Below are positions 1 through 64,000 of a DNA stretch of 64,000 nucleotides, piece after piece (positions within the stretch are counted from its first letter, which is position 1; the number at the start of each line of letters is the position of its first letter). The notes under the pieces were generated by a model that worked only from the letters and a program-made list of their open reading frames with translations, did not search any database and had not been told where the DNA came from. The position numbers and the translations under genes are program-made. Source of the stretch: Muriicola jejuensis (GTDB lineage Bacteria; Bacteroidota; Bacteroidia; Flavobacteriales; Flavobacteriaceae); contig NZ_JAABOP010000002.1 in NCBI RefSeq assembly GCF_010671595.1, positions 186,001 to 250,000 of the forward strand, given 5' to 3'.

Positions 1-121
1 AAGCTTTCACAAAGAATCCGTTCATCGATTAACGGTCAAAAAAGTGGGTTGAAATTATACTAAATCCTTCTCCCTCTAGTTATACATACTGTTTAAACCT
101 GGTTACTTAGCCCCGAAACCT

Positions 122-1534
122 ATGCGAAAGTTCATTTGCGGTATAGCCTTTGTCAGCTTTTGGTCTGCAGGTCTGTTCGCCCAGAATTCCCCGGATTGTC
201 GAAGTGCCATCCCGGTTTGCGCGGATGCCCCGATCACATCTTTTGCCGACGGGGGCGGGGATATCGATGATTTCGATCCGGATGTGATCCGACAGAGCGG
301 TTGCCTCGAGAAGGGTAGTGTGAGTTCGGCCAATATTGAAAACAATACCTCCTGGTACGTATTCAGGGCCGGGACAAGGGGTCAGATCGGTTTTGATATA
401 GAGGCATTGCCGGGTACCAGCGGCACGGTGACCGCGGAGTGGGATTTTGCCCTCTATGGACCCGATGTGGATTGTGCGAGTATCAGCAATGGTACCGCCC
501 AGCCCATACGATGCAACTACGAAGTGAATGACACGAATTTCACAGGAATAGGAGTGAACCCGGAGAACGGGCAGGTGGGGGCACCCAACCTGACGGGCAG
601 CCAGAATACCTATGACGAGTGGCTCATCGTGGAAGAGGGGGAGATCTACTACCTGCTGATCAATAATTTCAACACCAACTTCGACGGGGACCCCGAACCA
701 TTTTCCCTGACTTTTACCGGGTATTCGGTGGATCAGGACCAGAACACGGCCCTCGACTGTACCCTGAGGGATGAATTCCTGGGTCTGGACATCGTGGCTT
801 GTGAAGGCGACCCGGACATCACGCTCTCTGCCCTGAATTCACCGGCGGGACCCGATATTGCCAACGTGACCTGGAGCGTGGATTACGAGGATGACGGGGT
901 GATAGACCAGGTACTTGCCTCCGGGCCCACAGAGACCCAGCTCACCGTGACCAGCCCCAATTCAGGGAGGTATTTCGTGGAGATCGTCACCAACCTGGCG
1001 ACTACCATCACGGATGACATCCTGATCACTTTTTACGGTATCCCGGTATTGCAGGAGGTGATCATTCTGGACGACCTTTCTGACAGCAACAATATTGAGA
1101 TCGTGGTAGACGGAGACGGGAACTACGAATACGCCATCAACGGAGGTGAATTCCAGGACTCCGCCATATTTTACGACGTCCCCCCGGGAGAGAACACCGT
1201 GATCATCAACGATAAGAACGGCTGCGGTTTTACGGACCCCATTCCCTTCCTGGTGGTGGGATACCCGAAATTCTTTACGCCTAACGGGGACGGCATCCAC
1301 GATGCCTGGAACATCCTGGGGATAGAGACTCTTACCGATCCTGTGGTCTTTATCTTTGACCGATACGGAAAATTGCTCAAACAGCTAGACGAGACCACCA
1401 TCGGGTGGGACGGTACCTTTAACGGGAGGCCCATGCCCTCATCGGATTACTGGTTCAGGCTGGATTACTCCAGGGATGAACAGGGGATCATCGTCGCCAA
1501 TTCGGTGCGGACCCATTTCTCCCTCGTGCGATAA
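122..1534 (+). CDS. Secreted protein with T9SS type B C-terminal sorting domain
   Basis: A 470-residue secreted protein of unknown function. Residues 1-21 form a signal peptide ending FAQ. The middle is Asp/Gly/Asn-rich beta-sandwich-like sequence with paired cysteines. The last ~85 residues match the gliding-motility-type (type B) sorting domain: a FFTPNGDGIHDAWNI motif near residue 390, then an FDRYGKLL segment and a GWDGTFNGRPMPSSDYWF segment. In this family the domain directs export through the type IX secretion system and surface attachment or release. A strong hairpin follows the stop, shared with the convergent gene at 1580. Export route is confident; the role of the N-terminal part is not recognised. 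Confidence 0.85.
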   Translation: MRKFICGIAFVSFWSAGLFAQNSPDCRSAIPVCADAPITSFADGGGDIDDFDPDVIRQSGCLEKGSVSSANIENNTSWYVFRAGTRGQIGFDIEALPGTSGTVTAEWDFALYGPDVDCASISNGTAQPIRCNYEVNDTNFTGIGVNPENGQVGAPNLTGSQNTYDEWLIVEEGEIYYLLINNFNTNFDGDPEPFSLTFTGYSVDQDQNTALDCTLRDEFLGLDIVACEGDPDITLSALNSPAGPDIANVTWSVDYEDDGVIDQVLASGPTETQLTVTSPNSGRYFVEIVTNLATTITDDILITFYGIPVLQEVIILDDLSDSNNIEIVVDGDGNYEYAINGGEFQDSAIFYDVPPGENTVIINDKNGCGFTDPIPFLVVGYPKFFTPNGDGIHDAWNILGIETLTDPVVFIFDRYGKLLKQLDETTIGWDGTFNGRPMPSSDYWFRLDYSRDEQGIIVANSVRTHFSLVR

Positions 1535-1535
1535 A

Positions 1536-1562
1536 AAAAGCCGGCGAGTGCCGGCTTCTTCT
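1536..1562. terminator. Bidirectional intrinsic terminator
   Basis: An 8-bp perfect inverted repeat (AAGCCGGC, loop GAGT, GCCGGCTT; 1538-1557) lies between two convergent genes. A-tracts on the left and T-rich sequence on the right let it work for both strands. Confidence 0.8.
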
Positions 1563-1579
1563 TTATATGGTAGCTCTCC

Positions 1580-3088
1580 TTACAGGTTCAGAGTGTATCC
1601 CACCAGGATATTCGTATTGACATTATTTACACTTGCGGGAGTTGGGAACCCTGTCACGAACAGAGAGTTCTGGCTCGTCTGCTCGGAACGGCTAAAGGCC
1701 AGGTCGAGCCTGCTGCCCCCAAAGTTAAACCCGAGTCCAAAGGAATAAGCCTGCAGGTCCCCAACGGTGATACCGTTCTCATAAGGGCTGCTTTCAAATC
1801 GATATCCGCCGCGCAGGCTAACGTTGTCTATCCTGTATTCCCCTCCGATCCTGTAGGTGTTTACAGTGCCCAACTGGGAGGCGATAAAGGTGTTTTCATT
1901 GTTGAAACTGGGATCTGAAACAGGACGTAATTCGGCTTCTGCCATGTCCTGATACCCGTAATCAAAACTTAGCAGTCCCTGTGGGCCAAAGACGATGGCC
2001 AGACTTCCCGTGAGCTTTGCCGGAGTTTTGATCCGGTATTGTTCGAAGAGGTTCACCACGTTAAAATCGATAAATCCGATCTCGGAATCTGCGAGGTCAG
2101 AATTGATCCGCTGTGAAGTATCGTCCAGCATCCTGTACCAGGTAGGGGATTGGTAGCTTCCACCTATACGCACATTTTCGTTCATCACCGCGATGGCCCC
2201 CAGGCTGAAGGAAAACCCTGAGCCTTCCGTGCGCAGGTAGTTGTCAAAACTCACGAAGGAGATTGGGGAGCTGGGATCGTAGCCCGTTTCCGTGAACTCG
2301 GTATACTGGTCAAAAAGCACATCGTGGAAATTCAGGGAAGCTCCCAGGAAGAGGTTTTTCTGGTACTGCCCGGCAAAATTCACCGTCAGTTTGCTGTTGT
2401 ACCCATTGGTCCTTCGGAAATATTCCTGATTCACGGTATTGTAGACCGCATTGGAGACGTAGGCGGTATTGTTGTTGTCAGTCTCATCCACGGGATCTAT
2501 CACCCCTCCGTAATAGCCCAGGAAGGCTTGTTGCTCCCGGAAACCGAGGTTTGCCCCAATGTCGAGATAGGCTTCTTCAATAAACTCCCCGTCCTGTATC
2601 AGCAGGGGGCCGAACGGGACGCCCTGAGCGAAGTTCAGGAAGTAATTATCAATCCCCTGATCGCCGTTCCCGTCGATGAAGACATCATTGTCAAAATTCC
2701 TGGCCATGTCGTAATTGATGGCCAGGGAGATCTTTTGCCATGGACTGTTCGGATTTCTGCTTTTAAAGACAAATACGCCTCCAAGCTGACTGATATCCAC
2801 GGAATTTCGAACTTCCGTGGCCGGCGAGCCGAAATAGGAAGACTCGTTGTTCTGATGATAATTGGCCCCTGTGATCGTAAAGAGACTGTTGGCGAAAACG
2901 GCCGAGCCTGCCGGGTTGATATTCAGCGCAGACATATCTCCCCCCAGAGCCCCGAAGGCACCTCCCATGCCCTGGAATCGCGCAGTCCCCTGAAGGTTTT
3001 CCGTGCTGTATCGGAGTACATCATCGATGTTCTGGGCGGTTAAGGCCAGGCATGACATACCCATCATGAACGTTAGAATTCTTTTCAT
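1580..3088 (-). CDS. OmpP1/FadL/TodX-like outer-membrane transporter
   Basis: A 502-residue protein with a signal peptide (residues 1-18, ending LTAQ) followed by the family's N-terminal hallmark: a stretch reading ARFQGMGGAFGALGGDMSALNINPAGSA around residues 36-63, where NPA is typical of FadL-like proteins. The rest has alternating hydrophobic/polar strands typical of a beta-barrel and ends in the strand NILVGYTLNL. Homologues form outer-membrane channels for hydrophobic compounds; in Bacteroidota they are often annotated as hemin receptor or hypothetical. The substrate cannot be read from sequence. It is transcribed towards the T9SS gene and shares a terminator with it. Confidence 0.8.
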   Translation of the reverse strand: MKRILTFMMGMSCLALTAQNIDDVLRYSTENLQGTARFQGMGGAFGALGGDMSALNINPAGSAVFANSLFTITGANYHQNNESSYFGSPATEVRNSVDISQLGGVFVFKSRNPNSPWQKISLAINYDMARNFDNDVFIDGNGDQGIDNYFLNFAQGVPFGPLLIQDGEFIEEAYLDIGANLGFREQQAFLGYYGGVIDPVDETDNNNTAYVSNAVYNTVNQEYFRRTNGYNSKLTVNFAGQYQKNLFLGASLNFHDVLFDQYTEFTETGYDPSSPISFVSFDNYLRTEGSGFSFSLGAIAVMNENVRIGGSYQSPTWYRMLDDTSQRINSDLADSEIGFIDFNVVNLFEQYRIKTPAKLTGSLAIVFGPQGLLSFDYGYQDMAEAELRPVSDPSFNNENTFIASQLGTVNTYRIGGEYRIDNVSLRGGYRFESSPYENGITVGDLQAYSFGLGFNFGGSRLDLAFSRSEQTSQNSLFVTGFPTPASVNNVNTNILVGYTLNL

Positions 3089-3125
3089 TTTACCAGTTTT
3101 TAATTAGTGAATGTAAAAGGGGTTA

Positions 3126-4460
3126 TTAAATCCTGCCGCCCCGGCCTGAGGACCTTCCGCCGGAAGACCTGCCGCCGCCACTGGACGATCTTCCACCGCC
3201 TGAGCTTCTCATGCTTCCCGAACTACGGCTACTGCTTCCGGAGCTTCTGTAACTTCCTGAAGAGCTTCGACTACTGCTTCCAGAACTCCTGTAAGTTCCA
3301 GAGCTGCGGCTACTGCTTCCAGAACTCCTGATCCCGGTTGATGGCCTTGAATATCCGGAAGACCTGGGGGTTCCCGATGAGCGATAACTCCTTGAAGAGG
3401 ATGGACTCACGGTATTTCCGCTGCTCCTTCTATACGTATTGCTTCGGGAGGATGAATACCCGTTGTAACGATTAGTCGCAGAACTTCGGTTATAATTGGG
3501 AGAGACGCGCGTACTCCTGCTGCTGCGGTAGCTTCGGTTCCTGCTAATGGCGTCAGCACTTACCGATCGCCTGGCAGTGGTGCCACCTCTGTAGGTGGAG
3601 GAACTCCTCAACCCCGTCCTTGAACTATTTAGATTGGATCTTCCGCTGTTATCTCTCAGCCTTGTGTTAGTGCGAGCTGTGCTAAGATTGGACCTGCCTC
3701 TGAAGGAATTGGATGCCAAGGCGTTCCGGTCGTAAAAGCCCCGTCGGGATCTGTTGAAACCAAAGCGGTTGTTATAGGGATTTCCGTAATAACCTCCCCA
3801 GCCCCAGTTGTTCCAGCCCCAGCCGCCGTTCCATCCCCAGCCGCCGTTCCAGCCCCAGCCTCCATTCCAGGCCCAGGCACCGCCCCAGCCCCAGGCACCA
3901 CCCCAGCCCCAGCCCCAGTTGTTCCAGCCCCAGCCCCATGGATTATTCCATCTCCAAGGACTGTATAGGCCGCCCCAGTACCAGCTGCTGTATCCCCAGA
4001 AGGGATCTGCCCAAATGGGGTTCCAGCCCCAGTTGTCATTGATATTGATGACCACATTGGTAGGGTTGTCTCCCCAACCTGGATTGCCTGCATAGGTATT
4101 CTCATCATCAAAATAGTCTGAGTCCCTCATCATGGCAAGGCTGTCTCCTTCCACACCACTGTAGTAGGAATCCACGTCTGTAAAGATCTCGCTATCCATA
4201 TACTGGTCTATTTCCTCGGCTTTCCTGCCGAAGTATTCGCCATAGATGCCGTCATCTTCTTTCTGAACGGATCTCTGGGAAGGGCGTTCAACCGTTCTCG
4301 GTGCATTGTATACCGTGCGTTGTTCTACGCCTGAACCGTAAATTCCGTCATTCTCGTAATAGGAAGCCTGTTGATAAGAACCACAGGAAACCAGCCCGAT
4401 GCCCAGAAGGCCCAGGACGATTGTTTTAAGGTTTTTGGGGTGGGGTAAGGAAACTATCAT
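3126..4460 (-). CDS. Low-complexity lipoprotein with Trp/Gly-rich repeats and Ser/Arg-rich tail
   Basis: A 444-residue protein with a lipobox-like N-terminus (hydrophobic stretch, then GLVSCGSYQQ; Cys near residue 27). Residues ~30-125 are acidic. Residues ~140-240 are extremely rich in Trp, Gly and Asn with short repeats of the type GWGWNGG. Residues ~250-444 are Ser/Arg/Tyr/Gly-rich with many RSSG/SRSS repeats and no obvious fold. Orthologous low-complexity lipoproteins sit upstream of proS in related genomes as I recall, but no function is known to me. It is divergent from proS. The repetitive coding sequence is prone to length variation. Confidence 0.65.
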   Translation of the reverse strand: MIVSLPHPKNLKTIVLGLLGIGLVSCGSYQQASYYENDGIYGSGVEQRTVYNAPRTVERPSQRSVQKEDDGIYGEYFGRKAEEIDQYMDSEIFTDVDSYYSGVEGDSLAMMRDSDYFDDENTYAGNPGWGDNPTNVVININDNWGWNPIWADPFWGYSSWYWGGLYSPWRWNNPWGWGWNNWGWGWGGAWGWGGAWAWNGGWGWNGGWGWNGGWGWNNWGWGGYYGNPYNNRFGFNRSRRGFYDRNALASNSFRGRSNLSTARTNTRLRDNSGRSNLNSSRTGLRSSSTYRGGTTARRSVSADAISRNRSYRSSRSTRVSPNYNRSSATNRYNGYSSSRSNTYRRSSGNTVSPSSSRSYRSSGTPRSSGYSRPSTGIRSSGSSSRSSGTYRSSGSSSRSSSGSYRSSGSSSRSSGSMRSSGGGRSSSGGGRSSGGRSSGRGGRI

Positions 4461-4475
4461 GAGTACAAAATTATA

Positions 4476-4506
4476 TTGTTGAACATATTAAAAATAGTTA
4501 GTTTTG
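4476..4506 (+). promoter_or_regulatory. Bacteroidota-type promoter for proS
   Basis: TTG at 4476-4478 is followed after 20 nt by TAGTTTTG at 4499-4506, matching the sigma-ABfr consensus TTG-N19-TAnnTTTG. The proS start lies about 50 nt downstream. Confidence 0.6.
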
Positions 4507-4555
4507 CCCAACTATTCGTGACATAAAGTGCAAGATTTATGCCAAAGTACACCAG

Positions 4556-6031
4556 ATGGGAAAAAATTTAACGACGCGTAAGGAGGATTATTCCAAATGG
4601 TATAATGAGCTCGTGGTAAAGGCGGATCTCGCCGAAAATTCAGGGGTAAGGGGCTGTATGGTGATCAAACCCTACGGTTATGCCATCTGGGAGAAGATGC
4701 AGGCCGCTTTGGACAGGATGTTCAAGGATACGGGTCATGAGAACGCTTATTTTCCCATTTTTATCCCCAAATCCTACCTGAGTAAGGAAGCGAGTCATGT
4801 GGAGGGTTTTGCAAAGGAATGTGCCGTGGTTACCCATTACAGGCTTAAAAATGCCGAAGATGGGAGCGGTATTATTGTGGATCCCGAGGCTAAATTGGAA
4901 GAGGAGCTCATCGTCAGGCCTACTTCCGAAACCATCATCTGGGATACGTACAGGCGCTGGATTCAGTCGTATCGAGACCTGCCCCTGCTGATCAACCAAT
5001 GGGCAAATGTGGTGAGGTGGGAGATGCGTACCCGTCTCTTTCTAAGGACCGCAGAATTCCTCTGGCAGGAAGGACATACGGCCCATGCCACGGAACAGGA
5101 AGCCATAGAGGAAGCGGAAAAGATACTCGATATATACACGGAATTCGCAGAAGAACACATGGCGGTCCCCGTGATCAAAGGGACCAAGTCGGAAGGAGAA
5201 CGGTTCGCAGGGGCCGTGGAGACCTATTGTATAGAAGCATTGATGCAAGATGGCAAAGCGCTACAGGCCGGGACCTCGCACTTCCTCGGTCAGAATTTTG
5301 CCAAGGCCTTTGACGTTAAATTCGCGAATAAAGAAGGGCAGCAGGATTATGTATGGGCCACTTCCTGGGGGGTATCTACCCGCCTAATGGGAGCCCTGGT
5401 CATGACCCACAGTGATGACAACGGTCTTGTACTTCCTCCCAAATTGGCCCCTATACAGGTGGTGATCGTACCCATTTACAAAGGGCTGGATCAGCTCGAG
5501 GCCATCTCTGCCAAAGTAAAACCCCTGGTAAAAGACCTGAGAGCGAAGGGGATTTCAGTAAAATACGATGACAGGGATACCCACAAGCCCGGTTTCAAAT
5601 TCAATGAATACGAACTGAAGGGCGTGCCGGTCAGGCTCGCCATAGGGCAGCGCGACCTGCAGAATGACACCTTTGAGGTAGCCCGCAGGGATACTCTTGA
5701 GAAGGAGACCGTGAAAGCTTCGGAGGTGATAGACCACATAGAGGAATTGCTGCAGAAGATCCAGGAGAACATTTTCAACAGGGCGTTGGCCTACAGGGAA
5801 GACCATATCACACGGGTAGATTCCTACGAAGAATTCAAATCCCTCTTGGAATCCAAGGGAGGTTTCTTCCTCGCCCATTGGGACGGAACCCCGGAGACCG
5901 AGGAAAGGATCAAGGAGGAGACCAAGGCGACTATTCGTTGCATCCCCTTCCCTGCGGAAGAGGAGGACGGGAAGTGCATGGTCACCGGCAAGCCATCGGC
6001 TCGCAGGGTCCTGTTCGCCAAGGCGTATTAG
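4556..6031 (+). CDS. proS: Prolyl-tRNA synthetase (eukaryote/archaeal-like type)
   Basis: Charges tRNA-Pro with proline in the cytoplasm. At 491 residues it is the short class II ProRS without the bacterial editing insertion. Motif 2 is in the RPTSETIIW ... [11 protein letters not shown] stretch (residues ~122-165) and motif 3 lies around [19 protein letters not shown] (~265-285). The anticodon-binding domain covers ~295-400, and the C-terminal zinc-type domain ends in ...RVLFAKAY with Cys near IRCIPF and GKCMVTG. This ProRS type is normal for Bacteroidota. It is followed by a tRNA-Glu pair with its own promoter. Confidence 0.96.
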
Positions 6032-6059
6032 AGAGCCTTCAAAAAATAATCAGAGGGTG

Positions 6060-6089
6060 TTGCGGTAGTAAAAAATAATTGTATTTTTG
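6060..6089 (+). promoter_or_regulatory. Consensus promoter for the tRNA-Glu genes
   Basis: TTG (6060-6062), exactly 19 nt of spacer, then TATTTTTG (6082-6089): a perfect fit to the Bacteroidota consensus. The first tRNA starts 24 nt further on. Confidence 0.8.
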
Positions 6090-6112
6090 CATCCGCAATT
6101 GCGCAGACCCAT

Positions 6113-6184
6113 GGCCCGTTCGTCTAGGGGTTAGGACGCCAGGTTTTCATCCTGGTAACAGGGGTTCGATTCCCCTACGGGCTA
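6113..6184 (+). tRNA. tRNA-Glu(TTC), copy 1
   Basis: A 72-nt cloverleaf. The acceptor strands GGCCCGT and ACGGGCT pair (with a G-U at the first position). The anticodon stem CCAGG/CCTGG encloses the loop TTTTCAT, giving anticodon TTC. The T-arm is AGGGG-TTCGATT-CCCCT. The CCA end is not encoded. Confidence 0.97.
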
Positions 6185-6226
6185 CTGAGAAGACCGTATA
6201 GAGATGCGGTTGTTTTATTGATTTAA

Positions 6227-6298
6227 GGCCCGTTCGTCTAGGGGTTAGGACGCCAGGTTTTCATCCTGGTAACAGGGGTTCGATTCCCCTACGGGCTA
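6227..6298 (+). tRNA. tRNA-Glu(TTC), copy 2
   Basis: Identical over all 72 nt to the copy 42 nt upstream, so a tandem duplicate. It is probably co-transcribed from the promoter at 6060-6089, and rpsT follows 47 nt later. Confidence 0.97.
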
Positions 6299-6345
6299 CA
6301 AAGTGTCTGCCGGAACAGGCGGCCTAAAACATTAATTTAAGAAAG

Positions 6346-6597
6346 ATGGCAAATCACAAGTCGGCATTAAAGAGAATCAGAAGGAACGAAGAAGTACGCC
6401 TTCGCAACAGGTATCAGCACAAGACCACGCGAAACGCAATCAAGAAATTGCGCAGTGAGACTGACAAGAAAAAGGCTAACGCCCTTTTGCCTTCTGTGAT
6501 CAGCATGATCGACAAGCTGGCCAAACGCAACATCATCCACGATAACAAAGCAGCCAACCTCAAGAGCAAGCTCACCAAAATGGTGAATACCCTCTAG
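6346..6597 (+). CDS. rpsT: 30S ribosomal protein S20
   Basis: Binds 16S rRNA early in assembly of the small subunit. The 83-residue Lys/Arg-rich protein starts [16 protein letters not shown] and has the all-helical S20 pattern, including [16 protein letters not shown] and the C-terminal [14 protein letters not shown] motif. Length is normal. A strong terminator follows. Confidence 0.97.
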
Positions 6598-6616
6598 GAA
6601 AAGTGCATTAAGATAT

Positions 6617-6646
6617 AACCCGGCCTCTGAGCCGGGTTTTTTTTTG
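6617..6646 (+). terminator. rpsT intrinsic terminator
   Basis: Stem AACCCGGC/GCCGGGTT with a 6-nt loop, followed by a run of T. Confidence 0.88.
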
Positions 6647-6673
6647 CTTTTTTTACAGGGAGTGATGCATTCC

Positions 6674-6708
6674 AAAAAAAATCCCGGAACACGAATGCTC
6701 CGGGATCT
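6674..6708 (-). terminator. rho intrinsic terminator
   Basis: Stem ATCCCGGA/TCCGGGAT (6681-6706) with a T-run on the minus strand, just after the stop of the rho gene. Confidence 0.82.
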
Positions 6709-6726
6709 TATCTGAAAAGGGTTTCC

Positions 6727-8340
6727 TTACTGGCTCATCGTCATCAGGAATTCCTCGTTGTTCTTGGTCTGCTTGATACGCTGCTCCATGAATTCCATGG
6801 CCTCGATGGGGTTCATATCTGCCAGGTACTTCCTCATGATCCACATGCGCTGTATCACATTGTCTTCCAGCAGCAGGTCGTCCCTGCGGGTAGAAGATGA
6901 AATAAGGTCGATGGCCGGGAAGATCCTCCTGTTACTGATCCTTCTGTCTAACTGGAGTTCCATATTACCGGTTCCTTTGAATTCCTCAAAGATCACCTCG
7001 TCCATTTTAGAACCTGTCTCGGTAAGCGCTGTGGCGATGATCGTCAGGGATCCACCGTTCTCTATGTTCCTGGCAGCTCCGAAGAAACGTTTGGGTTTAT
7101 GCAGGGCATTGGCATCCACACCCCCACTGAGCACCTTGCCCGATGCGGGTTGTACCGTGTTGTAGGCCCGCGCCAGCCTGGTGATAGAATCGAGGAGGAT
7201 GACCACATCGTGGCCGCATTCAACCAGCCTTTTTGCCTTTTCCAGGACGATGTTCGCTACCCTTACGTGTTCCGTCGCTTCCTTGTCAAAGGTGGAAGCA
7301 ACTACTTCACCCCTTACATTCCGTTGCATATCGGTCACCTCTTCGGGGCGCTCGTCGATCAAAAGGATGATCTGGTAAACCTCGGGGTGGTTTGCCGCAA
7401 TAGCATTGGCTATATCCTTTAATAACATAGTTTTACCCGTCTTTGGCTGAGATACGATCATTCCCCTCTGTCCTTTACCAATAGGGGAGAAGAGATCGAT
7501 GATCCGGGTAGAGATATTGCTCTGCCTTTCCGCCAGTTTGAACTTTTCCCGGGGGAAAAGAGGAGTGAGGTGCTCGAAGGCCACACGGTCCCTGACCACC
7601 TGAGGGTCCTGTCCGTTGATCTTGATCACCTTGATCAGGGGGAAATACTTTTCGCCTTCCTTTGGGGGGCGTACATTCCCCAGTACGGTGTCACCCGTCT
7701 TCAGACCGAAAAGACGGATCTGTGACTGGGAAACGTAAATGTCGTCTGGGGAGGACAGGTAATTGTAGTCTGAAGATCTCAGAAAACCATATCCGTCAGA
7801 CATGATATCCAGGACCCCTTCGCTTTCTATGATGCTGTCGAACTCGTATTCGGGTTGTTTGTATTTGTTTTTGAGGTCTTTATCGTAATTCATCGATTTC
7901 TTGTCCTGCCCGTTGTTCTGGTGGTGGGATTTATTTTGATTTTGGGCTTTTGGAGCATTGGAAGAATGGTCCTTCTTTTTGTGCTCTTTTTTGGGATGCT
8001 CTTTTTTGTGGTGGTCTTTCTTACCACCGTCATCTGATTTGTCCGGGGCGCTGTTCTCCTTAGCCTGGGGGGAAGATTTGGTCTCCTGCGACTCCCCGCC
8101 TCCTTCATTCCTGGACTTTCTGGGCCTGGGATTGCGATCCCTTTTGCGCTCCTGAGGGGCGACATTTTCCACGACCTCCGCGGTCTCCTTCACTATTTTC
8201 GGATTGGCGGCTTGAAGATCTAGGATCTGGTAGACCAGATCCAGTTTCTTGAGGGTTTTGTATTTGGGTACTTTAAGGGTTTCGGCAATTTTCTGAAGCT
8301 CAGGTAGCTTCATTGCCTTTAAATCGGAAATCTCAAACAT
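6727..8340 (-). CDS. rho: Transcription termination factor Rho
   Basis: Hexameric RNA-dependent ATPase that ends transcripts. Residues ~3-45 are the Rho N-terminal helical domain. Residues ~60-160 are a charged, Lys/Asn/Gln-rich disordered insertion, which makes the protein 537 residues against about 420 in E. coli. The RNA-binding cold-shock-like domain follows ([16 protein letters not shown], ~175-240). The ATPase has Walker A (QPKTGKTML) and Walker B ([16 protein letters not shown]). Such insertions are common in Bacteroidota Rho. Transcribed convergently with rpsT. Confidence 0.97.
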
Positions 8341-8500
8341 TGAGTTTTGAATAAGTTGAACGTAGATCTAAAGAGTTTGAAGTATTTGATACTTGGATTT
8401 ACTTGGGAATGGGTTCCCAGTGGGTAAGTGTTATCCTCGATAACGGGTCAAAATTACAAAATATTTTCAATAATTGATGGTAATTTTTTAAAAAGACCTT

Positions 8501-8508
8501 TATTTTTG
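8501..8508 (+). promoter_or_regulatory. Probable -7 promoter element
   Basis: TATTTTTG matches the Bacteroidota -7 box, 24 nt before the start of the DUF4293 gene. The upstream TTG (8474-8476) is spaced 24 nt, longer than ideal, so only the -7 element is convincing. Confidence 0.45.
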
Positions 8509-8531
8509 CAGCTCTTAATCACCTTGTGCCT

Positions 8532-8942
8532 ATGATCCAACGCGTGCAGACCCTTTATCTTACAGGAGTGATCCTCCTGGGGGCTGTACTCCCTTTCTGG
8601 GTCGAACTCTGGACGGATTCAGAGGCCAACGTGGTGTTTGCAAAGAATGAAATCGCGGTTTCGCTAGCCTTTTATGTGTCGGCGGTTCTGGCTGCCCTCG
8701 CCATTTTCAAGTACAAGGACAGAAAGAATCAGTTCGTGCTGAACCGTTTCAATATGATTGTGAATCTTTTTTTACTGGGATTTTTCGTTTACCGGTCGCT
8801 AAATCTATCCGGAGAGACCCAGGTCTCGGAGAAGGGTATTGGGATGCTGATTCCTGTATTTTCTATCGTTTTACTGGTCCTTGCCAACAGGGCCATCAAA
8901 AGGGATGAAGATCTTGTAAAATCTGTTGACCGCTTACGTTAA
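8532..8942 (+). CDS. DUF4293 family membrane protein
   Basis: A 136-residue protein with four predicted membrane segments (residues ~8-25, 40-57, 73-92 and 107-124) and a short charged C-terminus. The ATG at 8532 (MIQRVQTLYL) is preferred over an in-frame GTG two codons earlier because family members begin MIQR. DUF4293 proteins are conserved in Bacteroidota, often beside rho; their function is unknown. Divergent from rho and closed by its own terminator. Confidence 0.8.
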   Translation: MIQRVQTLYLTGVILLGAVLPFWVELWTDSEANVVFAKNEIAVSLAFYVSAVLAALAIFKYKDRKNQFVLNRFNMIVNLFLLGFFVYRSLNLSGETQVSEKGIGMLIPVFSIVLLVLANRAIKRDEDLVKSVDRLR

Positions 8943-8972
8943 ACCTAACATCTTAGTAGTATTAGTGCGTGA

Positions 8973-9000
8973 AACCCCGGTGTCCAAACCGGGGTTTTTT
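8973..9000 (+). terminator. Intrinsic terminator after the DUF4293 gene
   Basis: Stem AACCCCGG/CCGGGGTT with an 8-nt loop, then T6. Confidence 0.85.
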
Positions 9001-9002
9001 GC

Positions 9003-9419
9003 TTATGGGAGGTAAAATTCTTCTTCTTTCACCACCAGGGTTGTAAGTTCTGCGGTATGCCCGTCAGGGTCCTTGAGGTACACAGACAGGAAATAGTGAT
9101 GGTCCTGTTCTTCATAAGGAAGGCCTAACTCTTTGAACCACCTTTTGGCTTTTTCGTATTCCTCCCGGGTGACCTGGAAGGCAAAATGGTCGATACCCGG
9201 CTTCCTGGAGGTTTCTTCTCCGGGAGATCTCTCCCCCTGGGCAGGGAACAGGGCTATTCCTGTTTTTCCTGCCAGCATAAAGACTGGGTAATCCCCCCAT
9301 TCCGGGAGTTTATAGGGAGTCAGGCCCAACACTTCTTCGTACCACCTCATGGATACGGCCAGGTCCCTGACCCGCAAGGCCACATGGTCCAGAAATTCTA
9401 TATTAAAAGGAGTTGCCAT
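9003..9419 (-). CDS. VOC (glyoxalase/bleomycin-resistance/dioxygenase) family protein
   Basis: 138 residues making two beta-alpha-beta-beta-beta modules. It begins with the typical FLDHVALRVRDLAVSMRWYEEVLGL pattern; later come IDHFAFQV and the metal-site-like DPDGHTAELT. Such proteins bind a divalent metal (His near residue 11, His near 76, Glu near 127) and act on small molecules; the substrate is not predictable. Stop lies 25 nt or so upstream-to-downstream of the metallophosphoesterase gene on the same strand, so the two are likely co-transcribed. Confidence 0.85.
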   Translation of the reverse strand: MATPFNIEFLDHVALRVRDLAVSMRWYEEVLGLTPYKLPEWGDYPVFMLAGKTGIALFPAQGERSPGEETSRKPGIDHFAFQVTREEYEKAKRWFKELGLPYEEQDHHYFLSVYLKDPDGHTAELTTLVVKEEEFYLP

Positions 9420-9444
9420 TTGGGATTTATTATAGGTCTTTCAC

Positions 9445-9939
9445 TTATCTCTTGCCCAATTCTATCACCTCGAGGTTCTTGATCTCTTTCCCGTCTATGG
9501 AGAAGCGAAGCATGGTGCGAACCTGGTGGAAGCCTTGTTTTCCACAGGCTCCCGGGTTCATATGCAGGAGCTCCAGCTTCTTGTCCCACATCACTTTAAG
9601 GATATGGGAGTGGCCGCTGATAAAGAGATTGGGCCGATCCTTTGCCAGCTGCTGCCGCACCCGTGGGCTGTATCGGTCGGGATACCCTCCAATGTGGGTG
9701 ATCCAGACTTCCACCCCCTCGCAGGTGAATCGCTGATCCAGGGGAAATTCCCTCTGAAGTACCGCGTTGTCTATGTTGCCGTGGACCGCCCGGAGGGGTT
9801 TGATAGCGGATAAACCGTCTGCCACCTCCAGGGTTCCGATGTCCCCTGCATGCCATATCTCATCCGCCTGGCGGGCATATTTACAGATCACCTCGTCCAA
9901 ATAGCCGTGGGTATCTGAAAGCAATAAGATTTTGGTCAT
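9445..9939 (-). CDS. YfcE/MJ0936-type metallophosphoesterase
   Basis: A 164-residue calcineurin-like phosphodiesterase with the complete metal-binding set: SDTHG near the N-terminus, HAGDIG (~36-41), HGNID (~54-58), THIGG (~81-85) and SGHSH (~110-114). Homologues hydrolyse small phosphodiesters with Mn2+ or related metals; the natural substrate is uncertain. First gene of a two-gene unit with the VOC gene, and divergent from truA with only about 40 nt between starts. Confidence 0.9.
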   Translation of the reverse strand: MTKILLLSDTHGYLDEVICKYARQADEIWHAGDIGTLEVADGLSAIKPLRAVHGNIDNAVLQREFPLDQRFTCEGVEVWITHIGGYPDRYSPRVRQQLAKDRPNLFISGHSHILKVMWDKKLELLHMNPGACGKQGFHQVRTMLRFSIDGKEIKNLEVIELGKR

Positions 9940-9980
9940 TTTAGGGGTATATTTGTAAGGTACAAAATTAGACTTTCAAC

Positions 9981-10733
9981 TTGAGATATTTCATCGAATT
10001 TGCCTATGACGGCAAGGCCTACCACGGCTGGCAGCGACAGCCCGATGCCAGGAGTGTGCAGCAGACCATGGAGGAGGCTATGTCCACCCTTTGGCGGGCA
10101 GATATTCGGCTGGTGGGTGCCGGCAGGACGGATGCCGGCGTCCACGCCAGACAGTTGTTTGCTCATTTTGATATGGAACAGCCTCTGGAGAAGGACGAGG
10201 CAGTGCGAAGGCTGAATGCCTTCCTCCCCGAGGATATCTCTGTGGAGGCGATCTACAAGGTAGTTCCCAATGCACACGCCCGCTTCGACGCCCTGGAGCG
10301 CACCTATGAATATGTTGTGGTACAAAAAAAGGACCCTTTCATGCACGACTGGGCCCATCTGATCCATCTCCCCCTCGATTTGGAGGCTATGAACCACGCC
10401 TGTGCTGAGCTCCTCAAACACACCGATTTCGAATGTTTCTCCAAGTCGAATACGGATGTAAAGACCTATGTCTGCCACCTGAAAGAGGCTCACTGGAGCA
10501 GAGAGGGAGCCCGGCTGGTCTTCCGGATCACGGCCGACAGGTTCCTGAGGAACATGGTCAGGGCCATCGTCGGTACCTTGCTCGACGTAGGCCTCGGGAA
10601 GTCGGATGTGGAGAATGTTAATAGTATTATAAAAAGCAGGGACAGGGGTGAAGCCGGGGTTTCGGTGCCTGCAAAAGGGCTATATTTGACGAAGATTTTA
10701 TACCCGGAATCCCTATTTCAACCGCATGGATAA
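9981..10733 (+). CDS. truA: tRNA pseudouridine(38-40) synthase TruA
   Basis: Isomerises uridines 38-40 in the anticodon arm. The 250-residue protein starts MRYFIEFAYDGKAYHGWQRQ, the usual TruA N-terminus, so the TTG at 9981 must be the start. The catalytic Asp is in GAGRTDAGVHARQ (~residue 52). A second conserved block, RITADRFLRNMVRAIVGTLLDVG, lies near the C-terminus. Its last 8 nt overlap the following ABC transporter gene, suggesting translational coupling. Confidence 0.95.
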   Translation: MRYFIEFAYDGKAYHGWQRQPDARSVQQTMEEAMSTLWRADIRLVGAGRTDAGVHARQLFAHFDMEQPLEKDEAVRRLNAFLPEDISVEAIYKVVPNAHARFDALERTYEYVVVQKKDPFMHDWAHLIHLPLDLEAMNHACAELLKHTDFECFSKSNTDVKTYVCHLKEAHWSREGARLVFRITADRFLRNMVRAIVGTLLDVGLGKSDVENVNSIIKSRDRGEAGVSVPAKGLYLTKILYPESLFQPHG

Positions 10734-12498
10734 AGAAACAGGCAAAGCTTTTGATTACCGTCTCTTCAAACGCCTGATCGCCCAGACCAGGCCTTACCGT
10801 CTCACCTTTTTCGGGGTGGCGCTTGCCGGCATTCTGCTCACTGTTTTTGCGGTCCTTACGCCCTACATCCTTCGGAATATTATTGATAAAGCGATCAGCG
10901 TAAAGGATATGGACCTGCTGTTCTGGCTCTCTATGGCCATGCTGGGGGTACTTTTCGGACAGGTAGTTTTCCAGCTTCTCTTTAACTATTACGCCAACTG
11001 GCTTGGGGAATCCGTCATACGCGACATCCGCGTCCTCCTCTTTAAAAGGATGCTCGGATTCAAGATGAAGTATTTTGACAACTCCTCCATAGGGGTGCTT
11101 GTCACCCGTGCTGTGGCCGACATGCAGCGCATAGGGGAGATCTTCAGCCAGGGGTTTTTTACCATAGTCTCGGATCTCTTAAAAATGTTGGCTGCCGCCA
11201 GCATGATGATCTATATGAACTGGAGGCTTGCCCTTATGGTCTTTGCCATCCTGCCTGTTATCCTGTACGCTACCCGGCTCTTCCAGAAGGCCATGAAGGT
11301 GGCCTTTATAGAGGTGAGAGCCCAGGTCTCCAACCTGAATTCCTTTGTGCAGGAACGCATCACAGGGATGAAGATCGTACAGCTGTTCAGCCGGGAGAAG
11401 ATAGAAAGCGCCAAATTCAGGGAGATCAACAAAAAACACCAGGATGCATGGCTGAAAACAGTTTGGTACAACTCCTTTTTCTTTCCTGTTGCTGAGATCG
11501 TGACCTCCATTGCCATCGGCCTTGTGGTCTGGTACGGCGGACTTCGGAATATTGCCAATATTCAGGTAGACCTGGCAGGGACCATCTTCGCCTTTATCCT
11601 TTACATCGAAATGCTATTCCGTCCGCTTCGTCAAATTGCAGACAAGTTCAACACCCTGCAAATGGGGATGGTGGCCGCTAACCGGGTTTTCAAGATCCTC
11701 GATACGGACAGCCGTATACAGGACGACGGGATCTTCGAGAAGAAACCGGTGTCGGGAGACATCAGTTTCAGGGATGTCCGCTTTGGGTATCTCGAGGATG
11801 AAGAAGTACTCCACGGCATCTCTTTTGAGGTGAAAGCCGGGGAGACCGTAGCCATCGTCGGGGCCACCGGGGCCGGGAAATCCACCATCATCAACCTGCT
11901 CAACCGCTTCTATGAGATCAGCAGCGGCAGCATCTGCGTAGATGGGGTCGACATCCGGGATTACACCCTGGCCTCCCTCAGGAAGAATATTGCCATTGTA
12001 CTACAGGATGTCTTCCTTTTTGCGGATACCATCGCCAACAACATCACCCTGAAAGACCGCGCTATCACCACGGAAGCCATAGAGGAAGCAGCCCAGCGGA
12101 TAGGCGTACATGAGTTTATAACCACCCTCCCTGGAGGCTACGATTACAATGTCAAGGAAAGGGGTACCATGCTCTCCAGCGGGCAGCGACAGCTTATCGC
12201 CTTCCTGAGGGCTTATGTCACCAACCCCAGTATCCTGGTCCTGGATGAGGCCACCTCCTCTGTAGACTCCTATACGGAACAGCTCATTCAGAAAGCCACA
12301 GACAGGATCACCCAGGGGCGCACCTCCATCATCATAGCCCACCGTCTGGCCACGGTAAAAAAGGCAGACAAGATCATAGTCATGGACGCAGGGAAGATCG
12401 TCGAGATCGGCACCCATAAGGAATTGCTGAAGTCAGAAGGGTACTACTCCAAACTATACGAGGCCCAGTTCCTGGCTGAAGAGGAGAACGTAGCTTGA
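10726..12498 (+). CDS. MsbA-like ABC exporter (fused membrane and ATPase domains)
   Basis: 590 residues. Residues ~20-320 carry six membrane helices of the type I exporter fold. Residues ~345-580 are the nucleotide-binding domain with Walker A (GATGAGKST), Q-loop (IAIVLQDVFLFADT), an LSSGQRQ signature in place of LSGGQ, Walker B (SILVLDEATSSVD) and the switch His (IIIAHRL). It would work as a homodimer in the inner membrane. Relatives export lipid A precursors, lipids or drugs; the cargo here is unknown. It overlaps truA by 8 nt. Confidence 0.9.
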   Translation: MDKETGKAFDYRLFKRLIAQTRPYRLTFFGVALAGILLTVFAVLTPYILRNIIDKAISVKDMDLLFWLSMAMLGVLFGQVVFQLLFNYYANWLGESVIRDIRVLLFKRMLGFKMKYFDNSSIGVLVTRAVADMQRIGEIFSQGFFTIVSDLLKMLAAASMMIYMNWRLALMVFAILPVILYATRLFQKAMKVAFIEVRAQVSNLNSFVQERITGMKIVQLFSREKIESAKFREINKKHQDAWLKTVWYNSFFFPVAEIVTSIAIGLVVWYGGLRNIANIQVDLAGTIFAFILYIEMLFRPLRQIADKFNTLQMGMVAANRVFKILDTDSRIQDDGIFEKKPVSGDISFRDVRFGYLEDEEVLHGISFEVKAGETVAIVGATGAGKSTIINLLNRFYEISSGSICVDGVDIRDYTLASLRKNIAIVLQDVFLFADTIANNITLKDRAITTEAIEEAAQRIGVHEFITTLPGGYDYNVKERGTMLSSGQRQLIAFLRAYVTNPSILVLDEATSSVDSYTEQLIQKATDRITQGRTSIIIAHRLATVKKADKIIVMDAGKIVEIGTHKELLKSEGYYSKLYEAQFLAEEENVA

Positions 12499-12503
12499 TT
12501 AAT

Positions 12504-13280
12504 CTACTGCTTAGGCGCAAAATCCTGAATTTCCAGGGTTCCTGTGAGGAACATCACTATATAGAAGAGAATGACGATCATAAAATAACCAATGACCGCA
12601 AGGGCAAAGAATAAAGAAGTGCGCAAAACCAACCCGCCTGCTTTGTACCTATGAATCCTTTGCATAGAAAAGATGCAATAGGCTACCATTGCAAATAGCA
12701 TGATCCAACTCAGGGTCAAATATGATTCAGCTGAAATGATCAGAGTTGTTACTGTAAAGGGAAATGAAAGTATACTCCACTGCGCCATAATATAGATATA
12801 GGCGATCAGGTACTCGGATAGCAAATAATTTTTTCGATTAAAGGTCAGGTATCCGGCAAGAGCAAAAACCGGGATATACAGGATAAAAAACAGGGTGGAG
12901 AAGTCGTAGATGGCGTCATAAAGTTTTACGGCAGTTTCCTTAGGCAGTTGCCCTCCATAAGCCATGAAGACCTCTGGGTCCAACGTTTTTTGCATGATAA
13001 AAATAGAGATCCCAGAGAGGGTAAGAGCGATCCCCAGGTGGCTGATGGGATTCAGGTATTTCCGCCTCACCCCCTGAACATAGGCATCGATGACCTGTTC
13101 GGGATGCAAAAGCAACTGCACGAGGGTCTGGATGAAGGTATTGTCCAGGTTAAAATACCGTTCCGTGATATCGTAGGTAAGATTTCTGAACGTAAGGCGA
13201 TGTACGACCACCTTTGCGCCGCAAGCAGGGCAGTACTTGTAGTCGGTGCGTTGTGGGGTTTGGCAATTCTTGCAATTCAT
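12504..13280 (-). CDS. DUF3667-type zinc-ribbon membrane protein
   Basis: 258 residues. The N-terminus is a zinc ribbon (CKNC at residues 3-6 and CPAC at 17-20). Next is a soluble stretch containing the DUF3667-like pattern of an NLTYDITERYFNLDNTF segment and a VRRKYLNPISHL segment, then about five hydrophobic helices. The function of this family is unknown. It starts 2 nt after the stop of cdaA and is probably the last gene of the folP-cdaA operon. Confidence 0.75.
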   Translation of the reverse strand: MNCKNCQTPQRTDYKYCPACGAKVVVHRLTFRNLTYDITERYFNLDNTFIQTLVQLLLHPEQVIDAYVQGVRRKYLNPISHLGIALTLSGISIFIMQKTLDPEVFMAYGGQLPKETAVKLYDAIYDFSTLFFILYIPVFALAGYLTFNRKNYLLSEYLIAYIYIMAQWSILSFPFTVTTLIISAESYLTLSWIMLFAMVAYCIFSMQRIHRYKAGGLVLRTSLFFALAVIGYFMIVILFYIVMFLTGTLEIQDFAPKQ

Positions 13281-13281
13281 C

Positions 13282-14067
13282 TTACTGCAAATCTTTTTTG
13301 ATCAATGTTTCCAGTTCTTTGAGGTCCTTATACATGATAAATTCACCGTTCTTGATATAAGAAATACTCCCTGTTTCTTCACTGATCACCAATGCGAGGG
13401 CATCTGTCTTTTCGGTGATGCCAATAGCAGCGCGATGCCTCAGGCCAAACCTCAGAGGGATATTGCGTTCCTGGGACAAGGGCAGGATCACCCGGGTGGC
13501 GATGATTCGGTTGCCCCGGATGATGGCTGCGCCGTCGTGCAGGGGACTGTTCTTAAAAAAGATGCTTTCCAGGATGGGCAGGTTTACCTCGGCATTCATT
13601 CGGTCGCCGGACGACTTGATAAAATCCAGGGAATTATTGCGCTCTATGACCAGGATGGCCCCGGTCCTGCTTTTTGCCATTTTTTCACAGGCCTCCAGGA
13701 CCACGTTCACCTTCAGGTCCGGATCGATCCCCTCCTGTTTCAGGAAACTGAAACGCTTCCCAAAAGTGCGTTTGTTGGCCAGGTTCGTAGAACCCACCAT
13801 CAACAGGAATTTGCGGATCTCCTGCTGGAAGACCACGATGAGGGCGATGAGCCCCACCTGCATAAAGCCTCCCACTACGCTGCTGATCATCTTCATCCCC
13901 AGCAACTGAGTGAACTTCCAGAAGGCCCATATAAACACGATGCCCAGGAAAATATTCACGGCAGCAGTACCGCGGACAAGTTTGTAGATATAGTAGAGGA
14001 GTATGGCGACCAGAAGGATGTCCAGGAAGTCTGTAATTTTAAAATCCAGAAAATTCAGAAAGTCCAA
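13282..14067 (-). CDS. cdaA: Diadenylate cyclase CdaA
   Basis: Makes cyclic di-AMP from two ATP. The 261-residue protein has three N-terminal membrane helices (residues ~10-90) and a cytoplasmic DAC domain with the DGA motif (PLHDGAAIIRGNRI) and RHR motif (FGLRHRAAIGITEKTDA), both needed for catalysis. No CdaR-type regulator lies beside it. It sits between folP and a DUF3667 gene, all in one direction with small gaps (43 nt and 1 nt). A folP-cdaA neighbourhood is usual in Bacteroidota. Confidence 0.95.
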   Translation of the reverse strand: MDFLNFLDFKITDFLDILLVAILLYYIYKLVRGTAAVNIFLGIVFIWAFWKFTQLLGMKMISSVVGGFMQVGLIALIVVFQQEIRKFLLMVGSTNLANKRTFGKRFSFLKQEGIDPDLKVNVVLEACEKMAKSRTGAILVIERNNSLDFIKSSGDRMNAEVNLPILESIFFKNSPLHDGAAIIRGNRIIATRVILPLSQERNIPLRFGLRHRAAIGITEKTDALALVISEETGSISYIKNGEFIMYKDLKELETLIKKDLQ

Positions 14068-14109
14068 TCCGGTCGTTTTTGTAAAATTAGAAAAATTGTC
14101 TGTACCTTC

Positions 14110-14943
14110 CTATTGATCTGCATCCCTCAGCCGTTGGTAAAGGGTAATACATTCCACAGCCTCCTTCACATCGTGCGCCCGGAGTATATTCGCTCCGGCT
14201 TCAAGGGCCACCATGTGCAATGCAGTGGTGCCATTCAGGGCTTCGGCCGGGGAGATCCCGAGCACCTTGTAAATCATAGACTTTCTGCTGAGCCCTGCCA
14301 GGACCGGTACACCAAAGGTTCTGAAAAGGGACAGATGCCTCAACAAAATATAATTCTGTTCGATGTTCTTCGCAAAACCAAATCCCGGGTCTATCACCAG
14401 GTCATACATCCCCAAAGCGCGGGCAGCAGCCAGTCTTTCGGAGAAATAATACCGGATGTCCTCCATGAGGTCATTGTAGCTGTTCATCTCCTTCATATTC
14501 TGAGGGGTCCCCTGCATATGCATCATAATATAGGGTACCCGGGCCTTCGCTACGGTTTCCATCATTGCAGGGTCTAAATGGCCAGCCGAAATATCGTTAA
14601 TCAGCGCAGCTCCTGCCCCGAGACATTCTTTGGCTACCTTACTTCTGAAGGTGTCGATGCTGATGAGGATATCGGGAAAATGCTTTGTCAGAAGGTCAAC
14701 CACAGGGACAATGCGCCTCAATTCCTCCTCTACCGGGATATGGTCTGCCCCGGGCCTTGAACTGTATGCCCCAGCATCTATAAAACGGGCGCCTTCCTTC
14801 AGCATTCTTTCGGTCTGGACCAGGATACTCCGTTCATCCTTGTATCTGCCACCGTCATAGAAGGAATCCGGGGTCAGGTTCAGAACCCCCATTACTTTCG
14901 GAATGCTCAGATCGATCAGGTGTCCTTTGCAGTTCAGTGTCAT
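14110..14943 (-). CDS. folP: Dihydropteroate synthase
   Basis: Condenses p-aminobenzoate with the pterin pyrophosphate in folate synthesis. The TIM-barrel shows the DHPS signatures MGVLNLTPDSFYDGG, FIDAGAYSSRPGAD (pterin/pABA loop), ISIDTFRS, LINDISAG, PYIMMHMQGTP, VIDPGFGFAKN and a final RAHDVKEA. I start at the ATG beginning MTLNCKGHL (14943), which fits the family; another ATG lies one codon before. The 32 further upstream residues of the open frame look non-coding. Confidence 0.93.
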   Translation of the reverse strand: MTLNCKGHLIDLSIPKVMGVLNLTPDSFYDGGRYKDERSILVQTERMLKEGARFIDAGAYSSRPGADHIPVEEELRRIVPVVDLLTKHFPDILISIDTFRSKVAKECLGAGAALINDISAGHLDPAMMETVAKARVPYIMMHMQGTPQNMKEMNSYNDLMEDIRYYFSERLAAARALGMYDLVIDPGFGFAKNIEQNYILLRHLSLFRTFGVPVLAGLSRKSMIYKVLGISPAEALNGTTALHMVALEAGANILRAHDVKEAVECITLYQRLRDADQ

Positions 14944-15053
14944 CATAGGAAAGCAGCAAGGGATCTGCGAGAAATCATTTTGCCGATTTAGATTAAACTC
15001 CGACCTTTGAGGCCGATGCTTTTGGGATCGAAATGTACGCAAAATAGAAGGAT

Positions 15054-15602
15054 ATGCAGCAAACTTCTGAACAATACGATACGGTCATCGGGCAGTGCAA
15101 GGAGTTGTTCGACAAAAAAATGAAGGACTACGGCAGTGCCTGGCGTATCCTGCGGCTTCCTTCCCTAACAGACCAGATCTTTATAAAGGCACAGCGCATC
15201 AGGAGTTTACAGGAGAAAGACGTTCGAAAGGTGGACGAAGATGAGAGGTCCGAATTCATCGGGATCATCAACTACTCCATCATGGCCCTGATCCAGTTGG
15301 AAAAAGGGGTAGTGGAACAACCCGACCTCAGCCCGGCGGAAGCCTCTGCTCTCTATGACCGGTTCGCTTCTGAAACCAAAGCCCTGATGGAAGACAAGAA
15401 CCATGACTACGGAGAGGCCTGGAGGGATATGAGGGTGAGTTCCCTCACCGACCTTATCCTGCAGAAATTGCTCAGGGTAAAACAGATAGAGGATAACCAG
15501 GGGGTTACCCTGGTCAGCGAGGGCATTGGGGCGAACTATCAGGACATCATCAACTACGCCATCTTTGCCATGATCCACCTCGAAGAACAATCCACCAGAT
15601 AA
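15054..15602 (+). CDS. DUF1599 family protein
   Basis: 182 residues made of two related halves: residues ~1-85 and ~95-182 both contain the pattern KDYGSAWR or HDYGEAWR, a short LTDLI-type helix, and an INYSIMALIQLE- or INYAIFAMIHLE-type helix. The internal duplication is clear. DUF1599 is a Bacteroidota family that has been linked by genome context to nucleotide modification; no activity is known to me. An AGAAGG stretch 4 nt before the ATG could act as a ribosome-binding site. It begins a same-strand series with the BT_3928-like gene, tpiA and prmA. Confidence 0.85.
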   Translation: MQQTSEQYDTVIGQCKELFDKKMKDYGSAWRILRLPSLTDQIFIKAQRIRSLQEKDVRKVDEDERSEFIGIINYSIMALIQLEKGVVEQPDLSPAEASALYDRFASETKALMEDKNHDYGEAWRDMRVSSLTDLILQKLLRVKQIEDNQGVTLVSEGIGANYQDIINYAIFAMIHLEEQSTR

Positions 15603-15612
15603 AATTACGTAC

Positions 15613-16713
15613 ATGAAGATCGCAGTCCACATATGCAGATTGATCGTCGGGGTTCTCTTTATCATCTCAGGCCTGATCAAACTCAATGATCCCGTCGGGT
15701 TTTCCTTCAAGCTGGAGGAGTATTTTAGTCCAGCCGTACTCGACCTTCCCTTCTTTGCGCCATACGCTCTGGCCCTCGCCATTTTCCTGGTGATCCTGGA
15801 AGTAGTACTGGGCGTACTCCTGCTGCTGGGATATCAGAAGAAGATCACGCTGTGGAGTCTGCTGGGCATGATCGTATTTTTTACCTTCCTCACCTTCTAT
15901 TCTGCCTACTATAACAAGGTCACGGATTGCGGATGCTTCGGGGATGCTGTTAAACTCACCCCCTGGGAATCCTTTTCCAAGGACGTGATTCTCCTGGTGT
16001 TGATCCTCCTGTTGATTTTCGGCGAGAAATACGTGCAACCCCTCTTCAGGGCGAAGACCTCCGTGGCCATCACCCTGGCGTGCATCCTGGCCTGCATACT
16101 CTTCGTGAACCAGGTGATCAATCACCTGCCTGCCGTGGATTTCAGACCGTACAAGATCGGCGCCAACATTCCTGAAGGCATGGTCGTGCCGCCCGATGCC
16201 CCCAAGGCCATCTTTGAATACGCCTGGACCTTCAAGGTTGACGGGGAGGAAACTACCCTCATAACGAATGGGGAGTACCCCACGGTTGATGGTGAATTCA
16301 TCGGAGTGGAGACCGAAGAGATTCAGAAAGGATATGAACCTCCCATTCACGACTTTACCATTGAAGAGGATGGAACAGACCAGGCGTCGGAATTCATGGC
16401 GGAGCCCAAATTGGTCATGGTGGTTGCCTATGACCTGGCCAAGAGCAATACCAGGGCATTCACGGAAGTAAAAGAGGTTACCGATAAAGCACTCTCAGCA
16501 GGATACAAGGTCATCGGGGTCTCTGCATCCAACGCAGCCCTAAGCAACCGATTTATCAGGGAATTCCAGCTCGATTTCCCTTTTTACTTTACCGATGAGA
16601 CGACCCTGAAGACCATCGTGAGGTCTAATCCGGGAGTCCTGGTCCTGGAAAGGGGTACCATCCTGCAAAAAGTACATTTTAACGATCTGGAGGATCTCAC
16701 CTTCAAAAACTGA
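15613..16713 (+). CDS. BT_3928-type DoxX/MauE-like membrane protein with thioredoxin-like C-terminal part
   Basis: 366 residues. Four membrane helices in residues ~1-145 have the DoxX/MauE pattern, including VGVLFIISGLIKLNDP and the TDCGCFGD motif with a CxC pair. A fifth helix lies near residues 150-170. The C-terminal ~190 residues are extracytoplasmic and partly resemble a peroxiredoxin/thioredoxin fold (VIGVSASNAALSNRF, FYFTDETTLKTIVRSNPGVLVLERG) but lack a CxxC. A redox role is plausible but not shown. The gene is 10 nt after the DUF1599 gene and 12 nt before tpiA. Confidence 0.75.
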   Translation: MKIAVHICRLIVGVLFIISGLIKLNDPVGFSFKLEEYFSPAVLDLPFFAPYALALAIFLVILEVVLGVLLLLGYQKKITLWSLLGMIVFFTFLTFYSAYYNKVTDCGCFGDAVKLTPWESFSKDVILLVLILLLIFGEKYVQPLFRAKTSVAITLACILACILFVNQVINHLPAVDFRPYKIGANIPEGMVVPPDAPKAIFEYAWTFKVDGEETTLITNGEYPTVDGEFIGVETEEIQKGYEPPIHDFTIEEDGTDQASEFMAEPKLVMVVAYDLAKSNTRAFTEVKEVTDKALSAGYKVIGVSASNAALSNRFIREFQLDFPFYFTDETTLKTIVRSNPGVLVLERGTILQKVHFNDLEDLTFKN

Positions 16714-16725
16714 AAACATCGAACC

Positions 16726-17484
16726 ATGAGGAAAAAAATTGTAGCCGGTAACTGGAAAATGAACAAGAACAGTGAAGAGACAGCGCATCTCATCGCCCAA
16801 CTGAGGACCGAGATCCCACAGTCGGACGCAGAGGTGATCATCGCGCCCACCTTTGTGAATCTCGCGGAGGCCGCAACACAGCTCAAAGGCTCTTTTATTG
16901 AAGTGGCCGCCCAGAACATGCACTTCGCTGAAAATGGTGCCTATACGGGCGAAATATCGGCAGACATGCTCAAGTCGGTCGGGGTGAGAACCGTCATCCT
17001 GGGACATTCCGAAAGGCGAGCTTACTTCGGGGAGGATGATGCCCTCCTCGCCAAAAAGGTGGACGCTGCCCTGAAAGCGGGGATGCGGATCATCTTCTGT
17101 TTCGGGGAAGAACTGGATGAGCGCAAGAAAGGGGAACATTTCAAGGTGGTGGAAAGGCAGTTGAAGAACGCCCTCTTTCATCTAGACGGCCCTTCCTGGG
17201 AGCATATCGTCCTGGCCTATGAACCGGTTTGGGCAATTGGTACCGGCGAGACCGCATCCCCTGAACAGGCTCAGGAGATGCACGCTTTCATTCGTAAAAC
17301 CCTTTCTGATGGCTACAATAAACAGTTAGCAGAGGAGGTTCCCATCCTTTACGGGGGCAGTGTTAAACCGGGGAATGCTGGGGAGATTTTTTCCAAGGCG
17401 GATGTAGACGGCGGACTCATTGGAGGGGCTTCTCTGGTAGCCGCTGATTTTGCAGCCATCGTGGCTGCGGCTCAACAGGCATGA
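16726..17484 (+). CDS. tpiA: Triosephosphate isomerase
   Basis: Interconverts dihydroxyacetone phosphate and glyceraldehyde 3-phosphate. The 252-residue TIM barrel shows GNWKMNK (catalytic Lys), ILGHSERR (catalytic His), AYEPVWAIGTG (catalytic Glu) and YGGSVKPGN (phosphate loop). Normal length. Its last 4 nt overlap prmA. Confidence 0.98.
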   Translation: MRKKIVAGNWKMNKNSEETAHLIAQLRTEIPQSDAEVIIAPTFVNLAEAATQLKGSFIEVAAQNMHFAENGAYTGEISADMLKSVGVRTVILGHSERRAYFGEDDALLAKKVDAALKAGMRIIFCFGEELDERKKGEHFKVVERQLKNALFHLDGPSWEHIVLAYEPVWAIGTGETASPEQAQEMHAFIRKTLSDGYNKQLAEEVPILYGGSVKPGNAGEIFSKADVDGGLIGGASLVAADFAAIVAAAQQA

Positions 17485-18332
17485 GCCATATATATCTCGA
17501 ATACAGCTTTGAAGTAGACCCGGTAGAACCGGGCAGGGAGATCCTCCTGGCCGAATTGGCCGACCTCCCTTTTGAGAGCTTCGAGGAGACCGATCAGGGT
17601 TTGAAAGGCTATGTCCGAAAATCCGAGTGGCATGAGGATTTAATTCAAACGGTCGAACTCTTGCGAAATCCCGAATTCACGGTCCATTACCATTTCGAGG
17701 AGATCCCTCCCGAAAATTGGAATGAACGATGGGAGACCCACTTCGAACCCATTGAAATAGATGATGAGTGCCGGGTGAGGGCCCCTTTTCACAGCAGGAA
17801 AGAGGTGAAATACGACATTGTCATAGAACCGAAGATGAGCTTTGGTACCGGCCATCACGAGACCACCCACATGATGCTCGAATTTTTGCTCGAAATGGAT
17901 TTGGAGGAGACAACTGTGCTCGACATGGGTTGCGGGACCGCCGTTCTGGCTATTCTGGCGGGCATGAAAGGAGCTGAGGAGATCGATGCCATCGACATAG
18001 ACCCCTGGAGTCAACTCAATGCCATGGAAAATGCAGCCCGCAACGGGCAGGAGGGTATCAGGGTCTATCAGGGAGATGCAAAGGCCATCCCCCAAAAGGA
18101 ATACGACTTTATTTTGGCTAACATCAACAGAAATGTCCTACTTGAAGACCTGCCTGTGTACTCCCGACATTTAAAGACAGGAGGATATCTCCTGTTAAGC
18201 GGTTTTTACGATGCCGATTCCGATCTGATCACCCGTCGATGCCAGGAAGAGGGCCTTCGTTTTGAAACCAGGCGGGAACGGAATGCTTGGGTGGCCGTCC
18301 GATACAAATATCTCGGGGATGACAAGGACTAA
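17481..18332 (+). CDS. prmA: Ribosomal protein L11 methyltransferase
   Basis: SAM-dependent methylation of ribosomal protein L11. 283 residues with an N-terminal substrate-recognition domain (~1-100) and a Rossmann methyltransferase domain. SAM-site features are FGTGHHETTHMML, VLDMGCGTAVLAIL, IDIDPWS and the catalytic-loop motif ILANINRNVL. The ATGA overlap with tpiA suggests coupled translation. clpS follows about 100 nt on. Confidence 0.94.
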   Translation: MSHIYLEYSFEVDPVEPGREILLAELADLPFESFEETDQGLKGYVRKSEWHEDLIQTVELLRNPEFTVHYHFEEIPPENWNERWETHFEPIEIDDECRVRAPFHSRKEVKYDIVIEPKMSFGTGHHETTHMMLEFLLEMDLEETTVLDMGCGTAVLAILAGMKGAEEIDAIDIDPWSQLNAMENAARNGQEGIRVYQGDAKAIPQKEYDFILANINRNVLLEDLPVYSRHLKTGGYLLLSGFYDADSDLITRRCQEEGLRFETRRERNAWVAVRYKYLGDDKD

Positions 18333-18430
18333 ATAAGTCATATCCCTTTAATATTGAGATTGTTATCTATTATCTTTTTCCTGGAATTTGCAAGTCCGAA
18401 AAATTGTTATATTAGTAAAAATTCTCGGCT

Positions 18431-18706
18431 ATGAGTCAAAAAGAAAAGTTTTCAGAAGAAGTGCTGCTTGAAGAGGTAACGGTCAAGCAACACGAGATCG
18501 TGCTTTTCAATGACGACGTAAATACTTTTGACCACGTCATTGACACCCTGATCAGTGTGTGTGATCACACGCCGGAACAGGCGGAACAGTGCTCCCTGAT
18601 AGTTCATTACAACGGAAAGTGTACCGTAAAGACGGGGGAGTACAACGATCTGAAACCCAGGTGCAGCAAGCTGTTACAAGCGGGTCTGAGTGCAGAACTG
18701 GTCTGA
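18431..18706 (+). CDS. clpS: ATP-dependent Clp protease adaptor ClpS
   Basis: Delivers N-degron substrates to ClpA/ClpC. The 91-residue protein has the family core IVLFNDDVNTFDHVIDTL, where NDD and neighbouring residues bind the N-terminal residue of substrates, and the helix HTPEQAEQCSLIVHYNGKCTVKTG. Normal length. The gene lies between prmA and the regulator of the carbohydrate region. Confidence 0.93.
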   Translation: MSQKEKFSEEVLLEEVTVKQHEIVLFNDDVNTFDHVIDTLISVCDHTPEQAEQCSLIVHYNGKCTVKTGEYNDLKPRCSKLLQAGLSAELV

Positions 18707-18775
18707 ATCCTTCTCATCCGGTTATCTCCTTTGTATAGCGATAAGGGAAAGACTACCGCGTAAATACCTTTCCTC

Positions 18776-21586
18776 TTGAGGCTCTTCATCCTGCTCATAT
18801 TGATCTTTACCGGTTTGTACGGCCGGACTCAGGGTATTCCACCCCTGCAGAACTTCTCCCCTTCTGATTACAAGGCCGAGAACCAGAACTGGGATATTGC
18901 ACAGGACCTCAACAAGACGATCTATATAGCGAACAGCCAGGGTTTGTTGGAATACAACGGGGCACATTGGGGCCTGCACCCCCTGCCCAATGAAAGCATC
19001 GTCCGATCCGTCAGGGTAATTGATGACAAGGTCTACACAGGTGGCTTCAGGGAGTTTGGTTACTGGACGAGGAATTCTCTCAATCAGCTGGAATACACCT
19101 CTCTTTCAAATGAGATCAGGGACAAACTGCAGCCTGACGAGGAATTCTGGAACATCCTCAAACAAGATAGGTACCTGATCTTCCATTCTCTCGATAGGAT
19201 CTATATCTACGACCCGGATGACGGTAAGGTGAACTGGGTGGAAACCGGTCTTTCTCTCCCGGGGATCTATTCAATCGGCCAGTCCCTGTTCTATCAAAGG
19301 AAGGGGGAAGGCCTTTACGGCATAGAAAACGGAAAGCCCATCCTGAAATATGACGCACCGCTTTTGAAGGAGGATGAGGTAGTCCAAATTTTCAACAGAA
19401 ATGATGAAGTCCTGCTGCTTACACGCCAGAACGGTTTTTTCGTGCTGGACGGACAGGATCTGACTCCCTGGGTCCCGGAGGTGAATGCTGCACTGTCGGG
19501 ACAAAGTGTGTATACCGCCATAGCGTTGAGGAATGGCGGTTTTGCGTTAGGAACGATTTCCAATGGCTTGCTCTTGCTCAACAGGGACGGCAGGATTCAA
19601 AATCAGGTGGACCCGTCCAAAGGTTTGCAGAACAATACGGTCCTGTCTCTATATGAGGACGTGGATGGCACTCTTTGGATGGGCCTCGACAATGGGGTCA
19701 GTTTCCTCAATCTCAGATCGCCCTTCCGCGTATACCAGGATTACAGTGGGGTAATAGGCAGCGTGTACGCTTCCGCGGAGAAGGACGGTTACCTGTATAT
19801 GGGTACGAATCAGGGACTGTATTACAGGCTGTCAGGGTCTGAACTCGACTTCCGGCTCATCCCGGGTACCGAAGGCCAGGTGTGGTCACTCGATCTGATA
19901 GGGGACACCCTCTTCTGCAGTCACCATTTAGGGACTTTTCTTATTGAGAGGGGGACTGCGACAAACTTGTCAAATCTGCCGGGGACCTGGGGGGTCAAGC
20001 CCATCCCCTCAAGGCCGGATCTTCTCTTACAGGGAAATTACACAGGCTTGCATATTCTGGAACGCAAAGACGGGAACTGGCGCCTTAGGAACAAGATCCG
20101 TCATTTCGACAATTCTTCCCGGTTTTTTGAGGTGTATGGGGATGAGATCTTTGTGAATCACGAATATAAAGGGCTGTTCCGCATGAAGATCAACGAGGAT
20201 CTTACGGAAGCTTTGGAAGTAGAGGTCGACACGGTACACAAGGGCGCCAATTCGGGATTGGTCAGATATGGAGATGATCTGCTTTTCGCCTATCGGGAAG
20301 GGGTCTTTAGGTTCGATGCTAAAACCCGGGCCTTCGAGAATGACCCTATCCTCAGCGAGGTGATTGAAGAGGGCGGCTACATCTCCGGTAAAATGGTTTC
20401 AGAGGGAGAGAAAGGATATCTCTGGATCTTTACCGAAAGGAGTATCAACCGGATTTCTCCTGGAAACCTCGATTCGAAGCCCGTTACGCGCTCCATTCCC
20501 CTCACCGCGAATGAGAGAAAGAACATCAGTGGCTATGAAAGTGTCTATGGTCCTGATGCGGAGGGCAGGTATATCTTCGGGTCCAACAACGGATTCATCG
20601 CCGTGGAAGTCGAAAAAATACCTCCTCTCCGATTTGAAGTGGAAATAGAAAGGATTTCCGTATCGAGGCGAAGGGTGGATGCCTGGGAGAAGAACTTGGC
20701 AGACCCAGGGGCGGAAGGCACCTATGGGAATAAGGAGAATAATATGGATATTTCCTTCTACGCTCCCGTCTATTCTGCCCTGGTGCATCCTGTGTATCAA
20801 TACCGGCTTTTAGGCTTGTACGAGGAGTGGAGTGAATGGTCCGAAGAGGCTTCGGTCTCTTTTTCAAACCTGCCTTACGGTACTTACAAGTTCGAGGTCA
20901 GGGGCAAAACGGGGAATGATCTCTCAAGCAATATTGCGGGGTACTCCTTTACGGTCGCCAGGCCCTGGTACCTCACCGGTCTGGCACTGGTGTGTTACTT
21001 CCTTCTCGGTATTCTCGGGGCTATCGCAATACATCGCGCATACAGGAGGTACTACAGGAAACGCCAACAGGAGCTCATAGAGAGTAACAAAAGGGAACTG
21101 GAGCTGGAGCGGGCCAGGAACGAAAAGGAGATCGTGAATATAAAAATCAATCAACTGGAGGAGGAATTCAGGAATAAGAGCAATGAATTAGCGGCTTCGA
21201 CCCTGAGTATCATACGTAAAAACGAGCTGTTATCCAGGGTAAAGGAACAACTGCTCTCTTCCGAAAGACAAGGCACTGCTTCGGTGAAACAAATTGTCAA
21301 GATCATCGATCAAAGTATCGATCAGAACGACGACTGGGAGATGTTCCTGGAAGCGTTTAACAATGCAGACCACAAATTTCTGAGAAAACTCAAGAAAATT
21401 CACCCCAATCTTTCTCCAAACGACATCAAGCTATGCGCGTATTTACGACTGAATCTATCCTCCAAGGAGATCGCTCCCCTTTTGAATATCTCCCCCAGAA
21501 GTGTGGAGATAAAACGGTATAGATTGCGCAAAAAAATGCATCTGGATCACGATATCAACCTCACGGATTATATTTTGACACTGTAA
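18776..21586 (+). CDS. One-component transmembrane regulator: beta-propeller sensor, triple-Y domain, coiled coil, LuxR-like HTH
   Basis: 936 residues. Signal peptide ~1-20, then a long two-propeller sensor (~30-620) with repeats such as LWMGLDNGVSFLN, and a Y_Y_Y domain (~640-725; VYQYRLLGLYEEWSEWS). One membrane helix (~735-758) is followed by a basic coiled coil (~760-830) and a C-terminal DNA-binding helix-turn-helix (DIKLCAYLRLNLSSKEIAPLLNISPRSVEIKRYRLRKK). There is no kinase or receiver domain, so it should sense a periplasmic ligand and bind DNA directly. Flavobacterial members of this architecture often flank polysaccharide loci, so it probably controls the genes from 21953 on. The start is the TTG at 18776, the only one giving a signal peptide. 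Confidence 0.85.
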   Translation: MRLFILLILIFTGLYGRTQGIPPLQNFSPSDYKAENQNWDIAQDLNKTIYIANSQGLLEYNGAHWGLHPLPNESIVRSVRVIDDKVYTGGFREFGYWTRNSLNQLEYTSLSNEIRDKLQPDEEFWNILKQDRYLIFHSLDRIYIYDPDDGKVNWVETGLSLPGIYSIGQSLFYQRKGEGLYGIENGKPILKYDAPLLKEDEVVQIFNRNDEVLLLTRQNGFFVLDGQDLTPWVPEVNAALSGQSVYTAIALRNGGFALGTISNGLLLLNRDGRIQNQVDPSKGLQNNTVLSLYEDVDGTLWMGLDNGVSFLNLRSPFRVYQDYSGVIGSVYASAEKDGYLYMGTNQGLYYRLSGSELDFRLIPGTEGQVWSLDLIGDTLFCSHHLGTFLIERGTATNLSNLPGTWGVKPIPSRPDLLLQGNYTGLHILERKDGNWRLRNKIRHFDNSSRFFEVYGDEIFVNHEYKGLFRMKINEDLTEALEVEVDTVHKGANSGLVRYGDDLLFAYREGVFRFDAKTRAFENDPILSEVIEEGGYISGKMVSEGEKGYLWIFTERSINRISPGNLDSKPVTRSIPLTANERKNISGYESVYGPDAEGRYIFGSNNGFIAVEVEKIPPLRFEVEIERISVSRRRVDAWEKNLADPGAEGTYGNKENNMDISFYAPVYSALVHPVYQYRLLGLYEEWSEWSEEASVSFSNLPYGTYKFEVRGKTGNDLSSNIAGYSFTVARPWYLTGLALVCYFLLGILGAIAIHRAYRRYYRKRQQELIESNKRELELERARNEKEIVNIKINQLEEEFRNKSNELAASTLSIIRKNELLSRVKEQLLSSERQGTASVKQIVKIIDQSIDQNDDWEMFLEAFNNADHKFLRKLKKIHPNLSPNDIKLCAYLRLNLSSKEIAPLLNISPRSVEIKRYRLRKKMHLDHDINLTDYILTL

Positions 21587-21952
21587 AGAGCTATACATTT
21601 CCTTCTCATTACCTCAACATTACCTATACAAAGCAGCCTTGCTCAACTTTTTTACCGTTTATTCAGGCCTTTTGACGCCTTTATTTTTGGCACTTAATTA
21701 TCAAATGCGTAACATAGGGGCCCTTAAATTCAGATGTATACTTTATGTAGGGGTATATTTTATGGTTTTAATAATTTATTAAGATAAGTTTAACGGTTGT
21801 CGATAACCGTCTTTGAGGTTATGGGCAAAAAGGGAGAATAAGTTGCGGGTTTCGAAAACGTTTCCGCTTCCCTCCACCTTGAGAATTGAAAATACGAATG
21901 ACTCCCCCTAAGGGAATCTTAAACGAAAGCTCAACTTAAACAAAATAGAATT
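21587..21952 (+). promoter_or_regulatory. Regulatory region before the glucan-utilisation genes
   Basis: 366 nt without a gene. It holds a TATTTTTG -7-like element (21682-21689, without a good TTG upstream), an inverted repeat ACGGTT-N6-AACCGT (21793-21810), and a near-palindrome CGAAAACGTTTCCG (21853-21866) that resembles LacI-type operators. Which is bound by the upstream regulator is unknown. The long leader suggests regulated transcription. Confidence 0.45.
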
Positions 21953-24900
21953 ATGAAGAACAAAGTACTGCGAGCATTACTGTTCCTATTTTCCCTGGGG
22001 ATTTTTGCCCAGACAGATCAGGTATCTGTGGTTCAGGACGAAAGTGGGATGAGATTGGTCGTGAACGGGGAAGATTTCATGATCAATGGGATGAACTGGG
22101 ACTATATTCCCATCGGAACCAATACGGTGAATGCCGGATTCTGGGAACAACCCGACGACATTATCAGGGCAGGACTCGACACCGAAATGTCCCTGCTCAA
22201 GAACATGAACGTCAATGTCATCAGGCAGTATACCGGCGTGCCGGCCAGGTGGATCCGGTATATCTATGAGAAATACGGGATATACACCATGCTGAACCAT
22301 TCCTTTGGAAGGTATGGCCTTACTCTGGACGGGGTATGGACCCCTATTACGGACTACGCTGACCCCAAGACCCAGGAATTCCTGATGTCTGAAGTGGAAG
22401 CCCTTGTTCGCGATTATAAGAACACCCCTGGATTGTTGATGTATCTGTTGGGGAATGAAAACAACTACGGATTGTTCTGGCAGGGAGCCGAGACTGAGGA
22501 TTTTCCAGATGATGAAGGAAGGATCGCATTTATAGGAGAGAGTCGTGGCAGGCCCATGTACAAATTGATGAATGAAGCGTCCAAGTTGATGAAATCCATG
22601 GATACTTCTCACCCCGTCGCCATCTGTAACGGGGATGTCCTGTTCATCGATATCGTAGCTGAAGAGTGCAAGGATGTGGATATCTATGGTACCAACATGT
22701 ACCGCGGAGTTTCTTTTGGTGATGCCTTCCAGGTGGTCAAGGAAAAGCTCAATAAGCCCATCATGTTCACGGAATTCGGGGCCGATGCGTTCAATGCCAT
22801 AGAGAACCAGGAAGACCAGAAATCCCAGGCCTATTATATGGTGGGGAACTGGAAAGATATCTATGAGAATGCGGCCGGACTCGGAAAGGCTGAGAATTCC
22901 ATCGGAGGTTTTACCTTTCAGTTCAGTGATGGCTGGTGGAAATTTGGATTCGATGACAGAAAGAATGCCGACGTTCACGATAACAATGCCTCCTGGTCTA
23001 ATGGCGGTTATGACAGCGACCATAAGGAAGGGGAGAACAACATGAATGAAGAGTGGTTTGGGATCTGTGCGAAGGGTCAGACCAATCCGAGAGGCTTATA
23101 TGACCTGTACCCCAGAGCGGCCTATTACGCCCTTAAGGAGGTGCATCAGCTCGACCCCTATGGAGAGGGAGTCACCCTTGATTTTGTGCAGAATTACTTC
23201 CGCAATGTAGACCTCATGGACGCGGTCCTTAAAGCCAGGGGAGACAAGGCAGCCCTGGTAGGGGAACAAAGCGGCATGCTCAGGGTCAGCAGGCTTGAAG
23301 CCCGATTTACGACCTTCAATACCGGAGGAAACCTCATTACGACCCCAAGCAACCCGGATCCGGATAATCCCAACACTTTTCCTGACCAGACTGGTTTCGA
23401 CCATATGCAATCCTATTTCGTGGGCTTTGAAGGGGAACCCGCTCCCAATATGAGGGCGAACGTGAATTTCAACGTTATCGGAAAGGTGGCCACCAATCCC
23501 ATCGATGAGATATTTTACGAAAACAGGGCCAGGCCGGTTGAGGTCAACACGGATGAAGGCGATGTGGTCCTTGCGGACGTCAACAGAGTGGCCGTCTACA
23601 ATGCCTCTTTCGATTGGAATGCGAAGAATTTCGACCTGAGGGGCTTCTACCGGACCGGGCATTACCACTGGGGGTATGAAGGCGACTTTTTTGGGCTGTA
23701 CCCGGAAGCCAATTACGGCCCAAACCTGGATATATACAATGGGGAGATCAGTGGATTTGAATTTGACGGAAAAAGGGCGATCACAGGGCTTAAGGCAGCT
23801 TTCGGCCCTCAACTCTGGTGGGGAGCCAACCCTGCAGTACTTGTGAAATACGAGAGGCAATTTGGAAAATTTGACGTTGCCGGAATCTTCCACGAGGATA
23901 TAGATACGTTTGGAAATATCGTTTCCTCCCTGGCCGTACCTATGCCGAGGACCCGCAGGGCCACGCTCTACATCGGCAGGGAATTCGGGGATGTCAAGTT
24001 AGAAGTTGGCGGGATCTGGGGCGGTCAACCCCTTAATGGAAGGGAGTTCCAGATCGCAGAAGACAACCCTAATTACGATCCGAACAATCCGGATGCCGCA
24101 TCCAAGTACATCATCTTCACCGACCTAGTGAATGAAAAGGATAACTGGGGAGGTAAGGCCAAGATCACCTATACCGGTGGAAAATTCAACTGGTACGCTC
24201 AGGGAGCGATCCAGGGCTTGGTTGCCAATGGTGGTGCAGATCTGACCAGGACCTTTACCGGATGGAAACTCAAGGACACAGGAAGTGGAAATCAGACCAA
24301 TTTCCTTTCAGGATTTACTTATCAGGTAGGCAATGTTCAAATAGCCCCTAATTTCTTGTGGCAAAAGCCTATTGTAGGTCCGATGCCCAATGATGTTCAG
24401 GGACCCGGAAGGCTCAGGAACATTCTGGACGATCCATTTTCTGTTCGCTGGAACAGGGAAACCGTAGCAGGGGAGATCCTGTTTACCTGGGATCCAACAC
24501 CCGGGACATGGATGTACGAATGGGATAACGACAGGTCTGAGGATGCCAAATTGGCCATAAGTGCAGGTTTTGTCTTTAAGCACCTTCCTACATCGATGGA
24601 CGCCCATATCGGTTTCCTCGGAAACAGGACCCTTTTTGCTTTCCCAAATTCAGTTCCGGCCCAGGACCTGTGGGAGACCCATGCACGCATCGTATCCAAG
24701 ATCAACCCCGAGCTGGGGATGATCGCAAACCTCTACTTTGGGAATGCCCAGGCAAACGGGGACAGCGACCGATTAGTGGAACGCGTGGGAGGAGATATCC
24801 GACTGCTTTACAAGAACATCAAAGTACAACATATGTTTAAGATCAATGACTGGGGTCCTTTTGACTACCACCGGGATTTTAACCTGACCTTCCCCGTGCA

Positions 24901-25129
24901 ATTGATGCTCGACATCTCTACCACCCTCGGTAAACCGGATTGGTTTATCCTTCCAAATACCCAGGTGGGTATACGCGGTACCTGGAGGTCACTCAATGAG
25001 TTCTCTAACAGGTATGCGCCCAATGCAGCTGAAGAGTTTGCCACCGAGCCCATCATTAGTCCGGTAGGTTTCGGCTTTGGAAATGAATGGGAGATCAGAA
25101 CATATGTTCATATTAATATCGGGAAATAA
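21953..25129 (+). CDS. Clan GH-A glycoside hydrolase domain joined to a putative outer-membrane beta-barrel
   Basis: 1058 residues. A signal peptide (1-20, ending FAQ) precedes a TIM-barrel hydrolase (~25-400) of GH2/GH5-like clan A type. The acid/base candidate is Glu169 (LLGNENNYG) and the nucleophile candidate Glu274 (IMFTEFGAD). The N-terminal sandwich domains of true GH2 are absent. Residues ~415-1058 look like a porin-type barrel: many 8-12-residue alternating amphipathic strands separated by Asn/Asp/Pro-rich loops, ending in the strand WEIRTYVHINI. It is the first gene of a beta-glucan locus lacking SusC/SusD, so it may cut and/or admit glycan at the outer membrane. Hydrolase fold is fairly certain; the exact family, substrate and barrel are inferred. 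Confidence 0.7.
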   Translation: MKNKVLRALLFLFSLGIFAQTDQVSVVQDESGMRLVVNGEDFMINGMNWDYIPIGTNTVNAGFWEQPDDIIRAGLDTEMSLLKNMNVNVIRQYTGVPARWIRYIYEKYGIYTMLNHSFGRYGLTLDGVWTPITDYADPKTQEFLMSEVEALVRDYKNTPGLLMYLLGNENNYGLFWQGAETEDFPDDEGRIAFIGESRGRPMYKLMNEASKLMKSMDTSHPVAICNGDVLFIDIVAEECKDVDIYGTNMYRGVSFGDAFQVVKEKLNKPIMFTEFGADAFNAIENQEDQKSQAYYMVGNWKDIYENAAGLGKAENSIGGFTFQFSDGWWKFGFDDRKNADVHDNNASWSNGGYDSDHKEGENNMNEEWFGICAKGQTNPRGLYDLYPRAAYYALKEVHQLDPYGEGVTLDFVQNYFRNVDLMDAVLKARGDKAALVGEQSGMLRVSRLEARFTTFNTGGNLITTPSNPDPDNPNTFPDQTGFDHMQSYFVGFEGEPAPNMRANVNFNVIGKVATNPIDEIFYENRARPVEVNTDEGDVVLADVNRVAVYNASFDWNAKNFDLRGFYRTGHYHWGYEGDFFGLYPEANYGPNLDIYNGEISGFEFDGKRAITGLKAAFGPQLWWGANPAVLVKYERQFGKFDVAGIFHEDIDTFGNIVSSLAVPMPRTRRATLYIGREFGDVKLEVGGIWGGQPLNGREFQIAEDNPNYDPNNPDAASKYIIFTDLVNEKDNWGGKAKITYTGGKFNWYAQGAIQGLVANGGADLTRTFTGWKLKDTGSGNQTNFLSGFTYQVGNVQIAPNFLWQKPIVGPMPNDVQGPGRLRNILDDPFSVRWNRETVAGEILFTWDPTPGTWMYEWDNDRSEDAKLAISAGFVFKHLPTSMDAHIGFLGNRTLFAFPNSVPAQDLWETHARIVSKINPELGMIANLYFGNAQANGDSDRLVERVGGDIRLLYKNIKVQHMFKINDWGPFDYHRDFNLTFPVQLMLDISTTLGKPDWFILPNTQVGIRGTWRSLNEFSNRYAPNAAEEFATEPIISPVGFGFGNEWEIRTYVHINIGK

Positions 25130-25140
25130 AAAACACAGCA

Positions 25141-26577
25141 ATGAAAAACAACAACAAAAACTTTATAAAAAACCTTGTATTGCTAGGCCTAGTTTTATCA
25201 TGGTCTGCGGGATGCGAAAGAGAGGTTTCTGATGAGGTGGAATTCGCAACCTTCCCGAAGAGAGCCGAAATATTTATCGATGGATTTAGTGGAGGATTGG
25301 AATACCGTCCCTTCGGAGGGTCAAAATTTGATGCCTTTTCCGTGGATACAGAAGTAAAGTATTCCGGAGAGGCCTCCATGCGTTTTGACATTCCTAATTT
25401 CGGGGATCCGTCCACCAGCCTTGGCTTTGCAGGGGCTATCTTCCCCGACTATGGGGGTCGAGACCTGTCTGAATTTGACGCTCTAACCTTCTGGGCCAAA
25501 GCGTCCAGGGCCGAGACAATTAGTAGGATAGGCTTCGGAGCCGATTTTGGATTAAGTCCTTTTCGGGATACCCCGGCCAAGTTCCGTGTTGCCATAGACA
25601 ATTTGAGGATAAGTACGGCGTGGACAAAATATATCATTCCCATCCCTGACCCCTCTAAGTTGATTAATGAAACCGGTATGTTCCTGTACTCGGAGGGACC
25701 GGATGCCATCGGAAATGGATACTCCTTTTGGATCGATGAACTGAAGTTTGAAAAGTTAGGGACTGTTGCCCAACCCAGACCTGCCATTCTCAATGGGCAG
25801 GAGGTAACCGAAAGAACCTTTCTGGATTTCCAGATCACCTTAACCGGTTTGACCCAGACATTTAACCTGGCCACAGGGGAGAACCAGACGGTTGCTGCAG
25901 CACCCTCTTATTTTACATTCAAATCCTCGGACACGGGGGTGGCCATTGTCAATGAATTGGGCGTGGTGACCATGGTGGGAACCGGAACCGCTGAAATAAC
26001 GGCTACCCTCAATGGTGTAAGGGCCGCAGGCTCCCTGACCGTTGAGGTAGGCGGATCATTTGATTTTGCCCCCGTGCCAACACGGGATCCGGCTAACGTC
26101 ATCTCCATTTTCAGCGATGCCTATACGAATGTTCCTGTAGACTTTTACAATGGGTTCTTTGCACCCTTCCAGACGACTCTGGGCGGTGCCATCAATATCA
26201 ACGGAGATAATATTATTGAATATACCGAACTCAACTTTGTGGCTACCGAATTCAAGAATCCAACCGTCAATGCTTCTGCAATGACCCATTTCCATGTCGA
26301 TATCCGCATCGATGAGTCAATTGATCCCGCGGATTTTATCGCCATAGAACTCGGGGATTTCGGGGCGAATGGTGAATTTGGTGGGGGAGACGACTCCAGT
26401 TCGAGAATTACATTCGACAGCAGCAGCCTGGTGAGCGGGCAGTGGATCAGTCTGGATATTCCTCTTTCAGATTTCACAGGTCTGACCAGCAGGAATAACC
26501 TCGCACAGATCTTCTTCATCTCCGACGGGACCATTTCGACGCTCCTGGTGGATAATATGTATTTCTACTCCGAATAA
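25141..26577 (+). CDS. Surface lipoprotein with carbohydrate-binding-like modules and Ig-like domain
   Basis: 478 residues. Lipobox at ~20-25 (LSWSAGC), consistent with an anchored lipoprotein. Residues ~38-205 form a jelly-roll-like domain (FIDGFSGGLEYRPFGG, ending FWIDELKFEKLG). Residues ~215-305 resemble a bacterial Ig-like (BIG2) domain (SSDTGVAIVNELGVVTMVGTG). Residues ~308-478 are a beta-sandwich module (DPANVISIFSDAYTNV ... LVDNMYFYSE) that recurs four times in the lipoprotein at 27517. No catalytic motif is visible. It lies 11 nt after the hydrolase-barrel gene and likely binds glycan on the cell surface, in the place SusE/SusF or SGBP proteins occupy in other loci. Confidence 0.7.
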   Translation: MKNNNKNFIKNLVLLGLVLSWSAGCEREVSDEVEFATFPKRAEIFIDGFSGGLEYRPFGGSKFDAFSVDTEVKYSGEASMRFDIPNFGDPSTSLGFAGAIFPDYGGRDLSEFDALTFWAKASRAETISRIGFGADFGLSPFRDTPAKFRVAIDNLRISTAWTKYIIPIPDPSKLINETGMFLYSEGPDAIGNGYSFWIDELKFEKLGTVAQPRPAILNGQEVTERTFLDFQITLTGLTQTFNLATGENQTVAAAPSYFTFKSSDTGVAIVNELGVVTMVGTGTAEITATLNGVRAAGSLTVEVGGSFDFAPVPTRDPANVISIFSDAYTNVPVDFYNGFFAPFQTTLGGAININGDNIIEYTELNFVATEFKNPTVNASAMTHFHVDIRIDESIDPADFIAIELGDFGANGEFGGGDDSSSRITFDSSSLVSGQWISLDIPLSDFTGLTSRNNLAQIFFISDGTISTLLVDNMYFYSE

Positions 26578-26599
26578 TCGGGTGTAATTAATAAAAAGT

Positions 26600-27502
26600 A
26601 TGAATCGCTTTAAACACGTTAATATGAAAAAGAAATCAGGACTCAAAGAAATATTTTCTTGGGGAAAAGGCACCTTTGCAGTGGTTGGTAACGGTCTCCT
26701 TTTCTCAGCCCTGTTCCTGTTCAACACCGGCTGTGCTGTAGATGATACGCAGACCGTGGTGAATTTCACCCAGCTGACCATGCAGGATGAATTCGATTTG
26801 GACGGGGCCCCTAACAGCGCCCTCTGGGGTTACGACATCGGGACCGGCACAGATGGCTGGGGTAACCAGGAACTGCAATATTACACAGACCGGCCGGAGA
26901 ATGTCACCGTTAACAACGGTGTTCTGATCATCACGGCCCGGCGGGAGGACTTTCAGGGATCGGCCTATACCTCGGCGAGATTGATCACCAGAGGTAAGTT
27001 TGAACAGACCTATGGTCGCTTTGAAGCTCGGATCAGAGTACCCTATGGACAGGGTATGTGGCCCGCCTTTTGGATGCTTGGCGTACCCGACAGCCCTTCC
27101 GAGATCTGGCCCAGCATAGGGGAGATCGATATCATGGAAATGAGGGGGCAGCAACCCACCACCCTGATCGGCAGTGTTCACGGACCTGGATACTCGGCTG
27201 GTGAGGCCATTTCCAAGGAATACGTGTTTCAGAATGACCGTATGGATACCGGTTTCCATGTCTATGGTATAGAATGGGGACCCGATTATGTGAATCATTA
27301 CGTGGACGATGTCCTCTACAATCAGATCACCCCGGAAGACCTTCCTGAAGGTGCCGAATGGGTGTTCGACAATGATTTTTACATCCTTATCAACCTGGCC
27401 GTGGGGGGCAACTTCGTAGGTTCTCCCAACTCGGAGACAGTATTTCCCCAGACCATGCTGGTCGACTATGTGAGAGTATATGAATATAACGGACTAAACT
27501 AA
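26600..27502 (+). CDS. GH16 family endo-beta-1,3-glucanase (laminarinase-like) lipoprotein
   Basis: 300 residues. A long N-terminal region ends in a lipobox (LFLFNTGC, Cys ~45), followed directly by one GH16 domain. The catalytic motif is GEIDIMEMRG with Glu175 (nucleophile), Asp177 and Glu180 (acid/base). The extra Met in ExDxxE is the beta-bulge form typical of laminarinase-type GH16 (subfamily 3). Other family signatures are WPAFWMLG and YGIEWGPDYVNHYVDD. Expected to cut internal beta-1,3 bonds of laminarin or mixed-linkage glucan at the cell surface. Its spacing (22 nt before, 14 nt after) places it in the same operon as its neighbours. Confidence 0.92.
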   Translation: MNRFKHVNMKKKSGLKEIFSWGKGTFAVVGNGLLFSALFLFNTGCAVDDTQTVVNFTQLTMQDEFDLDGAPNSALWGYDIGTGTDGWGNQELQYYTDRPENVTVNNGVLIITARREDFQGSAYTSARLITRGKFEQTYGRFEARIRVPYGQGMWPAFWMLGVPDSPSEIWPSIGEIDIMEMRGQQPTTLIGSVHGPGYSAGEAISKEYVFQNDRMDTGFHVYGIEWGPDYVNHYVDDVLYNQITPEDLPEGAEWVFDNDFYILINLAVGGNFVGSPNSETVFPQTMLVDYVRVYEYNGLN

Positions 27503-27516
27503 CTAAAAGAAAAACT

Positions 27517-30500
27517 ATGAAACTAGTAATGAAAAAAGCTAAAGCCATTGCCGTATTCTTTATGGCTATAGCCTATTTGGGATGTGAAGATGTCACCAAT
27601 CTGTTTCCGGATGTGATATCCGCATTTACCTATACTATAGACGCCGATACCGGTACGGTCACTTTTATCAATATATCAGAAGAGGCCGATTCCTATCTCT
27701 GGACCTTCGGGGATGGCGATAGCTCCACCGAGATCAATCCTGTTAAGTCCTATGCGGCTTCAGGGACCTATACGGTCACCTTAAAAGCCACGAACGTGGC
27801 AGGAGCTTCAGACTCCTCTGAGGATGCGATCACCATCAACCTTCCCTTGGTTTTAGAGCAGGTAACCCTGCCCATTACCTTTGATGACCCGGATGTGGAT
27901 TACACCCCCGAGACCTTTAGCGGAACCTCCTTTTCCGTTGTGGAAAACCCGGACGTATCCGGCAGCAATGACAAGGCTGGCAAGGTAGGTGCCATCACGA
28001 ACAGCGGTGCTGCCTTTGAAGGTATTTTCTTTGACCTCGGCACAGACATAGACCTGACCACGGATAAATCCATCACCATGAATTTCTGGGCAGATGCACC
28101 CGTGGATATACTGATGAAACTCGAAGAAGGTTCAGCTGCAGCGATCGAAACCGTTGTTAGCCACGGTGGAACAGGATGGGAGACCACTACATTCGATTTT
28201 ACCTCCTCAGCCCAGTATTCCAGGCTTACCCTCTTTGTGGACGGTCCCGGAACCACAGCGGGGACTTTCTACATAGACGATATTAAGCAGGTGGAGACCT
28301 CCACTGGCGGCGGTCCTATCGCCCCCACTGCTGGTCCTGCTGCTCCTACCCAGGATGCCGCTGATGTCATTTCAATATTCAGTGACACCTATACGGACGT
28401 ACCTAATGAAGGTTTTAACAACTACGGTTCTGCTGCCTTCGAACAGGCAGACCTCGGCGGGAATGCCGCTTTGAGATATACCTTTGCAGCCGGCGGTGGC
28501 GGTAACTTCCAGGTGATCGAGCTTGGAGGCGCCAACCAGATCGATGCAGCGGCAGCGGGCATGACCAACTTCCGTTTTGATATCTGGTTCCCCAATGAGG
28601 TGGACCCCAGTTCTGCCTTCCTGATGAAGGTAGTAGACATCCCCGGCAGCGGTGCTACGGAGGCTTTGATCAATATCAATGATTCCTCTACACCTGCTAT
28701 TGAACAGGGTACCTGGCTGTCTTTTGACATTCCGATCACAGAACTTCAGGCCAACGGTCTGGGCGGATATAGCAATATCCAGCAATTGGTGATCGACCTG
28801 GTGACTTCAGGAGAGGTGTATATAGACAACATCTATTTCTACAAACCTGCCAGTGGCGGAGGCGGAGGCCCCATTGCACCAACTGCAGGTCCGACAGCTC
28901 CTACCCAGGATCCTGCTGATGTCATTTCAATATTCAGTGACACCTATACGGATGTACCCAATTCCGGCTTCAACAACTACGGTTCTGCTGCCTTCGAACA
29001 GGCAGACCTCGGCGGGAATGCCGCTTTGAGATATACTTTTGCAGCCGGCGGTGGCGGTAACTTCCAGGTGATCGAGCTCGGAGGCGCCAACCAGATCGAT
29101 GCAGCGGCAGCGGGCATGACCAACTTCCGTTTCGATATCTGGTTCCCCAATGAGGTGGACACCAGTTCTGCCTTCCTGATGAAGGTGGTAGACATCCCCG
29201 GCAGCGGGGCTACAGAGGCATTGATCAATATCAATGATTCTTCCACACCTGCTATTGAACAGGGTACCTGGCTGTCTTTTGACCTTCCGATCACAGAACT
29301 TCAGGCCAACGGTCTGGGCGGATATAGCAATATCCAGCAAGTGGTGATCGACCTGGTGACTTCAGGAGAGGTGTATATAGACAACATCTATTTCTACAAA
29401 CCACCAGGAGGCGGTGGTGGAGGCACAGCCCCAACCACCTCAGCACCGGTGCCCCCGACAAGGGATGCGGCTGATGTGATCTCCATTTATGGGGAGTCCT
29501 ATACCAATATCAGTGGTATCAACTACGATCCCAACTGGGGTCAGTCTGGTCACACTTTGGTGAATCCGGCGTACGATCCGGGTGATGGCAATCTCGCCCT
29601 TGCGTATCCCAACTTTAACTATCAGGGAACCGACTTTGCGGCCAACGCCCAGGATGCCTCAGCCATGGAGTTCCTCCATGTGGATATCTGGGTGCCTACC
29701 GGCACGGACCGGCAGGTAAAGGTGAGTCCGATTAACAGCGGCACAGGGGCCGGGGAAGTCCTGGTGCAAGTGCCTCTGACACCCGGATCCTGGAACAGCG
29801 TGGACCTGCCTATAGCTTCCTTTACCGGTATGACCTGGGATCAGGTGGTTCAGTTGAAGTTTGACGGACAGTTCAACGGAGATGGCAGTGCGAACGGCAC
29901 CCCATATGACATCTATCTGGATAACATCTATTTCTATAAGGAACCTACCACAGGAGGGGGCACAGCCCCAACCACTTCAGCGCCGACACCCCCAGCCAGG
30001 GATGCGGCTGATGTGATCTCCATTTATGGGGAGTCCTATACCAATATCAGCGGTATCAACTACGATCCCAACTGGGGTCAGTCTGGTCACACTTTGGTGA
30101 ACCCGGCTTACGATCCGGGAGACGGTGATCTGGCCTTGGCGTATCCTAACTTTAACTATCAGGGGACCGACTTTGCGGCCAACGCCCAGGATGCCTCAAC
30201 CATGGAATTCCTCCATGTGGATATCTGGGTGCCTACCGGCACGGACCGGCAGGTAAAGGTGAGTCCGATTAACAGCGGCACAGGGGCCGGGGAAGTCCTG
30301 GTGCAAGTACCTCTGACACCCGGATCCTGGAACAGCGTGGACCTGCCTATCGCTTCCTTTACCGGTATGACCTGGGATCAGGTGGTTCAGTTGAAGTTTG
30401 ACGGACAGTTCAACGGAGATGGTAGTGCGAACGGCACCCCATATGACATCTATCTGGATAACATCTATTTCTATAAATCCTCAGGTGGAGGTGGAACTCC

Positions 30501-30987
30501 TGGTGAATTGACCACCAATGGTGATTTTGAAACCGGAGATACCACAGGATGGTTATTTTTTGACAACGGAGGCGCAACTGCAATCACCAGTGCAGAAAGC
30601 AATGGCGGTGCATTTTCCGCGCAAATTACCAGTGGACAATTCAATAACCCTGGAATTAAGCAAGAGAGATTTGGTGTAGGAACAGTGCTTCCAAATCAGG
30701 TCATAGACGTGGTACTGGATTCCAAGGTTCAATCACTGGTAGATGGTGCCATCGTAAATGTCCTTGCATTTTCTGAAAGTTCTACCCCCGGTGCGCCGGC
30801 GGTATTGCACAATCTTGGGACCATAAATGTGACTCCCGGAGCATGGAACACCAATACATTCAGTTTCACTACTGCATCTGATGTAACCGGTGGAATATCC
30901 TTGCTGATCGAGGTTGTATGTGGAGGAGCGACCACTTGTAACGGCGTGGTCTATTTTGATAACGTGTCGGTGAAAATTGCGCCTTAA
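27517..30987 (+). CDS. Multimodular PKD/CBM lipoprotein, probable glucan-binding surface protein
   Basis: 1156 residues. Lipobox ~20-24 (AYLGC). PKD domain ~35-110 (YLWTFGDGDSSTEINPVKSYAASG). Residues ~113-265 form a first sandwich domain. Four copies of one ~180-residue module follow, as two near-identical pairs (A1/A2 ~270-630, B1/B2 ~635-985). They are separated by Gly- and Pro/Thr-rich linkers (SGGGGGPIAPTAGP, PTTSAPVPPTRD), and each ends in IYLDNIYFYK or IDNIYFYK. The C-terminal ~165 residues are a CBM4/9-like domain starting NGDFETGDTTGW. There is no enzyme motif. The modules resemble the C-terminal domain of the lipoprotein at 25141. It is the last gene before an intrinsic terminator. 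Confidence 0.8.
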   Translation: MKLVMKKAKAIAVFFMAIAYLGCEDVTNLFPDVISAFTYTIDADTGTVTFINISEEADSYLWTFGDGDSSTEINPVKSYAASGTYTVTLKATNVAGASDSSEDAITINLPLVLEQVTLPITFDDPDVDYTPETFSGTSFSVVENPDVSGSNDKAGKVGAITNSGAAFEGIFFDLGTDIDLTTDKSITMNFWADAPVDILMKLEEGSAAAIETVVSHGGTGWETTTFDFTSSAQYSRLTLFVDGPGTTAGTFYIDDIKQVETSTGGGPIAPTAGPAAPTQDAADVISIFSDTYTDVPNEGFNNYGSAAFEQADLGGNAALRYTFAAGGGGNFQVIELGGANQIDAAAAGMTNFRFDIWFPNEVDPSSAFLMKVVDIPGSGATEALININDSSTPAIEQGTWLSFDIPITELQANGLGGYSNIQQLVIDLVTSGEVYIDNIYFYKPASGGGGGPIAPTAGPTAPTQDPADVISIFSDTYTDVPNSGFNNYGSAAFEQADLGGNAALRYTFAAGGGGNFQVIELGGANQIDAAAAGMTNFRFDIWFPNEVDTSSAFLMKVVDIPGSGATEALININDSSTPAIEQGTWLSFDLPITELQANGLGGYSNIQQVVIDLVTSGEVYIDNIYFYKPPGGGGGGTAPTTSAPVPPTRDAADVISIYGESYTNISGINYDPNWGQSGHTLVNPAYDPGDGNLALAYPNFNYQGTDFAANAQDASAMEFLHVDIWVPTGTDRQVKVSPINSGTGAGEVLVQVPLTPGSWNSVDLPIASFTGMTWDQVVQLKFDGQFNGDGSANGTPYDIYLDNIYFYKEPTTGGGTAPTTSAPTPPARDAADVISIYGESYTNISGINYDPNWGQSGHTLVNPAYDPGDGDLALAYPNFNYQGTDFAANAQDASTMEFLHVDIWVPTGTDRQVKVSPINSGTGAGEVLVQVPLTPGSWNSVDLPIASFTGMTWDQVVQLKFDGQFNGDGSANGTPYDIYLDNIYFYKSSGGGGTPGELTTNGDFETGDTTGWLFFDNGGATAITSAESNGGAFSAQITSGQFNNPGIKQERFGVGTVLPNQVIDVVLDSKVQSLVDGAIVNVLAFSESSTPGAPAVLHNLGTINVTPGAWNTNTFSFTTASDVTGGISLLIEVVCGGATTCNGVVYFDNVSVKIAP
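28315..29418 (+). repeat. Tandem coding repeat A (two units of ~555 nt)
   Basis: Units A1 (28315-28869) and A2 (28870-29418) are nearly identical at the DNA level, including synonymous sites; equivalent points lie 555 nt apart. They encode two copies of the same module and suggest recent duplication or gene conversion. Confidence 0.88.
29424..30480 (+). repeat. Tandem coding repeat B (two units of ~537 nt)
   Basis: Units B1 and B2 are nearly identical in DNA, with equivalent points 537 nt apart (for example GATGCGG at 29464 and 30001). They are more distant from pair A, so the four modules arose by at least two duplication steps. Confidence 0.88.
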
Positions 30988-31033
30988 TTAAAAGAGTTGT
31001 TCATATCGTAGCAGATCAGACGATAAATGCCTT

Positions 31034-31075
31034 TAAAGGTTAGCACGAAAGCAATTTTTTGCTAACCTTTTTATG
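31034..31075 (+). terminator. Intrinsic terminator after the surface-protein operon
   Basis: Perfect 10-bp stem AAAGGTTAGC/GCTAACCTTT (31035-31044 and 31061-31070) with a 16-nt loop, then T-rich sequence. It separates the first four structural genes from the GH3-led group. Confidence 0.75.
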
Positions 31076-31174
31076 GTGTTATAAAATTTAATCCTTCAAA
31101 TTAATTTGGCTATTTGAGAGACCTGGATTTCAATTTTAAATACCTATTTCATCATTTTAAGTAAATATTAAAGG

Positions 31175-32935
31175 ATGGAAATTAAAGACAAAGACGATAC
31201 ACATCTTGAAATTCAGATAGAGTCTTTGATATCCCGGATGACACTGGATGAAAAGATTGGGCAAATGACCCAGGTACGTCATTTTGACGACACATCAGAA
31301 GAGGATATTGCCACTAAATTCATCGGTTCGATCATCCATACTCAGGGACCTCTTCCCGGTGCAAATGCCAGGGAATGGCAGGAAAAGTTCACCCGATTGC
31401 AAAAGATAGCCTTGTCTACCCGTTTGGGCATACCCCTGCTTTTTGGTGTGGATGCCGTACACGGGCAAAATACCTATGAAGGAGCTACCATCTTCCCTCA
31501 TAATATTGGGTTGGGAGCCACCAGAAGTGCGGAACTTGTAAAGAAGGCAGCAGAGATCACCGCTATAGAAACACGAGCCACGGGGTTCAACTGGGTCTTT
31601 TCACCCTGTATTGCCATTCCGTACAATGAGAAATGGGGAAGGGTTTATGAAGCCTTCTCAGAAAGTACGGAGCTTACTGAAAAAATGGCCAGGGCCTCTG
31701 TGAAAGGGCACCAGGGTGCCGATTTGAATGCGGACTCCGTCATGGCCACAGCCAAGCATTTTATCGGGGACGGATCCACGGATAGCGGAGTGGAAGGCGG
31801 AGACTGTACCCTCACCCCTGAGGAGGTCAGGGAACGCCTTTTGCCGCCTTACCGGGCCGCAGTTGAAGAAGGCGTGGGATCTGTGATGGCTTCTTTTAAC
31901 AGCATGTCAGGCCATTTTATGCATGCGCACAAATACTGGATCACAGACGTTCTGAAAGGGGAGCTGGGCTTTAAGGGAGTCATGGTGTCCGATTGGAAGG
32001 CGTACTCTCGTTTTGGGGAGAATGAGATTATCAATGCCGGTATCGATGTGGTCATGGCAGTGGAAGGTGACTTCCAGATGTATATCGATGGCCTGAAGGC
32101 CGGGGTAGAAAATGGGGAAGTTCCTATGGAGCGTATAGACGATGCCGTTCGCCGGATCTTACGTCAAAAATTCAGGCTGGGGGTTTTTGATAATCCCTTC
32201 CCGGATGCAGGCCTTATCCCCAAAATTGGGATAAAGGAACACAGGGATGTCGCCAGACAGGCGGTCAGGGAATCGCTTGTTTTACTGAAAAACAAGGAGG
32301 ATATACTTCCGCTCAGCAAGAAGCTGAAAAAAATTGTGGTGGTCGGAGAGCACGCAGATAATACCGGACTCCAATCCGGAGGATGGTCTATCAACTGGCA
32401 GGGTTCCACAGAAAGCTATGCCGGGTCCACGTCCATTCTGCAGGGAATCGAGAAGTTGGCTAAAGGGAAAGTGATCTATGACCGGGATGCCTCAGGAGAC
32501 CATGCTGATGCGGATGTCGCCATTGTTGTTATTGGCGAGACCCCCTATGCCGAATTGTTCGGCGATATAGGCGGGGTGATAGGCGCCTATGAAATTACGC
32601 TTACCGAAGAACACCAACAATACATCAACTCTTATGTAGATAAAGGTGTGAAAGTGGTGACTGTGTTCATATCGGGCAGGCCTTTGGTGACCACAAGACA
32701 AATAGAGCAGTCCGATGCTTTTATCGCGGCCTGGCTGCCGGGATCTGAGGGGGGAGGAATAGCAGAAGTCCTTTTTGGAGACTTTGATTTTAAAGGCAAA
32801 TTGCCCCATTCCTGGCCGGCTTCGGTAGAGGATTACAACGGGAAATACGGCCCCAATTTTTGGGACGACTCTGTTGAACCCCTGTTCCCTTTCGGCTACG
32901 GATTGAGTTATAAAAATAAATCTAAAGGTAAGTAA
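31175..32935 (+). CDS. GH3 beta-glucosidase without signal peptide
   Basis: 586 residues, covering the GH3 TIM barrel and the alpha/beta-sandwich domain, without the fibronectin-like third domain. The nucleophile is Asp273 in VMVSDWKA. Other family signatures are LLFGVDAVHGQN, AKHFIGDG and RLGVFDNPF. The N-terminus (MEIKDKDDTHLE) is hydrophilic and lacks a signal or lipobox, so the enzyme should be cytoplasmic, unlike most GH3 in such loci. It would release glucose from imported beta-gluco-oligosaccharides. It follows the terminator at 31035 and leads the group with GH17, GH30 and the permeases. Confidence 0.9.
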   Translation: MEIKDKDDTHLEIQIESLISRMTLDEKIGQMTQVRHFDDTSEEDIATKFIGSIIHTQGPLPGANAREWQEKFTRLQKIALSTRLGIPLLFGVDAVHGQNTYEGATIFPHNIGLGATRSAELVKKAAEITAIETRATGFNWVFSPCIAIPYNEKWGRVYEAFSESTELTEKMARASVKGHQGADLNADSVMATAKHFIGDGSTDSGVEGGDCTLTPEEVRERLLPPYRAAVEEGVGSVMASFNSMSGHFMHAHKYWITDVLKGELGFKGVMVSDWKAYSRFGENEIINAGIDVVMAVEGDFQMYIDGLKAGVENGEVPMERIDDAVRRILRQKFRLGVFDNPFPDAGLIPKIGIKEHRDVARQAVRESLVLLKNKEDILPLSKKLKKIVVVGEHADNTGLQSGGWSINWQGSTESYAGSTSILQGIEKLAKGKVIYDRDASGDHADADVAIVVIGETPYAELFGDIGGVIGAYEITLTEEHQQYINSYVDKGVKVVTVFISGRPLVTTRQIEQSDAFIAAWLPGSEGGGIAEVLFGDFDFKGKLPHSWPASVEDYNGKYGPNFWDDSVEPLFPFGYGLSYKNKSKGK

Positions 32936-32979
32936 ACCGATGTGTTATCAGAACCCTAATTAAAATAATATTCAAGACT

Positions 32980-34257
32980 ATGAGATCCTTTTGGAAAATT
33001 TTGCTCCCGGTTTTTTCGCTTATCTTGGGCCTTTCCTGCAAGGATAAAAGTACCAATACGGAAACTGAACAACCCCAAACAAAAAACGAAGTGACGGCTA
33101 AGGAAATTTTAGGAAACCCCGATTATCTCGCCATGTCCTATGGCGGATACCGGACAAAGACAAGAGACAATCAACCGACCCTCGATGAATTGAAGGACGA
33201 TATGAAGATCCTTCACGCCATGGGGGTCAGGATCGTCCGTACCTATAACGTCCATTTAGCACAGGCTTCCAACCTGCTGAAGGCGATCCGGGAATTGAAA
33301 GAAGCAGACCCCTCCTTTGAAATGTATGTGATGCTGGGCGCCTGGATCGATTGCAAGAATGCATGGACGGGGAAGGAACCCGATCACAACGTGGAAAGTC
33401 CGCGCAATGCGAAGGAGATCGCTACTGCCGTGGAACTTGCCAATACCTATTCCGATATCGTGAAAGTAGTTGCTGTTGGAAATGAAGCCATGGTGAGATG
33501 GGCAACCAGCTATTACGTCCAGCCATCGGTCATCCTGAAATGGGTAAACCACCTGCAGGGCCTAAAGAAATCGGGCAAACTGCCTCAAGACCTATGGATC
33601 ACCAGTTCGGATGACTTCGCCTCATGGGGCGGGGGGGATGAGAGTTACCACACGGAAGACCTTGCTAAACTGATCAGGGCGGTCGACTATATCTCCATGC
33701 ATACCTACCCCTACCACAATTCCCATTACAATCCGGAATTCTGGAGGGTACCGGAGGAGGAAGCAGGCCTGTCGGATATGGCTAAAATTGATTCGGCCAT
33801 GGCAAGGGCCCTGGAATTCGCTCAAAATCAATACAGGGCCGTCACTGATCACATGAAAAGCCTGGGGGTGGATAAGCCCGTACATATAGGGGAGACGGGA
33901 TGGGCCACCATTTCAGACGGCCACTACGGCCCTGAAGGGTCAAAAGCTACCGATGAATACAAGGAAGCCAAATATTACCATCTGATGAGGGAATGGACGA
34001 ATGAGGAAGGTATTTCCTGTTTTTACTTCGAAGCATTTGACGAACCCTGGAAGGATGCCCACAATGCCAAGGGGTCCGAAAACCATTTTGGCTTGTTCAC
34101 GGTAGATGGCAAAGCCAAATACGCCTTGTGGGACCTGGTAGACAAAGGGGTCTTTGATGGACTCAGCAGAAATGGTAACCCCATCGTGAAAACCTCAGAA
34201 GGAAATGAGGAATCCGTGATGCGGGATGTACTCGTGCCTCCTATGGCAGGAGATTGA
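32980..34257 (+). CDS. GH17-like beta-1,3-glucanase lipoprotein
   Basis: 425 residues. Lipobox ~17-22 (ILGLSC), so probably periplasmic or surface-anchored. The TIM barrel carries the GH17 acid/base Glu169 in VAVGNEAM and the nucleophile Glu305 in IGETGWAT. Late in the barrel, CFYFEAFDEPWKD matches the equivalent segment of the other two GH17 domains here. Characterised flavobacterial GH17 enzymes act as endo-beta-1,3-glucanases on laminarin. It is 44 nt after GH3 and 59 nt before GH30. Sequence is clearly diverged from the paralogous pair at 39478-41264. Confidence 0.85.
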   Translation: MRSFWKILLPVFSLILGLSCKDKSTNTETEQPQTKNEVTAKEILGNPDYLAMSYGGYRTKTRDNQPTLDELKDDMKILHAMGVRIVRTYNVHLAQASNLLKAIRELKEADPSFEMYVMLGAWIDCKNAWTGKEPDHNVESPRNAKEIATAVELANTYSDIVKVVAVGNEAMVRWATSYYVQPSVILKWVNHLQGLKKSGKLPQDLWITSSDDFASWGGGDESYHTEDLAKLIRAVDYISMHTYPYHNSHYNPEFWRVPEEEAGLSDMAKIDSAMARALEFAQNQYRAVTDHMKSLGVDKPVHIGETGWATISDGHYGPEGSKATDEYKEAKYYHLMREWTNEEGISCFYFEAFDEPWKDAHNAKGSENHFGLFTVDGKAKYALWDLVDKGVFDGLSRNGNPIVKTSEGNEESVMRDVLVPPMAGD

Positions 34258-34316
34258 TTCGTTGCCGGCAGATGGATACATCAGTCTGGCAGCACGGGAA
34301 ATGAAATACCGATACA

Positions 34317-35819
34317 ATGAGAATGTGGAATGAAATTACGTCTGTTTTGATTATCAGTTTGCTTGTAAGTGGCTGCTCCGTTGAGCAGAAATTAGATCTT
34401 GAAGTATATGAGACCTCTGCGGGAGGCAGTAAAATGCAGCCGGTAACGGAATTTACCGTCGGGGACGACCCCTTGATCATTGGTCTCTTGCCCGAGGAGG
34501 AGTACCAGAAAATAACTGGGTTCGGGGGATCTTTTACGGAAGCCTCTGCTTCCCTCCTCAATGCGCTGGGAGAAGCCAACCGCAAAAAGGTGATAGAGGC
34601 CTATTTCGGGGATGAGGGGGCAAAGTATTCCCTGACCAGGACGCATATGAATTCCTGTGACTTCTCTCTTACCAATTATTCTTATGCCCCTGTGGAAGGG
34701 GATAATGACCTTCTGTATTTCAGCATAGAGGAAGACAGGGAAGATATTATACCTTTCATCAAAGAGGCTATGGAAGTCTCATCCGAAGGATTCAAAATAG
34801 TGGCCTCGCCCTGGACGGCCCCACCCTGGATGAAGGACAACAAGGATTGGAGAGGGGGCAAATTGCTCCCGGAGTACAGGGACACCTGGGCCTTGTTCTT
34901 TTCTAAATACCTCGAGGCCTACAAGGCTGAAGGCATAGATATCTGGGGTTTTACGGTAGAGAACGAGCCCCTCGGAAACGACTATAACTGGGAGAGCATG
35001 CATTTTACCCCGGAGGAGATGACCGATTTTGTGAGGGACTATCTGGGTCCCCGCCTGGAAGAGGACGGCCATGAGGTAAAGATCCTGGGCTATGACCAGA
35101 ATCGGGAGCACCTGGAAGAATGGGTAGACGAGATGTACAGGAATAAGGAGAATGCCAAATACTTCGACGGGACCGCCATCCACTGGTATGCCAGCACCTA
35201 TGAGGTTTTCCCTGAAGCTCTGCAGTACGCCCACAACAAAGCTCCGGAAAAATACCTCATACAGACCGAAGCTTGCGTAGACGCCGAGGTTCCCAAATGG
35301 AAGGACGACGAATGGTACTGGTCTAAAAAGGCAACCGACTGGGGATGGGACTGGGCACCGGAAAAGGATAAATACCTTCATCCCAAATACGCCCCGGTGT
35401 ATCGTTATGCCAGGGATATCATAGGGTGTCTGAACAACTGGGTGGATGGATGGATCGACTGGAATATGGTGCTCGACACCCAGGGAGGGCCCAACTGGTT
35501 CAAGAACTGGTGCGTGGCTCCGGTGATCGTGGACGTTGAAAAGGACGAGGTGTATTTCACCCCCCTTTACTATACGATGAAACACTTTAGCAGGTATATC
35601 AGGCCGGGGGCAATACGCATAGGCTTCGAAAATCCCGACAAAACGCTTCAGATCACTGCTGCGAAGAATCCTGACGGTTCCATAGTGGCAGTCATCCTGA
35701 ACCCGGGAACTGAGAAAAAGGAATTTAAACTGACCCTTGAGGACCGTTCCCATGGGGTCATCATATCGGGCCAGGCCCTGCAAACAATCATCATAGGATC
35801 TGCATCGACTAATAACTAA
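34317..35819 (+). CDS. GH30 family glucosidase lipoprotein (beta-1,6-glucosidase candidate)
   Basis: 500 residues. Lipobox ~16-20 (LLVSGC). The (beta/alpha)8 barrel plus side beta-domain of GH30 is recognisable from ITGFGGSFTEASA, SPWTAPPWMK, the acid/base Glu217 (FTVENEP), the nucleophile Glu318 (IQTEACVD) and the C-terminal VIYTMKHFSRYIRPGA-like segment (here YYTMKHFSRYIRPGAIRIG). In flavobacterial laminarin loci GH30 enzymes remove beta-1,6-linked glucose branches. That role is inferred here from context. Next to a GPH permease gene. Confidence 0.9.
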   Translation: MRMWNEITSVLIISLLVSGCSVEQKLDLEVYETSAGGSKMQPVTEFTVGDDPLIIGLLPEEEYQKITGFGGSFTEASASLLNALGEANRKKVIEAYFGDEGAKYSLTRTHMNSCDFSLTNYSYAPVEGDNDLLYFSIEEDREDIIPFIKEAMEVSSEGFKIVASPWTAPPWMKDNKDWRGGKLLPEYRDTWALFFSKYLEAYKAEGIDIWGFTVENEPLGNDYNWESMHFTPEEMTDFVRDYLGPRLEEDGHEVKILGYDQNREHLEEWVDEMYRNKENAKYFDGTAIHWYASTYEVFPEALQYAHNKAPEKYLIQTEACVDAEVPKWKDDEWYWSKKATDWGWDWAPEKDKYLHPKYAPVYRYARDIIGCLNNWVDGWIDWNMVLDTQGGPNWFKNWCVAPVIVDVEKDEVYFTPLYYTMKHFSRYIRPGAIRIGFENPDKTLQITAAKNPDGSIVAVILNPGTEKKEFKLTLEDRSHGVIISGQALQTIIIGSASTNN

Positions 35820-35846
35820 ATCAATTGAACCCTGTAATCATAAAAC

Positions 35847-37277
35847 ATGTCTCATCATAATACCGCAGCAAAAGACATAGTCCCTATAGGTCAGAAAGCG
35901 GCCTATGGAGCAGGTCACTTAGTGCTAAACCTTTATCCGGGAGCCCTTGGGTTCTTTATGTTTTTTCTATTGACAGCTTTTGGGATGGACCCATTTTTAG
36001 CAGGATTGCTGGGTGGTTTACCTCGTTTTTTCGATGCGGTTACAGATCCCATTATGGGATTCATTTCAGATAACACTAGTTCGAAAATGGGTAGAAGGAG
36101 GCCCTATATTTTGATAGGGGGCATCCTCAGTGCTATAACCTTTGTATTGCTCTGGCAACTTGATGAAAACAATTCGTCCGATTACAATTTTTGGTACTTC
36201 CTGATTATGTCAATGGTTTTTCTAATCGGGAATACCATGTTTGCCACCCCCCTGGTTGGCTTAGGATATGAAATGACGACGGATTACAACGAGCGGACAC
36301 GTTTAATGGCATTTTCCCAAACGGTTGGTTTAATAGCCTGGATCATCGTGCCCTGGTTTTGGGTAATCATTGCTGACCCTGAGATTTTTGATAATCAGGC
36401 CGAAGGGGTACGGACGATGGCCATTTATGTTGGGCTAGTCTGTTTATTACTTGGCCTTTTGCCGGCTTTCTTTTGCAGGGGAATGGATGCCGCGCCTATG
36501 AAGAACAGAAAGAAATTGACCTTTTCCTCCATCTTCAGCAACTTAAAGGACCTTTTCAGAAGTATTGGAGAAGCGATCAAGAACAAACCTTTCATGAAAT
36601 TATGCGGTGCCACCTTTTTGGTTTTCAACGGGTTTCAAATCGTGGCGTCTTTCAGCTTCTTTATTTTCGTTTTTTACATCTTCAATGGAAGTTATGAAGC
36701 CACCGCGACATGGCCCGCATGGTTTAGTTCTGTAGGGGCATTTGTTTCGGCTTTCCTGGTGATTCCCATTGTATCGAAAATGGCTGAAAAATGGGGTAAA
36801 AAGAACGCCTTTATCATCGCAACCCTGCTCTCGATTGTCGGGTACATCATGAAATGGTGGGCGTTTACCCCGGATAATGTGTGGCTTTCATTTATCCCAA
36901 TCCCGCTGATGTCATTTGGCCTGGGGAGCCTGTTCACGTTGATGATGAGTATGACTGCCGATGTTTGTGACCTAGACGAGCTGAGAAATGGAATGCCCAG
37001 GAAAGAGGGAACGTTTGGAGCATTGTACTGGTGGGTGGTAAAACTTGGACAAGGCCTTGCCTTGGTTCTTGGAGGCCTAGTGTTAAAGATGATCGGATTT
37101 GATGGTAATGCAGCCACTCAGACTGCTGATACTTTGACAAAACTGAGAATTGCAGATATAGTCATCCCCGTAGTGACGGCAGGATTGGCCGTTTGGGTCA
37201 TGTGGAAATACAGCCTTTCAGAAGAAAGGGCAATGGAGATTAAAGCGCAGCTAGAGGAAAGAAGGGGCGAATTATAA
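35847..37277 (+). CDS. GPH-family (glycoside-pentoside-hexuronide) MFS permease
   Basis: 476 residues with about 12 membrane helices. GPH signatures are present: FFDAVTDPIMGFISDNTSSKMGRRRPYILIGG near residues 60-95 and the later MSMTADVCDLDELRNGMPRKEGTFGALYWW block. These symporters import glycosides with Na+ or H+. The first half of the fusion protein at 38020 is a paralogue. Position within the GH cluster suggests uptake of glucose or laminari-oligosaccharides across the inner membrane. Confidence 0.9.
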   Translation: MSHHNTAAKDIVPIGQKAAYGAGHLVLNLYPGALGFFMFFLLTAFGMDPFLAGLLGGLPRFFDAVTDPIMGFISDNTSSKMGRRRPYILIGGILSAITFVLLWQLDENNSSDYNFWYFLIMSMVFLIGNTMFATPLVGLGYEMTTDYNERTRLMAFSQTVGLIAWIIVPWFWVIIADPEIFDNQAEGVRTMAIYVGLVCLLLGLLPAFFCRGMDAAPMKNRKKLTFSSIFSNLKDLFRSIGEAIKNKPFMKLCGATFLVFNGFQIVASFSFFIFVFYIFNGSYEATATWPAWFSSVGAFVSAFLVIPIVSKMAEKWGKKNAFIIATLLSIVGYIMKWWAFTPDNVWLSFIPIPLMSFGLGSLFTLMMSMTADVCDLDELRNGMPRKEGTFGALYWWVVKLGQGLALVLGGLVLKMIGFDGNAATQTADTLTKLRIADIVIPVVTAGLAVWVMWKYSLSEERAMEIKAQLEERRGEL

Positions 37278-37322
37278 ATGTGCAGCATAAGTAAGTAGAA
37301 ATTAATCGTCAATACAAGAAAG

Positions 37323-37958
37323 ATGTCATCAAAAATAATTATCCTAGTACTTGGAGCCTTCCTCGTAGCAGTGGCACTCCTTGGCAGTATTAAAAGGAAG
37401 TCTGGCAAGAAGCTTCTCAGTAATAAATTCTCGGTCATTTTCGGGATCATCGGTGTACTGATGATGATATTTGGAAGCTATTCATCGGATCTGGTGAATT
37501 ACAATACGCAGATGGAACAAGTCTCCATAGGTGCCAAGCTGAAGATCAGCGGGCCGGTGAACGCCGTTAAAACGGTGTATCCCATAGATAAAGACTCTGT
37601 GGATTGCAGGATTTTGACCATGGGGGTGTATCCAGAATCCCACAACAAAGATATCTGGGTGGTAATCCGGCCCACGGATGACAGGTACTATCCCCAATCC
37701 GACCATACCAATACTTCTTACAAAAGAGATGGCGAATGGCAAGTGGTTACCCGTTTCGGCGGCGATAAGGGCGAAGCTTATGACTTGATTATCTATGAGG
37801 CCGACTCAACCGCCTCCTCCTTCTTCAGTGCTACCATTGCCAAATGGAAGGAAGTAGATAATTATCCCGGTTTACAGCTGGAGGAAATGCCTCCCGGAGC
37901 CAGAGAAGTGGAACGCTTGGTGATCTACACCAGCAAGAACTGTAGGGGTGTTTTTTAA
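37323..37958 (+). CDS. Membrane-anchored protein of unknown function
   Basis: 211 residues, not recognised. Two hydrophobic segments (~5-24 and ~37-56) flank a basic loop (KRKSGKKLLSNK). A soluble domain (~60-211), presumably on one face of the membrane, has a pattern of beta-strands (VSIGAKLKISGPVNAVKTVYPI ... DIWVVIRPTDDRYYPQSD ... WQVVTRFGGDKGEAYDLIIYEAD) that loosely resembles an extracytoplasmic Ig/CBM-like sandwich. It lies between the two GPH permease genes (45 nt after one, 61 nt before the next), so it may be a partner of transport. Confidence 0.6.
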   Translation: MSSKIIILVLGAFLVAVALLGSIKRKSGKKLLSNKFSVIFGIIGVLMMIFGSYSSDLVNYNTQMEQVSIGAKLKISGPVNAVKTVYPIDKDSVDCRILTMGVYPESHNKDIWVVIRPTDDRYYPQSDHTNTSYKRDGEWQVVTRFGGDKGEAYDLIIYEADSTASSFFSATIAKWKEVDNYPGLQLEEMPPGAREVERLVIYTSKNCRGVF

Positions 37959-38019
37959 TGCGTTTATCTGATGTATATGAATTCGAGGGAACATTCAATA
38001 ATTGTTATAATTGGCTTAT

Positions 38020-40359
38020 ATGTTGACAGTAAGTAAAAAAAAGGTCCCATTCGGTCAAAAGCTGGCTTTCGGTATAGGAATGTTTGCCAATCAGATGTTT
38101 CCAGCCATCCTGGGGATTTTTATGGTAGTTCTTGTAGAAGACCTGGGATTTCCCGGTTGGATGTGGTCACTTATCTATTTCTTTCCCAGAATTTTTGATT
38201 CTATCACAGACCCCATCATGGGCTTTATCTCGGATAATACCAAATCCAAATGGGGAAGGAGAAAACAATATGTTCTGATAGGTGGCCTTATCATGGGGGT
38301 GGCTTTCATTTTTATGTGGCAGCTCTATGCATCTGATACCTTACAATATAATTTCTGGTATTTCTTTCTGTGGTCTATCGTTTTTTATTTAGGGCTCACT
38401 TTTTTCAGCGTTCCCTATGTGGCCATGGGTTATGAAATGAGTGACGATTTTCATGAACGCACGGATATTATGGCCGTTGCCCAGTGGATCGGACAATGGG
38501 CCTGGGTGATCGCCCCCTGGTTCTGGGTGATCATGTACGATCCGGCCTGGTTTCCGTCAGCTGATGTTGCCGTGAGAGAATTGGCTATCTGGGTTGCCAT
38601 TCCCTGTGCCATATGTGCAATGGTTCCTGCCATTTTTATCAGGAGCAAATCGACGCTTCAAGAAGATTATGAACCCTTGAATACCGCCAACATTGCCAAT
38701 AGCCTGAAGAAGATCCTCCAAAGCTTTAAGGAGGCCTTCAGAATAGAACAGTTCAGGAGAATATGTATGGCTACATTCCTGATCTTTAACGCGTTTAACA
38801 CGGTTGCTGCCCTTACATTTTTTGTCGTTGTTTATAAATTATTTAACGGGGATGCCGAGGCTTCGGGGATCTGGGTGTCCTTATTTGGATGCCTGGGGGC
38901 ATTGGGTACCACCTTTATCGTCATTCCAATCGTAGCCCGGATGGCAAGGGTTATGGGCAAGAAAAAGGCGTTTATGGTCGCACAGGGTATTTCAGTTGTT
39001 GGATATATCATGTTGTACTTTCTTTTCGTACCCGGAAAACCCTGGATGTATATTATCGGTCTCCCCTTCTTTTCGTTCGGGATAGGTAGTTTGTTTACCA
39101 TTATGATGTCTATGACCGCAGATGTCATAGATATTGATGAGCTGAATTCCGGGAAACGCCGAGAAGGAATTTTCGGAGCTATTTACTGGTGGATGGTCAA
39201 AGTTGGCTTTGCCATTGCCGGGGCACTCAGCGGAATTATTATTGCGCTTGTTGGCTTTAATCCGGACCTCCCTACCACCGAGCAACAACCTGCTGTAGAC
39301 GGGTTGCTGGCATTCTTTTGCTTCTTCCCTATGGCAGGTACGATCGTCGCCATGCTCGTCATGAGGAAGTACGATGTGACCGAGGCGCGGGCTAATGAGA
39401 TCAGGGCTGAGATTGAAAAGAGGAAAGAGCCCAAGAGTTCCTCTTCCTATGAAGGTGATAAGCTCTCCTCAATTAATATGGAGAAAATAGAAATTGACCG
39501 CAGCACGGATGTAGATTTTACCTCCATGGAGGATACGGAGGTGAGGAAGTTATTCCTGAGGACCCTTGAAAAAGGGATCCACGGAATGTGTTTCAGTCCG
39601 TACCTGGAAGGGCAGGACATTGGGGACATCCTCTCGGAATCCCAGATCCGTACCCGTATGGAGGTAGTGAAACCCTACTCCCAGTGGGTGCGATCCTTTT
39701 CATGTACGGAAGGGAATGAATTCATCGCCAGGGTGGCCAGGGAAAACGGCCTAAAGACCATTGTGGGAGCCTGGATCAGCAATGACAGGGAAAAGAATGA
39801 AAAGGAAATACAAAGCCTGATCGAACTTGCCAAAGCGGGTTATGTGGATATTGCAGCCGTTGGTAATGAGGTGTTGCTCAGGAAGGAATTGTCTGAGGAG
39901 GAAGTATTGGGGTACATCCAAAAGGTAAAAAAGGCCCTGCCCGATATTCCGGTAGGGTATGTAGATACCTATTTCAGGTTCTATGAGAGTCCCAGACTGG
40001 CAGATGCCTGCGATGTGATCCTGGCGAACTGTTATCCATTCTGGGAGGGGTGTTCCGTGGAAGAGGCATCCACCTACCTGAAAAAAATGCACGCTGTTGC
40101 GAAACAAGCGGCCAAAGGAAAACCTGTTATCATTACCGAAACTGGTTGGCCAGACAATGGTCAGAATGTGCGGGAAGCTATACCTTCTCCCTTGAATGCC
40201 ATGAAGTATTTTATCAATATTCACGCCTGGAGGGAGAAATATAATTCAGAATTATTTTACTTTTCGTCCTTCGATGAGGACTGGAAAATGCATCACGAAG
40301 GGGATGTGGGTGCCAGTTGGGGAATTTGGGATAAAAACGAACATTTGAAATACAGTTAA
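38020..40359 (+). CDS. GPH-family MFS permease fused to a C-terminal GH17 domain
   Basis: 779 residues from the ATG at 38020 (an in-frame TTG lies three codons earlier). Residues ~1-470 are a complete GPH permease: FFPRIFDSITDPIMGFISDNTKSKWGRRKQ, 12 helices, and the MSMTADVIDIDELNSGKRREGIFGAIYWW block. After a Lys/Ser-rich linker (~470-490) comes a full ~290-residue GH17 domain with acid/base Glu617 (AVGNEVLL) and nucleophile Glu707 (IITETGWP). GPH permeases have cytoplasmic C-termini, so the hydrolase should face the cytoplasm. No frameshift or stop lies at the junction; an internal ATG at 39478 could mark an ancestral separate start. The next gene is a free GH17 paralogue 2 nt later. Confidence 0.88.
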   Translation: MLTVSKKKVPFGQKLAFGIGMFANQMFPAILGIFMVVLVEDLGFPGWMWSLIYFFPRIFDSITDPIMGFISDNTKSKWGRRKQYVLIGGLIMGVAFIFMWQLYASDTLQYNFWYFFLWSIVFYLGLTFFSVPYVAMGYEMSDDFHERTDIMAVAQWIGQWAWVIAPWFWVIMYDPAWFPSADVAVRELAIWVAIPCAICAMVPAIFIRSKSTLQEDYEPLNTANIANSLKKILQSFKEAFRIEQFRRICMATFLIFNAFNTVAALTFFVVVYKLFNGDAEASGIWVSLFGCLGALGTTFIVIPIVARMARVMGKKKAFMVAQGISVVGYIMLYFLFVPGKPWMYIIGLPFFSFGIGSLFTIMMSMTADVIDIDELNSGKRREGIFGAIYWWMVKVGFAIAGALSGIIIALVGFNPDLPTTEQQPAVDGLLAFFCFFPMAGTIVAMLVMRKYDVTEARANEIRAEIEKRKEPKSSSSYEGDKLSSINMEKIEIDRSTDVDFTSMEDTEVRKLFLRTLEKGIHGMCFSPYLEGQDIGDILSESQIRTRMEVVKPYSQWVRSFSCTEGNEFIARVARENGLKTIVGAWISNDREKNEKEIQSLIELAKAGYVDIAAVGNEVLLRKELSEEEVLGYIQKVKKALPDIPVGYVDTYFRFYESPRLADACDVILANCYPFWEGCSVEEASTYLKKMHAVAKQAAKGKPVIITETGWPDNGQNVREAIPSPLNAMKYFINIHAWREKYNSELFYFSSFDEDWKMHHEGDVGASWGIWDKNEHLKYS

Positions 40360-40361
40360 TC

Positions 40362-41264
40362 ATGTCTACAAGGAATATATCATCAAGAAAAGAGAAATAC
40401 CTGGCCCTGGCAGCTCTGGATTATGCCGGGAAAACCACGAAAGAGTTAAAGAAATTATGCAGGAGCGTCCTGGATGAGGGAATGCACGGGCTGTGCTTCA
40501 GCCCTTACCTCGAAGGACAAAAACCCGGAGACCAGATCTCAGAAGAGCAGATCCGCCGTAGGATGGAGATCATACAACCCTACACCCAGTGGATACGGTC
40601 TTTTTCCTGTACCGAAGGCAATGAGGCCATCCCCAGGATCGCCAGGGAATTTGGGATCAAAACCATGGTAGGTGCCTGGTTGGGAGACAATCCCAAGATC
40701 AATGCCCAGGAGGTTGAAAACCTGATAGAACTGGCCAAGGAGGGTTATGTCGATATTGCTGCGGTAGGGAATGAGGTTATGCTGAGGGGCGATCTCACCG
40801 AGGACGAATTACTCGGGAAATTGGATCAGGTAAAAAGTGCCGTACCTTCAGAAATTCCGGTGGGTTACGTGGATGCCTATTATGAATTCGCCGAAAAACC
40901 GCGGATCACTGAGGCATGTGATGTGGTCCTGGCGAATTGCTACCCCTTTTGGGAAGGATGCGACCTGGATTATTCCCTCCTGTATATGAAAGACATGTAC
41001 AGAAGGGCTATTAATGCAGCCCAGGGGAAAAAGGTCATTATCTCTGAAACAGGCTGGCCTTTTCAGGGCACCAACCTCGAGGGAGCCTATCCATCTTATG
41101 AAAATGCCCTTAAATACTTTATGAATACCCAGAAATGGGCGGCAGAAGAAGATATTGAAATCTTTTATTTCTCCTCTTTCGACGAATCCTGGAAGGTAGG
41201 AGCGGAAGGAGATGTAGGTGCCTTCTGGGGCCTTTGGGATAAGGATGAGCGACTCAAATTCTGA
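40362..41264 (+). CDS. GH17-like beta-1,3-glucanase without signal peptide
   Basis: 300 residues. Closely paralogous to the GH17 domain of the preceding fusion (shared HG(L/M)CFSPYLEGQ, RSFSCTEGNE, NLIELAKEGYVDIAAVGNEV, VLANCYPFWEGC). Acid/base Glu138 and nucleophile Glu229 (ISETGWPF) are both present. The start MSTRNISSRKEK is hydrophilic, so it should be cytoplasmic. It begins 2 nt after the fusion's stop, so the two are translated together. It may act on imported beta-1,3-oligosaccharides as a hydrolase or transglycosylase. A terminator follows at 41306. Confidence 0.87.
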   Translation: MSTRNISSRKEKYLALAALDYAGKTTKELKKLCRSVLDEGMHGLCFSPYLEGQKPGDQISEEQIRRRMEIIQPYTQWIRSFSCTEGNEAIPRIAREFGIKTMVGAWLGDNPKINAQEVENLIELAKEGYVDIAAVGNEVMLRGDLTEDELLGKLDQVKSAVPSEIPVGYVDAYYEFAEKPRITEACDVVLANCYPFWEGCDLDYSLLYMKDMYRRAINAAQGKKVIISETGWPFQGTNLEGAYPSYENALKYFMNTQKWAAEEDIEIFYFSSFDESWKVGAEGDVGAFWGLWDKDERLKF

Positions 41265-41305
41265 AGATGAGTAATTTGTCAGAACAATAACCAACACTAC
41301 CTGTC

Positions 41306-41334
41306 TGGCCGGTATTCTCTGCCGGCCATTTTTA
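41306..41334 (+). terminator. Intrinsic terminator after the GH17 genes
   Basis: Stem TGGCCGG/CCGGCCA (41306-41312 and 41322-41328) followed by a T-rich run. Confidence 0.8.
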
Positions 41335-41401
41335 TTATATTTATAGACTTTGTCTGTAGCGCAAAGGAGATTTTTTTAAGACCTAACCAAACATCCACAC
41401 C

Positions 41402-42943
41402 ATGAACCAGGCAGCCACCGCAGTTAAGATGAACAAGTCCTACACCATCCTTATCAGCCTGATCGTGGCACTGGGGGGATTTCTCCTTGGGTTCGACAGT
41501 GCCGTGATCTCGGGAGCGGTAAAAGGCATCACCGTATACTTTGAGATGACGGAGTGGATGCTGGGCTTCTCGGTAGGCTGTGTGGTATTCGGGGCCATGG
41601 CGGGAAATCTCATGGCAGGCCCGGTCGCAGACAAATTCGGGAGAAAAAATACCCTCATCGTGGTGGCTGCCCTCTTCACCATTTCAGCTACCTGGTCTGC
41701 CCTTGCGACAGGGTATACGGAATTCATCATAGCCAGAATTATTGGCGGCGTGGGTATTGGAGGCGCCATCCTCATTGCCCCCATTTATATTGCTGAGATC
41801 GCCCCTCCAAAGTTGAGGGGGAGTCTCGTCTCCTTTAACCAGTTGAATATCGTCATCGGGATCTCGGTAGCTTATTTTTCCAATTATTTCCTAGTCGATC
41901 TGGGGGATGAAAGCTGGAGGTGGATGCTCGGGGTGGAGGCCATTCCTGCCGCAATTTATTTTATCGCGCTCTGGACCGTTCCGAAAAGTCCGAGGTGGCT
42001 GATCCAGAAACTCAACAAGATCGACCTTGCCCGTAAGATCCTACAAAGGATAGGGGGAGAGGAATACGCCGAGATCACCATACAGGAGATCCAGAGGGGG
42101 ATCGATAAAAGGGAAGAAAAGGGAAGACTCTCCGACCTTTTCAGCAGCAAATATGCCACCATCATGATCATAGCCATGGGGATCGCTTTCTTTCAGCAGA
42201 TCACCGGGATCAATGCCATTTTTTACTATGCCCCAACCATCTTTGAACAGGCAGGGGGAAGTACGGATTCTTCATTCTTGCAGGCCATCGTCGTAGGCCT
42301 TACCAACCTGGTCTTTACCCTGGTGGCGATCTGGCTGATCGACCGGCTGGGGAGGAAACCCCTCTTGCTGATAGGTACCACCTGTATGACTATTGCCTTG
42401 CTGATGGCCACCTTCGCCTTCAACAATGCGACCTACGATTTCAATAAGACCACCCTCGAGAAGGTGGGAGATCAGGAAGTGCGCATGGCTCTTACCGCTT
42501 TGGAGGGAAACACCTATGACGGTCAGGCTGTGTTGTTCAAGGCTGTACAGGGAGAACTAAATGAAGAACAGTTCCTCCATTTCAAGAGAAATGAGATCAC
42601 CAATTTCATCCAGATCAATGCCACCCTTGTACTCATAGCGATCCTTTTGTACGTGGCATCATTCGCGATCTCCCTTGGCCCCGTGATGTGGACCCTGATC
42701 TCGGAGATATTCCCGAGCAAGATCAAGGGTATTGCGATCTCCGTAGTGGGCTTTTTTAACTCTTTGGTGAGTTTCAGCGTGACCCAGGTATTTCCATGGG
42801 AATTGTCTAATCTGGGACCCACCGTGACCTTTGCACTTTATGCATTGTTGTCCTTCATCGCCATCCTGTTTGTATATAAATTTGTCATTGAGACCAAAGG
42901 AAGAACCCTGGAAGAGGTGGAAGAATTACTCATCCGCGAATAA
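41402..42943 (+). CDS. Sugar porter family MFS transporter
   Basis: 513 residues, 12 helices. Sugar porter hallmarks are GRKNTL after helix 2, IGGVGIGGAILIAPIYIAEIAP in helix 4, PKSPRWL at the start of the central loop, the QQITGINAIFYYAPTIFE motif in helix 7 and DRLGRKPLL after helix 8. A ~60-residue extra hydrophilic stretch (~325-395) lies between helices 9 and 10, as in other Bacteroidota relatives. It most likely imports glucose or another hexose by H+ symport. It has its own leader after the terminator at 41306 and precedes the phosphorylase gene by about 110 nt. Confidence 0.9.
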   Translation: MNQAATAVKMNKSYTILISLIVALGGFLLGFDSAVISGAVKGITVYFEMTEWMLGFSVGCVVFGAMAGNLMAGPVADKFGRKNTLIVVAALFTISATWSALATGYTEFIIARIIGGVGIGGAILIAPIYIAEIAPPKLRGSLVSFNQLNIVIGISVAYFSNYFLVDLGDESWRWMLGVEAIPAAIYFIALWTVPKSPRWLIQKLNKIDLARKILQRIGGEEYAEITIQEIQRGIDKREEKGRLSDLFSSKYATIMIIAMGIAFFQQITGINAIFYYAPTIFEQAGGSTDSSFLQAIVVGLTNLVFTLVAIWLIDRLGRKPLLLIGTTCMTIALLMATFAFNNATYDFNKTTLEKVGDQEVRMALTALEGNTYDGQAVLFKAVQGELNEEQFLHFKRNEITNFIQINATLVLIAILLYVASFAISLGPVMWTLISEIFPSKIKGIAISVVGFFNSLVSFSVTQVFPWELSNLGPTVTFALYALLSFIAILFVYKFVIETKGRTLEEVEELLIRE

Positions 42944-43052
42944 TAACGGATAAGAGTATTTATAGTTCGAAAAGGAAAACGAAGTGGCTTCCCGGTATTA
43001 GCAAAAAACGGAAGTTTCAAAAAGTAAATCAATAAAGCGAGTAAAAAGCAAC

Positions 43053-46000
43053 ATGAAGCAAGACATTCACGTAGGAAAAAGCACGTTGAACTTTAAGGAA
43101 AGGGAGGTAGAAGGAAGTTTGGTCGTCATCGACGGTGAGACCTACTACAAGATCAGCAACAGTGACGGGATGCGCCCGTTCTTTATGAGCATCGTCAGTG
43201 ATTCGAACCACTGGATGTTCATCTCGAGCAATGGCGGACTCACCGCCGGGAGAAAAAATAGCGAATTTGCCCTCTTTCCCTACTACACGGACGACAAGAT
43301 CACGGAGTCCACAGACTTTACTGGTTGCAAAACCCTTTTGAGAATACGTACCGCGGAAGGGGATACGCTATGGGAGCCTTTCTCAAATAGATATTCCGGG
43401 ATGTATAGAATCCAAAGGAATCTTTACAAGAATACCTATGGGAATAAGGTGATGTTTGAGGAGATCAACGAGGATCTGGGAATGATCTTCAGGTACCAGT
43501 GGAATTCGAGTAACCTTTACGGCTTTGTGAGAAAGGCCAGTTTACAGAATATTTCCGGGTCGGAGGTGGAAGTCGAGCTCCTCGATGGAGTCCAGAACAT
43601 CCTTCCTTATGGAGTTCCCACCAATACACAGCATACGTACAGCAACCTTGTAGACGCTTACAAAAGAAATGAACTGATACCGGAAGTCGGCATCGGGATC
43701 TATGCCCTGAGTGCCATCATCGTAGACCGGGCTGAACCAAGTGAGGCACTCAAGGCCAACGTAGTCTGGTCATTGGGAATCCCCAACCCTTCATACCTCA
43801 TCTCCTCCCGCCAGGTGGAAGCCTTCAGACAGGGAAAAGAGGTAAGACAGGAAATCGACGTCAAAGCGGAGCGGGGCGCGTATTTTATCCATGGCAGTAT
43901 CAAGGTGAAGGAAAACCAGTCCCAGGAATGGTTATTGGTAGCGAACGTCAACCAGAATGCCTCTGATATTGCAGGGATCAAAAAGAAACTGGGAAATCCT
44001 GATGCCTTAACCCAGGAGCTGTCCGGGGAGATCGCGGCAGGCACCCAAAGGCTTAAATTACTGGCCGGCGCGGCTGATGGTTTCCAGTGCACAGAAGACA
44101 AATTGCAGACTTCCAGGCATTACGCCAATGTGCTCTACAACATCATGAGGGGAGGGATCTTTGACAAGGACTACCAGATAGAACGCAGGGATTTTACCAA
44201 TTACCTCCAAAATGCGAACAGGACTGTGTATAAAACTTTTGCGAATCAACTTTCTGGGCTCCCGGAGGTTTTCGATCTTCAGACCCTGAGACATCTCGCC
44301 CAAAGGTCTGATCATCTCGATTTCCAGAGGTTGTGCATCGAATACCTGCCCCTGAAATTCAGCAGGAGGCACGGAGATCCCAGCAGGCCCTGGAACCGGT
44401 TCTCCATCAATACAAGAAGCGAGGTTGACGGCTCCAAGATTCTAGACTATCAGGGGAACTGGAGGGATATTTTCCAGAACTGGGAAGCGCTTGCCCATTC
44501 TTACCCGGATTTTATAGATGGGATGATCCACAAGTTCCTCAACGCTTCCACCTTTGAAGGTTATAATCCATACCGGGTCACCAAAAGTGGGTTCGACTGG
44601 GAGGTGATCGAGCCGGACGACCCCTGGTCCTACATAGGATACTGGGGAGACCACCAGATTATCTACCTATTAAAATTTCTGGAATTCATAGAAGATTATT
44701 ACCCCTCACGTCTGGCAAAGTACTGGGATGCTCCCCTCTTTGTGTACGCTAATGTACCGTATAAGATCAAGAGTTATTACGACATCATTGCCGACCCTAA
44801 GGATACCATTGTCTTCGATCACCAGCTCGACCTCGCGATCAATGCCAGAAAAGATGAGATGGGTGCAGACGGGGCTCTTCTTACCGGCCAGGAAGGGAAT
44901 ATTGTCCACGTAAATCTGGTCGAAAAACTGCTGGTCACCCTTCTGGCCAAATGCTCCAACTTTATCCCTGAGGCCGGGATTTGGCTTAACACTCAGCGGC
45001 CTGAATGGAACGACGCCAATAACGCCCTCGTCGGTAACGGAGTGTCCATGGTAACCTTGTATTACCTTCGAAGATTCCTGGTTAAATTCAGGGAGATCAT
45101 CGGGGAGGTGGAGAAGGATGAGGTGGAGATCTCCACCGAGCTGGCCCGGTTCCTGTCTGCCGTGGTAAGCACGTTGAAACAACACGAGTCGGCCTTAAAA
45201 AGGAGCTTTACGGACAAGGAACGCCTCCAGGTCATGGATGGCCTGGGTATGGCGGGCAGTGATTACCGGGAGCAGATCTATAATTCAGGGTATAGCGGAA
45301 AGAGAACCAGGCTTTCTAAAAAGGAGCTGTTGGATTTCACAGGGACCGTTTTACCATACCTCGAACATTCCATAGAGGCAAATAAAAGGAAGGACAACCT
45401 TTACCATGCCTACAATCTGATCAGTATTACGAAGGAAAAGGGAACCTCCATTGATTACCTCAGTGTGATGCTCGAAGGTCAGGTAGCGGTGCTAAGTGCG
45501 GGATATCTGAAGGCCGATGAAGTGCTTACCCTTCTCGACAGTATGAAGAAAAGCGACCTTTACCGCAAGGATCAGTACAGCTACATTCTGTATCCGAACA
45601 AGGAACTTCCCGGGTTCATGAAAAAGAATGTCATCCCGGCCTCCCGGGTTAAGAACTCTTCCTTGCTCACAAAGCTCATGGATATTGGGAATACACAGAT
45701 AGTACAAAAAGACGTCGATGGAAATTACCATTTCAATGGGAATTTCAACAATGCCAATGATCTGAAACGGGCGCTGGATGAACTCGCACAAGGGGGGCAT
45801 TCAGATCTTGTGAAGAAAGAAAGGCAAAATGTCCTCGATATCTTTGAGGAGGTCTTTGATCACAAGTCCTTTACGGGCCGCTCTGGCACCTTCTTCGGAT
45901 ACGAAGGTCTGGGCTCTATATACTGGCATATGGTCTCCAAACTTTTGCTGGCGGTACTGGAATGCAGCAGAAGAGCTATGGCAGCAGGAGCCCCGGATAA

Positions 46001-46526
46001 GGTCGTCAAAGGACTGATGAGGCATTACCACGAGATCAATGAAGGGATTGGAGTGCACAAATCCCCTTCATTATATGGGGCATTTCCAACCGATCCTTAT
46101 TCCCATACCCCTGCCACCAAAGGTGCCCAGCAACCGGGTATGACCGGACAGGTGAAAGAAGACATACTTAGCAGGCTTTCAGAGTTGGGAGTAAGTGTCC
46201 GGAGCGGAAGGGTCTCATTCGGGACCGGACTCCTGGAAAAGCAGGAGATCCTTACCCGGGAAGCCAAGTTCAGCTATGTAGACCTGGAAGGAAGGGAAAA
46301 ATTCATAGATCTGTCGCCGGGCAGTCTGGCATTCACCTATTGCCAGACTCCAGTGGTATATACCTTTGGATCCTCGGAAGGGATACAGATCTACAAGGCA
46401 GATGGCGCCCGCGAAAATATACAAGGGCTTAGTCTGGATGTGGAGACCAGTAACAAGATCTTTCATCGCACAGGTGAGGTCACGCGGATCGATGTTGCAC
46501 TGCGCTCAGACCAGGTGCCAATGTAA
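43053..46526 (+). CDS. GH94/GH149/GH161-type beta-glucan phosphorylase
   Basis: 1157 residues, no signal peptide. Residues ~10-300 resemble the N-terminal beta-sandwich of inverting disaccharide phosphorylases, and the rest is an (alpha/alpha)6 barrel plus a C-terminal sandwich. The catalytic acid candidate is Asp654 in PEWNDANNALVGNG, which corresponds to the WND motif of GH94. A phosphate-site-like stretch is GRSGTFFGYEGLGSIYWHMVSKL (~945-970). The length matches GH149 and GH161 (beta-1,3-glucan phosphorylases) rather than the ~800-residue cellobiose phosphorylases. With the surrounding genes this suggests cytoplasmic phosphorolysis of beta-1,3-oligoglucans to glucose 1-phosphate. The exact family is unconfirmed. 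Confidence 0.75.
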   Translation: MKQDIHVGKSTLNFKEREVEGSLVVIDGETYYKISNSDGMRPFFMSIVSDSNHWMFISSNGGLTAGRKNSEFALFPYYTDDKITESTDFTGCKTLLRIRTAEGDTLWEPFSNRYSGMYRIQRNLYKNTYGNKVMFEEINEDLGMIFRYQWNSSNLYGFVRKASLQNISGSEVEVELLDGVQNILPYGVPTNTQHTYSNLVDAYKRNELIPEVGIGIYALSAIIVDRAEPSEALKANVVWSLGIPNPSYLISSRQVEAFRQGKEVRQEIDVKAERGAYFIHGSIKVKENQSQEWLLVANVNQNASDIAGIKKKLGNPDALTQELSGEIAAGTQRLKLLAGAADGFQCTEDKLQTSRHYANVLYNIMRGGIFDKDYQIERRDFTNYLQNANRTVYKTFANQLSGLPEVFDLQTLRHLAQRSDHLDFQRLCIEYLPLKFSRRHGDPSRPWNRFSINTRSEVDGSKILDYQGNWRDIFQNWEALAHSYPDFIDGMIHKFLNASTFEGYNPYRVTKSGFDWEVIEPDDPWSYIGYWGDHQIIYLLKFLEFIEDYYPSRLAKYWDAPLFVYANVPYKIKSYYDIIADPKDTIVFDHQLDLAINARKDEMGADGALLTGQEGNIVHVNLVEKLLVTLLAKCSNFIPEAGIWLNTQRPEWNDANNALVGNGVSMVTLYYLRRFLVKFREIIGEVEKDEVEISTELARFLSAVVSTLKQHESALKRSFTDKERLQVMDGLGMAGSDYREQIYNSGYSGKRTRLSKKELLDFTGTVLPYLEHSIEANKRKDNLYHAYNLISITKEKGTSIDYLSVMLEGQVAVLSAGYLKADEVLTLLDSMKKSDLYRKDQYSYILYPNKELPGFMKKNVIPASRVKNSSLLTKLMDIGNTQIVQKDVDGNYHFNGNFNNANDLKRALDELAQGGHSDLVKKERQNVLDIFEEVFDHKSFTGRSGTFFGYEGLGSIYWHMVSKLLLAVLECSRRAMAAGAPDKVVKGLMRHYHEINEGIGVHKSPSLYGAFPTDPYSHTPATKGAQQPGMTGQVKEDILSRLSELGVSVRSGRVSFGTGLLEKQEILTREAKFSYVDLEGREKFIDLSPGSLAFTYCQTPVVYTFGSSEGIQIYKADGARENIQGLSLDVETSNKIFHRTGEVTRIDVALRSDQVPM

Positions 46527-46574
46527 TAATGGGTAGAGGCCTAAAATTTTCCTAACTGTTAAGGATGCCCCTGC

Positions 46575-46988
46575 TTAATGGGGGAGGTTGTCTTTGATCA
46601 GGCCATAGAAAAAGGTACCCAGCATGGCCCCGACAATGACCAGTAACATACTCAATACCCCGGTCCCAACAAGGATGTACATGGGGCCTGGACACGCACC
46701 GGCCAGGGCCCAGCCCAATCCGAAGATCGTACCTCCAAGAAGGTACCTGGGTATGCTCTTGTCCTTGGGGGGGATATCTATAGCCTGCCCATCTACGCTT
46801 TTGAGATGAGACCTCTTGATAAGCCAGACTCCCAGGATACCCACGGCAATGGCGGAACCAATGATCCCGTACATATGGAAAGACTGGAACTGGAACATCT
46901 CATAGATCCTGTACCATGAAACGGCTTCGGATTTAACCAGGACAATGCCGAAAAAGATCCCGACCAGTAAGAATTTCAGTGATTTCAT
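46575..46988 (-). CDS. YeeE/YedE (DUF6691)-type membrane protein, second of pair
   Basis: 137 residues from the ATG at 46988 ([14 protein letters not shown]); the open frame extends upstream but that part lies inside the partner gene. Four hydrophobic segments, with the conserved GLGWALAGACPGPMYILVGTG motif including the Cys typical of sulfur-compound transporters. It overlaps its partner by 4 nt (ATGA), so the two are translated together. YeeE/YedE proteins import thiosulfate or move sulfane sulfur; the substrate here is inferred. Confidence 0.85.
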   Translation of the reverse strand: MKSLKFLLVGIFFGIVLVKSEAVSWYRIYEMFQFQSFHMYGIIGSAIAVGILGVWLIKRSHLKSVDGQAIDIPPKDKSIPRYLLGGTIFGLGWALAGACPGPMYILVGTGVLSMLLVIVGAMLGTFFYGLIKDNLPH

Positions 46989-47566
46989 GCGCCAAAAATT
47001 AAGGGGTAAAGGATATGCACCATAAAGAGTCCTCCTATAAAAAAACCAATTACGGCAACGAGGGAGGGCCACTGCAGGTTGCTTAAGCCGGTAATGGCAT
47101 GTCCGGAAGTACATCCCCCGGCGTAGCGTGTACCGAAACCTACCAGAAATCCTCCGCCTATCAGGATCAAGAGCCCTTTAGGTGTCAGGACAGAACTCCA
47201 GTCATACAATTCGGGCGGGAGGAGGGAAGCCCCGGCATTTTCAAACCCCAGGGAATTAAGGTCCTCCACCGTTGTGGGATTCAGGTCAATGACGGATCCA
47301 TCTGAGAGGTAGTGGACTGCAATAAATCCGCCTATAACAGCTCCCAGAACCACAGTTAGGTTCCAGAGCTCGGCTTTCCAGTCGAATTTGAAAAAAGAGG
47401 CAAATCGGTCTGCCCCGCCCAGGGTACAAAGGGTGCGTAAATTACCCGACATCCCAAAGGTCTTGCCAAAGTAGATCAGTGCCAGCATGACCAGGGCGAT
47501 CAATGGCCCAGAGACATACCAGGGCCAAGGTTGGAGTATGTATTCCATGTGCAAAAGTTTATACAA
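46985..47566 (-). CDS. YeeE/YedE family membrane protein, first of pair
   Basis: 193 residues with about five membrane segments. The family motif [26 protein letters not shown] with its conserved Cys lies near residue 130. In characterised relatives such cysteines relay thiosulfate through the membrane. Pairs of half-length YeeE/YedE genes are common in Bacteroidota. No rhodanese or metallo-beta-lactamase gene is visible beside it here. Convergent with the phosphorylase gene. Confidence 0.87.
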
Positions 47567-47657
47567 AGATACGTTAAGCTGAGGTCCGCAATGTAATATG
47601 GGTTACAAACCGTTGGCGATTTTGCCTTCAGACGGAAATATGTTCCCGGATGAGGAG

Positions 47658-48134
47658 CTATTGTTTCAGGTAGACCTGGGTGCGGAAATCAGGAAGGTCC
47701 TTTCCGACGGCAAGTGTAAGGACAGAGCCGTCTAGGGAATACTCCCAATCCGGCTCCTCACTGAGCTGGAGCTGTTCGTTGATCAGGTCCCAGGTGCCGT
47801 TTTCAGTAATATAGACTCCACAGGAGATAGCGTACTGATCATTCGTGATAAAAGTGATGTCGAGCTGCTCGTAGTACTTGCTGTATGTGAAATCCTCCCT
47901 CAGTATGATCGTGGAACTAAGACAGTCGAGTTCCTCCATCAGATCAGCGGAATAGACGTCGTCCCGATTGAGGTCCTGAGGGGGGTTGACGATATATTCC
48001 GAAAGGTTGTACAGCCCTGATATGGCTTCTAGCTGGTCCTGGGAAAGCTCGGGCTCCGAATTGTCAGAATCTTTGGAACAGGACCATCCCAGGACTGATA
48101 GCACTGTCAGGAGTATGATTGAATTTAATTTCAT
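47658..48134 (-). CDS. Small lipoprotein, lipocalin-like
   Basis: 158 residues. Lipobox ~14-19 (LGWSCSKD). The acidic linker is followed by a domain with repeated beta-strands (GLYNLSEYIVNPP, TIILREDFTYSKYYEQL, ENGTWDLINEQLQLSEEP, GSVLTLAV) resembling the lipocalin-like fold common in Bacteroidota lipoproteins. The function is unknown. Single-gene unit, divergent from the TIM-barrel lipoprotein. Confidence 0.65.
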   Translation of the reverse strand: MKLNSIILLTVLSVLGWSCSKDSDNSEPELSQDQLEAISGLYNLSEYIVNPPQDLNRDDVYSADLMEELDCLSSTIILREDFTYSKYYEQLDITFITNDQYAISCGVYITENGTWDLINEQLQLSEEPDWEYSLDGSVLTLAVGKDLPDFRTQVYLKQ

Positions 48135-48322
48135 GAGTTGTCACTTTATGACGAAGATATCAAACTTGAAACTTTCAGACCTTATCTAATGATATTTTGG
48201 ATTCTCGATCTAAATCATCAGGGTTATCATACAGAATGTTTAACTTTAAACATAGGAGTATGGTCTTTTCTAGTTTTACGGCCATTATCAAAACGACAAC
48301 GCTAAACAAATATTTCCTTATC

Positions 48323-49192
48323 ATGAAAAACCCAATACCCAAACCCTTCAGTCTCGTTCTCCTCATGCTTTTCCTGTTCTCGGGATGTTCCCAGAATCGC
48401 CTTGGTGGATTGGCCCTTTATACCGTAAGGGACGCAATGAATGACGATGCCCGTGAAACGCTGAAAGCCGTGGCAGACGCCGGATACGTGAACATTGAGG
48501 CTGCGGGGTACGCAGACGGGAAATTTTACGGGATGTCACCTGTTGAGTTCAAATCCTATGTGGAAGGCCTTGGCCTGCATACGGTCAGCACGCACCAGGG
48601 TTCTGTGACCCTGGATAACGCCGATGCCATGATGGCCGATGTCAAGGCAGCAGGATTCGAATACTTCGTGGTTCCTGTGCCCCCTATGGGGATGTTCACT
48701 TTTGATCCCGAATCCCGTACCATGGGAATGACCGGCGGAGTAGAGCGCCTTACGGAGATCGTGAACGATCTTGGGCAAAGGGCGAAGAAGGCCGGTTTGA
48801 AGTTGTTATATCACAACCACGATTTTGAATTCATGAAGGATGAAAACGGAGTGGTTCCTATAGACTACATGCTGGAGAATACGGATCCGGAGATCGTCAA
48901 TTTTCAGATGGACCTCTACTGGGTGACGCGGGCAGGGGCAGACCCGGTGGCTTACTTTGAAAAATATCCGGGACGCTTTAAGATCTGGCATGTCAAGGAT
49001 ATGGACGACCAGGGTCGGTTTGCTCCTGTGGGAAAAGGCACGATTGATTTTAAGAGGATCCTGGATAAAAAAGACCTCTCCGGGATGAAATACTACATGG
49101 TGGAGCAGGACATGACCTTTGACGGTTTGAAGCCATTGGAGGCTATAAAGATCAGCCACGCAGGTTTGAAGAATATAGGCTTTAAAGATTGA
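48323..49192 (+). CDS. Sugar phosphate isomerase/epimerase-like TIM-barrel lipoprotein
   Basis: 289 residues from the ATG at 48323, chosen because it gives a signal ending in a lipobox (LFLFSGCSQN). The xylose-isomerase-like barrel contains candidate metal ligands in NIEAAGY, HNHDFEF, FQMDLYW, WHVKDM and VGKGTIDF. Exported proteins of this family in Bacteroidota are linked to oxidised sugars such as 3-keto-glycosides; the reaction here is not known. It precedes the GH3 gene at 49239 by 46 nt on the same strand, so the two may be co-transcribed. Confidence 0.8.
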   Translation: MKNPIPKPFSLVLLMLFLFSGCSQNRLGGLALYTVRDAMNDDARETLKAVADAGYVNIEAAGYADGKFYGMSPVEFKSYVEGLGLHTVSTHQGSVTLDNADAMMADVKAAGFEYFVVPVPPMGMFTFDPESRTMGMTGGVERLTEIVNDLGQRAKKAGLKLLYHNHDFEFMKDENGVVPIDYMLENTDPEIVNFQMDLYWVTRAGADPVAYFEKYPGRFKIWHVKDMDDQGRFAPVGKGTIDFKRILDKKDLSGMKYYMVEQDMTFDGLKPLEAIKISHAGLKNIGFKD

Positions 49193-49238
49193 ATTTTGGA
49201 GTTGATTTATAAAATAGATACGTATCAAATTAATTCTG

Positions 49239-51533
49239 ATGAGAATAACATTGTCAATATGGAGTATAATAATCCTCATTTTCACGGGGTGCGGCCCAAA
49301 ATATAGCCTGGAGGACAAAGGGAGCTTCACGCTGGTCAAAAATGAAAATGGGGTCGATCTGGGCTACTCTCCCCTGTCGGGAGTAACAATCCTAACACAA
49401 AATGGGCTTGCATTTAAGGACCTCAATAAAAATGGTTCTCTCGATGCATATGAGGATTGGAGGCTCTCAGCAGACCAGAGAGCCGGGGACCTCGCGGGCA
49501 GGATGAGTGTAGAAGAAATTGCTGGACTGATGCTGTATAGTGCACATCAGGCGATTCCGGCCGTTTCAGGGGGGTATTTTGGAGGAACTTATGAAGGTAA
49601 ACCCTTTGAGGAGAGCGGGGCTTCCCCCAGTGACCTCAATGATGCCCAGCTGAAATTCCTTACCGAAGACCACCTCAGACATGTCCTGATCACCAGCGTG
49701 CGCTCCCCAGGGATTGCTGCGGAGTGGAACAATAAGGCACAGGCCTATGTGGAAAAAATGGGACTGGGTATACCCGTAAATACGAGTTCTGACCCAAGGC
49801 ATGGAGCGGATTCCTACGCTGAATTCAACGCAGGTGCCGGGGGTGATATATCCAAGTGGCCGGGTACATTGGGTATTGCCGCTTCTTTTGATCCCGGACT
49901 GATGAAGAAATTTGGGGAGATCGCCTCCAAAGAATACAGGGCTTTGGGTATAGCTACTGCCCTTAGTCCCCAGATTGATTTGGGGACAGAACCCCGGTGG
50001 AGCCGATTCGACGGTACCATGGGCGAGGATCCAGACCTGGCCACGGATCTGGCCAGGGCCTATGTAGATGGATTCCAATCCTCCGATAACGGAGGCTGGG
50101 GCTTCCAAAGCGTCAATGCCATGGTAAAGCACTGGCCGGGAGGCGGACCTGAGGAAGGTGGAAGGGATGGCCATTTTGGGTACGGGGCATATGCCGTTTA
50201 CCCTGGGGGTAATCTCAAGGATCAAATGAAACCTTTCGTGGAAGGGGTATTTAAGTTGGAAGGCGAGACAGGGATGGCTTCAGCCGTAATGCCTTATTAC
50301 ACCATATCCTATGGACAGGATACTAAATACAAGGAGAATGTGGGTAATGGGTTCAGTAAATACCTTATCACCGATGTTCTCAGGGGCGAATACGGATACG
50401 ATGGTGTTATTTGCACGGACTGGGGCATTACTAGGGATGCCAGCAGTGTCGACTTGTTTGAAGGGAAGCCCTGGGGTGTAGAAGAACTTACCGTGGCAGA
50501 ACGCCATTACAAGGTAATTTTGGCCGGTGTGGATCAGTTTGGGGGAAACAATGACAAAGGCCCGGTACTGGAAGCCTATGCCATGGGAGTCTCCGAGTAT
50601 GGTGAAGAATTTATGCGGAAGCGATTCGAAGAATCCGCTGTCCGCCTTTTGAAAAATATCTTCAGAGTGGGGTTATTTGAAAATCCCTATCTCGAAGTAG
50701 ACGCAACCGAAAAACTGGTAGGCAATCCTGAATTCATGAAAGAAGGTTATCAGGCACAGCTTCGTTCTGTTGTTCTTTTAAAGAACCATAAAAAGGTCCT
50801 GCCGATAAAGAAAAAGCAAAGAGTTTATATACCCCGGAGGTATATCGCTCCAAGTACTAACTGGTTTGGGGTACAGCAACCGGAAAGAACTGTGGATCCC
50901 TTTAACCTGGAACTCGTCGGAAATTACTTCGAGGTGGTGGATACCCCGGAGAAGGCCGATTTTGCGCTGGTAGGGATAGAAAGCCCCAAGGGCGGGGTTG
51001 GATATGATCGTAGCGACCTGGCGAACGGTGGGAACGGGTATGTACCTATCAGTCTGCAATACGGACCATACACTGCCTTAGAGGCAAGAACAGAAAGCCT
51101 GGCCGGGGGTAGCCCCCTCGAGGATTTCGCAGACAGGAGCTATAAGGATAAGGAATTTACCTCTTACAATATTTCGGATATGGTGATGGTAAATAAAACT
51201 AAAGAGGAAATGGGGGACAAACCCGTCATCGTGGTAATCAACGTTAGCAACCCATTGGTATTCTCGGAGTTTGAAAAAAGTGCTGACGGGATCCTTGTCC
51301 ATATGGGCGTGCAGGATCAAGCACTCATGGACCTGATCAGTGGAGTGGCAGAACCTTCGGGCTTGCTTCCTTTTCAAATGCCCGCCGATATGGCTACTGT
51401 AGAACGCCAGTTCGAGGATGTGCCCAGGGACATGGAACCCTATACCGATCATGACGGAAATCAATACGATTTTGCTTTTGGATTGAACTGGCAGGGTATC
51501 ATTGCGGATGACAGGGTGGCGAAGTATAAGTGA
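49239..51533 (+). CDS. GH3 family beta-glucosidase lipoprotein
   Basis: 764 residues. Lipobox ~13-18 (LIFTGCGPK). The GH3 TIM barrel (~80-480) has the nucleophile Asp394 in GVICTDWGI and VKHWPGGGPEEGGRDGHFGYG; the sandwich domain (~510-760) includes SVVLLKNHKKVLPI. Expected to remove terminal beta-linked glucose outside the inner membrane, complementing the cytoplasmic GH3 at 31175. It lies about 2.7 kb past the phosphorylase gene, separated by unrelated genes on the other strand, so membership in the glucan locus is uncertain. Confidence 0.88.
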   Translation: MRITLSIWSIIILIFTGCGPKYSLEDKGSFTLVKNENGVDLGYSPLSGVTILTQNGLAFKDLNKNGSLDAYEDWRLSADQRAGDLAGRMSVEEIAGLMLYSAHQAIPAVSGGYFGGTYEGKPFEESGASPSDLNDAQLKFLTEDHLRHVLITSVRSPGIAAEWNNKAQAYVEKMGLGIPVNTSSDPRHGADSYAEFNAGAGGDISKWPGTLGIAASFDPGLMKKFGEIASKEYRALGIATALSPQIDLGTEPRWSRFDGTMGEDPDLATDLARAYVDGFQSSDNGGWGFQSVNAMVKHWPGGGPEEGGRDGHFGYGAYAVYPGGNLKDQMKPFVEGVFKLEGETGMASAVMPYYTISYGQDTKYKENVGNGFSKYLITDVLRGEYGYDGVICTDWGITRDASSVDLFEGKPWGVEELTVAERHYKVILAGVDQFGGNNDKGPVLEAYAMGVSEYGEEFMRKRFEESAVRLLKNIFRVGLFENPYLEVDATEKLVGNPEFMKEGYQAQLRSVVLLKNHKKVLPIKKKQRVYIPRRYIAPSTNWFGVQQPERTVDPFNLELVGNYFEVVDTPEKADFALVGIESPKGGVGYDRSDLANGGNGYVPISLQYGPYTALEARTESLAGGSPLEDFADRSYKDKEFTSYNISDMVMVNKTKEEMGDKPVIVVINVSNPLVFSEFEKSADGILVHMGVQDQALMDLISGVAEPSGLLPFQMPADMATVERQFEDVPRDMEPYTDHDGNQYDFAFGLNWQGIIADDRVAKYK

Positions 51534-51889
51534 TCACGCCAGGAGTACCTCGCTGCGCTCGGTTTTCCTTTGTGCTCCCGCCTGAAGATGCAAACCCAGC
51601 ACGGCCGCAGGCCGTGCGGTTTCCTTTTCCATTGCTCCTTACAAGAGCAAGCTCCTGACGGATCCATGAAAAAGAAAACCCCGCAACATTCGTTGCGGGG
51701 TTTGCGCTTTAAGTGACCGCGCCAGGATTAGTTCCTGATCCTTGCCTAAGACCCTCCTGCAAATAGAAGACCCAACAAAGCCCTCCGGCTTTGCGGTTCT
51801 TTTTTTGTCTCCGCCTTACGAAAGCGAGCTTTCGACGCCGGTTCCAAAAAAATAACCCCACGCTTTCGCGCGGGGTTTTCTGCTTGATG
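51534..51889 (-). repeat. Two tandem degenerate units: tRNA 3' tail plus terminator hairpin
   Basis: No gene. Read on the minus strand after the tRNA, there are two related units of about 180 nt (51713-51889 and ~51534-51712). Each has a GC-rich hairpin followed by T residues (CCCCGCGCGAAAGCGTGGGG; CCCCGCAACGAATGTTGCGGGG-like, split by its loop), a middle part with matching words (GTAAGG, AACCGCA, TGGGT), and an end resembling the tRNA-Arg 3' tail (TCCTGGCGCGGTCAC; TCCTGGCGTGATCAC). The hairpin next to the tRNA (~51857-51876) is probably its terminator. Confidence 0.7.
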
Positions 51890-51963
51890 TGACCACGCCA
51901 GGATTCAAACCTGGAACCTTCTGAGCCGTAATCAGATGCGCTATTCAGTTGCGCCACGTGGCC
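51890..51963 (-). tRNA. tRNA-Arg(ACG)
   Basis: A 74-nt cloverleaf. The acceptor strands GGCCACG and CGTGGTC pair with one G-U. The anticodon stem TCTGA/TCAGA encloses the loop TTACGGC, giving ACG. The T-arm contains GGTTTGAATCC-type sequence. The discriminator is A and CCA is not encoded. Its 5' 19 nt overlap the end of the GIY-YIG gene on the same strand. Confidence 0.95.
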
Positions 51964-52193
51964 GATTTAATATGTTCCCTTCCCTTGCCAGTTTTTAAAA
52001 ACTTTTCCCTTTCGAGAGCTTCCTCTTTTGTAGGATATGCTTCACAGAAAAGCAACTCCCATGGCAAATAGGGTTTTGTAGATTTGTTTTTTCCGCCGTT
52101 GTGTTGTCTCAACCTTCTGACGGGATTTCGGGAAAAACCTACATAGTGTCTATCAAAATTTAAACTCTTAAGAACGTACACATAATATTTCAT
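51945..52193 (-). CDS. Small GIY-YIG nuclease domain protein
   Basis: 82 residues, a stand-alone GIY-YIG domain of the UPF0213/YhbQ-like type: YYVYVLKS (GIY-equivalent), HYVGFSRNPVRRLRQHNGG (YIG-equivalent and the conserved Arg), and EALEREKFLKTGKGREH with the catalytic Glu region. The last codons (ATWRN and stop) are read through the 5' acceptor and D-arm of tRNA-Arg. A partial tRNA-Arg copy lies immediately upstream. The arrangement suggests a mobile cassette associated with the tRNA; whether the protein is made or cuts DNA is not shown. Confidence 0.8.
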   Translation of the reverse strand: MKYYVYVLKSLNFDRHYVGFSRNPVRRLRQHNGGKNKSTKPYLPWELLFCEAYPTKEEALEREKFLKTGKGREHIKSATWRN

Positions 52194-52199
52194 AAGCCT

Positions 52200-52268
52200 C
52201 AGATGCGCCCCGCCTCAGGCGGGCTAGTATTCAGCGCGTCCGCCTATGGCGGATTGCGCCACGTGGCC
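52200..52268 (-). pseudogene. 5' half of a tRNA-Arg interrupted by two 19-nt inserts
   Basis: On the minus strand the tRNA-Arg 5' part is recognisable in three blocks: 52254-52268, 52228-52234 and 52200-52208. All match the intact tRNA at 51890-51963. Two 19-nt inserts (52235-52253 and 52209-52227) split it, each containing a palindrome of the form CCGCC-N3-GGCGG. The copy ends in the anticodon stem, 6 nt before the GIY-YIG start codon, so it cannot form a tRNA. Confidence 0.75.
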
Positions 52269-52347
52269 GTAAATGTGTTCCCTCGTGAAAGGGCCTGCAA
52301 ATATATTTCTTTTTACTTTTAGGGCAAAATAACCTAAGGGCAATTCC

Positions 52348-52860
52348 ATGGATTTTAAGAAGTACGTACGGGATATCGAAAATTTTCCTAAACAGGGGGT
52401 GGGTTTTAAGGACATCACCCCATTGCTCAAGGACCCTGCGGCATTTAAAGCCGCCTCAGAGGAATTGCTTCGATTTATCGGGGACGAGAAAGTGGATGTG
52501 GTCGTCGGCATGGAAAGCCGTGGTTTTTTCTACGGCCCGGTTCTGGCACTGGCTCTAAATGCGGGATTCGTGCCGGTCAGAAAGGTCGGGAAATTACCCC
52601 ATCACAAGATCAGTCACACCTATGACCTGGAATACGGCACTGATACCCTCGAGATCCACGCTGATGCCATTAATACTGGTGACCGCGTGGTGATCCACGA
52701 TGATGTGCTGGCCACGGGTGGTACCGCCAAGGCTACCTGTCAATTGATAGAAGCTCTGGGTGGGGTGGTTGTGCAGTGCAATTTCCTGCTGGAATTAACT
52801 ACGCTCCGCGGAGCTTCAAAGCTGGATGGTTATGTCGTTAATTCGCTGATGCGCTATTGA
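52348..52860 (+). CDS. apt: Adenine phosphoribosyltransferase
   Basis: Salvages adenine to AMP using PRPP. The 170-residue protein has the family features: DIENFPKQGVGFKDITPLLKDP at the N-terminus, MESRGFFYGPVLA, VRKVGKLPHHKI and the PRPP-binding loop VVIHDDVLATGGTAKA (~115-130). Normal length. Its 3' end overlaps by 7 nt the convergent small gene at 52854. Confidence 0.96.
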   Translation: MDFKKYVRDIENFPKQGVGFKDITPLLKDPAAFKAASEELLRFIGDEKVDVVVGMESRGFFYGPVLALALNAGFVPVRKVGKLPHHKISHTYDLEYGTDTLEIHADAINTGDRVVIHDDVLATGGTAKATCQLIEALGGVVVQCNFLLELTTLRGASKLDGYVVNSLMRY

Positions 52861-53009
52861 TCCAGCGCCCGGGTGGTCACATAATACCGCCACCCTATGA
52901 TGGCCAGTTGAAGTTTACTTGCCTTAGACAGATCCAACTGCCTTTTGGAATACGAAGGCAGACACAAGCGATTAAGGGCCGCTAGGCCTGTGTAAAGGAG
53001 TTTTTTCAT
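52854..53009 (-). CDS. Small conserved flavobacterial protein (often labelled SsrA-binding protein)
   Basis: A 51-residue ORF read directly from the minus strand. It starts MKKLLYTGLAALNRLCLPSY, continues with a conserved-looking basic helix (SKRQLDLSKASKLQLAIIGW) and ends RYYVTTRALDQ. From memory, small flavobacterial proteins with the LPSYxKxxLDLxKAxKLQxAIIGW pattern lie near apt and are sometimes annotated as SsrA-binding protein; it is far too short to be SmpB. Function unknown. Confidence 0.75.
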   Translation of the reverse strand: MKKLLYTGLAALNRLCLPSYSKRQLDLSKASKLQLAIIGWRYYVTTRALDQ

Positions 53010-53462
53010 GCTCCAAATGTAACAAAACACAATGGGATATTTCGCCTTTATGTGCCTGCCCTTCCGTACTCCCGTCTAGCTGGTTGGCTATAGAAACAGT
53101 CCAATTAACAGGACAAAAAGTTGTAATACCAGTTTAACAAGTGCAATCATATTATGGTGTTTAAGAGGTAGTTTTCCCCGTTCTTAATTTATTTTCCATG
53201 AAGATATGGAAGGCCCCAAATGCCAGCAAGGAAAAGGTCGAAAAAGATTAAAAGTGAATACACTTATGTAAGCAAAAAAATAAATAATACTTTAAATAAA
53301 AATACAGTGTCTACATAAAAGTTATAAAAAGTAATAATTATTAATCTTTATACTAATAAACAGTAATAATTGTAGGAGTGTTTTTTTCAAAAAATAAATT
53401 TTGTAGGCTCGATTTTACCCAAAAAGGACGTTTTTGGCCAATTTCATCTTTTTAACAAAAAA
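53010..53462. other. AT-rich intergenic region
   Basis: No confident gene in ~450 nt between the small protein and the BlaR-like gene. It is strikingly AT-rich from 53250 to 53400 and contains a 10-nt direct repeat AGTAATAATT (53330-53339 and 53362-53371). A 20-codon hydrophobic ORF (53088-53150, minus strand) is discussed in the findings. Confidence 0.6.
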
Positions 53463-53485
53463 AACCGACCTCCTGGAAGGTCGGT
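53456..53485 (-). terminator. Terminator of the serine hydrolase/BlaI/BlaR-like operon
   Basis: Stem ACCGACC/GGTCGGT (53464-53485) with an 8-nt loop; a T-run follows on the minus strand. Confidence 0.82.
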
Positions 53486-53512
53486 GTAAGGTCCTGACAG
53501 GTCTCGTCCTTT

Positions 53513-55264
53513 TTATTGTTTCTTGGTCGTTATCTTGATTACACCATCTTTAGCGCGATCTCCATACTCCTTTACTGCAGCATCCCCCTTAAGGACCTCT
53601 ACCTTTTCTATCTCACTGGGAGACATCTTTTCGAATTCGGTCTTACTCATCTCTTTGCCATCTACAATAAAAAGGGGATCCTGACCTTTTTCGCTGTCCA
53701 TGAAGAAAAAGGAGTTCCCGCCTCTTTCGATGATCTCCATATCTTCATCATCATCCGAATCCTTCAGGATAAAGACGTTGCCCCCTTCTCCTTTTTGGAT
53801 CTTCCTGATCATTATACGTTCGCCATCTTCGCCCTCTTTCAATTCTTTCAATTCGGCTTCGCTCACTTCCTCTCCGTTCACTTTGATGACCTTTTTCCCG
53901 TCCTTCATCTCGACGAGAACTTCCATTTTCTCTCCCGCATCACTTCCGGTCCAATTAAATCCCCCTTCGTGATCTTCGCTGAGGATGCGCATTCTTTTAT
54001 GCATTTTTTCTTCCCCATCCTGATCTTCATCATCGAGGGTCTCAACAACGATCCTCTTGGTGAAGTTCTTATTCTTCGCATGTGATTTGCGGCTGGGCAT
54101 GCCGCTGAAGAATCCCATCTGGTAATCATCCCCTTCTCCTTCCACTCGGAAACTGAAGGGTTGGATAGGTGTATCACTGTTCTGGCTGTAATTGCCGCTT
54201 ATTCCTTTTTGGTCCCGGTAGCTGGCACTGATGGCAGTGATCTCACCGGCGCGGTTGCGTTTGATGTCCTTAAATTTGAGATCGATACCCCTTTCTTTCA
54301 TGAATTTAGTATCTGCTTTCATTTGTTCCTCGGTGTAGTCCTTGTCGATCACCACCTCTATTCGACTGATCTTCAATTCTACTTTCACATCCTTCTCTTT
54401 CTCCTGTGCCACCACTTTAGTGTTGAAGGTGAAAAGGAAGGCGGCCAGCAAGGGCAGTACGAGCGCATACTTAAGGACATTAAGGCGATTTGATTTTCTT
54501 TTGTGTAACATGACGATTCGTTTTTTGATTAATGAACTGTAAAAATGATTTGTAATGGGTGCGTAAATGGCGTTCGAAGACACCTTTAAAAGCGCATATT
54601 GGTAATTTCTTATGGATCGGGTCTGGCGAATGGCACTTGAATCGGCCAGAAATTCGAGATTTTGTTGCATATGCTTTTTGTAGAGCCAGCTAAAGGGGTT
54701 GATCCAAAGGACAATGGTCAGCATATGAGCGAGGAGTATATCCAGAGAATGTGCCTGGGAACAATGGGCTTTTTCGTGCTGCCTGATCGCATCCAGTTCT
54801 CCGGGACTGAACTGATCCGGGTTGTATATGACATAATTGAAAAAGGAGAATGGGGCCAGGTCCTGATCGGTCTCCACATAGCAGACGCCGTCGATTTTTC
54901 TCGGTCTATGGCTTTTCAGCAAACGGTAGAGTGAATGCAGCTGTAACGCAAATCTCAGTCCGAGGAAAATAACACCTGCCAGATAGACCACTGCCAGCAC
55001 TGAGATCCAGTCTAAACCCTGGGAAAGAGCAGGCAACGTATTTGCGGGCGTCATCGTTTCCACCGGGATATACATCACTGCTTCTGCAATCACATAGCGC
55101 TTGATCTCTACAAAAGGAAGCAGAAATGACAATAGAATTCCTCCCAGCAGGAAATGACGGTTTGCTTCAAAGAAGGTCTCTCTTTTTAAAAATATCAAAT
55201 AGACGCCCAGGAAAAGGATCAATATCCCGGAGGCTTTGGCGAGGTATAGGATGATGGCTTCCAT
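53513..55264 (-). CDS. M56 (BlaR1/MecR1-like) metallopeptidase with C-terminal TonB-plug-like domain
   Basis: 583 residues. About four membrane helices in residues 1-290 surround the zinc peptidase motif HEKAH (His163, Glu164, His167) and the downstream EFLADSSAI ligand region. Residues ~290-530 are a long charged, partly repetitive extracytoplasmic or linker region rich in Asp/Glu/Lys/Met. The last ~55 residues (DPLFIVDGKEMSKTEFEKM ... DRAKDGVIKITTKK) match the plug domain of TonB-dependent receptors. There is no penicillin-binding sensor domain. It follows the BlaI-type gene by 1 nt, so it probably cleaves or inactivates that repressor on a signal. Confidence 0.85.
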   Translation of the reverse strand: MEAIILYLAKASGILILFLGVYLIFLKRETFFEANRHFLLGGILLSFLLPFVEIKRYVIAEAVMYIPVETMTPANTLPALSQGLDWISVLAVVYLAGVIFLGLRFALQLHSLYRLLKSHRPRKIDGVCYVETDQDLAPFSFFNYVIYNPDQFSPGELDAIRQHEKAHCSQAHSLDILLAHMLTIVLWINPFSWLYKKHMQQNLEFLADSSAIRQTRSIRNYQYALLKVSSNAIYAPITNHFYSSLIKKRIVMLHKRKSNRLNVLKYALVLPLLAAFLFTFNTKVVAQEKEKDVKVELKISRIEVVIDKDYTEEQMKADTKFMKERGIDLKFKDIKRNRAGEITAISASYRDQKGISGNYSQNSDTPIQPFSFRVEGEGDDYQMGFFSGMPSRKSHAKNKNFTKRIVVETLDDEDQDGEEKMHKRMRILSEDHEGGFNWTGSDAGEKMEVLVEMKDGKKVIKVNGEEVSEAELKELKEGEDGERIMIRKIQKGEGGNVFILKDSDDDEDMEIIERGGNSFFFMDSEKGQDPLFIVDGKEMSKTEFEKMSPSEIEKVEVLKGDAAVKEYGDRAKDGVIKITTKKQ

Positions 55265-55265
55265 C

Positions 55266-55628
55266 TTATTTATTTCTTTCGATCAGGTCAATGATTTCTT
55301 TCAACTCTTCCACGGAAATTTTCTCTTCCTTGGCAAAGAAGGAGACCAGGCTTTTGTAGGAATGGTCGTAGAAGTCGGCAATGGACTCGTTTACAAACCG
55401 CTTCCTGTAGGCCTCCTTTGATACGAGAGGATAATAACGGTGTGTATTTCCGAAGGCTTCATGGCTTACATATTCCTTGTCTTCGAGGTTCCTCACAATG
55501 GTAGACAAGGTGTTGTAATGAGGTGGATCGTCTACGATCTCGGCCAGGATCTCCTTGACGAAGGCCTTTTCGAGTTTCCAGAGGATCTTCATCACCTCTT
55601 CTTCTCTGTTGGTAAGTTTTTTCATCAT
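55266..55628 (-). CDS. BlaI/MecI-family transcriptional repressor
   Basis: 120 residues. The winged-helix DNA-binding domain (~1-80) is typical: LTNREEEVMKILWKLEKAFVKEILAEI ... YNTLSTIVRNLEDKEYVSHEAFGNTHRYYPLV, with a C-terminal dimerisation helix pair (~85-120). The gene starts within the stop of the serine hydrolase and ends 1 nt before the M56 gene. It likely represses its own operon through the TAGTT/AACTA sites at 57126-57160. Confidence 0.92.
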   Translation of the reverse strand: MMKKLTNREEEVMKILWKLEKAFVKEILAEIVDDPPHYNTLSTIVRNLEDKEYVSHEAFGNTHRYYPLVSKEAYRKRFVNESIADFYDHSYKSLVSFFAKEEKISVEELKEIIDLIERNK

Positions 55629-57073
55629 TACGGTGTTGATTTATTTAATTCGAGAAGGGCTTCGCGGGCCGATTGGAGGTCAGGCCTTATCTGCAAGGCT
55701 TTTTCATAGGCAGCGATGGCCTCTTTTCTAAGGCCCTTTACCCTCAGGGCTTCTCCATAGCTATCCCAGCAATTAGCCACCTCAGGGAATAGTTCGGTGT
55801 TGAGTTTAAAGAGTTTTATGGCCGACTCCGGATCTTCGGCTCCATAAAGATATGCGTACCCCAGGTTGTTGAGTATTAAATCCCTTGGATCTGTAGGGTG
55901 AAAGTTCACCGTGAGGGAGTCGAAGTGTTGCCGTATGTACTCCGTGCCTTTTTCCTCAAAATGAATCCTGACATTTTGAATAGCAGGTAGCATAGGTTTT
56001 TGAATATCCTTGCCTCGATACAGAGAAAGGATATCGAGGCCTACGCGTTCTGCCACCGGTTCGTCCATGTTGGCAAATACAATGATGCTGAGATCCATGT
56101 CGATGACCTGAAGGAGTACCGAGTTGAATCCCTCGAATCCTCCGGCGGCACTTGCAGCGGCCCCTGCGGGCATTTCCCTTATAAATTGAAATTGCGGATC
56201 GTCGGCCTTTGTGGCTGCGGAAAGAAGGGTGGTATCGTAATAATAAGAGTGATAAAATGTTCTGACATCTTCCGTGGTGGAGATAAATCCCCCATCGGGA
56301 TTGGGACTATCCTGAATCGGGATATTCTCTTCCAAAACTCCCAAAGGAGTGAAGTAATATCCCTTTGCGATCCGTTCTTCAAGTCCGGTGAAATTTTTGA
56401 GATAGGTATTCTGCAATCCCAATTTCTCAACGATGCGCTCACGTACATTGTCGAAGTACGATTTACCGCTGACTACTTCAATGACCTTACCCAGGATCAC
56501 ATAGCCCAAATTAGAATAGGCATCCGATTCACCTGGCGCAAAAAGGAGTTCATAGCTCTTCGCCCTTTCTACAATGGCATTTAATGTTCTATCCTCCAGG
56601 GGGAGATCAAAGTAGTCGGGACCGTGATAATCTCCGAATCCGGCCCGGTGCTCCAGCAGATGTTCAATGGTTACTTCCTTGACCCTGGGGTCTTCGAATC
56701 CGGGCACATGATCCATTAGGCGATCAGAAAGTTTTAATTTGCCTTCTTCGGCCAATTGCTTCACGACGACCTGTGTAAAAGTCTTGTTCATGCTACCGAT
56801 ATCGAAAAGGGTGCCGAGTTCATTGGGTTTGCCCGATTCTCTGTCGGCCAGGCCATATGCCTTATGGAATATCGCATTTCCATGATCTGCAATGAGCACC
56901 ACTCCCGAAAATATCCCGAGGTCGATGTATTCCTGTACCAGTGGATCAATTTTGGAAACAAAATCTGATCTTTCCTCTTGAGTGGCAAATGCCGACTCAT
57001 CGACTTGTTTATTGTCCTTGCAATTGGTCAACAGGAATAATCCTATAAGACCTAAGGTTATGCCTTTTTTCAT
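55628..57073 (-). CDS. Serine hydrolase (class C beta-lactamase/PBP-like) with TPR tail
   Basis: 481 residues. Lipobox-like start (FLLTNCKD, Cys ~18). The SxxK motif is Ser94-MNK (DIGSMNKTFTQ) and the second motif YSN is at 186-188. A clear KTG-equivalent is not evident; GGFEGFNS may occupy that position. Residues ~390-478 contain TPR-like helices (AIKLFKLNTELFPEVANCWDSYGEAL, KEAIAAYEKALQIRPD). Members hydrolyse esters, peptides or beta-lactams. It leads an operon with BlaI- and BlaR-like genes, overlapping the next start by 1 nt. Confidence 0.88.
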   Translation of the reverse strand: MKKGITLGLIGLFLLTNCKDNKQVDESAFATQEERSDFVSKIDPLVQEYIDLGIFSGVVLIADHGNAIFHKAYGLADRESGKPNELGTLFDIGSMNKTFTQVVVKQLAEEGKLKLSDRLMDHVPGFEDPRVKEVTIEHLLEHRAGFGDYHGPDYFDLPLEDRTLNAIVERAKSYELLFAPGESDAYSNLGYVILGKVIEVVSGKSYFDNVRERIVEKLGLQNTYLKNFTGLEERIAKGYYFTPLGVLEENIPIQDSPNPDGGFISTTEDVRTFYHSYYYDTTLLSAATKADDPQFQFIREMPAGAAASAAGGFEGFNSVLLQVIDMDLSIIVFANMDEPVAERVGLDILSLYRGKDIQKPMLPAIQNVRIHFEEKGTEYIRQHFDSLTVNFHPTDPRDLILNNLGYAYLYGAEDPESAIKLFKLNTELFPEVANCWDSYGEALRVKGLRKEAIAAYEKALQIRPDLQSAREALLELNKSTP

Positions 57074-57125
57074 AGTTTGAATTATTACACATCAAAGGAC
57101 TTCAAGAGACCTGATCAAACCTACT

Positions 57126-57160
57126 ACTAAAAAAATAGTTATACAACTAAATTTGTAGTT
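57126..57160 (-). promoter_or_regulatory. Probable BlaI-type operator array
   Basis: A chain of alternating half-sites: ACTA-N6-TAGTT (57126-57140), TAGTT-N4-AACTA (57136-57149) and AACTA-N6-TAGTT (57145-57160). It lies about 55-90 nt upstream of the serine hydrolase start. The dyads fit the ACTA/TAGT-type sites of this repressor family; assignment is inferred. Confidence 0.5.
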
Positions 57161-57246
57161 ATTTAACATTTCGACGGATCCATTCCCGGAGAGAAAAGCT
57201 GAGTGCTGTACATCAGGAATCCCTTATATTTGCCAAAATTTCAATA

Positions 57247-58185
57247 TTGCAGCATTTCCTTTTTATCGTTCTGGGCCTGATATTGCTTATTCTTGGAGGG
57301 AACTGGCTTCTTAAAGCAGCTGTAGCCCTTTCTCTGAGGCTCAGGATACCCAGGATCATCATAGGGATGACCATAGTTTCCTTCGCCACCTCGGCACCGG
57401 AATTGATCGTCAGCGTCACGGCAGCCCTGGAGGGTTTTCCGGATCTCGCGCTGGGAAACGTGATAGGCTCCAATATCGCCAATTTAGGGTTGATATTAGG
57501 GATCATCCTGATCCTCGGGCCCATTGAAGTCAGAAAGAGTTTTTATATCGTAGACTGGCCGGTGATGATGGCCGCTTCATTGATGGTCTTTTTCCTGATC
57601 TATTTTGACGGGGAGATCGGTGCGCTCGAAGGCGGGTCAATGATCGCCTGTCTCTTCCTCTTCCTGGTCTTCTTACTCAGGTTTCAACAACCTGCGGTAG
57701 TGGAGGAGCACAACAAGGCCATTCTACCCCTGCCCTTGTATAAATCGGTTTTGTTCCTGGGCTTGGGGGGAGTCGGGCTGTGGGCAGGTTCTGAATTCCT
57801 GATCTACGGCGCCGTGGGTCTGGCTTCGTTTTACGAGGTCAGTGAAAGGGTTATTGGGATCACCGTGGTTTCCGTAGGGACAAGCATCCCCGAACTGGCA
57901 GCGTCCGTCATTGCCATCCTCAAAAAGGAAAAGGCTATCAGCCTCGGGAATCTCATCGGCTCCAACATCTTTAATTTGCTGGCGGTACTCGGGATTACCT
58001 CTATGGTCAGCCCCATTCACGTCATAGACCAGGGCTTGCTTACGAACGATATTTTCTGGATGCTGGGTTTTGCCTTTCTTGTACTTCCCCTCGTCTTCTT
58101 TCCCAAAGGCCTCAGGCTGGGGTGGCATGACGGTGTCATACTCCTGCTGTGCTATGCCGCTTTCGTGGTTCTCACTTTAGCTTAG
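57247..58185 (+). CDS. CaCA-family Na+(K+)/Ca2+ exchanger (YrbG-like)
   Basis: 312 residues with about ten helices and two alpha-repeats: GMTIVSFATSAPELIVSVTAAL ... LGNVIGSNIANLGLILG and GITVVSVGTSIPELAASVIAI ... LGNLIGSNIFNLLAVLG, whose acidic residues bind Ca2+. No signal or large regulatory loop. The start is a TTG; no in-frame ATG upstream fits the family's N-terminus. It probably extrudes Ca2+ at the inner membrane. Convergent with the GSII gene. Confidence 0.92.
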   Translation: MQHFLFIVLGLILLILGGNWLLKAAVALSLRLRIPRIIIGMTIVSFATSAPELIVSVTAALEGFPDLALGNVIGSNIANLGLILGIILILGPIEVRKSFYIVDWPVMMAASLMVFFLIYFDGEIGALEGGSMIACLFLFLVFLLRFQQPAVVEEHNKAILPLPLYKSVLFLGLGGVGLWAGSEFLIYGAVGLASFYEVSERVIGITVVSVGTSIPELAASVIAILKKEKAISLGNLIGSNIFNLLAVLGITSMVSPIHVIDQGLLTNDIFWMLGFAFLVLPLVFFPKGLRLGWHDGVILLLCYAAFVVLTLA

Positions 58186-58205
58186 CCGGTATTTCTGGTC
58201 CAAAT

Positions 58206-58242
58206 AAAAAAACCGCCACGGGAAATCCCAGTGGCGGTCTTA
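58206..58242. terminator. Bidirectional terminator between exchanger and GSII
   Basis: Stem ACCGCCAC/GTGGCGGT (58212-58238), extended by GGG/CCC, with A-tracts on the left and T/A-rich sequence on the right. Confidence 0.75.
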
Positions 58243-58260
58243 AAACTAGCTTTAAAATAG

Positions 58261-59283
58261 TTATACGGTCGCTTTGATCTTGGCAGACTTCACAGTCTTT
58301 ACGATCCTTCCCGCTATCTTGTAAGGATCGCCGTTGGAAGCAGGACGCCTGTCTTCCAGCCATCCTTTCCATCCACGCTCCACGGTGGCGATGGGGATCC
58401 TGATAGAGGCACCCCTGTCTGAAATACCGTAACTGAAATCGTTGATGGATGCAGTTTCGTGCAGTCCGGTCAGGCGCTGGTCGTTGAATTCTCCATACAC
58501 GGCGATGTGCTCTTTCGCAACAGGCCTGAATGCCTCGCAAACGGCCTCATAGACTTCCTTGCTTCCTGCGTTACGCAGCAGGCTGTTAGAGAAGTTGGCG
58601 TGCATTCCGGATCCGTTCCAGTCCCCTTTGATGGGTTTTGGGTGGTATTCTATATAATATCCATAAGACTCTGTAAGCCTGTCGAGGAGATATCTCGCAA
58701 CCCAGACCTGGTCACCCGCGTTCTTTGCCCCCTTGGCAAAGATCTGGAATTCCCATTGTCCTGAGGCTACTTCCTGGTTGATCCCTTCAAAATTGATACC
58801 GGCTTCTAGACAGATGTCGGCATGCTCTTCGACAAAGTCACGGCCATGGGTATTTTTTCCGCCTACGGAACAGTAGTACATTCCCTGTGGCCCGGGATAC
58901 CCTCCAACGGGAAATCCGAGTGGCAACTGTGTACTTTTATCCATGATAAAGTATTCCTGCTCAAAACCGAACCAGAAGTCGTTGTCATCGTCATCGATCT
59001 TCGCCCTGTGGTTGGATTCGTGTGGGGTACCGTCAGGGTTCAAAACTTCGGTCATCACCAGATATCCGTTCACCCTTGTGGGATCCGGGAAAATGGCCAC
59101 TGGCTTCAGCAGACAATCAGAGGATCCTCCTTCGGCCTGCTTGGTCGAACTTCCGTCAAACGACCAAATGGGACAGTCCTCCAGTTTTCCACTGAAATTC
59201 TCCTCGATCTTTGTCTTGCTGCGCATGTTCTGGGTAGGGGTGTAACCATCCAGCCAGATGTATTCTAATTTTGCTTTGCTCAT
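58261..59283 (-). CDS. Glutamine synthetase type II (eukaryote-like)
   Basis: 340 residues. N-terminal beta-grasp domain (KLEYIWLDGYTPTQNMRSKTKI) and catalytic domain with the GSII motifs WSFDGSST, FGFEQEYFIMD (metal-binding Glu), NFEGINQEVASGQWEFQI and GDWNGSGMHANFS. Makes glutamine from glutamate and ammonia with ATP. GSII is shorter than GSI (about 450-470) and is common in Bacteroidota. It is divergent from the GSIII gene across a 212-nt region. Confidence 0.95.
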   Translation of the reverse strand: MSKAKLEYIWLDGYTPTQNMRSKTKIEENFSGKLEDCPIWSFDGSSTKQAEGGSSDCLLKPVAIFPDPTRVNGYLVMTEVLNPDGTPHESNHRAKIDDDDNDFWFGFEQEYFIMDKSTQLPLGFPVGGYPGPQGMYYCSVGGKNTHGRDFVEEHADICLEAGINFEGINQEVASGQWEFQIFAKGAKNAGDQVWVARYLLDRLTESYGYYIEYHPKPIKGDWNGSGMHANFSNSLLRNAGSKEVYEAVCEAFRPVAKEHIAVYGEFNDQRLTGLHETASINDFSYGISDRGASIRIPIATVERGWKGWLEDRRPASNGDPYKIAGRIVKTVKSAKIKATV

Positions 59284-59495
59284 AATCTTGCGAGTTAAAT
59301 TTTCAAATTTTTAAGATCGTCAAAAATATAGTTTTTGAGGAGATATATGGAAACTTTTGGGGGGTAATTATCAATAAATCAGACAAAATTATCAACACCC
59401 CCATTTTTTAGGGGGTTAATTGTAAAAATTTTATTTTATGGAAGGATAAGTGCGAAATGTTTAATTTTGCTGATGCATCTTAAGCCATTGAAATC
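59284..59495. promoter_or_regulatory. Shared divergent control region of GSII and GSIII
   Basis: Each side has a TAnnTTTG-like -7 box: TATTTTTG on the minus strand at 59321-59328 and TAATTTTG on the plus strand at 59462-59469. Between them are GGGGGGTAATTA (59359-59370), its inverted counterpart AATTATCAACACCCCC (59387-59402) and a direct copy AGGGGGTTAATT (59410-59421), which may be regulator sites. Confidence 0.5.
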
Positions 59496-61682
59496 ATGTC
59501 TACACAAAGAACGAATGCCGTATTGGAGAGCGGCCGCCGAAAACCCGTTTCAGTTGTTGAAAATACAAGAAGATCTGAGTTTTTCGGGTCTCATGTGTTC
59601 AACGAGGAAAAAATGATCCAGTACCTTACGCGTGACGCCTTTGAAAGCGTAAAAAATGCCATTTTCACAGGTTCAAAGATCGACCGCAAAATGGCAGACC
59701 AGATCGCGGAATCCATGAAGGCCTGGGCCCTTTCCATGGGTGCAACCCACTACACGCATTGGTTTCAGCCCCTTACCGGCGCCACGGCCGAAAAACACGA
59801 TGCCTTTTTCGACCTGTTACCAGATGGACGGGCCCTGGAGAAATTCGGGGGCGGGCAGTTGGTTCAACAGGAACCAGACGCCTCGAGCTTCCCCAGCGGG
59901 GGTATTCGAAATACTTTCGAAGCCCGGGGGTATACCGCCTGGGATCCTTCTTCCCCCGCCTTTATTTACGGTGCCACCCTCTGTATACCCACGATCTTTG
60001 TCTCTTACACAGGGGAGGCCCTCGACAACAAAGCTCCCTTGCTGCGTGCGCTCCATGCCGTGGATCAGGCGGCCACCGGAGTGGCCCGCTATTTCGATAA
60101 ATCGGTCAACAAGGTCATGGCCACCCTGGGATGGGAACAGGAATACTTTCTGGTAGACAAGGCCCTGGCAGCTTCCAGACCCGACCTGGTGCTGACGGGT
60201 CGAACGCTGGTGGGCCAGGCTGCCGCCAAAGGACAGCAGCTGGATGACCATTATTTTGGCGTTATACCCCTGAGGGCCATCAACTTTATGAAGGACCTGG
60301 AGGTGGAATGCACGAAACTGGGTATTCCTGTAAAGACCAGGCACAACGAGGTGGCCCCGAACCAGTTCGAGCTTGCCCCTGTATTCGAGGAAGCCAATCT
60401 GGCGGTAGACCACAACCTGTTGTTGATGGATATCATGGAAAAGATAGCTGACCGGCACGACCTGAAAGTGCTTTTCCACGAAAAACCCTTTGCCGGTATC
60501 AACGGTTCTGGCAAGCACAATAACTGGTCTCTGGCCACTGACACGGGCGTAAACCTGCTCAGCCCGGGATCCACCCCTATGAAGAACCTGCAGTTCCTCA
60601 CTTTTTTTGTCAATACGATCAAGGCGGTTGACACTTATGAGGAATTGCTGCGAGCCTCCATTGCCTCGGCTACCAACGACCATCGCCTGGGGGCTAACGA
60701 AGCACCCCCTGCCATATTCTCCATCTTTATAGGAGAACAGCTCAGCGCCGTCCTGGATGAACTGGAAGGCGTCTCCCAGGGAAAACTCTCTCCCGAGGAG
60801 AAAACCGAACTCAAATTAAACGTGGTAGGCAAGATCCCTGAAATCCTGCTCGACAATACGGACAGAAACCGGACCTCTCCCTTTGCTTTTACCGGGAACA
60901 AATTTGAGATGAGGGGGGTAGGGGCCAAGATGAACTGTGCCAAACCCATGACGGTCCTGAATACTATTGTGGCTCGGCAACTGATCGAGTTCAAAAAGGA
61001 GGTCGATAAACTCATCGATAAAAAGAAACTCAAAAAAGACGAGGCCATCTTCAACGTGCTGAGAGAGTACATCAAAGCCTCGAAAAGGATCCGATTTGAC
61101 GGGGACGGATATAGCGAAAGCTGGCAAAAGGAGGCGGCAAAGCGAAAATTGAGCAATAATAAGACTACACCGGAAGCCCTGGAAGTGGTCGTATCCAAAA
61201 GCTCCCTCAATCTCTTCCAGGAGATGCAGGTAATGAGTGAGGTGGAAGTCAGGGCAAGGCATGAGGTAGATCTTGAGACCTACATCCTCCAGACCCAGAT
61301 CGAAGGCCGGGTCTTTAACGAGCTGGTCAACACACACATCATCCCTGCGGCCATCGGTTATCAGAACAAGCTGATCGATAACATCAGGGGGGTCAAGGAG
61401 ATCTATGGTTCAGGATTCAAGCAGCATGCAGAGGCAGCGCTGGCCATACTGGAAGAGATATCCGGACACCTGGCGGCTACCCATAAAAAGTCGGAGGCCA
61501 TGACGGAAGCCCGGAAAAAAGCCAATTCGGAGGTGGACATTCGCAAAAAAGCCCAGGCGTATTGCCATGAGGTAAGGCCTTATTTTGAGGATATCCGATA
61601 CCACTGTGACAAGTTGGAACAGCTGGTGGAAGACAAGGACTGGCCTCTGGCCAAGTACCGGGAACTCCTCTTTATCCGATAG
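59496..61682 (+). CDS. glnN: Glutamine synthetase type III
   Basis: 728 residues, the GSIII length. It has the GSIII-specific N-terminal domain (HVFNEEKMIQYLTRDAF, ATHYTHWFQPLTG, EKHDAF) and the catalytic core (GWEQEYFLVD, KTRHNEVAPNQFELAPVFEEAN, GINGSGKHNNWSLAT, NDHRLGANEAPPAI). The C-terminal third is a helical extension. Makes glutamine; probably regulated with GSII through the shared intergenic region. The gene symbol follows GSIII usage. Confidence 0.95.
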   Translation: MSTQRTNAVLESGRRKPVSVVENTRRSEFFGSHVFNEEKMIQYLTRDAFESVKNAIFTGSKIDRKMADQIAESMKAWALSMGATHYTHWFQPLTGATAEKHDAFFDLLPDGRALEKFGGGQLVQQEPDASSFPSGGIRNTFEARGYTAWDPSSPAFIYGATLCIPTIFVSYTGEALDNKAPLLRALHAVDQAATGVARYFDKSVNKVMATLGWEQEYFLVDKALAASRPDLVLTGRTLVGQAAAKGQQLDDHYFGVIPLRAINFMKDLEVECTKLGIPVKTRHNEVAPNQFELAPVFEEANLAVDHNLLLMDIMEKIADRHDLKVLFHEKPFAGINGSGKHNNWSLATDTGVNLLSPGSTPMKNLQFLTFFVNTIKAVDTYEELLRASIASATNDHRLGANEAPPAIFSIFIGEQLSAVLDELEGVSQGKLSPEEKTELKLNVVGKIPEILLDNTDRNRTSPFAFTGNKFEMRGVGAKMNCAKPMTVLNTIVARQLIEFKKEVDKLIDKKKLKKDEAIFNVLREYIKASKRIRFDGDGYSESWQKEAAKRKLSNNKTTPEALEVVVSKSSLNLFQEMQVMSEVEVRARHEVDLETYILQTQIEGRVFNELVNTHIIPAAIGYQNKLIDNIRGVKEIYGSGFKQHAEAALAILEEISGHLAATHKKSEAMTEARKKANSEVDIRKKAQAYCHEVRPYFEDIRYHCDKLEQLVEDKDWPLAKYRELLFIR

Positions 61683-61718
61683 CGAATTAAATGCCGGGGA
61701 TGGCCTGCATATGATTTC

Positions 61719-61741
61719 ATTCTCCTATTTTTGCGGAGAAT
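61719..61741 (+). promoter_or_regulatory. -7 element inside a 7-bp inverted repeat before the AIR synthase gene
   Basis: TATTTTTG (61726-61733) is a good -7 box. It lies in the loop between perfect arms ATTCTCC (61719-61725) and GGAGAAT (61735-61741). No TTG is at the ideal distance upstream. The leader to the GTG start would be very short. Confidence 0.45.
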
Positions 61742-61756
61742 CATGAATTACTCACC

Positions 61757-62929
61757 GTGGCGGTAAGCAAACGATACCAGCAAAGAGGCGTTTCGGCCTC
61801 CAAGGAAGACGTACACAAGGCGATCAGAAATATTGACAAAGGCCTATTCCCGAAGGCGTTCTGCAAGATCGTCCCGGATACGCTCACAGGGGACGATGAG
61901 TATTGCCTGGTCATGCACGCCGATGGGGCAGGGACCAAATCTTCCCTGGCCTATATGTACTGGAAGGAGACCGGAGACCTGTCTGTTTGGAAAGGCATCG
62001 CTCAGGATGCCCTGGTCATGAACCTGGACGACCTGCTTTGTGTGGGCGTCACTGAAAATATCCTCCTGTCATCCACTATTGGAAGAAATAAAAACCTCAT
62101 TCCCGGAGAGGTGATCGAAGCTATCATTACCGGGACCGAGGAGTTCATTGAGGCTATGGGGGCTCATGGGGTGAAGATCCAATCGACCGGAGGGGAGACT
62201 GCCGATGTGGGCGACCTCGTGAGGACCATCATCGTAGATTCGACGGTCACGGCTCGGATCCGAAGGGACAAGGTCATCGACAATGCCCGCATCAGGCCGG
62301 GCGATGTCATAGTGGGCCTGGCCTCTTTTGGAAAATCGACCTACGAATCGGAATACAATGGCGGGATGGGAAGCAACGGCCTCACCTCGGCCCGTCATGA
62401 TGTGTTCGGCAAAGAGTTAGCAAAGCGCTATCCCGAGAGTTTTGACCCTTCCGTGCCCGAGGATCTCGTATACTCCGGAAAATTAAAACTGACAGACACG
62501 GTTGCTGATGTTCCCCTGGACGCCGGGAAACTGGTCTTGTCACCTACGCGCACCTATGCCCCGGTGATCAAAAAGATTCTGGAAAAATACGGTCCGAATG
62601 AACTCCACGGTATGGTGCACTGCAGCGGAGGGGCCCAGACCAAGATCCTTCATTTCCTGGACAGGAACCACGTGATCAAGGATAACCTGTTTCCCGTTCC
62701 CCCTTTGTTCCGGTTGATACAGGAACAATCGGGCACCGACTGGAAAGAGATGTACCAGGTATTCAATTGCGGCCATCGCATGGAGCTTTACGTGGAAGAA
62801 CAGATCGCCTCAGACCTGATCTCCATTTCCGAAAGTTTCGGGATACCCGCCCTGGTCATTGGGAGGGTGGAAGCGCATCCTCAAAAGAAGCTGACCATCG
62901 AGGGTCCGAACGGGACGTATTCATATTAG
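61757..62929 (+). CDS. purM: Phosphoribosylformylglycinamidine cyclo-ligase (AIR synthase)
   Basis: 390 residues of the PurM/SelD ATP-grasp-like family. Signatures are DDEYCLVMHADGAGTKSSLAYMYWKET, DALVMNLDDLLCVG, STGGETADVGDLVRTIIVDST, GDVIVGLASFGKST and the C-terminal MYQVFNCGHRMELYV. Expected to make aminoimidazole ribonucleotide in purine synthesis. This is the longer Bacteroidota form. The start is GTG at 61757, because an ATG 14 nt upstream is out of frame. Confidence 0.88.
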   Translation: MAVSKRYQQRGVSASKEDVHKAIRNIDKGLFPKAFCKIVPDTLTGDDEYCLVMHADGAGTKSSLAYMYWKETGDLSVWKGIAQDALVMNLDDLLCVGVTENILLSSTIGRNKNLIPGEVIEAIITGTEEFIEAMGAHGVKIQSTGGETADVGDLVRTIIVDSTVTARIRRDKVIDNARIRPGDVIVGLASFGKSTYESEYNGGMGSNGLTSARHDVFGKELAKRYPESFDPSVPEDLVYSGKLKLTDTVADVPLDAGKLVLSPTRTYAPVIKKILEKYGPNELHGMVHCSGGAQTKILHFLDRNHVIKDNLFPVPPLFRLIQEQSGTDWKEMYQVFNCGHRMELYVEEQIASDLISISESFGIPALVIGRVEAHPQKKLTIEGPNGTYSY

Positions 62930-62981
62930 GTATACGATTCTTTCCAAAGCTTCGTTCTCTTATAAAGAAAACTGCATCCAT

Positions 62982-63407
62982 ATGGAAAGAAAAGCCTTTT
63001 TGAAGACGCTCGGCGCCGGAGCCGCATTCGCCCTGACCTTCCCCTGTGTTCAGGGATGCTCCAAGGATGAAGCCGGTGGACTACCGGTTCCTACCGGAGT
63101 CGATTTCACCATAGACCTCACCTCAGCCGAAGGGTTACAACTCCAGAACAACGGGGATTTTATTTTAAAGAATGACGTGGTCGTGGTCAGGAACCTGGAG
63201 GGAAATTTTGTCGCCGCCAGTCAGATCTGCAGCCACCAGCAGACGGACCAGGTCCGTTTTGTCACCGATAATGGGGGAATTTTCGAATGCTCCACCCACG
63301 GATCCCGGTTCTCACAAACGGGCACCCCCCTGAATCAGATCACGAACAACCCCCTGAAGATCTTCAATACCGAAGTGAACGGAGATATCCTGAGGGTCTT
63401 CGAATAG
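62982..63407 (+). CDS. Exported Rieske [2Fe-2S] domain protein
   Basis: 141 residues. The N-terminus is a hydrophobic export signal ending in a lipobox-like VQGC (Cys ~26). The Rieske cluster ligands are Cys83-x-His85 (ICSHQ) and Cys103-x2-His106 (ECSTHGSRF). The extra cysteines that form a disulfide in high-potential Rieske proteins are absent, so it resembles a low-potential ferredoxin-type Rieske protein. No oxidase subunit is nearby; the redox partner is unknown. Same strand as purM and prfA. Confidence 0.85.
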   Translation: MERKAFLKTLGAGAAFALTFPCVQGCSKDEAGGLPVPTGVDFTIDLTSAEGLQLQNNGDFILKNDVVVVRNLEGNFVAASQICSHQQTDQVRFVTDNGGIFECSTHGSRFSQTGTPLNQITNNPLKIFNTEVNGDILRVFE

Positions 63408-63529
63408 CCTCGTAGATTTCCTGTTCTCCCTTGCATCGAATTACATAAGCTACGCGCCTGTACACAGTAATTTATCTTCCCGGATTGCCCTAGAATGTTG
63501 TAAATTCGCATCCTAAGGGAAGTTAGACC

Positions 63530-64000
63530 ATGATCGATAAATTAAACATCATAAAACAGCGGTTTGATGAGGTTTCTGACCTTATCATACAACCCGATAT
63601 TATTCAGGACCAGAAAAGGTATGTACAGCTGAACAAGGAGTACAAGGACCTCAAGGAGCTTGTGGATAAGCGCAAGGCCTACCTGGAGCTCAAGAACAAC
63701 ATTAAAGAGGCCGAGGAGATCCTCTCTGCCGGCGCCGAAGAGGAAATGATAGAAATGGCCAAGATGCAACTCGATGAGGCCAAGGAGGCACTGCCCGAAC
63801 TGGAGGAGGAGATCAAGTTGCTGCTCATACCCAAAGACCCTGAGGACGCCAAGGACGTGGTTATGGAGATCCGCGCCGGAACCGGAGGGGACGAGGCCAG
63901 TATCTTTGCAGGCGACCTCTACAGGATGTACGCCAAATACTGCGAATCCAAAGGGTGGAAAACGAATATCATCGATCTTAATGAAGGGACCAGCGGGGGC
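63530..64000 (+). CDS. prfA: Peptide chain release factor 1 (5' part)
   Basis: The first 157 residues of RF1, cut by the window end. The helical domain 1 ([19 protein letters not shown]) and the start of domain 2 ([31 protein letters not shown]) are clear. The PxT/GGQ motifs lie beyond the window, so RF1 rather than RF2 is chosen from N-terminal similarity ([22 protein letters not shown]). Confidence 0.93.

Follow-up and report, generated by a model that had tools for sequence, protein, structure and literature searches.

The open reading frame at 38020 to 40359 of the window, the 64,000-nucleotide stretch of the Muriicola jejuensis genome that was analysed here, encodes a sugar permease and a glycoside hydrolase domain in one protein. 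In the explanation that we favour, it is one of the FbGH17B-type MFS-GH17 fusions already known from variant 1 laminarin utilisation loci and would act as an oligosaccharide importer with an exo-type beta-1,3-glucan hydrolase tethered to its exit on the cytoplasmic side. Taken as a whole, we consider this explanation likely. In the present analysis, it rests on the architecture and fold of the protein, its catalytic residues, the context of the locus and the conservation of the fusion, and the hydrolysis of debranched laminarin is taken over from the Formosa homologue.

A conserved reading frame for permease and hydrolase

The frame runs on the plus strand from the ATG at 38020 to the stop at 40359 and codes for 779 amino acids with zero internal stops; an in-frame TTG at 38011, used as an alternative start, would add three residues. 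An earlier note on this DNA had proposed a one-frame permease-GH17 fusion, and both domains were indeed found by Pfam, in an AlphaFold2 model and by Foldseek. A corresponding uninterrupted frame is present in a genome of the same genus (G184; 89% identity over residues 7-779), and approximately 100 uninterrupted fused frames come from independent assemblies. Because the fusion is conserved across these assemblies, a sequencing or assembly artefact that joined two genes can be regarded as excluded and has a negligible probability: the only observation pointing that way is that some relatives have unfused copies. The same frames also exclude a missed stop or frameshift near 39420-39480, which the note had named as a finding that would overturn the fusion.

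The note had also suggested a search for the same fusion in other genomes. Of 400 sampled Flavobacteriaceae genomes, 24 contain a full-length, stop-free fusion frame, and three others have a GH17 domain of the fused type on a more distant permease. By named GTDB loci, the fusion occurs in Flavobacteriaceae, Saprospiraceae, Lewinellaceae, Cyclobacteriaceae, Flammeovirgaceae and Microscillaceae, and additional carriers are found among genomes elsewhere in Bacteroidota. Frames of 1020-1045 aa were considered as extra fusions and rejected, as reading from stop to stop resolves them into separate GPH and GH17 genes.

Permease part and side of the membrane

Residues 1-455 (38020-39384, plus strand) make up a GPH/MelB-type MFS permease part with 12 membrane helices. 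Pfam MFS_2 (PF13347) matches residues 17-455 with an E-value of 1.8e-62 (211.7 bits against a cut-off of 27). The NCBIfam model of the GPH subfamily, TIGR00792, was matched over its full length and missed its cut-off (187.2 bits vs 231.35); judged by this score, the permease is a divergent GPH relative and not a core member. In the Foldseek search, the first part of the model matched MelB and MFSD2A. In an alignment to MelB chains, D55C and D59C mutants included, Asp60 and Asp64 fall on the helix II cation-site residues Asp55 and Asp59. Both aspartates are invariant in 51 fused homologues. The assignment to the GPH type made in the note is thus supported by the PF13347 match, the MelB-like fold and the cation-site pair. 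A dN/dS test for purifying selection, aimed at the GH17 domain, yielded a value for the permease part alone (0.057); synonymous sites are saturated in the other parts.

The predicted cytoplasmic loops contain about 24 Lys/Arg residues and the periplasmic loops two, with loop limits that are approximate because they were taken from hydropathy peaks. Together with the positive N-terminus, this pattern fits 12 helices with both ends inside. Moreover, the GH149 phosphorylase, the GH3 enzyme and the stand-alone GH17 of the locus all lack a signal peptide. Based on the charge pattern, the helix count and these signal-peptide-less enzymes, the GH17 part is most likely cytoplasmic. The note's claim of a cytoplasmic C-terminus therefore agrees with the predicted topology, and its placement of the hydrolase at the exit of the importer, within a beta-1,3-glucan pathway, is backed in addition by the cytosolic enzymes predicted for the locus. 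With the opposite orientation, the GH17 domain would pre-cut oligosaccharides on the periplasmic face and the permease would import glucose or laminaribiose. We consider this very unlikely in view of the 12 helices, the positive N-terminus, the charge bias of the loops, the MelB-type fold and the absence of a signal peptide in the stand-alone homologue of the window.

A complete GH17 barrel behind a flexible linker

An amphipathic helix (residues 455-469) and a linker up to about residue 503 connect the two parts (39385-39528, plus strand). This segment is weakly conserved, with 46-73% identity of the linker to three relatives compared to 84-97% for the permease, and its pLDDT falls below 50 at residues 471-475. 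It is followed by the GH17 (beta/alpha)8 barrel, residues 504-779 (39529-40356, plus strand), which is supported by Pfam, model, Foldseek and alignment. The Pfam GH17 match (PF00332) is above its cut-off and spans just residues 702-779; since the final third of the domain is all that it covers, completeness was tested on the structure. The AlphaFold2 model, built from 51 fused homologues (mean pLDDT 86.5, pTM 0.59), shows 12 membrane helices, the amphipathic helix, a low-confidence stretch and then a complete eight-stranded barrel with strands at 520-524, 554-560, 579-584, 611-616, 645-650, 666-670, 703-708 and 745-747. For this second part, Foldseek returned RmBgt17A (4wtr) with a TM-score of 0.86 by target length and an rmsd of 2.3. 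By alignment, Glu617 (39868-39870, plus strand) is the acid/base and Glu707 (40138-40140, plus strand) the nucleophile. This is the catalytic pair that the note had named, and it is invariant in 247 of 247 GH17 domains.

Hydrolysis predicted from the acceptor site

Whether such a domain hydrolyses or transfers can be addressed at the acceptor site. The stand-alone enzyme MlGH17B is a beta-1,6-forming transglycosylase with Tyr136, Trp191 and Glu192 as counterparts of the transfer residues of RmBgt17A, for which a Tyr to Ala change was reported to abolish transfer, and in FbGH17B the Tyr position is occupied by Met (PMC11005184). In the window protein this triad is incomplete, as it reads Leu620 (39877-39879, plus strand, by alignment), Trp675 and Glu676. 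The Trp and Glu are invariant across the aligned domains. At the Tyr position, Leu is found in 63 of the 102 fused domains, Met in 30, Tyr in seven, His in one and Phe in one, compared to Tyr in 132 and Leu in 13 of 145 stand-alone domains. The seven fused frames that keep Tyr are six members of the fused clade and one separate fusion (L143, see below). The division into Tyr and non-Tyr is largely one clade against another, which implies one or few events and not many independent ones, and because of the six Tyr keepers the fused domains need not all be pure hydrolases. Positions 534, 758, 759 and 766 also separate the fused from the stand-alone group; they lie at or next to subsites -3, -1 and +1, and 534, 620 and 759 map to -3, +1/+2 and +1, respectively, in the MlGH17B numbering, which was transferred by eye from an alignment and not on a complex structure. 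In this genus, the stand-alone GH17, including that of the window, has Leu at the Tyr position as well, unlike 132 of the 145 stand-alone domains.

For the window protein, this pattern suggests hydrolysis and not transglycosylation. The fused domain could still be mainly a beta-1,3-glucanosyltransferase like MlGH17B that makes branched or kinked intracellular oligosaccharides for storage or for priming another enzyme. The nearest solved structures are those of RmBgt17A, itself a transferase, MlGH17B and the FbGH17B domain share 53% identity (PMC11005184), Trp and Glu of the transfer triad never vary, and Tyr persists in the six clade members and in L143. However, Leu620 replaces the Tyr that RmBgt17A requires for transfer (PMC11005184), and FbGH17B, with Met at this position, is reported to yield glucose (Unfried et al. 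2018; PMC6246565), so that we regard a transferase as unlikely.

The laminarin locus and a proposed mechanism

The fusion lies within a laminarin locus of the window (about 18776-46526) with genes for a sensor/regulator, a glycosidase-barrel protein with signal peptide, a GH16 enzyme, a PKD/CBM protein, a GH3 beta-glucosidase without signal peptide (31175-32935), a periplasmic GH17A-type endo-laminarinase with the Cys lipobox of a lipoprotein (32980-34257), a GH30 debranching lipoprotein (34317-35819), a second, unfused GPH permease that is 43% identical (35847-37277), a 211-aa membrane protein, the fusion, a stand-alone cytosolic GH17 that belongs to a second subfamily and shares 58% identity with the fused domain (40362-41264), a sugar porter family MFS transporter (41402-42943; TIGR00879 above cut-off) and a cytosolic GH149 beta-1,3-glucan phosphorylase (43053-46526; NF058639, 1773 bits against a cut-off of 1150). 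The genes listed here with coordinates, from the GH3 to the GH149 gene, are all on the plus strand. The picture of a bare permease with a lone GH17 domain needs correction: the fusion stands, but the domain is not alone, as the stand-alone GH17 gene starts 2 bases past the stop of the fused gene and both are part of the laminarin locus.

We compared 59 fusion-related loci of at least 18 kb. All of them contain GH149 and a GH17A homologue (59/59 each), and GH30 is found in 45. The sugar porter beside the stand-alone GH17 occurs in only seven of them, and the membrane-anchored 211-aa protein between the two permeases (37323-37958), which belongs to no known family, in six. Neither SusC nor a SusD-like gene was found in the locus, and the three SusD matches of the genome are all on other contigs. 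A further observation concerns the secreted 1058-aa protein at 21953-25129 (plus strand), in which a glycosidase TIM barrel (closest folds GH158 laminarinases; Pfam GH2_C) precedes a stretch of roughly 570 residues that consists of amphipathic beta-hairpins and resembles an outer-membrane barrel. The alternation of these hairpins is 2.51 compared to a maximum of 2.15 in 500 shuffles, and the model has low confidence (pLDDT 60). The protein is present in 34 of 151 genomes and, from sequence and model, is possibly a second enzyme-channel fusion of the same locus.

In the favoured explanation, GH30 would debranch laminarin in the periplasm and GH17A would cut it, and the GPH symporter part would import the debranched beta-1,3-gluco-oligosaccharides coupled to a cation. 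The GH17 domain, held on the cytoplasmic face by the short flexible linker, would then hydrolyse the oligosaccharides in an exo-type manner from their end as they emerge, and glucose and short oligosaccharides would pass to the cytosolic GH3 and GH149. We infer the oligosaccharide as the transported substrate, and the benefit would presumably arise from the closeness of importer and hydrolase. The note had likewise proposed that uptake is coupled to cleavage, with an osmotic or regulatory advantage; its mechanism is reasonable, the coupling and the advantage being hypothetical.

Evolution of the fusion

In unrooted GH17 trees, 70 of the 71 rows for fused domains are separated, with strong support, from every one of the 64 stand-alone rows; by these trees, the fused GH17s are a subfamily separate from the stand-alone cytosolic GH17s. 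In the permease tree, fused and unfused proteins are intermixed, with 15 state changes of which at least 10 are forced by well supported branches. The unfused permeases end soon after residue 470, and the gene behind them usually codes for a GH17 of the stand-alone type. Gene fission was considered as their source and rejected: the neighbouring GH17 is a member of the stand-alone subfamily, which points to deletion of the fused domain and not to its splitting off. Its repeated loss in close relatives means that the tether is dispensable in some lineages.

Two further arrangements were observed. In one genome (L143, 544-3006, minus strand), a GPH permease is fused to a GH17 of the stand-alone type with Tyr; this type of GH17 marks it as a separate, independent second GPH-GH17 fusion. 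In L117 (812-3391), L149 and L124 (1488-3953), the permease that carries the fused-type GH17 is of the other GPH paralogue, in the clade of the unfused permease at 35847-37277 of the window.

These findings bear on whether the fusion couples the two activities at all. It might just fix a 1:1 ratio or the membrane location of two co-expressed proteins with no kinetic coupling, as a stand-alone GH17 adjoins the fused gene, many relatives have no fused domain and only the stand-alone type after the permease, and the fused state changed at least 10 times on the permease tree. We find this explanation rather doubtful, although it keeps a real share of the probability, since the fused domain is a subfamily of its own with changed subsites, an independent second fusion exists and the fused type is also found on the other permease paralogue, which together suggest that the tether itself was selected. 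Going beyond the favoured tethered hydrolase, we tentatively propose that the transporter-fused GH17s are an old separate subfamily in which the glycone (-3) and acceptor (+1/+2) subsites changed once the domain was tethered, so that a transferase type that makes branches became a hydrolase at the importer exit. As the tether was often lost, remade at least once and moved to a second permease, coupled uptake and cleavage would then be under recurrent selection. This scenario is quite possible, but we do not count it as the expected outcome.

Comparison with known systems

Laminarin is among the largest marine carbon flows. The fusion has been reported in the laminarin loci that are most expressed during algal blooms (PMC10108472). 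The loss and renewed fusion among relatives provide natural comparisons, and with the Tyr versus Leu/Met residue and natural relatives with and without the domain, the purpose of the tether becomes testable in culturable flavobacteria.

The note had taken such fusions to be undescribed, which does not hold: a paper of 2018 described the architecture and assayed its GH17 part (PMC6246565), and a second one found it to be widespread in 2023 (PMC10108472). In the description by Unfried et al. (2018; PMC6246565), the Formosa sp. Hel1_33_131 protein FORMB_24740 combines an N-terminal 12-helix MFS part with a C-terminal GH17 (FbGH17B), for which debranched laminarin was the sole laminarin substrate (KM 2.6 mM) and which converts GH17A products and oligosaccharides to glucose. 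The authors propose that hydrolysis is coupled to uptake, call the fusion common among marine Flavobacteriia and state that, to their knowledge, a transporter-CAZyme fusion was undescribed in other bacteria. In active MAGs, most of the expressed variant 1 laminarin loci carry one or more GH17-MFS fusions according to Sidhu et al. (2023; PMC10108472), with carriers that include SAR92 and other Gammaproteobacteria. Our literature search for GPH-hydrolase fusions under other wording returned no relevant earlier reports. The MFS-GH17 architecture is therefore already known and widespread; new are the predicted cytoplasmic side of the GH17 part, the separate subfamily of the fused GH17s, the residue-level prediction of hydrolysis and the history of repeated loss and renewed fusion.

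Going by the published description, FORMB_24740 (AOR29491.1) resembles the window protein in joining MFS and GH17 in one protein and in its laminarin locus with GH17A, GH30 and GH149. Both have a residue other than Tyr at the acceptor position, which is Met in FbGH17B and Leu in the window protein. As AOR29491.1 was compared by description, the nearest Formosa locus (L084) stands in for it, with 65% identity to the window fusion over residues 2-779. MlGH17B of Muricauda lutaonensis, a cytosolic enzyme, shares the GH17 type, the kind of locus and the acceptor-site Trp and Glu, but is unfused, has Tyr136 in place of Leu620 and would by type belong to the other subfamily. RmBgt17A (PDB 4wtp/4wtr/4wts) has the same GH17 fold (TM-score 0.86) and catalytic pair and differs as an unfused fungal transferase with Tyr102. 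On the permease side, the melibiose symporter MelB shares the GPH fold and the cation-site Asp pair, whereas it has no fused domain and its galactoside-site Asp19 corresponds to Gln25 in the window permease, for which a sugar other than that of MelB is therefore expected.

Follow-up and report, generated by a model that had tools for sequence, protein, structure and literature searches.

The GIY-YIG nuclease gene that adjoins tRNA-Arg(ACG) in Muriicola jejuensis probably belongs to a minimal homing-type selfish element of about 300-390 bp that resides within tRNA genes and reconstitutes them. The locus lies in a stretch of 64,000 nucleotides (contig NZ_JAABOP010000002.1, positions 186,001 to 250,000), hereafter the window, and it looks like one member of an undescribed, widespread selfish-element family that enters essential genes yet leaves them intact and, in Bacteroidota, occupies some 20 kinds of tRNA gene. 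In the literature searched, largely open-access journal papers, we found no description of Bacteroidota GIY-YIG genes at tRNAs.

On the minus strand of the window the order is promoter, tRNA-Arg(ACG) 5′ fragment, GIY-YIG gene, duplicated leader and intact tRNA-Arg, with two 3′ tails beyond it:

52298..52305, minus strand: native tRNA promoter, -7 box TATATTTG, now preceding the displaced fragment and the nuclease gene (sequence)
52199..52268, minus strand: 5′ fragment of the native tRNA-Arg(ACG), displaced, covering nt 1-32 and broken up by two perfect hairpins; fragment also in four other genomes (alignment)
52239..52253, minus strand: hairpin 1, TCCGCCATAGGCGGA, in the D-loop after tRNA nt 15 (alignment, 5 genomes)
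52209..52223, minus strand: hairpin 2, CCCGCCTGAGGCGGG, near the D-loop end after tRNA nt 22 (alignment)
51945..52193, minus strand: GIY-YIG nuclease gene, 82 aa, with its stop codon within the tRNA gene (Pfam PF01541)
51964..51979, minus strand: duplicated tRNA leader GGGAACATATTAAATC, 16 nt, doubling as coding sequence for the nuclease C-terminus (sequence)
51889..51963, minus strand: intact, restored tRNA-Arg(ACG) (ARAGORN; Rfam RF00005 tRNA, 58.6 bits)
51713..51743, minus strand: 3′ tail 1, a decayed copy of tRNA nt 44-75, outside the GIY element (sequence)
51530..51544, minus strand: 3′ tail 2, a 15-nt copy of the tRNA 3′ end, outside the GIY element (sequence)

A sequence-only reading of this DNA had proposed a minus-strand arrangement of 5′ tRNA-Arg half, GIY-YIG gene, intact tRNA-Arg and 3′ tails, and ARAGORN, Rfam, Pfam and the sequence recover every part of it. 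Its claim that the 5′ end of the intact tRNA supplies the last nuclease codons is likewise borne out: tRNA nt 1-19 encode the end of the protein (part of S, then A-T-W-R-N-stop). Two features went unmentioned there: the hairpins within the 5′ copy, and the 16-nt leader duplicated along with the tRNA, whose native copy is GGGAACACATTTAC (within 52269-52284). The 5′ copy consists of nt 1-15, hairpin 1, CTGAATA, hairpin 2 and then GCGCATCTGA, corresponding to nt 23-32. Apart from the hairpins, the displaced and restored nt 1-32 in the window are identical, so that the replacement part is not clearly foreign in the sense of having diverged beyond the native part. Searching the window locus against Rfam gave tRNA alone above threshold, with no match to a group I intron model, and the tRNA is uninterrupted; the inserts (about 305-318 bp) hold the GIY-YIG gene alone and no integrase gene. 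The TATATTTG box, which we take to be of the Bacteroidota type, also precedes the tRNA in four other Muriicola genomes whose site is empty (G002-G005). These four have comparable 3′ tails without a GIY gene, and because genus members without the nuclease possess them, we rejected the tails as a component of the element, as which they had first been read. Tail 1 is followed by a terminator-like hairpin that reaches about 51669.

The encoded protein is a member of the GIY-YIG nuclease domain family (PF01541), with a significant match (E 1.3e-17, 64.2 bits, cut-off 22.6) and conserved catalytic residues; Y17, G19, R27, H31, E63 and K67 are invariant in 20 relatives. Its AlphaFold model (pLDDT 92) has the GIY-YIG fold, with UPF0213 BH0048 and SLX1 as the nearest solved structures (1zg2, 7cq2) and I-TevI as a weaker match. 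The nuclease is under purifying selection, with dN/dS of about 0.07-0.1 (0.067 against G006, and 0.067-0.103 over pairs with measurable dS). Members of this family are 78-97 aa long. A point against homing is that the nuclease lacks the separate DNA-binding domain that most known homing endonucleases have. No member was found among the phages and viral contigs searched, and the plasmids searched gave one weak Bacillus yazA match only.

Comparison of syntenic loci, made between species of the genus and not between strains of one species, revealed the empty sites that the sequence-only reading had recommended looking for. At Arg-ACG the element is present in G000 and G006 and absent from G002-G005, and the net insert relative to G002 is about 305 bp, beginning at tRNA nt 15, the exact start of hairpin 1. 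At Leu-CAA, G006 is full while G000 and G004 are empty; here the net insert is about 318 bp at tRNA nt 24, the fragment keeps the native promoter and the intact tRNA keeps the native 3′ flank. The element is thus present or absent at one precise site in related genomes, as is characteristic of homing endonucleases. A cycle of invasion, decay and loss, also characteristic of them, is visible within this one genus as full, shortened, scar and empty states: Leu-CAA is shortened in G008 and reduced to scars in G003 and G002, and Arg-CCT has two copies in G000, a full site in G002, a scar in G006 and a remnant in G004. In the invaded Arg-ACG allele hardly anything distinguishes the restored tRNA and 16-nt leader from the empty site, so that no obvious change would account for its self-immunity, a further point against homing. 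The displaced copy is usually hairpin-disrupted. As a rule, the displaced part of the tRNA and its restored counterpart match exactly, which local duplication would predict as much as transfer from a foreign donor.

Short GIY-YIG genes at tRNAs, the second thing to look for in other genomes, proved to be a phylum-wide phenomenon. In this genome each of the five short GIY-YIG genes has a tRNA within 500 bp, as against 0/4 long ones, and because its 37 tRNAs in 3.31 Mb place only about 1.2% of the genome that close, the association is far beyond chance. Among Bacteroidota relatives of this nuclease type, 148/187 have a tRNA or tmRNA no more than 1 kb away, and 148/148 of those share its strand (112/147 and 112/112 in our first set, 36/40 and 36/36 in the phylum-wide set), whereas flanking genes are co-oriented in 78/160 cases. 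Near tRNAs we found 0/31 long GIY-YIG genes and about 1/38 other short ones. Strand bias and controls led us to reject a chance or hot-spot association. We also rejected the idea that all short GIY-YIG genes are tRNA-associated, since a second, UPF0213-like type in the same genomes lies away from tRNAs. Against the homing reading, about a fifth of the genes of the tRNA-associated type have no recognisable tRNA nearby, though several of these lie at contig ends or beside tRNA fragments. Non-tRNA targets for these copies were considered and rejected: Rfam recovered one tmRNA and some weak tRNA-like copies, and neither rRNA nor any further class of RNA; five more tmRNA loci were called by ARAGORN. 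Mapped on the nuclease tree, tRNA identity changes 37 times, against 99.7 after shuffling (0/200 shuffles that low). Nuclease subclades match tRNA identity, and target specificity is inherited with the nuclease. Under a strict cut-off, about half of the sampled Bacteroidota genomes (142/296) carry the putative element. As many as 17 copies occur in one genome, no fewer than 20 kinds of tRNA gene appear to be targets, and tandem arrays have 2-5 or more units.

Hairpins recur in the displaced fragments, where a stem of at least 7 bp is found in 53/86 cases as compared to 6.1% of control windows, and their position is specific to the subfamily (0/5000 shuffles as tight). Hairpin 1 of the Arg-ACG fragment has an identical stem in 5 genomes and a variable loop, while hairpin 2 in the Maribacter copy shows a compensatory pair change (CCCGAC/GTCGGG). 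One palindrome occurs three times in G132, always in GIY arrays, and twice in G018, equal to the number in its GIY array. That this palindrome is an ordinary high-copy repeat was rejected for most genomes (0-9 copies); four genomes have 19-40. We take the hairpin to mark the junction or cut site.

Based on these observations, we propose that the small GIY-YIG nuclease would cut the uninvaded allele within the tRNA gene, and that the invaded allele would then act as repair template, from which the nuclease gene and a replacement for the separated tRNA part may be copied in. Two layouts are distinguished. In the first (Arg-ACG, Arg-TCG, Arg-CCT, Leu-CAA, Pro and others), the native promoter comes first, followed by the displaced 5′ fragment, the nuclease and the complete tRNA; the cut would probably fall in the D-loop, occasionally in another arm, and the element would restore the 5′ part. 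In the second (Val, Met, Asn, Arg-TCT, Asp and others), complete tRNA, nuclease and displaced 3′ fragment follow one another; the cut would fall mostly in the anticodon or T arm, with the 3′ part and terminator restored by the element. In both, the nuclease gene may be cotranscribed with the tRNA, and displaced fragments usually have a hairpin at a subfamily-specific tRNA position. The earlier proposal of a homing-like nuclease that inserts at tRNA genes while restoring them is supported by the empty and full sites and the phylum-wide association, and neither of the two outcomes named as refuting it was observed. One correction is that the element does not carry tRNA at both ends; its place is within the tRNA gene, of which it restores a single part. 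More tentatively, we can imagine a distinct class of mobile element, in which an SLX1-like enzyme would read the arms of the tRNA gene as DNA hairpins and cut their loops, guided by structure and not by a long DNA sequence; the inserted hairpins could then represent an end belonging to the element itself, which the reaction makes or places and which is required to disable the displaced copy.

There are other possible explanations for the same loci. One is local amplification in place of homing, where SegB-like breakage at tRNA genes would lead to break-induced tandem duplication of tRNA and nuclease, possibly kept for tRNA protection or supply. Tandem arrays are indeed common, and SegB amplifies tRNA-Tyr and segB via a short stretch of homology shared by the 5′ end of the tRNA and the 3′ end of segB (PMC13096335), which recalls the overlap seen here. 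However, the extra tRNA copies are fragments, most of them hairpin-disrupted, so that no working tRNA is added, and amplification by itself provides no route of entry, which the clean empty sites and the single insertions in different genera both require. We regard local amplification as unlikely.

We give even less credence to a toxin-antitoxin-like addiction module, in which the GIY-YIG protein would act on tRNA as RNA and the hairpin-bearing pseudo-tRNA would serve as decoy or antidote. The match between nuclease clades and tRNA identity would fit it too, and pseudo-tRNAs with swapped hairpins retain a tRNA-like architecture, as a result of which ARAGORN calls the Val copies tRNA-SeC; but many fragments are too short for a tRNA fold, PADLOC gave no match, the nearest folds are those of the DNA nucleases SLX1 and I-TevI, and an addiction module does not predict insertion inside a tRNA gene. 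To our knowledge, characterised GIY-YIG nucleases act on DNA. Least probable is a passive by-product, with tRNA loci as recombination or integration hot spots that gather debris, small nuclease genes included. Although tRNA 3′ tails and terminator repeats do build up at such loci whether or not the nuclease is present, debris would not be expected to give a uniform strand, the absence of long GIY-YIG genes from tRNAs, tRNA-specific clades under purifying selection or exact insertions with a restored tRNA, and the strand bias and precise empty sites already disfavour it.

If the homing-type reading is true, these are among the smallest mobile elements known, residing inside essential tRNA genes of about half of the sampled Bacteroidota genomes, and gene-restoring homing, known from fungal mitochondria, also takes place in bacterial chromosomes and in RNA genes. 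False selenocysteine or stop tRNA calls and truncated tRNAs in many annotations would then be partly explained, as would annotated GIY-YIG proteins with tRNA-encoded C-terminal peptides. With empty and full alleles at hand, cleavage, self-immunity and the role of the hairpin are directly testable with an 82-aa enzyme.

Among known systems, UPF0213/YhbQ-type and SLX1-type GIY-YIG proteins have their fold in common with this nuclease (best structural matches 1zg2 and 7cq2), but the other short GIY-YIG genes of these genomes, ending ...KQLKxWxRxxK...NPxWxDL, lie away from tRNAs. In E. coli, the 178-bp repeats at tyrT each hold a tRNA 3′ end and no nuclease. The two 3′ tails of the window resemble them in their similar length and tRNA 3′ end, and are likewise independent of the nuclease. 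Group I introns with homing endonucleases occur in tRNA anticodon loops. Like the element, such introns (for bacterial group I introns in general, see PMC3984707) place a homing endonuclease in a tRNA gene while preserving host gene function, but here there is neither intron nor splicing, and the tRNA is rebuilt as uninterrupted DNA. SegB, a free-standing GIY-YIG homing endonuclease of T-even phages (PMC13096335, PMC2988022), shares with the element a position beside tRNA genes, breaks in tRNA genes (predicted for the element) and tandem repeats of tRNA and nuclease. SegB, however, is a phage gene inserted between tRNA genes, whereas the element is chromosomal, is inserted within a tRNA gene next to a displaced fragment, shows specialisation for particular tRNA types and encodes a protein of 78-97 aa. 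The mobile ORFs (mORFs) of fungal mitochondria, described in Allomyces macrogynus atp6 and in Glomus atp6, atp9, cox2 and nad3 (PMC3630166), also place an endonuclease gene (GIY-YIG in Glomus atp9) within an essential gene together with a replacement for the displaced part, which adjoins it; the same replacement copy stands beside the nuclease here. They occupy mitochondrial protein genes and have mostly LAGLIDADG enzymes and diverged foreign C-termini (PMC3630166), while the element described here is found in tRNA genes of bacterial chromosomes, can restore either end, brings a near-identical replacement and has a hairpin in the displaced fragments.

All five short PF01541 genes in the genome holding the window lie <500 bp from a tRNA (tRNA-Arg(ACG), tRNA-Arg(CCT) twice in tandem, tRNA-Pro(GGG) and tRNA-Asn), as do none of its four long ones among the nine in total, and only about 1.2% of this genome falls within 500 bp of one of its 37 tRNAs. 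Across 40 relatives, a tRNA was found <1 kb from 28 of 70 short GIY-YIG matches, on the same strand in 28/28, and near 0/31 long GIY-YIG controls. Two types of short protein can be distinguished. Those with a C-terminal RExxLKxxxG(K/R)xxL or SRKYI motif have a tRNA or tmRNA <1 kb away in 112 of 147 cases from 120 family genomes, always on the same strand (112/112), versus about 1 of 38 within 1 kb for the UPF0213-like type in the same genomes. A phylum-wide set of the first type gave 36/40 associated with tRNA or tmRNA (same strand in 36/36); as an orientation control, the nearest flanking protein genes were co-oriented in 78/160. The family was found in 142 of 296 Bacteroidota genomes at a strict cut-off, with up to 17 copies per genome. 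Three genomes (G373, G431 and G194) carry 16-17 copies, including several tandem arrays, and are good candidates for recent activity. At one locus (L171 1498-1743, G105:C5), the tRNA-associated type of GIY-YIG domain sits within an open frame of 642 codons and far from any tRNA; this may be a domesticated or fused form.

In the 3.31-Mb genome holding the window, the tRNA-Arg(ACG) locus reads in the following order.

Features of the window locus, in minus-strand order
52298-52305, minus strand, native tRNA promoter TATATTTG
52199-52268, minus strand, displaced 5' fragment of tRNA-Arg(ACG)
51945-52193, minus strand, GIY-YIG gene, 82 aa
between the GIY-YIG gene and the intact tRNA, minus strand, duplicated 16-nt leader
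51889-51963, minus strand, intact tRNA-Arg(ACG)

Nucleotides 1-19 of the intact tRNA encode the final five codons and stop of the nuclease. The displaced fragment corresponds to tRNA nt 1-32, interrupted by two perfect hairpins, TCCGCCATAGGCGGA after nt 15 and CCCGCCTGAGGCGGG at about nt 22. In an Rfam scan of the locus the tRNA was the sole match to exceed the threshold; no intron was detected. The short new leader shows no evident promoter box, so that expression of the rebuilt tRNA would probably require read-through, starting at the native promoter and passing through the nuclease gene.

Comparison within the genus places the insertion within the tRNA gene rather than next to it. Adjoining apt, the Arg-ACG locus is full in the window's genome (G000) and G006 and empty in G002, G003, G004 and G005; the net insert relative to G002 is ~305 bp and begins after tRNA nt 15, the exact start of the first hairpin. 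At the Leu-CAA locus, where the flanks are colinear, the site is full in G006 and cleanly empty in G000 and G004; G008 retains a shortened copy, G003 a scar made up of fragment and hairpin, and G002 a scar of greater age. Here the net insert (~318 bp relative to G000) lies at tRNA nt 24, and since the fragment keeps the native promoter while the complete tRNA keeps the native 3' flank, the insertion is within the gene. The Arg-CCT locus has two copies in G000, one in G002, a scar in G006 and a remnant in G004. For a single locus to be found empty, full, decaying and lost among members of one genus is the hallmark of homing endonuclease genes.

Anatomy, empty and full alleles, decay, specificity and selection are shown by the data, and cleavage, copying by repair and expression are inferred. 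Most likely, the nuclease would cut within an uninvaded tRNA gene and an invaded copy would then serve as repair template, so that the nuclease gene would be imported together with a spare for the tRNA part otherwise lost. The rebuilt tRNA and leader are nearly identical to the empty site, with no obvious change that would protect the invaded allele; free-standing GIY-YIG enzymes typically cleave the donor allele inefficiently (PMC13096335). The spare tRNA part also matches the host's own, so that local duplication looks the same as transfer within a species.

Two layouts were observed. In layout A (5' fragment, nuclease, complete tRNA), hosts include Arg-ACG, Arg-TCG, Arg-CCT, Leu-CAA, Pro-GGG, Pro-TGG and Ala, among others, and the nuclease stop codon lies inside the tRNA in 26 of 42 genes. 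In layout B (complete tRNA with its terminator, nuclease, 3' fragment), hosts include Val, Met, Asn, Asp, Arg-TCT and others. tmRNA genes also serve as hosts: at six loci (L052, L181, L186, L188, L190 and L191) the tmRNA gene is followed by repeated terminator-region copies and then by a nuclease of the same type, and these nucleases cluster tightly, together with one Val-labelled row. In tandem arrays the nuclease-fragment unit recurs about every 300-390 bp. At L004 (1726-2098) and L068 (2262-2696), some four 97-bp repeats stand in tandem between nuclease and tRNA-Pro(GGG). Each repeat comprises a D-arm, a hairpin replacing the anticodon arm and part of a T-arm, and the arrangement is kept in two species of the genus. 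Downstream of the tRNA, tRNA-Arg 3' tails with terminator-like hairpins are repeated (window 51530-51743; L101-L104), and such tails occur in every genus member checked, whether or not the nuclease is there. Because some contain TCCCGATAGCTATCGGGA inside the tail region (L100), the tails may have been left behind by layout-B elements that invaded earlier.

Hairpins were counted in the 86 loci with a clear displaced fragment and compared with matched control windows and intact tRNAs. Perfect stems of at least 7 bp occur in 53/86 fragments versus 6.1% of control windows and 19/86 intact tRNAs; for at least 6 bp the values are 68/86, 16.8% and 33/86. Positions recur within subfamilies across genera, with a within-group scatter of 190 versus 385 when shuffled (0/5000 shuffles as low).

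Hairpin positions in displaced fragments, by host tRNA
nt 22: Arg-TCG, Arg-CCT, Ala
nt 23: most Leu
nt 14: Asn in layout A
nt 50: most Pro-TGG
nt 50-51: most Asp
about nt 28: Val (some mapped at 38)

Hairpin sequences vary, though the ends TCCCG...CGGGA or CCTGCC...GGCAGG are often common to them; in five genomes of the window's own subfamily, stems are constant and loops variable, and one pair change is compensatory. Most simply read, the hairpin would mark where the element joins the displaced tRNA part and would disarm the displaced copy. The exact palindrome CCCGATAGCTATCGGG is rare, with three copies in G132, all within GIY arrays, and two in G018, the number found in its GIY array. Most genomes hold 0-9 copies; four (G059, G093, G100 and G125) hold 19-40, and there the palindrome has spread well beyond nuclease loci. 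At L019, L048 and L049, ARAGORN calls of tRNA-SeC(tca) are displaced tRNA-Val copies with a hairpin replacing the anticodon arm, and the element may often be the source of spurious calls of this kind in Bacteroidota annotations.

Nuclease and host tRNA track one another. On a tree of 129 sequences, built from few columns and with many unresolved forks, tRNA identity changes 37 times versus a shuffled mean of 99.7 (0/200 shuffles as low), and the Pro-GGG, Leu-CAA, Arg-CCT and Arg-TCT nucleases each form one side of a branch. The protein is under purifying selection, with dN/dS of 0.067, 0.086 and 0.103 for close pairs; the 0.69 of a near-identical pair from one genome (L019/L048) comes from very few changes and is little informative. 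Y17, G19, R27, H31, A59, E63 and K67 are invariant in the alignment. The AlphaFold model (pLDDT 92) most resembles the solved structures of UPF0213 BH0048, then SLX1, and more weakly I-TevI. SLX1 is a structure-specific DNA nuclease, a likeness worth noting given that arms of tRNA genes are where the inserts lie.

No close relative was found in phage and viral contigs, and a plasmid search gave one weak match, to Bacillus yazA. A literature search, with most subscription papers and preprints outside its reach, found nothing on this family, which we file as a putative kind of homing endonuclease. Among known systems, the mORFs of fungal mitochondria work in the same way, but on protein genes, and the T-even phage enzyme SegB, a GIY-YIG nuclease located at tRNA genes, drives tandem repetition of tRNA plus nuclease; neither resides within the tRNA genes of a bacterial chromosome, as the present element does.
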